A stretch of 44,821 nt of DNA from an uncultured Aquabacterium sp. (GTDB lineage Bacteria; Pseudomonadota; Gammaproteobacteria; Burkholderiales; Burkholderiaceae_C), in assembly GCF_947366995.1 (NCBI RefSeq), contig NZ_CANBCC010000028.1, positions 1 through 44,821 on the forward strand, written 5' to 3'. Below are positions 1 to 44,821 of the stretch, piece after piece (position 1 is the stretch's first letter; the number at the start of each line of letters is the position of its first letter). A model generated the notes under the pieces. That model did not search any database. It had not been told where the DNA came from and saw only the letters and a list, made by a program, of their open reading frames with translations. Both the position numbers and the translations under genes were made by a program.

Positions 1-108
1 CGGCGCGCCGCGATCCTGAACCCCAAGGTGGTCAGCATGTCCGACACCGTGGCGGTGATGACCGGCGCCATGACAGCCGATCAGTTGCCCGCGGAGGCCC
101 TGTGCTGA
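1..108 (+). CDS. Sugar ABC transporter ATP-binding protein, C-terminal fragment (FrcA-like)
   Basis: Only the last 35 codons are present; the gene enters from outside the window and stops with TGA at 106-108. The visible tail contains INPK-like 'ILNPKVVSMSD' followed by 'TVAVMTGAM' and a PAEAL end. From memory this pattern matches the C-terminus of FrcA-type single-domain ATPases of ribose/fructose-class ABC importers, which end in a NPK..MSDAVAFMTGA motif. The protein would power sugar import at the cytoplasmic face of the inner membrane. Its stop overlaps the GTG start of the downstream mutarotase gene, which implies one transcript. The fragment is short, so the family call is tentative. 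Confidence 0.6.
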   Translation, partial: RRAAILNPKVVSMSDTVAVMTGAMTADQLPAEALC

Positions 109-572
109 AAGGCATCGACCCGCTGCTGACGCCCGACCTGCTGAAGGTGCTGGCCGAGATGGGCCACGGCGATGCGGTCGTGGTGGCCGATGCCAACTTC
201 ACGGCCGCCACGCTGGCCCGGATACCGGGTGGGGGCCACAAACCCTTGATCCACCTGCCCGGGGCTTCAGTGCAGCGGGCGTGCGAGGCCATCTTGTCAT
301 TGCTGCCCCTGGGTACCCCCGACGAAAAGCCGGTGGCCTTCATGAAGGTGTGCAACACGCCGAAGGGCTACCTCAGTGGCCTGCAACGCGAGGTGATCGG
401 GATGCTGAGCGCCCGCGGGTTGGCCGGGCCCGATGACTGCGAGACCATCGAGCGCTTCGCCTTTTATGATGCGGTGCGGCGCGCCCACGCGATCGTGCTG
501 ACCAGCGATCTTCAGCCCTACGGCAACGTGCTGCTGAAGAAAGGGGTCATCGGCGAGCCCCTGCGCACCTGA
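102..572 (+). CDS. fucU: FucU/RbsD family sugar mutarotase
   Basis: A 156-residue protein of the RbsD/FucU family, which interconverts anomers of monosaccharides such as fucose or ribose in the cytoplasm, usually after uptake by an ABC importer. The N-terminus 'MLKGIDPLLTPDLLKVLAEM' followed by GHGD closely follows the FucU pattern; H22 is the expected catalytic histidine. The C-terminal 'ERFAFYDAV' and 'YGNVLLKKG' stretches are also FucU hallmarks. The start is GTG at 102, overlapping the stop of the upstream ABC ATPase gene, which supports translational coupling. A ROK regulator follows 28 bp downstream, completing an uptake, mutarotation and regulation set. The family is clear; the exact sugar cannot be read from sequence. 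Confidence 0.9.
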   Translation: MLKGIDPLLTPDLLKVLAEMGHGDAVVVADANFTAATLARIPGGGHKPLIHLPGASVQRACEAILSLLPLGTPDEKPVAFMKVCNTPKGYLSGLQREVIGMLSARGLAGPDDCETIERFAFYDAVRRAHAIVLTSDLQPYGNVLLKKGVIGEPLRT

Positions 573-600
573 TCGCACGCCGCCTCCTCCTCACAAGCCC

Positions 601-1845
601 ATGACGCCCCCCGCCGCCTCTGTCGACACCCACCCTCGCCTGCGCCCGCGCGGCTCGAACCAGGAAGGCGTGCGGCAGTACAACGAGCGCGTGGTACTGC
701 AGACCATCCGACTGCACGGCGCCCTGCCGAAGGCCGACCTAGCCCGCCTGACGCACCTCAGCCCCCAGACGGTGTCCATCATCATCGAGCGCCTGCAGGA
801 AGACGATCTGGTCATCAAGCAGGCCCGGGTGCGAGGCAAGGTGGGTCAGCCTTCGGTGCCCATTTCACTGAATCCGGACGGTGCGTTCTCGGTGGGCATC
901 AAGGTGGGGCGGCGCAACATGGACGCCCTGCTTGTCGACTTCACCGGTCGCGTGCGGCAGCGGCACACCTTTCCCTACCCCTGGCCGGATCCGGATACGC
1001 TGTTCGATGACATCGCTCGGCACGTCGCTTTGCTGCAAGCGCACCTGCACGACACGCTGGGCGCCGGCAAGGCCGATCGCCTGCTGGGTGTCGGTGTGGC
1101 AGCGCCCTTCTCGCTGGGTGGCTGGCAGACCTTGCTCGGCATGCCGGAGTCCAAGGCGCGCACGTGGCAGGCCATCGACATTCCATCGCGCATGCAGCAC
1201 ACCACCCGGCTGCCGGTGCACTTCGTGAAAGACACATCGGCCGCCTGCGTGGCCGAACTGGTGGCAGGTCGCGGCCGCAGCGTGCCCACCTTCCTCTACG
1301 TGTTTGTCGACACCTTCATCGGCGGCGGCCTCGTCATCGACAGCCACCTGCGCGGCGGCATCCACGGCAATGCCGGCGCCGTGGGCTCGCTGCCGCTGTC
1401 GCCCGCGCGGGCCGGGCAGGCCTCGCTGCCGGCTCAGCTGCTGAGCGTGGCTTCGCTCGTCAAGCTTGAGCAGGCGTTCGAAGCGCACGGCCTCGACCCC
1501 ATGGCGGCCTACGATGAGCGCGCGATGCAGTCGCCCTGGCTCCCGCACACCGCCGTGTGGGTCGACCAGACCGCGCGCGGCATCGCGATGGCGGTGAACA
1601 CGACGGCGTGCGTGCTCGACCTGGAAGGTGTCATCGTCGACGGCTCGTTCAGCCGCGGCCTGCTGGCCTCGCTGCTGGCCGCCGTGCAAAGTGCGCTGGC
1701 CGAGTACAACTGGGAAGGGATCTTCGAGCCCCAGGTCATGGGCGGCATGATCGGGTCGGATGCCCGCGCGCTGGGTGGCGCGCTGATGCCGCTTTACGCA
1801 AACTTTGCGCCGGACCGCGAACTGTTCCTGAAGCTCGAAGCCTGA
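601..1845 (+). CDS. ROK family transcriptional regulator
   Basis: A 414-residue ROK (repressor, ORF, kinase) protein. An N-terminal winged helix-turn-helix lies near residues 30-75 ('ALPKADLARLTHLSPQTVS'), followed by an actin-like ROK sugar-kinase fold. D211 in 'VKDTSAACVAEL' sits where ROK kinases carry the catalytic aspartate. The usual zinc-site region is altered: the motif near residues 251-265 reads 'GGIHGNAGAVGSLPLS', with serine where GEIGH-type proteins carry the metal-binding histidine, and no CxCG cysteine cluster follows. It is therefore probably a sugar-sensing repressor rather than a kinase. It lies 28 bp after fucU on the same strand and probably controls the sugar ABC/fucU operon, as ROK-type FrcR does for frc genes. 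Confidence 0.85.
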   Translation: MTPPAASVDTHPRLRPRGSNQEGVRQYNERVVLQTIRLHGALPKADLARLTHLSPQTVSIIIERLQEDDLVIKQARVRGKVGQPSVPISLNPDGAFSVGIKVGRRNMDALLVDFTGRVRQRHTFPYPWPDPDTLFDDIARHVALLQAHLHDTLGAGKADRLLGVGVAAPFSLGGWQTLLGMPESKARTWQAIDIPSRMQHTTRLPVHFVKDTSAACVAELVAGRGRSVPTFLYVFVDTFIGGGLVIDSHLRGGIHGNAGAVGSLPLSPARAGQASLPAQLLSVASLVKLEQAFEAHGLDPMAAYDERAMQSPWLPHTAVWVDQTARGIAMAVNTTACVLDLEGVIVDGSFSRGLLASLLAAVQSALAEYNWEGIFEPQVMGGMIGSDARALGGALMPLYANFAPDRELFLKLEA

Positions 1846-1851
1846 GCGCGA

Positions 1852-3258
1852 TCAGATCGGCAGCGCGATCAGATCGTGGCCTTCCACCGCCACGATGCGC
1901 GCGCGGGTGAACTCACCCACCTTCAGCGTCTTGCTGGCCTTCTCCGGCGGCAGCAGGCGCACGGTGCCGTCGATCTCGGGTGCGTCGGCGTAGCTGCGGC
2001 CTACACCGCCCTTGCGGCCCAGTGCAGGGGCGCTGTCGACCAGCACCTGCATGGTGGCGCCCACGCGGCGCTGCAGCTTGGCAATTGAGACCTCTTCGGC
2101 CACCGCCATGAAGCGGGCGCGGCGCGCCTCGCGCACCTCATCGGGCAAGGCGCCTGGCAGTTCGTTGGCCGGTGCTCCGTCGATCGGCGAATAGGCAAAG
2201 CAGCCGGCGCGGTCGATCTCGGCTTCCTTCAGGAAGTTGAGCAGGTACTCGAACTCTTCTTCGGTCTCGCCCGGGAAGCCGGCGATGAACGTCGAGCGCA
2301 CGACGATCTCGGGGCAGATCTCGCGCCAGCGGCGCAGGCGGTCGAGGTTCTTCTCGCCGTTGGCCGGGCGCTTCATGCGCTTCAGCACGTCGGGGTGAGC
2401 GTGCTGGAACGGCACGTCGAGATAAGGCAGGATCAGGCCTTCCGCCATCAGCGGCACCACCTCGTCCACATGCGGATAGGGGTAGACGTAGTGCATGCGC
2501 ACCCAGGCGCCGTGCTCGCGGGCCATCTCACCCAGGCGGGCGGCCAGGTCGTACATGCGGGTCTTGACGGGCTTGCCGTCCCAGAAGCCGGTGCGGTACT
2601 TCACGTCCACGCCATAGGCACTGGTGTCCTGACTGATGACGAGCAGTTCCTTGACACCGGACTCGAACAGCGCCTTGGCCTCGCTCAGCACATCGCCGAT
2701 CGGGCGCGACACCAGATCACCTCGCATGCTGGGGATGATGCAGAAGCTGCAACGGTGGTTGCAGCCTTCCGAGATCTTCAGGTAGGCGTAGTGCTTGGGC
2801 GTGAGCTTGATGCCGGCCACGCCGCGCGCCTCGGGCACGAGGTCGATGAACGGGTCATGCGGCTTGGGCACGTGCAGGTGCACGGCATCCATCACCTCTT
2901 GCGTGGCATGGGGGCCCGTCACGGCCAGCACGCTGGGGTGCACGTCCTTGACGAGGTTGGTGCCCTCGCCTGCACCGGCCTTGGCGCCCAGGCAGCCGGT
3001 CACGATGACCTTGCCGTTCTCGGCCAGCGCCTCGCCGATGGTGTCCAGGCTTTCCTTGACCGCATCGTCGATGAAGCCGCAGGTGTTGACGATCACCAGG
3101 TCGGCGCCGGCGAAGGTCTTGCTGGTTTCATAGCCCTCTGCGCGCAACTGCGTAAGGATCAACTCGGAATCGGTCAACGCCTTGGGGCAGCCGAGGCTGA
3201 CGAAGCCGATCTTGGGCGCGCTGGCAGGGGTGACGGTGGGGGTCTGTTCGGAACTCAT
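1852..3258 (-). CDS. rimO: Ribosomal protein S12 methylthiotransferase RimO
   Basis: A 468-residue radical-SAM methylthiotransferase that adds a methylthio group to a conserved aspartate of ribosomal protein S12. Three domains are visible. The N-terminal MTTase domain carries the first [4Fe-4S] ligands C24 ('SLGCPK'), C60 ('NTCGF') and C89 ('TGCLGAK'). The radical-SAM core has CxxxCxxC at C166, C170 and C173 ('[10 protein letters not shown]'). A C-terminal TRAM domain ends near '[18 protein letters not shown]'. The '[12 protein letters not shown]' start is typical of RimO rather than MiaB. It is convergent with the ROK gene (6 bp gap) and lies 58 bp downstream of the lipoprotein gene on the same strand, so it may share that transcript. 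Confidence 0.96.
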
Positions 3259-3316
3259 GGGGCGTGATTGTCCCGGAAATCGCAGGCCCCTGCGATGGCC
3301 AAGGGCGCCCCACGCC

Positions 3317-3979
3317 TCAGTCCGAGCAGAACAGCCGGCATTTCTCCTTGAGCTTCAGGTTCGCGAGAAACGCCTCGAAGGTGGCCTGATCGCGGCTGGC
3401 GTAGTGCAGGCGCGGGGCCAGGTAGCGCACCACCCAGAAATCGCCCTGGTGGACGAAACCAACGCTCTGGCTCAAGTATTCCAGCCCCCAGCCGTTCTGG
3501 CTGCGCGTGTCCATCCGGAAGGCCGGCACGCCGTCCTGCGCGAACGGCTTGATTGACACCCGCTCCGTCGTGCCCGCCAGCGGCTTGGCATGCCCCACAG
3601 GGAAGAGGCCCATCACGCCCTTCAGTTCGTCGCGGTCGGTGCGGGCCAGATCGGGCTCGTCGTCGCGCATGCGCTGGTACTGCCACAGCGCCAGGTCCTG
3701 CGTGGGGATGCTGGCGTTCACCTTGCGGCCCGCGAACGCTTCGTCCACCGAGCGTCGGGTGATGCTGATCTGCTGCAGGAACAGCCCGTCCCGGGTGATG
3801 AGCAGCACGTCGCTGTCGGTGGGCGCGCGCTTCCAGCCCTCGGGAATGACGGCGATGTAGGCGCGCGTCGGGCCTTTCACGGTTTCCTGCTTCTGCACGT
3901 GCTGCCAGGTGGGCGCACAGCCCGCCAGCAAAGCCGCCACTGCAAACAGGGCACCACAGGTCAATCGTTGGAGCATCAC
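3317..3979 (-). CDS. Putative lipoprotein of unknown function
   Basis: A 220-residue protein with a clear lipoprotein signal: a basic start, a hydrophobic stretch and the lipobox LLAGC, with the lipidated cysteine at residue 21. It is probably anchored in the inner or outer membrane facing the periplasm. The mature part has no motif I can assign; it contains '[13 protein letters not shown]' early and a C-terminal '[18 protein letters not shown]' with two cysteines close together. Its ATG overlaps the stop of the M48-like gene by 4 bp (3976-3979), so the two are translationally coupled. The context suggests an envelope role shared with its two upstream neighbours. Confidence 0.8.
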
Positions 3980-5490
3980 GATGTACTTCCCGGCTTCTTG
4001 TTGGCCAGGCCGAGGTATTGGTCGATGAAGCCACGCTCCTCGTCGGTGCGGGCCAGTTCGCGGGCGCGGGTGAGGTGCGTGCGCGCAGCCTCGAGGTCGC
4101 CTTGTCGCAACGCCATCACGCCCAGCAACTTGAGCGCGCGGGCGTCATCGGGGTGCGCCTCGACATGGGCCTTCAGTTCGGCAGCCACCCGAGGGGCGTG
4201 CGTGGTGTCGGGGTGCGCGGCCCACGCCTCGGCCAGCAGCACGCGCGCGCCGGACGGCAGCACGACATGGGCACGCGGGCGCTCGATGTTGCGCATGAGG
4301 CGGTTCAGGCGCCCCGCCTCCAGCTCGGTCTCGAAGACGGGCAGCGCCCAGGGCGCGAGCAAGTCGCCATACGGCAGTGCCTCCGCTTCGGCCACCGACG
4401 TGGTGATGGCCGCGGCGCGGATGGCGGTGGGCGAGACAGCGGCCTCGTCACCAGCGGGCTCATCGCCCACCACCACCATGGCCACGGCCACCTGGGAAGG
4501 CAACTCGAGTGCACCGGCCGGCAGGGCGACCGCAGCCTGCACATCGGATGCCACAGGCCCACTGGTCGCCGCAGACGGAGCGACCGACGCCTCGGTGGCC
4601 GCAGCAGCCCGGCGCGCCACCTCCACCCGCTGGGCGAGCCGCTCTTCGTTGGCGTAGAACGCCGAGAATTTCTTCTCGTCGACCCTCGCCTCGTCCAGCA
4701 AGCGCTGCATGACGCGCGGGAACGCCTCGGTGCGGCCAAAACGTTTGCTCAGCACCGACAGGCTGTACTCGTCGGCCTCGGTTTCAAGCGCCTCGGAATA
4801 GCCGAACAGCGAGGTCTTCACCATGGCGTCGAATCCCGTGGCCGACATGCGGCGCACGAAGTTGTCCGCCATGGTTTCCTTGAGCCGTCCCAGCTGCGCC
4901 TGGATGAACGCCTTGCCGCCATCGACCAGCAACATTTCAGGGGTGACCTGGAACGCCGTGATGAGGCCTGCAGTGGAGATCAGTGAATTCGCTTTCACCA
5001 CCGTCTGGAACACCACGTTGGCCCCCGCGCCCAGCCGGGCGGCATACACCGTGCGCACGGCATGACGCTGCAGCACGTGCGCCACTTCCCGGGCCAGCAC
5101 CGCCACCAGCTCCTCCTCGTTGTCGAGCCGCATCAACATGCCGGTGCTCACGACGATGTCGCCGTTCGCACTGGACACCGCCACCACGTCGGCATTGTCG
5201 ATCACGACCAGGTCCAGCTTCGGGGCCAGATCGGGCCAGTGCCGGGCCAGCACCGCGCGCACGCTGCGCTGCAGCGGCCGCAGGCGCTCGGGTGTCTGGC
5301 CACGCACGAACTGCGTTCGGAAGACTTCCGCTTCGTGCCAGATGCGCTCCTCGAGTTCGTCGCTCGGCCTGACCGCTCCGGCGTCGGGGAACGGGTCGTA
5401 GAACAGCGCGTGGGCCGGACCACCAGCCACCAGGCCAGCCAGCACAGCCAGCAGCGCGGCGGACTTGCGCAAGGGATGATGCATCGTCAC
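3976..5490 (-). CDS. M48-family-like protein with degenerate zinc motif and C-terminal TPR-like region
   Basis: A 504-residue exported protein. Residues 1-28 form a signal peptide ending 'GGPAHA'. The central region resembles M48 (BepA/LoiP-type) periplasmic metallopeptidases: 'SANGDIVVSTGMLMRL', then an active-site helix, then 'ETEADEYSLSVL', whose E238 is the usual third zinc ligand. The active-site helix reads AREVAHVLQRH, so the canonical HExxH is R134-E-V-A-H138. The codon is CGG at 5089-5091 on the minus strand, and no other HExxH is present. Residues about 280-380 are a low-complexity, Ala/Val-rich linker; the C-terminus ('HPDDARALKLLGVMALRQGD') is TPR-like. It is coupled by 4-bp overlaps to lipoprotein genes on both sides. 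It may be a pseudoprotease, perhaps a chaperone or scaffold in outer-membrane quality control; that role is inference. Confidence 0.8.
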   Translation of the reverse strand: MTMHHPLRKSAALLAVLAGLVAGGPAHALFYDPFPDAGAVRPSDELEERIWHEAEVFRTQFVRGQTPERLRPLQRSVRAVLARHWPDLAPKLDLVVIDNADVVAVSSANGDIVVSTGMLMRLDNEEELVAVLAREVAHVLQRHAVRTVYAARLGAGANVVFQTVVKANSLISTAGLITAFQVTPEMLLVDGGKAFIQAQLGRLKETMADNFVRRMSATGFDAMVKTSLFGYSEALETEADEYSLSVLSKRFGRTEAFPRVMQRLLDEARVDEKKFSAFYANEERLAQRVEVARRAAAATEASVAPSAATSGPVASDVQAAVALPAGALELPSQVAVAMVVVGDEPAGDEAAVSPTAIRAAAITTSVAEAEALPYGDLLAPWALPVFETELEAGRLNRLMRNIERPRAHVVLPSGARVLLAEAWAAHPDTTHAPRVAAELKAHVEAHPDDARALKLLGVMALRQGDLEAARTHLTRARELARTDEERGFIDQYLGLANKKPGSTS

Positions 5491-6233
5491 CCCTTCCGGG
5501 CCTTGAGCGCCCGGCGGAAGTCGCTGAGTACCGTTTCGCTCATCGCCCGCACGTCGTCGTCGTTCGTGAGCGACTTGCGCGTGGCGGTGTCGGCATCGAA
5601 CATCAGGACATCGCCACTGCGCAGGTCGACCACGCCCGTCACCACGGCCGCGGGCTGCGAGCTGAGCGACTCACCCAGGGGCAGCACGGCATTCAGCGTG
5701 TCGAGCACCTTCCGCGACATGCTGCGCACCTTGTCTCGCCCAACCACGAAGATCGCGGTGTCGATCTGGCGCTCGCGGGCAATGTCCGCCATGCCAGCGC
5801 CGAGGGTGTAGTCGAAGTAGCGCGCCTTGTCGGACCACACATCGACCGCCCCTTCCTTGACCTGCAGCATCTGGCTCACCATGGTGGCAAACAGCGCGCG
5901 GTGCTGCAGCATGGTCTCGCGCTCGTCGGCCTCCAGCGATTCCAGCGTGACCACCTTGAAGGACTTGTCCTTATCGCCCAGTTCGCGAACCTGTTCCACC
6001 AGCGTTCTGGCGGCACGCCGCTCGGCCGCCACCACCCGCTCCTCGGTTTTCCCGAAGGTGATCTCGGTGATCACGAAGTCGGCGGGCACCACCAGCACCC
6101 GCCTTGGCCCGGTCTGCCCAGAGCCCGCCAGATCATGGCGGATGATGCCCCGCGCCCCGCACCCTGACAGCCACATCGCCGTGACGGCGCTGCATCCCAG
6201 CACCAGGCGGCGTCGATCCCGCGACACTTGCAC
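5487..6233 (-). CDS. Putative lipoprotein of unknown function
   Basis: A 248-residue protein with a lipoprotein signal: 'MQVSRDRRRLVLG', a hydrophobic segment and lipobox LSGC, with the lipidated cysteine at residue 25. The mature part alternates strand-like and helical stretches ('RRVLVVPADFVITEI', 'IDTAIFVVGRDKV', 'AAVVTGVVDLRSGDVLMFD'). This loosely recalls CsgG/LpoB-type periplasmic lipoproteins, but the similarity is too weak for a family call. It is the first gene of a three-gene set: its stop overlaps the ATG of the M48-like gene by 4 bp. A 7-bp inverted repeat lies about 50 bp upstream. Confidence 0.75.
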   Translation of the reverse strand: MQVSRDRRRLVLGCSAVTAMWLSGCGARGIIRHDLAGSGQTGPRRVLVVPADFVITEITFGKTEERVVAAERRAARTLVEQVRELGDKDKSFKVVTLESLEADERETMLQHRALFATMVSQMLQVKEGAVDVWSDKARYFDYTLGAGMADIARERQIDTAIFVVGRDKVRSMSRKVLDTLNAVLPLGESLSSQPAAVVTGVVDLRSGDVLMFDADTATRKSLTNDDDVRAMSETVLSDFRRALKARKG

Positions 6234-6283
6234 TCAGACCTCCTCGAACTGCGTTTTCTGCGCGCTTGCCCACCTGCCTGCGC

Positions 6284-6299
6284 CCGAAAAGGTTTTCGG
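6284..6299. promoter_or_regulatory. 7-bp inverted repeat upstream of the lipoprotein/M48 operon
   Basis: CCGAAAA (6284-6290), GG, TTTTCGG (6293-6299) is a perfect palindrome in the 125-bp gap between dctR and the lipoprotein gene starting at 6233. No T-run follows on either strand, so it is not a good intrinsic terminator. An operator for the lipoprotein operon is possible but untested. Confidence 0.3.
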
Positions 6300-6358
6300 C
6301 CAGAAGGCAAAAAAGTGTAACGCGGCGCCGTGAGCAGGGTCCTCGGCCGTTCGGTGGG

Positions 6359-7000
6359 TCAGCTGCCGGTGGGGCCCTGCGCGGCCAACCAGCCGGCCAG
6401 CTCTGCAGCCGACCGGACGCCCAGCTTCGAGAACACGCGAGCCCGGTGCACCTCGACGGTTCGCACCGCAATGTGCAGTTCGTCGGCAATCACCTTGTTG
6501 AGCTTGCCCGCGGCCACCCGGTGCATCACCTCGCGCTCGCGGTCGCTCAGGCTGGCCAGGCGGGCCTGGCGTTCCACGGCCAGCGCATCCTGCGCATACG
6601 AAGCCGCCTCGACCGCCAGCGCCTGCTCCACGCGATCGACCAGCGTGTTGTCGCTGTACGGCTTCTCGAGAAAATCGAAGGCGCCCTTCTTCAGCGCCTC
6701 GACCACCATCGGGATGTCGCCATGGCCGCTGAGAAACAGCAACGGATTGCGGTGTCCACGGGCCACGAGCTCTTCATGCAGCCGCAGGCCGGACATTGGC
6801 TCCATGCGCACGTCGAGCAGGAACACCCCACGCACCGGCGATGTCGCCTGCTCGAGAAAATCGAGCAACGCGGGCCCGCTGTCGAACGCGTGCACCAGCA
6901 AACCCCGTGAGCCCAGCAGAAACACCAGGGCATCACGCACCACGGCCTCGTCATCCACCAGGTAAACCACGCCTGGTTCGTTCGCCACCATGCTCGTCAT
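6359..7000 (-). CDS. dctR: Response regulator, FixJ/NarL type (DctR-like)
   Basis: A 213-residue two-domain response regulator. The receiver domain (about 10-125) has the acidic pair in 'VYLVDDE', phospho-acceptor D63 in 'FLLDVRMEP', and the conserved T/S and K positions in 'FLSGHGD' and 'LEKPYSD'. A LuxR/FixJ helix-turn-helix follows ('LSDREREVMHRVAAGKLNKV'). It overlaps the kinase gene by 4 bp (6997-7000), so the pair is coupled. Divergent placement from dctPQM suggests it activates the TRAP dicarboxylate transporter, as DctR does in Rhodobacter. An AGGAGG lies 1 nt before the ATG at 7000 but 10 nt before the fourth codon, ATG at 6991, so the shorter start is also plausible. Confidence 0.88.
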   Translation of the reverse strand: MTSMVANEPGVVYLVDDEAVVRDALVFLLGSRGLLVHAFDSGPALLDFLEQATSPVRGVFLLDVRMEPMSGLRLHEELVARGHRNPLLFLSGHGDIPMVVEALKKGAFDFLEKPYSDNTLVDRVEQALAVEAASYAQDALAVERQARLASLSDREREVMHRVAAGKLNKVIADELHIAVRTVEVHRARVFSKLGVRSAAELAGWLAAQGPTGS

Positions 7001-9024
7001 GCCTCCTGTGCCTTTCGACCCGCAATCTCGCGCTCGCTTTCAACCTCTGCGACCCCGTCGGCCACGGGCAGCGTGAAGCACAAGCTGGCACCGCCCCCGG
7101 GCCGCTCCGCCGCCTCCATCGTGCCGTAGTGCAGTTCGATGATCGAGCGGCAGATCGCCAGCCCCATCCCCATGCCTTCTGCCTTGGTCGAGAAGAACGG
7201 GGCACAGATCTGCTCCGTGGTCCGCCCGCCCAGACCGGGGCCATTGTCCTCGACACACACGCGCACCCGGGCGCGTTCGCCGTCATCAGCCGGCAGGCAC
7301 GCCACCCGCACGCTCACCCGTCGTGGGCCGTCCTGCGCGCCCACGGCGTCACAAGCATTGCGAACAAGGTTGACCACCACTTGCTCAAGCAACACCGGGT
7401 CGGCCACCACCTGGGGCAGGTTGGCCGGGCAATCCATGGCAAGCTCAACGTTGAGCCGGGCAATGTCCTTGCGTAACAGCGCCATCCCCGACTCGATCAC
7501 CGCGGGCAGCCCGCAGGGCTCCAGCTGCGGCTCTCGCCGGGTCAGGAACTCCCGGATGCGCTTGACAATGCGGCCCGCGTGCGCCGCCTGCTCGCCCATA
7601 CGCTGAAGGGCCTTGAGCAGTTGGGGGTCGGCCTCCGGCTGGCGTGACAGCGCGTTGATCACCCCGGCGTTGTAGCTGGCGATCACCGTCAGTGGCTGGT
7701 TCAATTCGTGAGCCAGCGTCGACGCCACCTCGCCCAGCATCGTCAGGCGTGCCTGGTGCGCCATTGCCTCCATCTGCCGGCGTTCGCGCTCTTCCATCTG
7801 CTTGCGCTCGGTGATGTTCAGCACCGAGGCCATCCAGCCGATCTGCTGCCCCTTGGCGTCCACCAGCGGGGCCTCAAAGATCATCACATCCACCACACGC
7901 CCATCGCGGTGCTGCCATCGCGACTCGTAGCCCATGCGAGGCGCCTTGCCTGCCATGTTGCGCAGGTGCCGCGTCATGCTCTGACCGATTTCGTCGGGCA
8001 GCCAGTACGGCATGGGCGGCAACAGGCCGACCAGCTCCTCCGGCTGGTAGCCCACCATGTCGGCCATTGTCTTGTTGACGTACACCAGTCGCCCGTCCAG
8101 GTCACGCGCCCGGAGCCCCACCGCCAGCGAATCCTCCATGGCCGTTCGCCAGGCGGCCTCGGTGCGCCACGCCTCTTCGGCGCGCGACACGCTGCGCATC
8201 TGCCGCCGCAACATGGCGCTGGTTGCGAACAGCAGCAGCACGAAGCCGCCCATCAAGGCCACCGGCAAGGTTCGCCACCAGGGGGGGATGCGGTCGCGCG
8301 CACTCAGCTCCAGCCAGGCTTGAGGCAGGGTCGGGCCCATCGAGACGCGGTACCACGCCTGCTCGGGCGTCCGCGGGCCGGGCTGCGTCGACGCGTACAC
8401 GCCACCCAGGTCGTCCACCAGCCGCACGTCATACCTGCTGGCCAGCCACCAGGGCACCTTCTGGCGCAGCAGTTCGCTGGTGGAGTAGCGCACCACCAGC
8501 GCCCCGGCCACCCGGCCCTTGCCATCCGTCAGCGGCAGGTGCAGATGCCCGGTCAGGCCAACGTCGTCCAGCGTCGCCTGGGCCGCCGAGCGCTGCGCCG
8601 GCGTCTCCTCGGGCACGGTGGCCATGATGCGTCCCTCGTTGCCTATCCACGTCACGCTGACCCAGAAGCGGCGCAGGCCGTCCAGCACCATCGGGTGTCG
8701 CGCAAAGGCGTCCGGCCCGAGCCGCCGGCCGCTGATGCCGTCGGCCAGCACCTTCATGCGCGTCAGCTCGCTGTCGAGCCTGCCGTTGATCTGCGCCTCC
8801 AGCGAGAGCGCATCGGAAATCATGGCCGCCACCTGTGCCTCGCGATCGGCATGCTCGACCGCCCGCAGCCAGGCCATCACCCCCACCACGAACACCAGCG
8901 TGAGTACCAGCGGCCATGCCCAGAGCCCCGGCACCAGACGCACCGCAACCCCGAACAGACGCAAACGCGGCACGGGGGGCAAGGCGACAGCGGGCCGCGG
9001 GGGCACGCTGACAGACGGACTCAT
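6997..9024 (-). CDS. dctS: PAS-domain sensor histidine kinase (DctS-like)
   Basis: A 675-residue membrane kinase. TM1 lies near residues 33-53 and TM2 near 253-272, enclosing a periplasmic sensor region of about 200 residues. A PAS domain (about 295-410, 'VYVNKTMADMVGYQPEELVG') is followed by HisKA with phospho-acceptor H439 ('LAHELNQPL'). The ATPase domain shows an N-box 'NLVRNACDAV', G1 'EDNGPGLG' and 'GMGMGLAICRSI'. I chose ATG 9024 because GAGG lies 8 nt upstream; the reading frame stays open to 9213 and ATG 9051 is an alternative. DctS-type kinases sense extracellular C4-dicarboxylates. Coupling to dctR and divergence from dctPQM support that role; the actual ligand is inferred. Confidence 0.88.
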   Translation of the reverse strand: MSPSVSVPPRPAVALPPVPRLRLFGVAVRLVPGLWAWPLVLTLVFVVGVMAWLRAVEHADREAQVAAMISDALSLEAQINGRLDSELTRMKVLADGISGRRLGPDAFARHPMVLDGLRRFWVSVTWIGNEGRIMATVPEETPAQRSAAQATLDDVGLTGHLHLPLTDGKGRVAGALVVRYSTSELLRQKVPWWLASRYDVRLVDDLGGVYASTQPGPRTPEQAWYRVSMGPTLPQAWLELSARDRIPPWWRTLPVALMGGFVLLLFATSAMLRRQMRSVSRAEEAWRTEAAWRTAMEDSLAVGLRARDLDGRLVYVNKTMADMVGYQPEELVGLLPPMPYWLPDEIGQSMTRHLRNMAGKAPRMGYESRWQHRDGRVVDVMIFEAPLVDAKGQQIGWMASVLNITERKQMEERERRQMEAMAHQARLTMLGEVASTLAHELNQPLTVIASYNAGVINALSRQPEADPQLLKALQRMGEQAAHAGRIVKRIREFLTRREPQLEPCGLPAVIESGMALLRKDIARLNVELAMDCPANLPQVVADPVLLEQVVVNLVRNACDAVGAQDGPRRVSVRVACLPADDGERARVRVCVEDNGPGLGGRTTEQICAPFFSTKAEGMGMGLAICRSIIELHYGTMEAAERPGGGASLCFTLPVADGVAEVESEREIAGRKAQEA

Positions 9025-9117
9025 CGACAAAGCCTCATGGAGCGCAAGCATGGCCCCGCAGTCTAGGCGCAGAACCCTATCGTTTACCCTCACATCGGGC
9101 CACGATGCGGTCCAAAT

Positions 9118-9129
9118 GTGGATGTCCAC
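9118..9129. promoter_or_regulatory. Palindrome between dctS and dctP, candidate DctR operator
   Basis: GTGGA-TG-TCCAC is a perfect 5-bp inverted repeat in the 170-bp divergent gap, 66 bp upstream of the dctP ATG. It is the clearest symmetric site in the gap and a reasonable candidate for response-regulator binding. No convincing sigma-54 (GG-N10-GC) element was found. Binding is inference. Confidence 0.35.
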
Positions 9130-9194
9130 AATTCTCTGGGCAGGGGTGCAGAAGGAACAATTCGTTTCACCACACCGATACGGAGACCATCCAC

Positions 9195-10223
9195 ATGATC
9201 CCCCGCTCTGCAACCAGCCTGCTGCGCCGCAGCCTCGTTACCCTGGCAGCCACGGCGGCCCTCGTGCCCGCCGCGTTCGCCCAGGCGCCCATCGTCATCA
9301 AGTTCAGCCACGTGGTGGCTCAAGACACGCCCAAGGGCAAGGGTGCCGAGTTCTTCGCCAAGCGCGCCGCGGAGCTGACCAAGGGCCGTGTGAAGGTGGA
9401 GGTCTACCCGAACAGCCAGCTTTACAAGGACAAGGAAGAGATGGAAGCGCTGCAACTGGGCTCCGTCCAGATGCTGGCCCCGTCGCTGTCGAAGTTCGCA
9501 CCGCTCGGCGTGAAGGAATTTGAAGCCTTCGACCTGCCCTTCATCTTCGACGACTACGCCGACCTGCATGCCGTCACCAACGGCCCGGTCGGCCAGAAGC
9601 TGCTGAAGAAGCTCGAGTCGCGCGGCATCACCGGCCTGGCCTACTGGGACAACGGCTTCAAGGTCATGTCGGCCAACAAGCCGCTCAAGAGCGTCGAGGA
9701 CTACAAGGGTGTGAAGATGCGCATCCAGTCGTCCAAGGTGCTGGACGCTCAGATGCGCGCTGTCGGCGCAGTGCCCCAGGTGCTGGCCTTCTCGGAAACC
9801 TACCAGGCCCTGCAGACCGGCGTGGTGGACGGCACCGAGAACCCGCCCTCGAACCTCTACACCCAGAAGATGCATGAGGTGCAAAAGCACCTGAGCGTCA
9901 CGAACCACGGCTACCTGGGTTACGCCGTCGTCGTGAACAAGAAGTTCTGGGATGGGCTGCCTGCCGACATCCGCGCCGCCCTGACCAAAGCCATGGCCGA
10001 CGCCACCAAGGTGGCCAACGACACCGCCTTCCAGGACAACCAGGACGCGCTGGCAAAGGTCAAGGCATCGGGCAAGACGACGATCCACCAGCCGACGATG
10101 GCCGAACGCTTCCTGCTGAAGAAGGCGATGTTCCCGGTGCATCAGCAGATGTCTTCGCGCATCGGCCAGGAAACGATCAGCGAGATCTACAAGACCACCA
10201 ACTTCGACCCGTCGAAGATGTGA
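9195..10223 (+). CDS. dctP: TRAP transporter solute-binding protein DctP
   Basis: A 342-residue periplasmic binding protein. A signal peptide is visible (twin basic start, hydrophobic core, ending 'VPAAFAQA'), then the mature start 'PIVIKFSHVVAQDTPKGKG', a hallmark of DctP/TRAP proteins. 'MRIQSSKVLDAQMRAVGAVP' contains the conserved arginine that binds the substrate carboxylate, and 'YQALQTGVVDGTENPP' is the family signature. It delivers C4-dicarboxylates or related organic acids to the DctQM membrane complex. ATG 9195 is preceded by GGAGA at proper spacing; upstream in-frame codons lie before this RBS and have no signal peptide. A strong terminator after the gene should make it more abundant than dctQM. 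Confidence 0.95.
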   Translation: MIPRSATSLLRRSLVTLAATAALVPAAFAQAPIVIKFSHVVAQDTPKGKGAEFFAKRAAELTKGRVKVEVYPNSQLYKDKEEMEALQLGSVQMLAPSLSKFAPLGVKEFEAFDLPFIFDDYADLHAVTNGPVGQKLLKKLESRGITGLAYWDNGFKVMSANKPLKSVEDYKGVKMRIQSSKVLDAQMRAVGAVPQVLAFSETYQALQTGVVDGTENPPSNLYTQKMHEVQKHLSVTNHGYLGYAVVVNKKFWDGLPADIRAALTKAMADATKVANDTAFQDNQDALAKVKASGKTTIHQPTMAERFLLKKAMFPVHQQMSSRIGQETISEIYKTTNFDPSKM

Positions 10224-10245
10224 TCCAGCCGGGCTGATCGCTGCT

Positions 10246-10276
10246 GGCCCACGTTGTCGACGTGGGCCATTTTTTT
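10246..10276 (+). terminator. Intrinsic terminator/attenuator between dctP and dctQ
   Basis: GGCCCACGT (10246-10254), a 5-nt loop TGTCG, ACGTGGGCC (10260-10268), then A and seven T (10270-10276). This is a near-ideal rho-independent terminator inside the operon. Partial read-through would give excess DctP over DctQM. Confidence 0.85.
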
Positions 10277-10309
10277 GAACTGTCACTGACTCATCCAAGG
10301 AGAGCCCGC

Positions 10310-10918
10310 ATGAAATGGCTCGATCACCTGGAGGAGTGGCTGATTGCGACCCTGATGGGTCTTGCCACCCTCATCATCTTCGTTTCCGTCGTCCACCGAT
10401 ACGCGGCGGGCTTCCACACCCCCCTGCAGGACTGGCTGCTGAGCCTGAACTTCGCGTGGGCGCAGGAAGCGACCATCTATCTCTTCGTCTGGATGGCCAA
10501 GTTCGGCGCCGCTTACGGCGTGCGCACCGGGATCCACGTGGGGGTCGACGTGCTGATCAACCAGCTTGCGCCGAACAACCGCAAGAAGTTCGTGCTGTTC
10601 GGTCTGCTGGCCGGTGCGCTCTTCACGGGTCTGGTCGCCACGATGGGCGCCGGCTTCGTGTGGCACAACGGCGCCAATTGGGCGTTCCACAACGCGTTCG
10701 GCCTCGACATGACCGACCTGATCGAAGGCCCGACCACGCCCGACCTGGAGTGGCCCACCTGGATCATCTATTCCGCCATCCCCCTGGGTTCTTCGCTGAT
10801 GTGCTTCCGCTTCCTTCAGGTTGCCTGGAACTTCACCAAGACCGGTGAATTGCCGCATCACGACCATGGCCACGTCGATGGCCTGGACGATGAAGACCCC
10901 GCCAACGCAAGCGCCTGA
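10310..10918 (+). CDS. dctQ: TRAP transporter small permease DctQ
   Basis: A 202-residue small membrane subunit of the TRAP transporter, expected to have four transmembrane helices. Helices are visible near residues 13-32 ('ATLMGLATLIIFVSVVHRY'), 45-65 ('FAWAQEATIYLFVWMAKFGA'), about 95-115 and 145-170. The 'WAQEATIYLFVWM' and 'YGVRTGIHVGVDVL' stretches are typical of DctQ. It pairs with DctM to form the sodium-coupled symporter. ATG 10310 follows AAGGAGAG at good spacing; the frame is open further upstream but there overlaps the terminator. The C-terminal tail is His/Asp-rich ('HHDHGHVDGLDDED'), an oddity that could bind metal or be neutral. dctM begins 11 bp downstream. Confidence 0.93.
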   Translation: MKWLDHLEEWLIATLMGLATLIIFVSVVHRYAAGFHTPLQDWLLSLNFAWAQEATIYLFVWMAKFGAAYGVRTGIHVGVDVLINQLAPNNRKKFVLFGLLAGALFTGLVATMGAGFVWHNGANWAFHNAFGLDMTDLIEGPTTPDLEWPTWIIYSAIPLGSSLMCFRFLQVAWNFTKTGELPHHDHGHVDGLDDEDPANASA

Positions 10919-10929
10919 GGAGTATCAAC

Positions 10930-12210
10930 GTGAGCGGCATCATCATCTTCGGGCTCCTGCTGGTTCTCATGCTGACCGGCATGCCCATCTCCATCTCCCT
11001 GGGCCTCACGGTCCTGACCTTCATCTTCGGGTTCACGGAAGTGCCCGTGGCGTCCGTGGCGCTGAAGTTGTTCACCGGCATCGAAAAGTTCGAGATCATG
11101 GCGATCCCGTTCTTCATCCTGGCGGGCAACTTCCTGACGCACGGCGGCGTGGCCAAGCGCATGATCAACTTTGCCACCAGCATGGTGGGTCACTGGTATG
11201 GCGGCCTGGGTCTGGCTGGCGTGCTGGCCTGTGCGCTGTTCGCCGCGGTGTCGGGCTCCTCGCCCGCCACGGTGGTGGCCATCGGCTCCATCCTGCTGCC
11301 GGCCATGGTCAAGGCAGGCTTCCCGAACAAGTTCGGTGCGGGCGTCATCACCACCTCCGGCGCACTGGGCATCCTGATCCCTCCGTCCATCGTGATGGTG
11401 ATGTATTCGGTGTCGACGAACACCTCGGTGGGCGCCCTGTTCATGGCAGGCGTGATCCCTGGCCTGATGCTGGCCGGCCTGCTGGGTTTCACGACCTGGT
11501 GGCGCGCACGCAAGTTCAACTACCCCCGCATGGCGAAGGCCACCTTTGCCCAGCGCATGAAGGCCCTGCGTGAATCCTTCTGGGGTCTGATGCTGATCGT
11601 CATCGTGATGGGCGGCATCTACACCGGCATGTTCACGCCGACCGAAGCCGCAGCCATGAGCGCCGTGTACGCCTTCATCATCGCCGTGTTCGTCTACAAG
11701 GACCTGAGCCTGAAGGACATCCCGCGCGTGCTGTTGAACTCGGCCAACATGAGCGCGATGCTGCTGTACATCATCACCAACGCGGTGCTGTTCAGCTTCG
11801 TGCTCGCCAACGAGAACATCCCGCAGCAACTGGCCGACTGGCTGGTGGGCATGGGCCTGGGCCCGATCGCCTTCCTGCTGGTGGTCAACATCCTGCTGCT
11901 GGTGGCCGGCAACTTCATGGAGCCGTCGTCGATCGTGCTGATCATGGCGCCGATCCTGTTCCCGGTCGCCGTCAAGCTGGGCATCGACCCTGTGCACTTC
12001 GGCATCCTGATCGTCGTGAACATGGAAGTGGGCATGTGCCATCCGCCGGTGGGTCTGAACCTGTATGTCGCCTCCGGCATCACGAAGATGGGCATCACCG
12101 AACTGACTGTGGCCGTCTGGCCGTGGCTGTTGACCATGTTGGGCTTCCTGGTTCTGGTCACCTACTACCCGCCGCTGTCGTTGTGGCTGCCAAATCTGCT
12201 TATGAAGTAA
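10930..12210 (+). CDS. dctM: TRAP transporter large permease DctM
   Basis: A 426-residue, highly hydrophobic large permease of the TRAP family (about 12 helices), the sodium-driven translocation subunit. Family landmarks include 'GMPISISLGLTV', 'EIMAIPFFILAGNFL', 'VSGSSPATVVAIGSI', 'GALGILIPPSI' and 'NMEVGMCHPPVGLNL'. The start is GTG at 10930, preceded by GAGGAG that overlaps the end of dctQ. A strong terminator follows 28 bp after the stop. With DctP and DctQ it makes a complete dicarboxylate-class TRAP system under probable DctSR control. Confidence 0.95.
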   Translation: MSGIIIFGLLLVLMLTGMPISISLGLTVLTFIFGFTEVPVASVALKLFTGIEKFEIMAIPFFILAGNFLTHGGVAKRMINFATSMVGHWYGGLGLAGVLACALFAAVSGSSPATVVAIGSILLPAMVKAGFPNKFGAGVITTSGALGILIPPSIVMVMYSVSTNTSVGALFMAGVIPGLMLAGLLGFTTWWRARKFNYPRMAKATFAQRMKALRESFWGLMLIVIVMGGIYTGMFTPTEAAAMSAVYAFIIAVFVYKDLSLKDIPRVLLNSANMSAMLLYIITNAVLFSFVLANENIPQQLADWLVGMGLGPIAFLLVVNILLLVAGNFMEPSSIVLIMAPILFPVAVKLGIDPVHFGILIVVNMEVGMCHPPVGLNLYVASGITKMGITELTVAVWPWLLTMLGFLVLVTYYPPLSLWLPNLLMK

Positions 12211-12237
12211 GCGACTGACGGTCCGCGGATCGTCCTC

Positions 12238-12272
12238 AGCCCCCTCGCCTCACCGGCCTGGGGGCTTTTTTT
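12238..12272 (+). terminator. Intrinsic terminator after dctM
   Basis: AGCCCCC (12238-12244) pairs with GGGGGCT (12260-12266), followed by a run of T to 12272. It closes the dctPQM operon just before the glycine riboswitch promoter. Confidence 0.85.
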
Positions 12273-12296
12273 CGTCGCCTCGAGCGGGTTTCACCT

Positions 12297-12302
12297 TACA
12301 AT
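12297..12302 (+). promoter_or_regulatory. Candidate -10 element of the gcvT riboswitch promoter
   Basis: TACAAT (5 of 6 to consensus) lies just upstream of the first aptamer, so transcription would begin near 12308, at the aptamer's 5' edge. The -35 region (near 12271-12280) is weak. Confidence 0.45.
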
Positions 12303-12307
12303 CCGCA

Positions 12308-12562
12308 ACAGCCAGGAGAGAACCCCCTTGAGGGGTCGCCGAAGGCGCAGGGCGGTTTTGGTCGCCCGAACGCTCAGGCAAAAGGACTGGCAAGCATGGT
12401 CATGGCATGGCGCCCTGACCATGATCCTCACTGGAGAGAGTCGGGCCGTCGTCATCCCATATGACGTGCGCAGCCAGGCCACCGAAGGGGCAAGCCCGAA
12501 CCGCACCGGCCAGCCGGCGCGATGGGTCAATCTCTCAGGTAAAGCGGACAGGGAGGGCAGCA
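12308..12562 (+). promoter_or_regulatory. Tandem glycine riboswitch (gcvT leader)
   Basis: Two glycine-aptamer cores stand in series upstream of gcvT. Aptamer I (about 12310-12390) shows 'CAGGAGAGA', 'CGCCGAAGG' and 'GCTCAGGCAAAAGGAC'. Aptamer II (about 12429-12560) shows 'CTGGAGAGAGTC', 'CCACCGAAGGGGCAAG' and 'TCTCAGGTAAAGCGGACAGG'. These are the conserved boxes of the gcvT RNA element, which turns on glycine cleavage genes when glycine is abundant. No U-rich terminator lies between aptamer II and the gcvT ATG. A small hairpin (CCGGC/GCCGG, 12628-12644) ends 8 nt before the ATG, so translational control is more likely than termination; that point is inference. The 442-bp gap between dctM and gcvT is otherwise explained by the terminator and promoter listed separately. 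Confidence 0.93.
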
Positions 12563-12652
12563 CCCGGCACACGCCAGCCGGCCATGTGGCCAGAAAGCGC
12601 GCGTCGGGACGATTGGATTGCCCTCTACCGGCCTCGCAAGCCGGCTCTTGCC

Positions 12653-13780
12653 ATGTCCGCAGACACCGCCGCCCCGCTGCTCAAGACCCCGCTGCATGCC
12701 CTGCATGTCGAATTCGGCGCCAAGATGGTCCCGTTCGGCGGCTATGACATGCCTGTGCAGTACGCCACCGGCATCCTTGCCGAACACCGCCACGTGCGCA
12801 CCGCCGCCGGCCTGTTCGACGTCTCGCACATGGGTCAGGTCACCCTCGCTGGCGCAGAAGCCGATGTGGCTTTGGAAACGCTGGTGCCTGTCGACATCGT
12901 CGGCCTCGCCCCGTTCAAACAGCGCTACGCCCTGTTCACCAACGACCAGGGCGGCATCCTCGACGACCTGATGGTCACGCGCCGCGAAAACGACCTGTTC
13001 CTTGTCGTGAACGCCGCTTGCAAGGCGCAGGACATCGCCCACCTGCAGGCCCGCATCGGCCAGCGCTGCACCGTCACCCCCCTGCCCGACCAGGCCCTGC
13101 TGGCGCTGCAAGGCCCGCAGGCCGCCACGGCCCTGGCCCGCCTGAACCCCGCCGTGCAGCAACTGGTCTTCATGACCGGCGCCCACGTTGTGCTGGACGG
13201 CATCGACTGCTTCGCAACGCGCTCGGGCTACACCGGCGAAGACGGTTTCGAGATCTCCGTGCCCGCCGACAAGGCCGAGCAACTGGCGCGTGCGCTGCTT
13301 GCCCAGCCTGAAGTCAAGCCCATCGGCCTGGGCGCCCGCGACACGCTGCGCCTGGAAGCAGGCCTGTGCCTGTACGGCCACGACATCGACACCACCACCA
13401 CGCCGGTGGAGGCCTCGCTGACCTGGGCCATCCAGAAGGTGCGCCGTGCCGGTGGCGACCGTGCTGGCGGCTACCCCGGCGCTGCCGTGATCGACACCCA
13501 CTTCGCCCAGGGCACCCAGCGCAAGCGCGTGGGCCTGATCAGCACCGAGCGCATGCCCGTGCGTGAAGGCGCCCGCGTCGTCACCGAAGACGGCACCGAC
13601 ATCGGCGTGGTCACCAGCGGCTCCATCGGCCCGACCGTGAACCAGCCCGTGGCACTGGCCTACCTGGCCACCCCGCACGCCGCCGTCGGCACCGCCGTTT
13701 ACGCCGTGGTGCGCGACAAGCGCGTCGCCATGACCGTCAGCCCGCTGCCCTTCGCGCCGCACCGCTACCACCGCGGTTGA
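12653..13780 (+). CDS. gcvT: Glycine cleavage system aminomethyltransferase (T protein)
   Basis: A 375-residue T protein that moves the methylene group from aminomethyl-lipoyl-H protein to tetrahydrofolate and releases ammonia. Landmarks are '[20 protein letters not shown]', '[17 protein letters not shown]', '[14 protein letters not shown]' and '[21 protein letters not shown]'. The frame is open upstream to 12461, but that region is the riboswitch; ATG 12653 aligns with the family N-terminus. It has no obvious Shine-Dalgarno sequence, and a hairpin occupies that position. gcvH follows after 110 bp and gcvP after a further 121 bp on the same strand. Confidence 0.96.
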
Positions 13781-13890
13781 GCCACCCGGGCGATGCGCCC
13801 GCGCGCCCGTCAGGCCTGAGATACTGACGCCCGTTCGGCACACCCGGGCTCTGCCCATTCCTCATTTTTCTGCATTCAAAGGACCACACC

Positions 13891-14265
13891 ATGTCCCTCA
13901 AGTACACCCCCGACCACGAGTGGCTGAAGATCGAAGCCGACGGCACCGCCATCGTCGGCATCACCCACCACGCCCAGGACGCCCTGGGTGACGTGGTCTT
14001 CGTCGACCTGCCCGCCGTGGGCACCACCTGCAACGCCAAGGACGTCGCCGGTGTGGTCGAGTCCGTCAAGGCCGCTGCCGACGTCTACATGCCGCTGACC
14101 GGCGAAATCGTCGAAGTCAACGAAGGCCTGCGAGACGACCCCGCCCTGGCCAACACCGATCCGCTGGGCGCCGGCTGGTTCTTCAAGGTCAAGCTGGCCA
14201 ACCCGGCCGAAGCCGACGCCCTGATGGACGAAACCGCCTACGACGCTCTGCTGAAGAACGCCTGA
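13891..14265 (+). CDS. gcvH: Glycine cleavage system H protein
   Basis: A 124-residue lipoyl carrier that shuttles the aminomethyl group between the P, T and L proteins. The lipoylation site is K60 in '[20 protein letters not shown]', in the expected hairpin turn. The N-terminus '[20 protein letters not shown]' is typical. Length matches the family (about 125-130). It lies between gcvT and gcvP, and the gap to gcvP is full of hairpins. Confidence 0.97.
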
Positions 14266-14273
14266 GGCACGCC

Positions 14274-14369
14274 GCGGGGCCGAACACCCCGCGCTGCTGC
14301 TTGAACCGGTCTGCCCGCTGTGCCTCGCGCGGCAGACCGACCTGATCCCCGCCCGGCTGGCTGCCGGGC
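14274..14369 (+). other. Three consecutive GC-rich hairpins between gcvH and gcvP
   Basis: Hairpin 1: GCGGGG (14274-14279) with CCCCGC (14287-14292). Hairpin 2: CGGTCTGCC (14307-14315) with GGCAGACCG (14331-14339). Hairpin 3: GCCCGGC (14351-14357) with GCCGGGC (14363-14369). None is followed by a T-run, so they are not intrinsic terminators. They fill most of the 121-bp gap and may affect mRNA processing, stability or gcvP translation. Confidence 0.6.
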
Positions 14370-14386
14370 CACCGCCGCCGAACGCC

Positions 14387-17290
<2,904 letters not shown>

Positions 17291-17450
17291 CCAAAAGCCC
17301 GAGGTGTTGACCCGGAATTGAATTGCCACTACGCCGGTGTGCGGCGACAGTGGCGTTCAACAGGCGTCGGCCCCGGGCTCACTGGCGCCCCTGGCATGCG
17401 AGCCCGATCAGCAGCGCGCCGCCCCTCGAAGGGCGTGCCGGGAGGGCCTG

Positions 17451-20198
17451 ATGTCGGGAGCCGTACCGCCTGCCGTTGGTCTTCATGGCCTCCGGCCCAC
17501 CGTGCCAGTGGCCCGCGCCGAGCCGGCCTTCGATCAGGACGCCCTGCTTTATGCGCTGAACCAGGCCGTCACCGGCATCTGGCAGTGGGACACCGAAAGC
17601 AACGTCAACATCTGGTCGGACGCCGTCTGGCGACTGTACGGCCTCGACATCGACACCTACCCGCCATGCTTTGACAGCTGGCTCATCAGCCTGCACCCCG
17701 ACGACCGGGATGACGCATGCGCGGCCGTGCGGCAAGCCTCTGCCCGACGACAGGCCTTCGAGCTCACCTGGCGCACAAACCCTGCACACGGCCCGGTGCG
17801 CTGGCTGCTCGCGAGGGGCCAGCCCGCTGATCGCCTCGGTGCCCTGCTCTACACCGGAGTCGTGCTCGACATCACTGAGCGGCGCGAGGCGGAGATCGCA
17901 CTGCAGGCACTGAACGCCACGCTGGAGCAACGCGTCGCCGAACGGACCGCCGCGCTGTCGGACCACCAGCACCGCCTGCAGCACATCCTCGACGGCATCC
18001 CGGGCATGGTGGGTTACTGGGGGCGGGATTTCTGCAATCGCTTCGCGAACCATGCGTACCTGGAGTGGTTTGGCAAGACGCCGCAGGAGCTTGTCGGACT
18101 GCACATCCGCGACCTGCTCGGGGACGAGCTCTTCGAGCGCAATCGCCCCTTCATGGAGGCGGCACTGCGCGGCGAAGCGCAGTGTTTCGAGCGGGACATG
18201 CGCACGCGCCGCGGCGAACTCCGCCACTGCCAGGCGCACTACCTGCCCGATTGGCGCGAGGGCGAGGTCCAAGGTTTCGTCGTCATGGTGTTCGACATCA
18301 GCGACGCGAAGGCGGCCCGGCAGTCCGCAGAGTCAGCCAATCAGGCCAAGAGCGTGTTTCTCGCCAACATCAGCCACGAGTTGCGTACACCGCTGAACGC
18401 CATCTTCGGACTGGCGCAGATGGGCGCCCGCCAGCCGGGCTCCGACGCCGCCCGCGGCACCTTCGAGCAGATTCTGGCCACAGGCAAGCATCTGCTCGCG
18501 CTCATCAACGACGTGCTCGATTTTTCCCGGATCGAAGCCGGCAAGATGTCCATTCATGACGGCGACATCGACCTGGCGCAATTGCTGGACCACGTGCTAT
18601 CCATGTGCACCACCCAGGCCGAAGCCAAGGGCCTGGCGATGCTGCTCAGCGATGCGCCCGATGTGCCGGGCCACTTCCGAGGCGACTTCACCCGCTGCGC
18701 CCAGATCCTGCTGAACCTCGTCAGCAACGCCATCAAGTTCACAGACCAGGGCATGGTCCACGTGGACGTCGATGCCAGCAACGCCACCCTGCGCCTCACG
18801 GTGCGCGACACCGGCATCGGCATCCCGCCTGAAGCACAGGACAGGCTCTTCCAGCCCTTCGAACAGATCCACATCGACGAAAGCCGTCGGGAAAGCAGCA
18901 CAGGCCTGGGTCTGGCGATCAGTCAGCGGCTGGCGCAGCTGATGGGTGGCAACATCACGCTCTCCTCCGGCTCCGGCCAGGGCAGCACGTTCACCTTCTC
19001 GCTGCCCTTGCGCTCCCCCCAACCGGTCGACTGGCGCCCCTTGCGCAATCTGGTGGTCTGGCGGCACGACCGGATTGCGCTGCAGCGTCTGCACCACTTG
19101 CTTCAGGCACGCGAGCCGCAGATGCTGCTGGTCAGCGACCTCCCACCTGCAACGCAAGCGCCCCAGGCCCTGCTGCTCGAAGTCGACCAGCTCCTGCGCG
19201 CACCGCCTGCCGCGCTCGAGTCGCTGGCCCGTCAAGGCTGCAAGCTGCTCGTCGTCGGCACCTCCAGCACGCCCCCTTCCCTGCCGCCGCACACCGCGGG
19301 CGCCACCCGCGTGATCGCTCCCCCGCTGAGCCCGCTTCGGGTGCTGCGCGCGCTGCAGCAGGCCGACATTGCGCCGCCGCCACAGGCCGGGCGCCCTCGG
19401 CTCGAGGGCCTGCAGATCCTGGCCGCTGAAGACAACGCGGTGAACCGGCTCGTGCTGGAGCAGATGCTCATTCAGGAAGGTGCATCGGTTCACTTTGCCG
19501 GCGACGGCCTGCAGGCGCTCGAGCTGGTTCGCGCCCATGGCGCCGAGCACTTCGACCTCGTCCTGTGCGACATCCAGATGCCTTTGATGGACGGCTACGA
19601 AACCACGCAGGCGCTCGCGCGCCTCGCCCCCGGCCTGCCGGTGGTCGGCCTGACGGCACATGCCTTCCAGGCGGCGCGCGAACGTGCGCTTCAGGCTGGC
19701 ATGGTCGACTACGTCACCAAACCCTACCTGATGACCCCGCTGGTGGAGGCCGTGCTGAGGCATGCGCGACGCAAGCCGACCCCCACAGCCGTCGACGCGC
19801 CAGCCATCATGGACACACCATCGCGGCCCGCCCGACCGGCCAATGTGGACGCCAACGCCGCCGCCTTCTGGAGCCACTACGCGCCCCAGCCCGCACTGCG
19901 CACCCGGCTGGTGGAAGCGCTCAGCCACACCGTCCCCGAACTGATCAACCAGCTTGAAGCCGCGCTCGCCTCCCAGGATCCCGAGGCCCTCGGCAGGGTC
20001 CTGCACAACGTCAAGGGCACCGGCCTGAACCTTCACGCCCCGATGCTCACGGCGCAGGCCATCACCGGGCTCACCCAGGCGCGCTCACAAGTGCCCGACA
20101 TGTGGGACACGGCGCGCGAATTGATTGGCTCACTGAAGAGCCTGATGGCGGCACTGCAGCAACTGCATGCCGCCGAAACACCGCGGGCGGATCAGTAG
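17451..20198 (+). CDS. Soluble hybrid histidine kinase (PAS-PAS-HisKA-HATPase-REC-HPt)
   Basis: A 915-residue hybrid kinase with no transmembrane helix, so probably cytoplasmic. Order of domains: PAS (about 25-145, '[20 protein letters not shown]'), a short coiled linker, a second PAS (about 170-290), and HisKA with H309 ('[16 protein letters not shown]'). The ATPase domain has N-box 'NLVSNAIKF', 'DTGIGIP' and 'STGLGLAIS'. A degenerate segment precedes a receiver with D707 ('[13 protein letters not shown]'), and a C-terminal HPt carries H852 ('[10 protein letters not shown]'). It holds the whole His-Asp-His relay but has no response regulator beside it, so the final output is unknown. ATG 17451 is preceded by GGAGGG; the frame is open to GTG 17337 without an RBS. 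Its 3' end overlaps convergent ppsR by 7 bp. Confidence 0.9.
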
Positions 20199-21010
20199 AT
20201 CAACCGATCAGGCCGCAGGTCGCGCAGGATGGTCGTGGCGATCTCTTCGATCGACTTGTGCGTGGACGACAGCCAGGAAATGCCCTCACGCCGCATCATC
20301 GACTCGGCGGCCTGCACCTCGATCCGGCAGTTCTGCAGCGCCGCGTAGCGGCTGCCAGGGCGGCGCTCATTGCGAATCTGGCTGAGGCGCTCGGGGTCGA
20401 TGGTGAGCCCGAAGCACTTCTTCTTGTACGGCTTGAGCATGCTCGGCAGAAAGCCGCGGTCGAAGTCTTCCGGAATCAGCGGCACGTTGGCCGCCTTGAT
20501 GCCGTGTTGCATCGCCAGGTACAGCGACGTCGGCGTCTTGCCGCAACGGCTCACCCCAACCAGCACCACATCGGCCGTCTCCAGGTTCCGCGACGACTGG
20601 CCATCGTCGTGCTCCAGCGCGAAGTTGATCGCATCGATGCGGTCGTTGTACTCACGATCCTGGCTGGCATCGCTGAAGCGCCCCACGCGGTGGTTCGACT
20701 TCATGTTGAACTCGTGCTCGAGCGGCTCCACGAAGGTCTTGATCACATCGAAGACCTTACCCTGACATCCCTTGAGGATGTCGAGCACCTCGTCGTTGGC
20801 GAGCGTCGTGAACACGATGGCCCGCTTGCCTTCGCGGATGCAGGCGGTGTTGATCTCGCGCACCACCTGATGCGCCTTGTCCACCGTGTCGATGAACGGT
20901 CTCCGCACATGGCGCGGCTTGATCGCGAACTGCGCCAGGATGGAGTTGCCCATGGTTTCGGCCGTGATGCCGGTGCCATCGGACACGAAGAAAACGCTGC
21001 GATCACTCAT
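20192..21010 (-). CDS. ppsR: PEP synthase regulatory kinase/pyrophosphorylase (PpsR)
   Basis: A 272-residue DUF299-family protein that reversibly phosphorylates PEP synthase on a threonine next to its catalytic histidine: ADP-dependent inactivation and phosphate-dependent reactivation. The N-terminus '[20 protein letters not shown]' and the P-loop '[13 protein letters not shown]' (152-164) are diagnostic. ATG 21010 gives the family N-terminus; the 43 further upstream in-frame codons are spurious. It diverges from ppsA, its target, across 219 bp, and converges on the hybrid kinase with a 7-bp overlap. Confidence 0.95.
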
Positions 21011-21229
21011 GACAGAACGCGCCGTGGGGCTGCGGCCCCACGGACAAAGGGCCCAAAAACCCACATTCTGCCTCCGCCAGGCGTGCCAGCCCCCTACAAT
21101 CTCGCCCATCTGGTGCACAACACCGGTGAAGGCCCACAAGAATCAAAGGCTTACGCACAACGTGAGCCCCATTACAGGCCTCGCTCCGGCGGTGTACCGA
21201 CCCATTTTTTTACCATCCGGAGCTTTGTC

Positions 21230-23638
21230 ATGACCCAACGATTCGAGCCGACCGCCCTGGTCGTGCCTTTCGAACAACTTCGCATGTCCGACGTGGAAGT
21301 CGTCGGCGGCAAGAACGCCAGCCTCGGCGAGATGATCTCGCAGCTGCCTGACGGCGTGCGCGTGCCCACCGGCTTCGCGACCACCGCCCACGCATTCCGC
21401 GAGTTCCTGAAGCACGACGGTCTGGCCGACCGCATCAGCCAGCGCCTCGCCACGCTCGACACCGAAGACGTGCGCGCCCTCGCCGCCGCCGGTGCCGAAA
21501 TCCGTGGCTGGGTCGAAGCCCAGCCCTTCCCCGCCGACCTGGAAAAGGCCATCCGCGACGCATTCGTGGTGCTCGCTGGTGACAACCTCCAGGCCTCGTT
21601 CGCCGTGCGCTCGTCGGCCACCGCCGAAGACCTGCCCGACGCCTCGTTCGCCGGCCAGCAGGAAACCTTCCTGAACGTGGTCGGCATCGAAGACATCCTG
21701 CACAAGATGAAGGAAGTCTTCGCCTCGCTGTACAACGACCGTGCGATCTCCTACCGCGTGCACAAGGGCTTTGCCCACGACGTGGTCGCCCTGTCGGCCG
21801 GCGTGCAGCGCATGGTGCGCTCCGACCTCGGCGCCGCCGGTGTGATGTTCACCATCGACACCGAATCCGGCTTCTCCGACGTCGTCTTCATCACCTCCAG
21901 CTACGGCCTGGGCGAAACCGTGGTGCAAGGTGCCGTCAACCCCGACGAGTTCTACGTCCACAAGCCCGCACTGAAGGCCGGCAAGCAGGCCGTCATCCGC
22001 CGCAACCTGGGCTCCAAGCTGATCAAGATGGAGTTCAGCACGCCCGAGGAAAAGGCCGCCACCGGCAAGCTGGTCAAGACCGTCGACACCACGGTCGAGG
22101 CCCGCAACCGCTACTCGCTGAGCAACGAAGACGTCACCGAACTGGCCCGCTACGCCCTGATCATCGAGCAGCACTATGGCCGCCCGATGGACATCGAATG
22201 GGGCAAGGACGGCACCGACGGCAAACTCTACATCCTGCAGGCCCGTCCGGAAACCGTGAAGAGCCAGCAGCAAGGCAAGGCCGAGCAGCGCTACAAGCTC
22301 AAGGGCACCGGCACCGTGCTGGCCGAAGGCCGCGCCATCGGTCAGAAGATCGGCACCGGCCCCGTGCGCCTGGTGCACTCCATCACCGAGATGGACCGCG
22401 TGCAGCCCGGCGACGTGCTGGTCACCGACATGACCGACCCCAACTGGGAGCCGGTGATGAAGCGCGCCAGCGCCATCGTGACCAACCGCGGCGGCCGCAC
22501 CTGCCACGCCGCCATCATCGCGCGTGAACTGGGCATCCCCGCCGTGGTGGGCTGCGGCAACGCCACAGAGCGACTCAAGGACGGCACCCTGGTGACCGTG
22601 GCCTGCTCGGAAGGCGACACCGGCTACATCTACGAAGGCCTGCTCGAAACCGAAGTCACCGAAGTGACCCGCGGCGAGATGCCCCACATCGGCCTGAAGG
22701 TCATGATGAACGTGGGCAACCCGCAGCTGGCCTTCGACTTCGCGCAGATGCCGAACAACGGCGTGGGCCTGGCCCGCCTCGAGTTCATCATCAACAACAA
22801 CATCGGCGTCCACCCCAAGGCCATCCTCGACTACCCGAACGTCGACAGCGACCTGAAGAAGGCAGTCGAATCGGTGGCCCGCGGCCACGCGTCGCCCCGC
22901 GCCTTCTACGTCGACAAGCTGGCTGAAGGCGTGGCCACGATCGCTGCCGCCTTCTGGCCCAAGCCCGTCATCGTGCGACTGTCGGACTTCAAGTCCAATG
23001 AGTACAAGAAGCTGATCGGCGGTTCGCGCTACGAGCCGGAAGAAGAAAACCCGATGCTGGGCTTCCGTGGCGCCTCGCGCTACATCTCGGCCGAGTTCGG
23101 CGAAGCCTTCGCCATGGAATGCGAAGCGCTCAAGCGCGTGCGCAACGACATGGGCCTGACCAACGTCGAGATCATGGTGCCCTTCGTGCGCACCCTGAAG
23201 CAGGCCGAGCGCGTGACCGGCATGCTGGCCGACCACGGTCTGGTGCGCGCCGCCAAGGGTGGCACCGACGGCCTGCGCGTCATCATGATGTGCGAAGTGC
23301 CCTCGAACGCCATCCTGGCCGAGCAGTTCCTCGAGTACTTCGACGGCATGTCCATCGGCTCGAACGACCTGACCCAGCTCACCCTGGGCCTGGACCGCGA
23401 CTCCGGCCTCGAACTGCTGGCCGCCGACTTCGACGAACGCGACCCAGCTGTGAAGGCCATGATTTCGCGCGCCATCGCGGCGTGCCGCGCCCATGGCAAG
23501 TACGTTGGCATCTGCGGACAAGGCCCCAGCGATCATCCGGACTTTGCCGAATGGCTGGCCGCAGAAGGCATTGTGTCGATCTCCCTCAACCCCGACACCG
23601 TGGTCGAGACCTGGCAGCGCCTGGCCGCCAAGTCCTGA
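21230..23638 (+). CDS. ppsA: Phosphoenolpyruvate synthase
   Basis: An 802-residue PEP synthase converting pyruvate and ATP to PEP, AMP and phosphate for gluconeogenesis. The N-terminal ATP-grasp domain begins '[20 protein letters not shown]' with '[20 protein letters not shown]'. The central swivel domain has catalytic H426 in '[20 protein letters not shown]'. The C-terminal TIM barrel ends with '[17 protein letters not shown]' and '[16 protein letters not shown]'. ATG 21230 is preceded by GGAG; the open frame upstream to 20102 is antisense to ppsR and not coding. The 219-bp divergent gap holds a possible -10 TACAAT at 21095-21100. The gene ends with a strong terminator. Confidence 0.97.
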
Positions 23639-23661
23639 TCTCCGTCGGGACGCGACTCAGG

Positions 23662-23684
23662 AAAGGGGCTTCGGCCCCTTTTTT
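23662..23684 (+). terminator. Intrinsic terminator after ppsA (UUCG tetraloop)
   Basis: AAGGGGC (23663-23669), loop TTCG, GCCCCTT (23674-23680), and further T to 23684. A very stable tetraloop terminator. It ends 9 bp before the ATG of the HPP gene. Confidence 0.88.
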
Positions 23685-23693
23685 CATGGCCCG

Positions 23694-24896
23694 ATGACCA
23701 CCCCCCTCAATTCACTGCAGCGCACACCCAGTCCGGCGTGGCTGCGGCGCGCCAGAATCCTGCTCTGGCCTTCCCCGACACGGCCCAGCCGCAAAGAGCG
23801 CATCCGCGCTGCAGTCGGAGCCGGCATCGGCCTGTTGATCACGGCCCTCGTGTGCCACGGACTGGGCCCATCCGGACCGGCCAACCTGTGGCTGATGGCA
23901 CCGCTCGGCGCCTCGGCGGTACTGGTGTTCGCCGTCCCGGCGGGCCCCATGGCGCAACCATGGGCGGCGCTCGGTGGCAATACCCTGTCCTCGCTCATCG
24001 GGCTCGGTTTTGCCTTCACCGGGCTGGATGCCGAATGGGCCGGCCCCATCGCCGTGTGTGCGGCCATGCTCTGCATGCTGGCCCTGCGCTGCCTCCACCC
24101 GCCGGGTGGCGCCGTGGCCCTCACGGCCGTGCTCACCCACACCACCCAGTGGACCTATCCGCTGTTTCCCGTGTTCGTGAACACGCTCCTGCTGGTGTGC
24201 GTGGGCGCCGTCTACAACAGCATGACCGGACGCCCTTACCCGCACCCGCAAGGCGCCCCATCGCCCGGCCCCTCCGATGGGCGCCCCGGGCCCGCCGAAC
24301 CCGATGCCTTGAGCGAGGTCCTGCAACGCTACAACCAGGTCCTCGACATCAGCCGCGACGACCTCGAAGCGCTGCTCCACGAAACGGAGCGGCTGGCCTA
24401 CCGCGAGCGGCTGAGCGCCCTGCGCTGCAGCAACATCATGTCCTCGCCACCCATCACGGTGCAGTTCGGCACCCCACTGCAGGAAGCGTGGAACCTCCTC
24501 ACCCGGCATGACATCAAGGCACTGCCCGTGGTTGACCGCTACCAGCACCTCGTGGGCATCGTCACACGCGCCGACTTCATGCGCCACGCCGACCGCGTCG
24601 CCGGACAACCCGCCGGCGAGGTGCGGGCCCTGGCTGAGCGACTCCGCACCCTGCTGCGCCCCACCCCGGGCACCGACTCCGACAAGGCCGAGGTTGTGGG
24701 CCAGATCATGACGCGCCAGGTGCGCGTGGCCAGCGCCGACCGGCCCCTCATCGACCTGTTGCCCCTGTTCACCGAGGGCGGACACCACCACATTCCGATC
24801 GTGAGCGACGACAGGCGGCTCGTCGGCATCCTGACGCAGTCCGATTTCCTGCGTGCCTGGTCACGCGCGGTGCACGACGGTTGGCGGCAGGGTTGA
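23694..24896 (+). CDS. HPP family membrane protein with two C-terminal CBS domains
   Basis: A 400-residue protein. The N-terminal half (about 35-190) is an HPP domain with four transmembrane helices and the signature 'CLHPPGGAVAL'. The C-terminal half carries a CBS pair: 'IMSSPPITVQFGTPLQEAWN...' near 245-300 and 'IMTRQVRVASADRPLIDLLP' onward near 340-390, which usually binds adenosyl ligands. HPP proteins are thought to act in nitrite or other ion transport, but the substrate here is unknown. ATG 23694 lies immediately after the ppsA terminator with no Shine-Dalgarno sequence, so either the true start is downstream or the message is leaderless. The candidate rpsF promoter overlaps its 3' end. 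Confidence 0.85.
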   Translation: MTTPLNSLQRTPSPAWLRRARILLWPSPTRPSRKERIRAAVGAGIGLLITALVCHGLGPSGPANLWLMAPLGASAVLVFAVPAGPMAQPWAALGGNTLSSLIGLGFAFTGLDAEWAGPIAVCAAMLCMLALRCLHPPGGAVALTAVLTHTTQWTYPLFPVFVNTLLLVCVGAVYNSMTGRPYPHPQGAPSPGPSDGRPGPAEPDALSEVLQRYNQVLDISRDDLEALLHETERLAYRERLSALRCSNIMSSPPITVQFGTPLQEAWNLLTRHDIKALPVVDRYQHLVGIVTRADFMRHADRVAGQPAGEVRALAERLRTLLRPTPGTDSDKAEVVGQIMTRQVRVASADRPLIDLLPLFTEGGHHHIPIVSDDRRLVGILTQSDFLRAWSRAVHDGWRQG

Positions 24897-24910
24897 ATCG
24901 GTGCTAGACT
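24881..24910 (+). promoter_or_regulatory. Candidate promoter of the rpsF-priB-rpsR-rplI operon
   Basis: TTGGCG (24881-24886), an 18-bp spacer, then extended -10 TGC-TAGACT (24902-24910). It overlaps the last codons of the HPP gene and would give a leader of about 115 nt before rpsF. Confidence 0.45.
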
Positions 24911-24932
24911 CGCAGGCTTTCCCGAATGTTGG

Positions 24933-24963
24933 GTGTCGTGCGCTTTCTTAGTGCGCGGCACAC
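24933..24963 (+). other. Stem-loop in the rpsF leader
   Basis: GTGTCGTGCGC (24933-24943) pairs with GCGCGGCACAC (24953-24963) through two helices separated by a small internal loop, with a 9-nt apical loop. Leaders of rpsF operons often carry an S6:S18-binding autoregulatory structure; this is a candidate only. Confidence 0.35.
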
Positions 24964-25032
24964 AGCCCTTGCCGTCAGCGGGTTTGACGCTTCGCGACGG
25001 CTTCCATCAACTGGAATCCACAAGGAGTTTCC

Positions 25033-25398
25033 ATGCGTCACTACGAAATCATCGTGCTGATCCACCCGGATCAAAGCGAACAGGTTCCGGCCATGCTGGA
25101 GCGCTACAAGACCCTGATCACCACGAACGGTGGCCAGGTGCACCGCGTTGAAGACTGGGGCCGCCGTCAGCTGGCTTACCAGATCAACAAGCTGGCCAAG
25201 GCGCACTACCTGTGCCTGAACGTCGAAATCAGCAAGGAAACCCTGGCTGAAATCGAAACCGGCTTCAAGTTCAACGACGCCGTGCTGCGTCACCTGACCG
25301 TGCAGAAGGACAAGGCCGAGACCGCTCCTTCCGTGATGATGAAGCAAGTTGAGCGTGAAGAGGCCCGCAAGGCCGCTCAGGAGCAAGCCGCCGCCTGA
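25033..25398 (+). CDS. rpsF: 30S ribosomal protein S6
   Basis: A 121-residue S6 protein that binds with S18 on the 30S platform. The start '[18 protein letters not shown]' and '[20 protein letters not shown]' are diagnostic. The C-terminal tail is charged ('[15 protein letters not shown]'), as often in betaproteobacteria. ATG 25033 follows AAGGAG. First gene of rpsF-priB-rpsR-rplI; the roughly 115-nt leader contains a stem-loop. Confidence 0.98.
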
Positions 25399-25463
25399 TT
25401 GATGCCGCAAGGCATCCAGGCACCGCGTCCCCGCGATCGGGGTCTGCGCGGGCACTGCACGAC

Positions 25464-25754
25464 ATGAACCACGTCCTGCTGTCCGCCAAGATCATCGAGC
25501 GCAAGGCGTTGAGATACACCCCCGCCGGCCTCCCCGCCCTCGACCTCGTGCTTGAACACGAATCCGAGGTGACGGAAGCCCAGCAGACCCGCAAGGTGAA
25601 GCTGGAACTCAAGGCCCTGGCGCTTGGCGACATCGCCAATCGCCTGAACCGGCAGGACACCGGCGTGCCCATCGGCATCACCGGCTTCCTCGGGGCTCCG
25701 CGCAACGGACGAGGTGTGCTGCTTCACATCACCGAACTCAACGACATCGTTTAA
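25464..25754 (+). CDS. priB: Primosomal replication protein N (PriB)
   Basis: A 96-residue OB-fold protein related to SSB, which stabilises PriA on forks and helps load DnaB during replication restart. Visible features are 'NHVLLSAKIIERKALRYTPA' and 'GVPIGITGFLGAPRNGRGVL'. It lies between rpsF and rpsR, the usual place in beta- and gammaproteobacteria. dnaB follows this operon, so restart and helicase genes are neighbours. Confidence 0.95.
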   Translation: MNHVLLSAKIIERKALRYTPAGLPALDLVLEHESEVTEAQQTRKVKLELKALALGDIANRLNRQDTGVPIGITGFLGAPRNGRGVLLHITELNDIV

Positions 25755-25782
25755 ACATCCATTCGGATACTGAGAGGTCATC

Positions 25783-26076
25783 ATGGCTGCTCCCCGCTCC
25801 AAGAACGGCAAGTTCTCCAAAGACCGCAAGGGCAAGCGCAACACGCAATCCCTGCTGTTCCGCCGCAAGCGCTTCTGCCGCTTCACCGTCGCTGGCGTCG
25901 AACAGATCGACTACAAGGACGTCGACACCCTGCGCGACTTCATCGCTGAAAACGGCAAGATCATCCCCGCTCGCCTGACCGGCACCCGCGCGATCTACCA
26001 GCGTCAGCTGACCACCGCCATCAAGCGCGCTCGCTTCCTGGCCCTGCTGCCCTACAGCGATCAGCACCGCGTCTAA
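25783..26076 (+). CDS. rpsR: 30S ribosomal protein S18
   Basis: A 97-residue S18, partner of S6 on the 30S subunit. Landmarks are '[20 protein letters not shown]' and '[20 protein letters not shown]'. The N-terminus is about 20 residues longer and more basic than in E. coli, which is common in Burkholderiales. ATG 25783 is preceded by GAGAGG; rplI follows after 12 bp. Confidence 0.98.
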
Positions 26077-26088
26077 GGAGTCCTCGTC

Positions 26089-26541
26089 ATGCAAATCATC
26101 CTCCTCGAAAAAGTCGCCAACCTGGGCAACCTGGGTGATGTGGTCAAGGTCAAGGACGGCTACGCCCGTAACTTCCTGATCCCGACCAAGCAGGCCCGTC
26201 GCGCCACCGAAAAGGCTGTGGCCGAGTTCGAAGCCCGCCGCGCCGAGCTGGAAAAGGCTCAGGCCGAGAAGCTGGCCGCCGCTCAGGCCGTCGGCGAAAA
26301 GCTGACCGGCAAGACCGTCACCCTCAGCCAGAAGGCTGGCGTGGACGGCCGTCTGTTCGGCTCGGTCACCAACCACGACATCGCCGACGGCCTGAAGGCC
26401 GCTGGTTTCGACGTGGCCAAGCAGCAGATCCGTCTGCCGAACGGCCCGCTGAAGACCGTGGGCGAGCACCCGGTTTCCGTCGCCCTGCACACCGATGTGG
26501 TGGTCGACGTGACCGTGGCTGTGGTCGGCGAAACCGTCTGA
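26089..26541 (+). CDS. rplI: 50S ribosomal protein L9
   Basis: A 150-residue L9. The N-terminal RNA-binding domain starts '[20 protein letters not shown]' with '[14 protein letters not shown]'. A long connecting helix (about 45-75) rich in Ala, Glu and Lys leads to the C-terminal domain. ATG 26089 follows AAGGAG. It ends the operon; hairpins follow before dnaB. Confidence 0.98.
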
Positions 26542-26590
26542 TCGCGTCACGCACACACTGAGCCGGGCTCGTTCCGGCTCGACCCTGCAG

Positions 26591-26618
26591 GGCCGGCTTT
26601 TGCCGGCCTTGTTCATTT
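26591..26618 (+). terminator. Probable terminator after rplI
   Basis: GGCCGGC (26591-26597), loop TTTT, GCCGGCC (26602-26608), then TTGTTCATTTT, a broken T-rich tail. A second hairpin, GAGCCGG/CCGGCTC (26560-26580), stands just upstream without a T-run. Confidence 0.6.
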
Positions 26619-26629
26619 TGGGCGTCGAC

Positions 26630-26705
26630 TTGTCCACCGCATTGCACAGGTCGCCCCCAGGCTGTCCCACGCCCGTTCACAGGCTTGCCCACAGCCTTGT
26701 CCACA
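26630..26705 (+). promoter_or_regulatory. Cluster of DnaA-box-like sequences upstream of dnaB
   Basis: TTGTCCACA (26697-26705) differs from the DnaA box TTATCCACA at one base; TTGCCCACA (26685-26693) and TTGTCCACC (26630-26638) differ at two. Weaker relatives are ATTGCACA (26641-26648) and TGTCCCAC (26663-26670). All lie in the 217-bp gap before dnaB, suggesting DnaA-responsive expression of the helicase gene. It is not an origin: no AT-rich unwinding region or usual origin genes are present. Confidence 0.5.
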
Positions 26706-26758
26706 GGCGCCCCGAAACGGCGATGCCGCACGGGCCCTGCCCCACTTATCATTGCGTC

Positions 26759-28186
26759 ATGGCCGCTGTGTTCCCCTCCTCCAACGCCTCGAACGACACC
26801 CGCATCCCGAGCGACGAGATCGCCAAGCTGCGTGTGCCGCCCCACTCCATCGAGGCCGAACAGAGCGTCCTGGGCGGCCTGCTGCTCGACAACAGCGCCT
26901 GGGACCGCGCCTCCGACCTGCTGAGCGAAAGCGATTTTTACCGCCATGAGCACCAGCTGATCTTCACCGCCATCCAGCAGCTGGTGAACGCATCGAAGCC
27001 GGCAGACGTGATCACGGTCTACGAGCAACTGCAGATGGCTGGCAAAGGCGCCGAGGTGGGCGGCCTGGCCTACCTGAACGCCCTCGCCCAGTCCGTGCCC
27101 AGCGCGGCCAACATGCGCCGCTACGCCGAAATCGTTCGCGAGCGCGCGGTGCTGCGCAAGCTTGTCACCGTCAGCGACGAGATTGCGACCAACGCCTTCA
27201 ATCCTGCCGGCCGCAACGTCTCGGACATCCTGGACGAAGCCGAGGCCAAGATCATGAAGATCGGGGAAGAAGGCAACAAGAGCAAACAGGGCTTCCACTC
27301 GATGGATGGTCTGGTGGTCGACCTGCTGGACCGCGTGACCGAACTGGCCGACAACGGCTCCGAGGACGTGACCGGCGTGCGCACTGGCTTCATCGAGATG
27401 GACAAGATGACGGCCGGTCTGCAGAAGGGTGACCTCATCATCCTGGCGGCCCGCCCGTCCATGGGCAAGACGGCGTTCGCGCTGAACATCGGCGAGAACG
27501 TGGCGGTCAACGAAGGCCTGCCAGTGGCCGTGTTCTCGATGGAAATGGGCGCCTCGCAGCTCGCCCTGCGTATGGTGGGCTCGATCGGGCGCATCAACCA
27601 GCAGAACCTGCGTACCGGCCGCCTGACCGACGACGAATGGAGCCGCCTGAGCGAAACCGTCGAGAAGCTGCGTACGGCCAACGTCTTCATCGACGAGACA
27701 CCGGGCCTCTCGCCCAATGAACTGCGGGCACGCGCCCGCCGGCTGGCGCGTCAGTTCGGCGGCACGCTGGGCCTCATCATCATCGACTACCTGCAGCTGA
27801 TGAGCGGCTCGGGCGGCAACGAGGAAAACCGCGCCACCGTGATCGGCGAAATTTCCCGGGGCCTGAAAGCACTGGCCAAGGAACTGCAGTGCCCGGTGAT
27901 CGCGTTGTCGCAGTTAAACCGCTCGGTCGAAACCCGACCCGACAAGCGCCCCATGATGTCCGACCTGCGGGAATCCGGCGCCATCGAGCAGGACGCCGAC
28001 GTGATCATGTTCATCTACCGCGATGAGTACTACAACCGCGAATCGAAGCTGCAGGGCATGGCCGAGATCATCATCGGCAAGCAGCGTAATGGCCCGGTGG
28101 GTGCGGTGCACCTGGCCTTCCTGAAGGCAAACACGCGCTTCGAGAACCTGGCCCCAGGGACCTACATCGGCGGCGACGAATACTGA
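26759..28186 (+). CDS. dnaB: Replicative DNA helicase DnaB
   Basis: A 475-residue hexameric 5'-3' helicase of the replication fork. The N-terminal domain starts near 'LRVPPHSIEAEQSVLGGLLL'. The RecA-like domain carries Walker A 'ARPSMGKTAFALNI', Walker B 'LGLIIIDYLQLMSG' and the arginine/loop segment 'LRESGAIEQDADVIMFIYRD'. There is no intein. ATG 26759 has no clear Shine-Dalgarno sequence; a -10-like TATCAT ends 6 bp before it, so a leaderless message is possible. The frame is open upstream to 26600 through the DnaA-like cluster, which is not coding. A terminator serving the opposite strand follows. Confidence 0.96.
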   Translation: MAAVFPSSNASNDTRIPSDEIAKLRVPPHSIEAEQSVLGGLLLDNSAWDRASDLLSESDFYRHEHQLIFTAIQQLVNASKPADVITVYEQLQMAGKGAEVGGLAYLNALAQSVPSAANMRRYAEIVRERAVLRKLVTVSDEIATNAFNPAGRNVSDILDEAEAKIMKIGEEGNKSKQGFHSMDGLVVDLLDRVTELADNGSEDVTGVRTGFIEMDKMTAGLQKGDLIILAARPSMGKTAFALNIGENVAVNEGLPVAVFSMEMGASQLALRMVGSIGRINQQNLRTGRLTDDEWSRLSETVEKLRTANVFIDETPGLSPNELRARARRLARQFGGTLGLIIIDYLQLMSGSGGNEENRATVIGEISRGLKALAKELQCPVIALSQLNRSVETRPDKRPMMSDLRESGAIEQDADVIMFIYRDEYYNRESKLQGMAEIIIGKQRNGPVGAVHLAFLKANTRFENLAPGTYIGGDEY

Positions 28187-28238
28187 CCCAGGTGTCGCCC
28201 TCAAGGGCGTTGCCGGGGGCGCTTACGTTCCTGCGAAC

Positions 28239-28275
28239 AAAAAAAGGGCCGCAACGCGCCAGGCGTGCGGCCCTT
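28239..28275 (-). terminator. Terminator for the Bax-inhibitor-like gene, between convergent genes
   Basis: On the minus strand, AAGGGCCGCA and TGCGGCCCTT form a 10-bp stem with a 12-nt loop, followed by a T-run (A-run at 28239-28245 on plus). The plus-strand tail TTGTTC is weaker, so it may also act on dnaB transcripts. Confidence 0.85.
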
Positions 28276-28307
28276 GTTCCAAGTGCGCGCACGCACCGGG
28301 ATGCGGA

Positions 28308-29003
28308 TCAGTCGTCGCTGCCGCCGAGGATACCCAGCAACTGCAGCAGTGCGGTGAACACGTTGTAGATGTCCAGGTAGATGGCCAGGGTGGCCGTGAT
28401 GTAGTTCGTCTCGCCGCCGTCCATCACGCGCTTCAGGTCGTACAGGATGTAGGCCGAGAAGATGCCGACCATCAGCGCCGACACGGCGAGCATCAGCGCC
28501 GGCATCTGCAGCCAGATGTTGGCCACAGCGGCCACCAGCACGACCAACACACCCACGAACAGCCACTTGCCCATGCCGGACAGGTCGCGCTTGATGGTCG
28601 ATGCCAGCGTGGCCATGGCGCCGAACACCACCGCGGTGCCGCCGAAGGCAAAGCCGATCAATTGGGCGCCATTGGAGAGGCCCAGCACCGCCCCGATGAG
28701 CCGTGAGAGCATCAGGCCCATGAAGAAAGTGAAGCCCAGCAGCAGCAGCACCCCGACGCCCGAGTGCTTGAACTTCTCGATCGCGAAGAAGAAGCCGAAC
28801 GCGACGGCCATGAAAATGCCAAAGCCGATCAGCGGGCTGCCGCTGAAGAAGCTGAAACCCATCGAGACGCCCAACCAGGCACCGATGACGGTCGGCACCA
28901 TCGACAGGGCCAGCAAGGCATAGGTGTTGCGCAACACGCGACGCTGTGCACCGACGGCCTGGCCGCCATACACGACGTCAAGGGGTTTGAGCGAGCGATC
29001 CAT
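28308..29003 (-). CDS. Bax inhibitor-1/YccA family membrane protein
   Basis: A 231-residue polytopic protein with seven hydrophobic segments, matching the BI-1 (UPF0005) family: 'LRNTYALLALSMVPTVIGAW', 'GFTFFMGLMLSRLIGAVLG', and the C-terminal 'FSAYILYDLKRVMDGGETNY'. The aspartates near this end correspond to the pH sensor/calcium-leak residues of BI-1 proteins. YccA relatives bind FtsH. I chose ATG 29003 because GGAGG lies 6 nt upstream; an ATG two codons earlier (29009) directly abuts the SD and is unlikely. A possible -10 (TACAAT on minus, 29062-29067) precedes it. Confidence 0.9.
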   Translation of the reverse strand: MDRSLKPLDVVYGGQAVGAQRRVLRNTYALLALSMVPTVIGAWLGVSMGFSFFSGSPLIGFGIFMAVAFGFFFAIEKFKHSGVGVLLLLGFTFFMGLMLSRLIGAVLGLSNGAQLIGFAFGGTAVVFGAMATLASTIKRDLSGMGKWLFVGVLVVLVAAVANIWLQMPALMLAVSALMVGIFSAYILYDLKRVMDGGETNYITATLAIYLDIYNVFTALLQLLGILGGSDD

Positions 29004-29061
29004 GTTCATCCTCCAGCAAGACAGCTACAGACCGCGCGGCGCGCGATTCTGACATGAGCGC

Positions 29062-29067
29062 ATTGTA
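29062..29067 (-). promoter_or_regulatory. Candidate -10 element upstream of the Bax-inhibitor-like gene
   Basis: TACAAT on the minus strand, about 60 bp upstream of the chosen start. No good -35 was found at normal spacing, so this is weak. Confidence 0.3.
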
Positions 29068-29097
29068 CGGGTGGGTTCGCAGGCCCTGCCCGCAACG

Positions 29098-29316
29098 TCA
29101 CTTTGTGAGGATGAGCTTGCCGAGCTTGGTCAGGCGAAGCTGGTAGAGCGCACCTTCGTGCTGGATGTGCAGCACTCGACCACCGCGAAACAGCTGCTCG
29201 CTGTCCACGGTCTGCAGTGCCGCCTCGGCAACGCCATCCGGGTTGGCCGATTGGACGGGAGCACCGGGCACCGGTCGGCCAGCCGCCGACTCGGAGTCGC
29301 ATGGAAGTTCTTGCAT
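29098..29316 (-). CDS. hemP: Hemin uptake protein HemP
   Basis: A 72-residue small protein. The C-terminal half, 'LFRGGRVLHIQHEGALYQLR' followed by LTKLGKLILTK, is the HemP signature; the first 35 residues are poorly conserved. HemP helps express haem uptake genes or haem use under iron limitation in beta- and alphaproteobacteria. No haem receptor or ABC haem transporter is beside it; neighbours are a BI-1 protein and an RNA methyltransferase. A Fur-type box sits inside its promoter. The predicted transcription start falls at or next to ATG 29316, so translation may be leaderless or begin at an internal codon such as the GTG near residue 16. Confidence 0.88.
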   Translation of the reverse strand: MQELPCDSESAAGRPVPGAPVQSANPDGVAEAALQTVDSEQLFRGGRVLHIQHEGALYQLRLTKLGKLILTK

Positions 29317-29322
29317 GCCATC

Positions 29323-29351
29323 ATTCTAAATGCGAATAATTCGCACTACAA
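29323..29351 (-). promoter_or_regulatory. hemP promoter with Fur box in the spacer
   Basis: On the minus strand: -35 TTGTAG (29346-29351), exactly 17 bp, then -10 TAGAAT (29323-29328). The spacer is the palindrome TGCGAAT-A-ATTCGCA (29331-29345), which matches the Fur pattern seen in AATGAGAATAATTCTCATT-type boxes. Iron-loaded Fur bound here would block RNA polymerase. Confidence 0.75.
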
Positions 29352-29363
29352 GAGACAAAGCGA

Positions 29364-30200
29364 TCAATGGCGACGTCGGAGCGACTCGTACAGACAGATT
29401 GCCGCAGCCGAGGCCACATTGAGCGACTCCTCGCCCCCGGGCTGCGGGATGGACACCGTCATGGCGCACCGCGTCATCAGCGCCGGAGCCACGCCCTGCC
29501 CCTCATGCCCCAGAACCCAGGCACAAGGATCCGGCAGCGGCGCCGCCGGCAGCAGGTGCTCGGCATGAGAGCTGGTGGCCACCAGGGGCACGGCCAGGGC
29601 GTCCAGCTCGGCCACCTCCACCTGCTCCACCAGATGGAGGCCGAAATGGGCCCCCATGGCGGCGCGCAGCACCTTGGGCGACCACAGTGCTGCGGTGCCC
29701 TTGATGGCGGCCACCTGTTGCACACCCAGCGCCGAGGCACTCCGCAGGATGGAGCCGACATTGCCAGCGTCCTGCAGTCGGTCGAGCACCACGGTCGCCA
29801 GACCGGGGCGCAACGCCTCGCTGGCATCCGCTCGCGACAGCAGGAAGCCAATGCGCGCAGGCGACTCCAAGCCCGTGAAATGCCGCCACAGCGCTTCGGG
29901 CACCACCACCACACGGGCCGCATGGCGGGCCAACTGGCTCAGGGCGGCCGCCTGCGCATCCTGGCCACTCGCGCAGCCGTGTTCGCCCAGCCACGCCGTG
30001 TCGGCCACCACGGCGGTGTCTGCCGGCACACCGCGCTGAACGGCGGCAGCACACAGGTGGTCGCCCTCCAGCCAGACCTCACCGAGCTTGCGGTAGGCGG
30101 TCGGGTCCTGCCCGAGCTTGCGCAAGCGCTGCACGAGGGCGTTGTCGCGCGAAGTGACGAACTGCGGCGGGCGCGGGGTGGCGCGGTCAGTGTGGCTCAT
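29364..30200 (-). CDS. TrmH/SpoU family RNA 2'-O-methyltransferase
   Basis: A 278-residue SPOUT methyltransferase. An N-terminal substrate-binding domain ('SRDNALVQRLRKLGQDPTAY', 'GEVWLEGDHLCAAAV') precedes the knotted SpoU domain with 'VLDRLQDAGNVGSILRSASA', 'WVLGHEGQGV' and 'ESLNVASAAAICLYE', the three SAM-binding motifs. It probably methylates a ribose in rRNA or tRNA; the exact site cannot be assigned. ATG 30200 is preferred over an in-frame TTG directly after the rnhB stop. It is the last gene of the long minus-strand block. Confidence 0.88.
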   Translation of the reverse strand: MSHTDRATPRPPQFVTSRDNALVQRLRKLGQDPTAYRKLGEVWLEGDHLCAAAVQRGVPADTAVVADTAWLGEHGCASGQDAQAAALSQLARHAARVVVVPEALWRHFTGLESPARIGFLLSRADASEALRPGLATVVLDRLQDAGNVGSILRSASALGVQQVAAIKGTAALWSPKVLRAAMGAHFGLHLVEQVEVAELDALAVPLVATSSHAEHLLPAAPLPDPCAWVLGHEGQGVAPALMTRCAMTVSIPQPGGEESLNVASAAAICLYESLRRRH

Positions 30201-30218
30201 GGCAGACAAATCAAACAA

Positions 30219-30953
30219 TCACGCCAACGACAGACCGTCGGCCGCGGCGGCAGTGGACAGCACGTCCGGCGAAGTGGCGAGCTCGACCGGTACCGCGACG
30301 CGGCCCTCGGCGAGTGCGAGGCGCACCGGGGCGAAGCTGCGCCGATGGGCCGGCGTCACGCCGTGCTCACCCAAGGCCGCCAGGTGTTCTGGCGTTGGAT
30401 ACCCCTTGTGCGACTCGAAACCATGGTGAGGATAGCGAGCATGCAGTGCATCGCACAGGCGGTCGCGATGGACCTTGGCCAGGATGGATGCCGCCGAGAT
30501 GGCCTGCACCTTCGCATCGCCCTTGACGATGGCCTGGGCGGCCACACCGAGGTGCGGTGGCACCCGGTTGCCATCCACCTGCACCAGGGCCGGCTTGAGG
30601 CGCAGGCCGTCCACCGCCCGCTTCATCGCAAGCATGGTCGCGTGCAGGATGTTCAGCCGGTCGATCTCCTCGACGCTCGCTTCGGCGATGCAGCAGCACA
30701 GCGCCTTCGCCCGGATCTCGTCGAACAGACGCTCGCGGGCACGGGCCGTCAGCCTCTTCGAATCGTTCAGCCCAGCAATAGGCTGAAGGTCATCGAGGAT
30801 CACCGCGGCGGCCACCACCGGCCCGGCGAGCGGCCCGCGCCCCGCCTCGTCGACCCCGGCCAGCAGACCGATCACGGGCGGCGTCCACAGCAGATCCAAC
30901 TGCTCGGGAGGCGCCTGGGGGTCAGCGCGCGCCGATGACCTGGGCGATCGCAT
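30219..30953 (-). CDS. rnhB: Ribonuclease HII
   Basis: About 244 residues; removes ribonucleotides from DNA and cleaves RNA-DNA hybrids. The N-terminal '[20 protein letters not shown]' has the catalytic Asp-Glu pair; '[12 protein letters not shown]', '[10 protein letters not shown]' and '[11 protein letters not shown]' complete the family pattern. The start is uncertain: ATG 30953 would overlap lpxB by 32 bp without an RBS, while a TTG about 17 codons later (near 'LDLLWTPP') would match the usual family N-terminus. It is followed directly by the methyltransferase gene. Confidence 0.93.
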
Positions 30954-32061
30954 CGGTGGCAGCCCGGGCCGTGTCGCGGCGCAGGCTGTGGTGAAGTTCG
31001 ATGAAACGCTGCTGAACGGCTTCGCCCCGGGCCGGGTTGTCCAGCCAGTCCAGCACATCGCGCGCGAGCTGCGCGGGCTCGGCGGCATCCTGAAGCCGTT
31101 CCGGCACCACGAAATCGCGCGCCAGGATGTTGGGCAGCCCCACCCACGGCAGGTAGCCCATGTGCCGCATGATGTGCCAGCTCAGGGTGCTGATGCGGTA
31201 GCCGATTACCATCGGACGCTTGAACAGGGCCGCTTCGAGCGTGGCTGTGCCGGATGCGATCAGCGTCACATCGCAGGCGGCCAACGCATCGTGCGACTGG
31301 CCGTCGAGCAGCGTCAGGGGTGCGTCCGGGCAATGAACCTGCACCAGCGGCTCGATCATCCCGCGCAGCCCGGGCGCCATGGGGAGCACGAAGCGCAGGT
31401 CGGGCCGCTGCCGGGCCAGCAGGGCCACAGCGTCCAGGAACGCGGGTGCGATGTAGCGGATCTCGCCACGCCGGCTGCCGGGCAGCACGGCCACCAGTGG
31501 CGTGCCCTCAGCCACAGCGAGGCGAGCCCGCGCCGCTTCGCGCGGCGGCGTCATTGGGATCGTGTCGGCAAGCGGGTGTCCCACGAAGGTCGCGCCAATG
31601 CCCTTGGCATGGTAAAGCTCTGGCTCGAACGGGAACAGGCACAGCATGTGGTCCACCGAGCGGTGGATTTTGTTGATGCGCCCGCCACGCCAGGCCCAGA
31701 TCGACGGGCTCACGAAGTGCACCGTCCGGACCCCCGCGGCCTTCAGGCGGGCTTCCAGGCCCAGGTTGAAGTCCGGCGCGTCCACACCCACGAACACGTC
31801 CGGGCGGTCGGCCAGCAGCCGGTCGCCCAGGCGCTCGCGGATGGTCCAGATCTCCCGGAAGCGGCGCACCAGTTCGAGGTTGAAACCATGCACGGCCAGC
31901 TTGTCACTTGGCCACCAGGCCTCGAACCCTTCGGCCGCCATGCGGGGGCCGCCAATGCCTGCGGCCTGCAAATCGGGCCAGCGTCCTTTCAGGCCGCCCA
32001 GCATCAGCGCAGCCAGCAGGTCGCCGGACGCCTCGCCGGCCACCATCGCGATGCGGGTCAT
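30922..32061 (-). CDS. lpxB: Lipid-A-disaccharide synthase
   Basis: A 379-residue GT-B glycosyltransferase (GT19) joining UDP-2,3-diacylglucosamine and lipid X to form the lipid A disaccharide at the inner membrane. The start '[20 protein letters not shown]' is the family signature; '[17 protein letters not shown]', 'LPGSRRGEI' and '[20 protein letters not shown]' are also typical. ATG 32061 gives the standard N-terminus and lies 25 bp after lpxA. Its 3' end overlaps the possible rnhB start. Confidence 0.97.
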
Positions 32062-32086
32062 GCGCCCGCTCCTGCCTGCGCCATCA

Positions 32087-32875
32087 TCAACGCACGATGC
32101 CCCGGCTGGCCAGCGCCAGGAAGGACAGCATGTTGTCGATGTCCGCGTCGGCATCGGGCTGCTGCCCACGCAGCGCGGCGATCTCGGCCTTGGCGGCCTC
32201 GAGCGTCAGGCCACGACGGAACAGCACCTTGTGCACCTGCTTGAGCATGCTGAGCCGATCGGGCGAGTAGCCCTTGCGACGCGGCCCTTCCTGATGCACG
32301 TTCTGCACTTCGGCCGGGTTGCCGGCGGCCACCGTGAACGGCGGCAGGTCCTGCGACAGACGGGTCTGGAAGCCCAACATGGCGAAGTCACCGATGCGCA
32401 CGAACTGGTGGATGCCGCTCATGCCGCCGATCAGCGTGTGGTTGCCCACCAGCACATGGCCTGCGAACTGCACCGCATTGGCGATCACATTGTGGTCACC
32501 AATGACACAGTCGTGCGCCACGTGCACATAGGCCATGATCCAGTTGTCGTGGCCGATCTCGGTCAGCCCCTTGTCCTGCACCGTGCCCGTGTTGAACGTG
32601 GTGAATTCGCGGATGGTGTTGCGGTCCCCGATGACGAGCCGGGTGGGCTCGCCCTTGTACTTCTTGTCCTGCGGGTCGGCACCCAGCGAGGCAAACTGGT
32701 AGATGCGGTTGTCGCAGCCGATCGTGGTGTGCCCTTCGATCACGCAGTGCGGCCCGACGGTGGTGCCCTCGCCGATCCGCACGTTGGGGCCGATCAGCGT
32801 GTGCGCCCCCACGGTGACCGAATCGGCCAGCTCGGCCTTCGGGTCGACGATGGCGGTCGGATGGATGCTCGCCAT
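32087..32875 (-). CDS. lpxA: UDP-N-acetylglucosamine acyltransferase
   Basis: A 262-residue left-handed beta-helix enzyme, first step of lipid A synthesis, acylating UDP-GlcNAc from an acyl-ACP. Hexapeptide repeats run from 'IHPTAIVDPKAELADSVTVG' onward; 'VHVAHDCVIGDHN' carries the catalytic histidine. Length equals E. coli LpxA (262). ATG 32875 lies 5 bp downstream of the fabZ stop, so translation is probably coupled. Confidence 0.97.
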   Translation of the reverse strand: MASIHPTAIVDPKAELADSVTVGAHTLIGPNVRIGEGTTVGPHCVIEGHTTIGCDNRIYQFASLGADPQDKKYKGEPTRLVIGDRNTIREFTTFNTGTVQDKGLTEIGHDNWIMAYVHVAHDCVIGDHNVIANAVQFAGHVLVGNHTLIGGMSGIHQFVRIGDFAMLGFQTRLSQDLPPFTVAAGNPAEVQNVHQEGPRRKGYSPDRLSMLKQVHKVLFRRGLTLEAAKAEIAALRGQQPDADADIDNMLSFLALASRGIVR

Positions 32876-32880
32876 GGCGC

Positions 32881-33318
32881 TCAGGACACCTTGCGCACAG
32901 TGCACATCAGGTCGGCTTCGACCGCCAGCTCTTCGCCCACCAGCGCACGCGCCTTGAACTTGTAGATGCCGCCCTTGTTGCGGTCCATGGCCACGTCGAG
33001 GAACAGCTGGTCACCCGGCTCGACCGGGCGCTTGAAACGCGCGCCGTCGATGCCGACGAAGTAGTACACCGAGTTGTCGTCCACCCCACTGCCCTGCGTC
33101 TCGAACGCCAGCAGCGCGGCCGCCTGGGCCAGGGCTTCGAGCATCATCACGCCGGGCATCACCGGACGGTTCGGGAAGTGACCCTGGAAAAACGGCTCGT
33201 TGATCGTGACGTTCTTCAGCGCGCGGATGCGCACGTTCTTCTCGACTTCGAGCACACGGTCCACCATCAGGAAGGGGTAACGATGGGGGAGCTTTTGAAG
33301 GATCTTGTGGATGTCCAT
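32881..33318 (-). CDS. fabZ: 3-hydroxyacyl-ACP dehydratase FabZ
   Basis: A 145-residue hot-dog-fold dehydratase of type II fatty acid synthesis; it competes with LpxA/LpxD for 3-hydroxyacyl-ACP. The active-site histidine is in '[13 protein letters not shown]' and the glutamate in '[14 protein letters not shown]'. Its ATG shares one base with the lpxD stop (TGATG at 33318), so the two are tightly coupled. The gene's place inside the lipid A cluster is the normal arrangement. Confidence 0.97.
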
Positions 33319-34403
33319 CAGCTTTTCACTTGCTTTTCTAGGGTACGGATGCGGTCGCGGAGCGCGTGGAGTTGACGCAGGGTCGCCGCGTTCTTCTCCC
33401 AGTTCGCGTTCTCGTCAAACGGGAAGGCGCCGCTGTAGAGGCCCGGTTTGAGCACCGAGCGGGAAATGAGGGTGCCCGACGACACGTGAACGTGGTCGGC
33501 GAGCGTGAGGTGTCCGAGGATCATGCCCGCGCCGCCCACCGTGCAGTGCTTGCCGATGCGGGCACTGCCGGCCACGCCGACGCAGCCGGCCATCGCAGAG
33601 TGGTCGCCGATGTGGACGTTGTGGGCGATCTGCACGAGGTTGTCGAGCTTGACGCCGTTGCCGATGACCGTGTCTTCCAGCGCACCGCGGTCGATGCAGG
33701 TGTTGGCTCCCAACTCCACGTCGTCACCGATGCGGACGGCGCCCAACTGCTCGATCTTCTCCCACGTGCCCTGGTGGGGCGCGAAGCCGAAGCCATCGGC
33801 ACCGATGACCACGCCACTGTGAAAGAGACAGCGTGCACCCACCACGCAGTCGAACCCGATGGTGACGCGGGGCGCCAGGCGCGTGTCGGCACCGATGCGC
33901 GCGCGTGCACCCACCGTGCAATGCGGTCCGATGACGACGCCGTCCTCCAGAATGGCACCCGCCTCGACCACAGCCAGGGGTCCGATGTGCACGTTCTGGC
34001 CGATGACCGCCGTGCCATCGACCACGGCGCTCGGGTGAATGCCGGCCGCGGGGCGGGGGCGAACGCGCTCGGCCCACCATTGGGTCAGACGCGCAAAGTA
34101 GAGGTAAGGATCGGCCGTGACGATGGCCGCACCGCGAGCGACTGCCTCTTCCTGCACCGCCGGGCTGACGATCACGCAACCCGCCTGGGTGGTGGTCAAC
34201 TGTGCTCGGTACTTGGGGTTGGAGAGGAACGCAATGCTGCCTGCGTCGCCCGATTCCAAAGGCGCGATGCGGTGAACCAGCTGCTCGGCAGAGCCGTGGA
34301 GCTCACCGCCCAGGGCGGCCACCAGCTCACCGAGGCGAACAGCCATCCCGGTGGGCTGGCTGTCGGCTACAGGTGCACGGTCATCGGAAGCCGGCCCGTT
34401 CAC
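33318..34403 (-). CDS. lpxD: UDP-3-O-acylglucosamine N-acyltransferase
   Basis: A 361-residue left-handed beta-helix enzyme that adds the N-linked acyl chain in lipid A synthesis. The N-terminal domain has '[14 protein letters not shown]' and '[13 protein letters not shown]'; hexapeptide repeats follow; '[19 protein letters not shown]' holds the catalytic histidine. A C-terminal helix ends '[14 protein letters not shown]'. The GTG at 34403 overlaps the skp stop by 4 bp (GTGA), favouring coupling, but ATG 34346 matches the usual family N-terminus; neither has a clear SD. Confidence 0.95.
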
Positions 34404-34909
34404 TTGCTCGATCCGCCGTTCAAGGCCCGGATGACCTTGTCGGTGATGTCCACGCGGGGGCTGGCAAACACGGCTTCCTGAACGATGAGGTCGTACTTTT
34501 CCTGATCGAAGATCTGACGCACCACACGGTTGGCGCGGTCCAGCACCGACGACAGCTCTTCGTTCTTGCGCTGGTTCAGGTCTTCCTGGAACTCCCGGCG
34601 CTTGCGCTGGAGCTCACGGTCCTGCTCGATCAGTTCCCGCTGACGGCGCGCACGCTCGTTCTCGGCCAGCGTCGGGGCGTCCTTCTCGAAACGGTCCGAG
34701 GCAGCCTTGAGCCGATTCTCGTTGTCGAGCAGATCCTTCTCGCGGCGCCCGAACTCCGACTCCAGCTTGACCTGGGCCGACTTGGCCGGTGCCGCATCAC
34801 GCAGCACGCGGTCGAGATTCACGAAACCGATCTTGAGTTCCTGCGCCTGCACAGCCAGGGCACCCATCAGGAGGCCTGCGGCCACCAGGGTCTTGAGGTA
34901 CGAGGTCAT
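34400..34909 (-). CDS. skp: Periplasmic chaperone Skp/OmpH
   Basis: A 169-residue periplasmic chaperone that holds unfolded outer-membrane proteins before BamA inserts them. A signal peptide (ending 'LAVQAQ') is followed by '[19 protein letters not shown]', the family start. The rest is a long charged helical arm ('[19 protein letters not shown]'), matching the jellyfish-like trimer. It lies 2 bp after bamA and overlaps lpxD by 4 bp. Confidence 0.95.
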
Positions 34910-34911
34910 GG

Positions 34912-37215
34912 TCAGAATGCGGTGCCGATCTGGAACTGGAGACGCTGGATTTTATCTTGATCGAAATAGCGCAAGGGCTTCGCGTAGCTCAACTTCAGCG
35001 GTCCCACCGGAGAGACCCAGCTGATGCCCACGCCCACCGAGGCGCGGAGGTCCTGCGCGCGGATGGACTGCTCTTCGCCCCAGACGTTGCCGGCATCCGC
35101 GTAACCGAACAGCCGCAGGGTCCGGTCATTGCCGGCGCCCGGGAAGGGGACATAGAACTCGGCGTTCAGGTTCAGGCGCTTGTTGCCGCCCAGGTAGGAG
35201 CCTTCGATGTCGACCGGACCCAGCGAGCTCACTTCGAAGCCCCGCACGGTGCCCAGGCCGCCGCCGTAGTAGTTCTTGAACACGGGATAAGGCTTGCCAC
35301 CCAGTCCCTTGCCGTACGAGATTTCACCGTTCAGGCCCAGCGTGTAGGCCTTGCTGAACGGGATGTACTGCTGCGCCTGGTAGTTGCCGCGCACGTACTG
35401 CGTCGAGCCGGCCAGACTGACGTCCACGTTCAGGCGCTGGTAGCGGCCTTGCGTCGGAGCGATCACGCTGTCGCGGGAATCGCGGGCCCAGCCCACGCTC
35501 AGCGGATAAGACGTGGCCGGCGAGCCGAACTGTTCGCGAGCCAGAGTGAAGCGGACCGGCAGACCCGTGCTGCCTTCGATCTTGTTCTGCTCGATGCCGG
35601 CCCCGAAGAACACACGGTCGAACTCGGTGAAGGGCACGCCAAACCGGATCGTGCCCGACTGCGTGACGATCTTGTAGTCGCCCGAGGTGGTGTTGTACGG
35701 GCGGGAGGTGCGGTGCGCGACCTCGTAGGTGCGCGAGATGCCGTTGTCGGTGAAGTACGGGTCCGTGGCGCTGACCACGATCGTCCGGTTGTACCGGCTG
35801 GTGTTGACGTCCAGGCCCAGGTAGTTGCCGGAGCCGAATACGTTGTCCTGGCGGATCGAGGCCGTCACCGTGAACTTCTCGGCGCTCGAGAAGCCCGCAC
35901 CCAGCATCAGGTTGCCGGTCGGCTTTTCTTCCACGGTGATCGTGAGGTCCACCTGGTCGGCAGTGCCTGGCACCTCGACGGTGTCGATACTGACCTGCTT
36001 GAAGTAACCCAGGCGGTCCACGCGGTCGCGAGACAACTTGATCTTCTGGCCGTCATACCAGGCCGACTCGAACTGCCGGAACTCGCGGCGGATGACTTCG
36101 TCACGCGTGCGGGAGTTGCCGGCCACGTTGACGCGGCGCACGTACACGCGCCGCTGTGGCTGCGCCACCATCACGACCTCGACCTGCCCCTTCTCGCGGT
36201 CGAGCTGAGGGCGGAAATCGACCTTGGCAAACGCATACCCGAAGGCGGCGAACCGGTCGGTGAAAGCGCGCGTGGTCGACGCCACGTCTTCGGCGCGATA
36301 GGGCTCGCCCGGCTTGACGGTCACCAAGTTGCGGAACGCTTCGTCCTGCCCCAGGAAATCGCCTTCGAGGCGCACGCCCGTGACGACGTAGCGCGGACCT
36401 TCGGTCACGTTGATCGCGATCGAGATGTCCTGCTTGTCCGGCGAGATCGCCACCTGGGTGGAGTCGATGCGGAACTCAAGGTAGCCGCGGTTCAGGTAGT
36501 ACGAGCGGATCGTTTCCAGGTCGGCATTCAGCTTGGCGCGCGCGTACTGGTCGGACTTGGTGTACCAGCTGAGCCAGCCGCCGGTTGTCAGGTCCATCTG
36601 GCCCAGCAGCGTGCTTTCCGAGAAGGCCTTGTTGCCGGTGATGCGGATGGACTTGATCTTGGTGACCTCGCCTTCCGTGACGGTGAAGGTCACGTTGACG
36701 CGGTTGCGCTCGGCCGGCGTGATCGTCGTGACGACCTCGACGCCGTATAGGCTGCGCGACAGGTACTGGCGCTTGAGCTCCTGCTCGGCGCGGTCGGCCA
36801 GCGCGCGGTCGAACGGCTGGCCCTCGCCGATGCCGATGTCCTTGAGCGCCTTCACAAGGTTGTTCTTGTCGAACTCCTTGGTCCCGACGAACTCGACGCG
36901 CGAGATCACCGGACGCTCCTCCACCACCACCACAGCGACGTTGCCGTCGATCTGGATGCGAACGTCCTTGAACAAACCGGTGGCGAACAGGGCACGCAGG
37001 CCTGTCGCGCCCTTGTCGTCGGTGTAGGTGTCACCCACACGGAACGGCAGTGCGGCAAACACGGTGCCGGCATCGGCGCGCTGGAGGCCCTCGACGCGGA
37101 TGTCCTTGAGCACGAAGGGCTCGACGGCCCATGCAGACTGGAACAGCGAGGAAGCCAACAAGGCAGCCAGCAGGGTCGGCTTCAGCCGAGCGGACGTCAT
37201 GGAGGGGATGTGCAT
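34912..37215 (-). CDS. bamA: Outer membrane protein assembly factor BamA
   Basis: A 767-residue Omp85 protein, the core insertase for outer-membrane beta-barrels. A signal peptide (about 1-30, ending 'SAWA') is followed by five POTRA domains (about 31-430, beginning 'FVLKDIRVEGLQRADAGTVF') and a 16-strand barrel. The conserved 'VRGF' motif is in 'GGGLGTVRGFEVSSLGPVDI', and the protein ends in the aromatic F of the C-terminal signature ('QFQIGTAF'). ATG 37215 lies 10 bp after the rseP stop; ATG 37200 is an alternative and neither has a strong SD. Confidence 0.97.
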   Translation of the reverse strand: MHIPSMTSARLKPTLLAALLASSLFQSAWAVEPFVLKDIRVEGLQRADAGTVFAALPFRVGDTYTDDKGATGLRALFATGLFKDVRIQIDGNVAVVVVEERPVISRVEFVGTKEFDKNNLVKALKDIGIGEGQPFDRALADRAEQELKRQYLSRSLYGVEVVTTITPAERNRVNVTFTVTEGEVTKIKSIRITGNKAFSESTLLGQMDLTTGGWLSWYTKSDQYARAKLNADLETIRSYYLNRGYLEFRIDSTQVAISPDKQDISIAINVTEGPRYVVTGVRLEGDFLGQDEAFRNLVTVKPGEPYRAEDVASTTRAFTDRFAAFGYAFAKVDFRPQLDREKGQVEVVMVAQPQRRVYVRRVNVAGNSRTRDEVIRREFRQFESAWYDGQKIKLSRDRVDRLGYFKQVSIDTVEVPGTADQVDLTITVEEKPTGNLMLGAGFSSAEKFTVTASIRQDNVFGSGNYLGLDVNTSRYNRTIVVSATDPYFTDNGISRTYEVAHRTSRPYNTTSGDYKIVTQSGTIRFGVPFTEFDRVFFGAGIEQNKIEGSTGLPVRFTLAREQFGSPATSYPLSVGWARDSRDSVIAPTQGRYQRLNVDVSLAGSTQYVRGNYQAQQYIPFSKAYTLGLNGEISYGKGLGGKPYPVFKNYYGGGLGTVRGFEVSSLGPVDIEGSYLGGNKRLNLNAEFYVPFPGAGNDRTLRLFGYADAGNVWGEEQSIRAQDLRASVGVGISWVSPVGPLKLSYAKPLRYFDQDKIQRLQFQIGTAF

Positions 37216-37225
37216 GCAGTGAAAC

Positions 37226-38620
37226 TCAGTGCGCGCCGATCAGGCGGGCCAGGTCGTTGTAAAGCGCCAGCGACATCATCGCCAGCATGATGGCCACGCC
37301 ACCACGTTGGAGGCGCTCCAGCCACAGGTCCGAGACCGGACGCCCCGTGACGCCTTCAAAAAGATAATACATGAGGTGCCCGCCATCGAGGACGGGCAGC
37401 GGCAGCAGGTTCAGCACGCCCAGGCTCACGCTCACCAGCGCGAGGAACCCGAGGTAATGCACCCAGCCGAGCGAGGCCGATTTGCCTGCGTAGTCGGCGA
37501 TGGTCAGAGGGCCGCTGAGGTTCTTGATCGACGCCTCGCCGATCAGCATCTTGCCCAGCATGTTGAGGCTGAGGACGGCCGTGTCCCAGGTTTTCTCGAG
37601 CGCCATGCCCAGGCCTTCGACCAAACCGTAACGCACCTCGACAATGGACGGCATGGCGCCGAGGGCAGCCTCGATGCGCGCCACTTTCTGCCCCTGCACG
37701 TCCTTGATGACGGGCTGAACGACCACGTTGACCGTGCGCCCTGCCCGCTCCACGTCGAGCGCCAGCGGCTGTGCCTGCCCGCCCTTGAGGCTGCTGCGGA
37801 TCAGGCGACGCAGCTCGGCCGCATCACGCGGCACCTGCCCATTGATACGCAGGACGCGGTCGCCCTTCATCAGGCCCGCGCGCGCGGCCGGCCCTGCCGC
37901 CACCACATCGTCGACCAGGGGCTCTGCATAAGGGCCCGTCAGGCCGACGCGATCAAGCAGTTTCCCGTCCACTTCGGAGGCCGGAATGCGCGACAGGGGC
38001 AGTGCCAGCTGGCGCACACCGCGGCCGGGATCGTCCTCACGCAAGCGCGCGTGAACCTGCAGCTGCAGATCCTCGCCACGGAGGGCCGCCCGGGTGAAGC
38101 GCCACTGCAGGTCGGTCAGGGAGCGCACGGCCTGCCACTCACCGTCCTCCGGCGCAGCGCCGGCGATGCGCGCCGCCAGCACTTCATCGCCGGACTGCAG
38201 TCCCGCGTGCTCCGCCAGGCTGCCCGGCTGGGGAGCAGACAGCCACGGGCGGAGTTCCTGCACGCCCGACCAGTTCACCGCCGCGTACAACGCGATCGCA
38301 AGCAGGAGGTTGGCCGCCGGCCCCGCCGCGACGATGAACACCCGCTGCCGAAGCGGCTTTCGGTTGAAGGCGCGGTCTCGCTCCTGCGCCGGCACCGGGC
38401 TCTCCCGCTCGTCCAGCATCCGCACGTAGCCACCGAACGGCAGCGCCGACACGACAAACTCGGTCTCCCCCCGCTGCCGGCGCCACAGCACGCGCCCGAA
38501 GCCCACTGAAAAGCGCAAGACCTTGACGTCGCAGGCGACCGCCGCGCGGTAGTGACCATACTCATGGATCACCACGAGCACGCCGATGGTCAGCAGGAAG
38601 GACAGCACAGTCATCAGCAT
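37226..38620 (-). CDS. rseP: Site-2 membrane metalloprotease RseP
   Basis: A 464-residue M50 intramembrane protease that cuts anti-sigma-E after DegS and removes signal peptide remnants. The zinc motif H19-E-Y-G-H23 sits in TM1 ('VLVVIHEYGHY'). 'VGFGRVLWRRQRGETEF' and 'ALPFGGYVRMLDE' follow; two PDZ domains occupy roughly residues 110-290. The third zinc ligand is in 'NLLPLPVLDGGHLMYYLFEG' near the last helices. The intact motif contrasts with the degenerate M48 protein elsewhere in the window. It lies 10 bp before bamA. Confidence 0.97.
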   Translation of the reverse strand: MLMTVLSFLLTIGVLVVIHEYGHYRAAVACDVKVLRFSVGFGRVLWRRQRGETEFVVSALPFGGYVRMLDERESPVPAQERDRAFNRKPLRQRVFIVAAGPAANLLLAIALYAAVNWSGVQELRPWLSAPQPGSLAEHAGLQSGDEVLAARIAGAAPEDGEWQAVRSLTDLQWRFTRAALRGEDLQLQVHARLREDDPGRGVRQLALPLSRIPASEVDGKLLDRVGLTGPYAEPLVDDVVAAGPAARAGLMKGDRVLRINGQVPRDAAELRRLIRSSLKGGQAQPLALDVERAGRTVNVVVQPVIKDVQGQKVARIEAALGAMPSIVEVRYGLVEGLGMALEKTWDTAVLSLNMLGKMLIGEASIKNLSGPLTIADYAGKSASLGWVHYLGFLALVSVSLGVLNLLPLPVLDGGHLMYYLFEGVTGRPVSDLWLERLQRGGVAIMLAMMSLALYNDLARLIGAH

Positions 38621-38662
38621 CGCGACACCTCTTCGATCATCAGACGGCGGACACCGTGGATT

Positions 38663-39868
38663 TCACCGGGCAAGGGCCACGACCTGCTCGCCCGCATGAC
38701 GCCGCACCCGTGCATCCAGAGCCAGCAATCCGTCGACCGATTCGCTCATGCCATCCTCGATGAGGCCGGCGGCAAGCGACTCCGTGTTCACTTGGTGGAT
38801 CTGGTCGAACCGGATCCGCCGCGCCAGGAACGCCTCCACCGCCACTTCGTTGGCCGCGTTGAGCACGCACGTGCTGCCAGCAGGACCACGCAGCGTTTCC
38901 CAGGCCAGTTGCAGACCAGGGTAACGCGCGGCGTCGGCTTCCTCGAAAGTGAGGGCCTTGAGGGCGAGAAAATCCAACATCTCGGCGCCCGACTCGATGC
39001 GCTCGGGCCACGAGAGCCCATAGGCAATCGGCACACGCATGTCCGGCGTACCGAGCTGGGCCAGCACCGAGCGGTCGCGGCACACAACCATCGAGTGAAT
39101 GATGCTCTGCGGATGCAGCACCACGCGGATCTGCTCGGGCGCGAGGCCGAAAAGCCAACGCGCTTCGATCACTTCCAGCGCCTTGTTCATCATGGTCGCC
39201 GAATCCACCGAAATCTTTCGGCCCATGACCCAATTGGGGTGGGCGCAGGCCTGTTCGGGCGTGATGCCGGCAAACGTCGAAGGATCACGTTGGCGGAAAG
39301 GCCCACCCGAGGCGGTCAGCACGATGTGGTCGATGCGGGACGGCCAGTTGGACGGGTCTTCCGGCAGGCATTGGAAGATGGCTGAATGCTCACTGTCGAT
39401 GGGCAGCAGCGTGGCGCCCCCTTCGTGCACGGCCGACATGAAAAGGCCGCCGCCCACCACCAGGGCTTCCTTGTTCGCGAGCAGCAGGCGCTTGCCTGCC
39501 TTGGCCGCCGCCAGACAGGGCGCGAGCCCGGCTGCGCCGACGATGGCACCCATCACGATGTCGACCGCCGGATGGGCCGCCACGTCGGACAGTGCTTGGG
39601 CACCGGAGAGCACCTCGGTTCGCCAGCCTTGCTCGCGCCCCAGCGTGCGCAAACGCGCCGCGGCCGCCTCGTCCGGCATCACGGCAAAGCGCGGCTGCCA
39701 CCTGGCGCACAAGGCGGCAAGCTCCTCGACGCGCTGAGCACCGGTGAGCGCGAACACCTCGAACCGCCCCGGGTGGCGCGCAATCACATCCAGCGTGTTG
39801 GTGCCAATGGAGCCCGTGGCCCCGAGCACGGTGACGCGTTGAGGGGCAGCGTGACGACGATCAGGCAT
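38663..39868 (-). CDS. dxr: 1-deoxy-D-xylulose 5-phosphate reductoisomerase
   Basis: A 401-residue NADPH enzyme making 2-C-methyl-erythritol 4-phosphate, second step of the MEP isoprenoid pathway. The NADPH loop is '[20 protein letters not shown]'. '[15 protein letters not shown]' holds the metal-binding Asp/Glu, and '[20 protein letters not shown]' lines the active site. The start overlaps the cdsA stop by 8 bp (39861-39868). Its product feeds undecaprenyl synthesis by the neighbouring uppS. Confidence 0.97.
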
Positions 39869-40784
39869 GACAAAGGGCCATCAAGGCAAGCGACAGAGGC
39901 AGGACGGGCAGCAAGGCGTCCACACGGTCGAGCACGCCGCCATGCCCTGGCAGCAGCTGGCTGCTGTCCTTGGCGCCGGCCTGCCGCTTGATCATCGACT
40001 CGAACAGATCGCCGACGACGCTCATGGCAGCCAGAAAGGCCAGCGCGAGCACCATGCCGAAAGGCCCCACACCGAGCAGGAGGCGGCTGTACAGGCTGGG
40101 TGAATCGACGCCCACCTGGCGGTCGATTGCGATCCACAGCACGGCCAGCAGCAGCACGGCCAGCATGCCTGACCACACCCCTTCCCAGCTCTTGCCCGGG
40201 CTGATGGCCGGGGCGAGCTTGCGGCGCCCGAAGGTCCGCCCGCCAAAGTAGGCACCAATGTCAGCCGCCCACACAAGACAGAACACGGAAAGCATGAAGT
40301 TGCCGCCCTGCGCCTTGATGTCGGCCAGGGCCAGCCAGGCCGCCACCAGAATCAACAGGCCCAGCAGGCGGCGCGGCCAATCCGGCCATTGCCCCCAGTA
40401 GAGCGGGCCGTAGCGCAGCGCGAGCGCGCCACCCACCACCCAGATGGGCAACGCGGCGAGCCACACCCAGGTCGGCGTGAAGAAACCGACCAGCGGGTGC
40501 GCGACGCCGTGGACGTGCGTCAGCGCGGCCGCCGGCAGGCTGTCAGCCGCTTGCCAGACAGGCAGACCGAACACCTGGGCCGCATACACACAGCCACCGG
40601 CCACTGCCGCAGCCATCAGCCAGGCGCGCGCGCCCGGAGCGCCGTTCAGGCGGGACCACTCCCAGCCGGCGGCCGAGATGAAGACCAGCGACAACAGCGA
40701 GAAAGGCCAGACCGCATCGACCACCAGCGTGGGCAGCAGGATGGCGACCAGGACGAGCGCCGTGATGACCCGTTGACGCAACAT
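39861..40784 (-). CDS. cdsA: Phosphatidate cytidylyltransferase
   Basis: A 307-residue integral membrane enzyme forming CDP-diacylglycerol from phosphatidic acid and CTP. At least seven hydrophobic helices are visible. The family signature is near the C-terminus: '[20 protein letters not shown]' followed by '[17 protein letters not shown]'. ATG 40784 is 2 bp after the uppS stop, so the two are coupled, and the stop overlaps dxr. Confidence 0.96.
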
Positions 40785-40786
40785 GA

Positions 40787-41569
40787 TCAGCGCTCCTCGG
40801 AGTAAGAAGGCGGTTGCGGCTCGGCCGCCCCGCCCAGCGCGCCTTCACCCTGCCCGGATGCCCCGACGTCACCGAAACGCCGCTCACGCCGCGCGAAGGT
40901 GGCAATCGCCTTGTCGAGCTCGCCACCATCGAAGTCGGGCCAGAGGCAGTCGGTGAACACCAGTTCCGCATAGGCGCTCTGCCAGAGCAGGAAATTCGAC
41001 AGCCTCACTTCGCCACCCGTGCGGATGAACAGGTCGGGATCCGGCGCGTACGACATCGCCATGTGGCGGGAGAGCACTGCCTCCGTCAATTCCTCAGGAC
41101 GCACACCTTCGGCCATGGCGGCACGGCAGGCCTGGACCACATCCCAGCGCCCCCCGTAATTGAAGGCCACGGTCAGGACCAGTCGGCTGTTCTCGACCGT
41201 GTCGGCCTCGGCGCCGCGCAGCGCATCGCGGATCCGGGGCGAAACGCTCTCGAGGTCGCCCGCGATGCGGATGCGCACGCCGTCCGACTTCAGCTTCACC
41301 AGATGCTTGGACAGGGCGACGAGCAACAGGCTCATCAGACCCGACACCTCTTCTTCCGGCCTTTTCCAGTTCTCGGACGAGAACGCAAACACCGTGAGGT
41401 AGCCGATGCCGCGGTCCGCTGCGGCCTGAACCACCTTCACCAGCGCATCCACTCCCGCCTTGTGCCCGACGCCGCGCGGCATGAGGCGTTTGCGGGCCCA
41501 GCGGCCGTTACCGTCCATGACGATGGCGACGTGGCGGGGAACCAAGGCGGCGGTGGAAGATGAGGCCAT
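40787..41569 (-). CDS. uppS: Undecaprenyl diphosphate synthase
   Basis: A 260-residue cis-prenyltransferase making the C55 lipid carrier for peptidoglycan and O-antigen. The catalytic aspartate D19 is in 'HVAIVMDGNGRWARKR'. 'YLTVFAFSSENWKRPEEEV' and 'DLFIRTGGEVRLSNFLLWQS' are family blocks. ATG 41569 gives the standard N-terminus; in-frame codons to 41605 lie upstream without support. A 110-bp gap with no visible feature separates it from frr. Confidence 0.97.
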   Translation of the reverse strand: MASSSTAALVPRHVAIVMDGNGRWARKRLMPRGVGHKAGVDALVKVVQAAADRGIGYLTVFAFSSENWKRPEEEVSGLMSLLLVALSKHLVKLKSDGVRIRIAGDLESVSPRIRDALRGAEADTVENSRLVLTVAFNYGGRWDVVQACRAAMAEGVRPEELTEAVLSRHMAMSYAPDPDLFIRTGGEVRLSNFLLWQSAYAELVFTDCLWPDFDGGELDKAIATFARRERRFGDVGASGQGEGALGGAAEPQPPSYSEER

Positions 41570-41679
41570 GAAACGTGGATGGAGGGGAAGCGTGCGCCGC
41601 CACATGCGGCACGGTCAGAAACGCGACGAGGCGGACGGGCCGCCTCGCGATGCGCTGGATTATGACAAAGCCCGCGGCC

Positions 41680-42240
41680 TCAGACCGCCATGATCTCGGC
41701 TTCCTTGGCTTGGACCAGCTTGTCGACCTCGGCGATCACCTTGTCGGTCAGCTTCTGGATGTCGTCCTGCGAGCGGCGATCCTCGTCCTCGGTGATCGCC
41801 TTGTCCTTCAGCAGGCGCTTGGCCTGTTCATTGGCGTCGCGGCGCAGATTGCGAATGGCAACCTTTGCGTCTTCGCCGGCGCCCTTCACGACTTTGGTCA
41901 GCTCCTTGCGGCGCTCTTCGGTCAGCGGAGGCATCGGCACACGGATCAGGTCACCCTGCGCCGAAGGGTTCAAGCCCAGGTCGGATTCGCGGATGGCCTT
42001 CTCGATCTTCGCGCCCATGCCCTTTTCCCACGGTTGCACGCTGATGGTGCGCGCGTCAAGCAGCGCCACGTTGGCGACCTGGCTGATCGGCACGAGCGAG
42101 CCGTAATAGTCCACCTGAACCTGGTCGAGGATGCCGGGGTGGGCGCGGCCCGTGCGGATCTTGGCCAGTTCGTTCTTGAAGGCCTCGATGGAGCGGGCCA
42201 TCTTCTGTTCGGCGTTTTTCTTGATGTCTGCAATGCTCAT
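41680..42240 (-). CDS. frr: Ribosome recycling factor
   Basis: A 186-residue factor that splits post-termination ribosomes with EF-G. The start '[20 protein letters not shown]', '[20 protein letters not shown]' and '[20 protein letters not shown]' are diagnostic, and length equals the family norm. ATG 42240 is chosen; the long in-frame extension to 42435 runs into pyrH and is spurious. Gap to pyrH is 82 bp. Confidence 0.98.
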
Positions 42241-42322
42241 GGAGAGACTCCGTGCGGATGTGCGGCCGACGGCCTGAAGAGTGACAAACGCGTGAGGATG
42301 AAAATGGGACGACAGCGAACGA

Positions 42323-43033
42323 TCAGACGTGGACCAGCGTGCCCTCGTCCTCGCCCAGCACCACGCGCTTGAGTGCGCCGGGTTTGAAGATCGAGAACAC
42401 CTTGAGCGGCAGATTCTGGTCGCGGCACAGCGCAAACGCCGTCGCGTCCAGCACCTGCAGATTCTTGATCAGCGCCTCGTCGAACGTGATCGTGCTGTAG
42501 CGGGTGGCAGACGGATCCTTTTTCGGATCGGCCGTGTAGACGCCATCGACCTTCGTGGCCTTCAGCATCACCTCGGCACCGATCTCGGCGCCACGCAGGG
42601 CAGCGGCCGTGTCGGTCGTGAAGAAGGGGTTGCCGGTTCCTGCAGCGAACACCACAACCTTGCCCTCTTCGAGGTATTGCAGTGCCTTGGGACGCACATA
42701 CGGCTCGACGACCTGGTCGATGCTGATGGCAGACATCACGCGGGCCGTCATGCCTTCCTGACGCATCGTGTCGGCGAGGGCCAGCGAGTTCATCACCGTG
42801 GCCAGCATGCCCATGTAGTCGGCGGTGGCGCGGTCCATGCCCACCGAACCGCCGGCCACGCCGCGGAAGATGTTGCCTCCGCCGATGACGACCGCCACCT
42901 GCGTACCCAGCGCAGTCACATCCTGGATTTCCTTGACCATGCGCACGATGGTCGCGCGGTTAATGCCATAGGCATCGTCGCCCATCAGGGCTTCACCGGA
43001 AAGTTTCAGGAGGATACGCTTGTAGGCGGCCAT
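42323..43033 (-). CDS. pyrH: Uridylate kinase
   Basis: A 236-residue hexameric UMP kinase of the amino-acid-kinase fold. The start '[15 protein letters not shown]' and '[11 protein letters not shown]' bind phosphates; '[20 protein letters not shown]' and '[14 protein letters not shown]' are family blocks. ATG 43033 gives the standard N-terminus. It follows tsf after a 195-bp gap that holds the tsf terminator, so it may have its own promoter there; none is clear. Confidence 0.98.
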
Positions 43034-43196
43034 GCAGTCGTCCTTGTGTTCTGTGCCAGGGCGCACAACCTGCCTGTTGCACCAGCAACCCGCCCGGACG
43101 TGCCCGAAGGCTTGGAGAAGGGGTAAGCGGATCAGGTTCCCCTTGGAAACCTCTCCGGCACCCGAGATCTTGTTCTGTTGATCAGAGATAGCACAA

Positions 43197-43212
43197 GGGG
43201 GCCGAAGCCCCC
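43197..43212 (-). terminator. Hairpin after tsf, probable terminator
   Basis: On the minus strand, GGGGGC, loop TTCG, GCCCCC, then TTGTGC. The tetraloop stem is very stable, but the T-tail is poor, so some read-through to pyrH is likely. Confidence 0.55.
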
Positions 43213-43228
43213 TGTGTGTCGAGCCGGC

Positions 43229-44125
43229 TTACTGGCCCTTGGCTGCGGCCATCGTCGCAGCAACTTCGGCGGCAAAGTCGTCTTGCTTCTTCTCGATGCC
43301 TTCGCCCACGACGAACATCGTGAAGCCCTTGACGGTGGTGTTGGCACCCTTGAGGTAGGCTTCCACGGTCTGCTTGCCGTCGGCGGCCTTCACGAAGACC
43401 TGGTTGAACAGCGAGACTTCCTTCAGGTACTTCTGCACAGCGCCTTCGATCATCTTGGCAGCAATGTCGGCGGGCTTGCCGGACTCGGCAGCCTTGGCGG
43501 TGGCGACATTGCGCTCGGTCTCGATCAGGTTGGCGGGCACATCGGCAGCCGACAAGGACACCGGCTTCATGGCGGCGATGTGCATCGCGACGTCCTTGGC
43601 AGCCACGTCTTCGCCGTCGAACTCGACGACCACACCGATGCGGGCGCCGTGCAGGTAGGCGGCCAGCTTGCCACCGTCAGCGTAGCGCTTGAAGCGGCGG
43701 ATCGACATGTTCTCGCCGATCTTGCCGATGAGGCCCTTGCGCACTTCTTCCACGGTCGGGCCGAAGCCGTCTTGCGACAGCGGCAGCTCGCCCAGGGCAG
43801 CCACGTCGGCCGGGTTGTGTTGCGCAATCAACTCTGCGACCGACTTGGCGAACGCCAGGAACGAGTCATTCTTCGACACGAAATCGGTTTCGCAGTTGAT
43901 TTCGACCAGGGCGCCGGTGGTGCCGTTCACGGCGGCGGCGACAACGCCTTCGGCGGTCACGCGCGAAGCGGCCTTCGAAGCCTTGCTGCCAAGCTTGACG
44001 CGCAGGATTTCTTCTGCCTTGGCCATGTCGCCGTCGGCTTCGGTCAGCGCCTTCTTGCACTCCATCATCGGGGCATCGGTCTTGGCGCGCAGTTCGGCGA
44101 CCATGCTGGCGGTGATTGCGGGCAT
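43229..44125 (-). CDS. tsf: Elongation factor Ts
   Basis: A 298-residue nucleotide-exchange factor for EF-Tu. The N-terminal UBA-like part '[20 protein letters not shown]' and the core '[18 protein letters not shown]' are diagnostic. ATG 44125 is preceded by GGAGA; in-frame codons to 44158 are upstream of this RBS. A strong terminator lies between rpsB and tsf, which would reduce tsf relative to rpsB. Confidence 0.98.
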
Positions 44126-44183
44126 ATTGTTCTCCGTTGAGTTGGGGCGCGGCGTCACGGCCGCGTCACATCAGAATCTGTTG

Positions 44184-44209
44184 AAAAAAAGGGGCTGAAC
44201 AACAGCCCC
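44184..44209 (-). terminator. Terminator/attenuator between rpsB and tsf
   Basis: On the minus strand, GGGGCTG, loop TTGTT, CAGCCCC, followed by seven T (A-run at 44184-44190 on plus). It stands 21 bp after the rpsB stop. Confidence 0.85.
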
Positions 44210-44230
44210 TTCTTGCCGAATCACGGGGAC

Positions 44231-44780
44231 TCAGGCGGCTTCGTTGACTTCCACGAATTCGTCGTCGCCAGCGGCAGCGGCCACGACTTCGTTCACGGCG
44301 TTGGCCTTGCCTTCGAGGATGGCGTCGGCCACGGCGCGGGCGTACAGGGCCACAGCCTTGGACGAGTCGTCGTTACCCGGGATGACGTAGTCGATGCCTT
44401 CGGGCGAGTGGTTGGTGTCCACCACGCCGATGACGGGAATGCCCAGCTTCTTGGCTTCGGCGATGGCAATCTTGTGATAGCCAACGTCGATCACGAACAG
44501 GGCGTCCGGCAGCGCGGTCATGTCCTGGATGCCGCCGATGTCCTTTTCGAGCTTGGCCAGGTCGCGCTGGAACAGCAGGCCTTCCTTCTTCTTCAGGTTG
44601 TCCAGGCCGGCTTCGACCTGAACTTGCATGTCCTTCAGCTTCTTCAGCGAGCCCTTGACCGTCTTGAAGTTGGTCAGCATGCCGCCCAGCCAACGCTGGT
44701 TCACGAAGGGCACGCCAGCGCGGCTTGCTTCTTCGGCGACGGTGTCACGGGCCTGACGCTTGGTGCCGATCATCATCACG
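44231..44780 (-). CDS. rpsB: 30S ribosomal protein S2, N-terminus missing at the contig edge
   Basis: The 182 visible C-terminal residues of S2, from '[20 protein letters not shown]' through '[20 protein letters not shown]' to '[20 protein letters not shown]' and an acidic tail. Roughly 65-70 N-terminal residues are absent compared with the family. The loss is not biological: bases after 44780 are sequencing adapter, so the first true codon is GTG at 44777-44779, inside the gene. Any start codon assigned further right translates adapter. A terminator follows the stop before tsf. Confidence 0.95.
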
Positions 44781-44821
44781 GATCGGAAGAGCACACGTCT
44801 GAACTCCAGTCACCGGATAAC
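44781..44821. other. Illumina TruSeq adapter and probable index (assembly contamination)
   Basis: The 33 bases 44781-44813 begin GATCGGAAGAGCA and end CTCCAGTCAC, matching the TruSeq i7-side adapter throughout. The next 8 bases, CGGATAAC, sit exactly where the sample index lies, and the contig then ends. The usual A before GATCGG is absent (G at 44780). This is not genomic sequence. Confidence 0.97.

Follow-up and report, generated by a model that had tools for sequence, protein, structure and literature searches.

As described in the FCS-GX paper (PMC10898089), new sequence submissions to NCBI are screened with VecScreen and megaBLAST, and adaptors are placed among the common contaminants. 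Two other reports describe chimeric joins in metagenome assembly (PMC10978663, PMC7111523), which are rare in the experience of the authors of the latter. The PhiX control is described as a contaminant of isolate genomes, and adapters are named as one further source in that report (PMC4511556). The locus described here combines two such faults. The end of one contig is an ordinary sequencing artifact, and the gene cut there, rpsB, is affected by a second fault on another contig, which is chimeric.

The window, which is the whole stretch of 44,821 nucleotides that was analyzed, is contig C28 of a draft assembly (G000) with 127 contigs and 4,016,241 bases. The end of the window is almost certainly (probability of about 0.99) read-through sequencing adapter that was left untrimmed before assembly. 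Positions 44781–44813, read on the forward strand, are identical at 33 of 33 bases to the Illumina TruSeq Read 2 adapter. Allowing up to three mismatches gives no further match in the window, and the adapter was matched in none of 100 shuffles. The opposite end of the window is free of adapter, the longest adapter prefix there being a single base. The next eight bases on the same strand (44814–44821) are CGGATAAC, the i7 sample index, and run to the last base. The window stops after the index, and P7 is thus not visible in the window itself; the positions of P5, P7 and the index bases are those of this adapter design. The G at 44781 fits the adapter, but most relatives have a G there too, and the boundary between adapter and genome is therefore certain only to within one base.

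The assembly contains many tails of the same type. The first 12 bases of the adapter are found at 25 places on 24 contigs, the window included, and all 25 are located at contig ends, while the reversed pattern, used as a control, is found at none. Eight of the ends are Read 2-type, 15 are Read 1-type, and two are shorter. The latter (contigs C51 and C53) have just 13 and 12 adapter bases, respectively, and escaped the longer search patterns. Contig C69 has adapter on both ends. The 24 ends other than that of the window (L003) are among L001–L023, L183 and L184. The most common tail length is 46 bases (7 of 25), and the longest tail has 53.

The seven other Read 2-type ends share the adapter of the window, one of them (on C16) with a mismatch. 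Five carry CGGATAAC in full, which with the window makes six of the eight ends of this type that have a complete index. One contig ends after the first seven bases (CGGATAA), and C16 shows only the first base, a single C. The motif ATCTC, the start of P7, follows the index at four of the seven (four of eight with the window). Among the Read 1-type ends, CGTTCGGC is complete at 12 and partial at one, and two end earlier; at 11 of the 15 the tail continues as expected for at least the three bases GTG. Wherever the tails reach the index there is one i7 and one i5-side index throughout the assembly, and the longer tails add flow-cell sequence. The initial annotation had noted, from the letters of the window, a 33-base stretch identical to the TruSeq adapter followed by an 8-base index-like tail. 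The first holds with exact coordinates, and the second is borne out by the five other ends with the same full index.

The adapter interrupts a conserved gene. The last part of the window carries, on the minus strand, pyrH for UMP kinase (42323–43066, TIGR02075, 329.3 bits), tsf for elongation factor Ts (43229–44158, TIGR00116, 284.9 bits), both given as context with the coordinates of mechanical open reading frames, and the 3′ part of rpsB for 30S ribosomal protein S2 (44231–44779). The rpsB fragment is genuine from codon 66 on, and the contig end deprives it of its 5′ part. It matches TIGR01011 over profile positions 64–224 of 225 with 214.1 bits. Since this is above the cut-off of that model (76.3 bits), automatic annotation would be expected to label the fragment as S2. 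Elsewhere in the window, on the plus strand at 12303–12561, there are two adjacent glycine riboswitch aptamers (Rfam RF00504), with scores of 57.7 and 50.2 bits.

The minus-strand mechanical frame of rpsB begins at a GTG at 44794, within the adapter. The spurious start (44780–44794, minus strand) places M-L-F-R-S ahead of S2, the last base of the serine codon (44780) being genomic, and the chimeric product (V/M-L-F-R-S and then S2 sequence) has 187 residues. In the closest relative (G013), base 44780 corresponds to nucleotide 195 of rpsB, and the true start lies 194 bases past the junction. In the numbering of the G013 protein, MLFRS replaces residues 1–65 of S2, and the native N-terminus is absent from the C28 frame. 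More generally, the longest frame over the junction at each of the 25 ends has at least four adapter-coded residues; these frames are mechanical, were cut at about 500 codons, and in GC-rich DNA are often not genes. For the window, this junction-crossing frame lies on the plus strand and is not that of rpsB. Adapter-coded residues can pass for the ends of proteins under automatic annotation. A literature search on adapter-coded peptides gave no match in the literature library searched.

The gene continues beyond the junction in related genomes. The rpsB part of the window was searched against 41 genomes (its own and 40 of the genus), and 39 of them matched, one with only a short and weak match. 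The 29 relatives that matched best and yielded loci were aligned, and in all of them ordinary rpsB is found over the 45 bases shown past the junction. The local alignment enters the adapter by one base in 25 of these relatives, where the adapter G equals the genomic base, and ends four or five bases short of the junction in the other four. Homology reaches further than one base into the adapter in none of the 29. The initial annotation had held that the contig edge is no biological boundary and that translation through it fuses a false MLFRS to S2. The continuation of rpsB in 29 of 29 relatives supports the former, and the minus-strand frame that starts at 44794 confirms the latter.

The base that precedes the adapter was also compared. 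With A-tailed ligation an A is expected between the insert and the adapter, which is usual and not obligatory. An A is present at 24 of the 25 ends of the assembly, compared to an A share of 17.5% among the bases of the window. The sole exception is the end of the window itself, with a G at 44780, the same base as in 27 of the 29 aligned relatives. The A may have been misread, may have been lost when the consensus was corrected in favor of the genomic base, or may never have been attached in the first place. In other records, 124 matches were examined among those listed, of which 3 come from a Clostridia bin and the other 121 from 120 IMG/VR stretches, and the preceding base is A in 119, C in three, G in one and T in one.

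Adapter ends of this kind are uncommon in the phylum sample. The 33-mer is found in one of its 398 genomes, that of the window. Among viral contigs they are not rare, with the 33-mer in at least 120 IMG/VR stretches. In 123 of the 124 matches examined among those listed (including the three of the Clostridia bin), the 33-mer is no more than 213 bases away from where the stretch ends, and not every stretch extends to the end of its contig. The one exception is the match in an IMG/VR contig (L075, 3890–3922), where 1,257 bases separate the 33-mer from the stretch end.

Besides G000, a single bin in the genome collection has the 41-mer that includes CGGATAAC, in a search from which records of the own genome may be excluded. 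This bin is an uncultured Clostridia from run SRR15322615, with the 41-mer at three places (L028–L030). It also has 12 Read 1-type places (L197–L208), with CGTTCGGC in full at eight and in part at one; the other three end earlier. The commonest tail length is 46–47 bases in both bins (8 of 25 and 4 of 12). The shared index bases hint at a shared library, and the chances are about even that the two bins, with the same i7 and i5-side index, come from one metagenome library, in which case the tails on public bins would be a trace leading to one run. In kits with fixed index pairs the same pair recurs, and a match of the i5 index adds little to that of i7. The Clostridia bin may therefore come from the same library, or may have no more than the kit well in common with this genome. 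A literature search on the run number and the index strings gave neither the run number nor an evident link to this library among the matches listed.

A search of the assembly with PF00318 finds two places, on C28 (profile positions 58–216) and on C122 (positions 1–209 of 216). Contig C122 has 3,323 bases. Upstream of rpsB and into this gene it matches G013 at 92%, and it carries the native 5′ start of rpsB together with the upstream gene, joined to an rpsB like that of another genus. In 50-base steps from nucleotide 128 of the gene, its identity is 66–90% to G013 versus 84–100% to G299, a genome of genus g85 and the best match other than the own genome (399 genomes of the family were searched, and 391 matched). 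With C122 1–525 alone as the query, identity is 90–93% to all five g85 genomes and 75–81% to 37 of the 40 congeners, with no match in the other three. The true donor may be a genus outside the sample, rather than g85.

The position of the switch was located with 80 diagnostic sites, at which three congeners (L032, L033 and L034) agree, four g85 loci (L186–L189) agree, and the two groups differ. Up to nucleotide 10 of rpsB, all seven sites on C122 are of the native type. From nucleotide 126 on there are 73 sites, of which 63 are g85-like, three are native-like and seven are neither. The change from native to foreign sequence (L061) is located between nucleotides 11 and 125, which corresponds to C122 526–640, 115 bases without a diagnostic site. 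The counterpart of base 44780 on C122 is position 456 (nucleotide 195 of rpsB). When the G013 stretch covering nucleotides 126–194 was searched in the assembly, no contig matched besides the foreign copy on C122. The native rpsB is whole on neither of the two contigs that carry this gene. We read C122 as an assembly join within sequence that two organisms in the same sample have in common. A true recombination event is less likely, as the native 3′ part of rpsB exists on C28.

Two other explanations were weighed. The 41 bases do stand in the deposited contig and might be genuine genomic DNA that equals the adapter by chance, but the probability of this is negligible. The 33-base match is perfect and has no equivalent among the shuffles, the adapter start occurs at 25 places in 4.0 Mb and every time at a contig end, the 41 bases are absent from the corresponding place in all 29 relatives, and none of the other 397 genomes sampled from the phylum contains the 33-mer. 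A genomic origin was rejected on these grounds. Alternatively, the genome could have two real rpsB genes, with the C122 copy being a product of recombination or acquisition and only the end of C28 being an artifact. The C122 copy has an open S2 frame of 251 residues that covers nearly the whole of the PF00318 profile, and its DNA identity to the copy in the window is about 80%. Against this, C122 resembles G013 over the upstream gene and the start of rpsB and turns g85-like within 115 bases, its first 525 bases are closer to all five g85 genomes than to the best of the 40 congeners (81%), and each of the two copies is missing one end at a contig edge. We consider two real genes to be very improbable.

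Untrimmed adapter is directly supported by the identity of the adapter and index, the similar tails at 24 other ends, and the relatives in which rpsB continues past the junction; no observation speaks against an artifact. An insert too short for the read length would have ended within rpsB, and sequencing would have proceeded beyond it through the Read 2 adapter to the i7 index. The short-read assembler probably retained this tail as the last stretch of the contig, where a well-supported genomic continuation was lacking. The genome itself is probably a metagenome bin, and rpsB sequence common to a second organism in the sample may have tangled the assembly here. Such a tangle would account for both the break of C28 and the switch from native to foreign sequence in C122.

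For users of this genome, the observations amount to a fault of data quality. The last 41 bases of the window do not belong to the genome, no trust should be placed in the start of S2 at 44794, and 24 more contig ends bear adapter. C122 is best handled as a chimera, and marker-gene phylogenies should leave out the rpsB of this genome.

Compared to untrimmed TruSeq adapter in other draft assemblies, the tails described here show no difference in kind, with adapter and index at contig ends. On the other hand, many of them reach the index and some reach flow-cell sequence, and they carry the mark of the library. The PhiX contamination is similar in that DNA of the sequencing process remains in public genomes; PhiX, however, is mostly present there as whole scaffolds (PMC4511556), whereas the present tails are short and attached to genuine contigs. 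Like other chimeric metagenome contigs, C122 is a fusion, here of two genera within a single conserved gene. It is an ordinary example of such a join, though one that holds the missing start of the gene that the adapter cuts.
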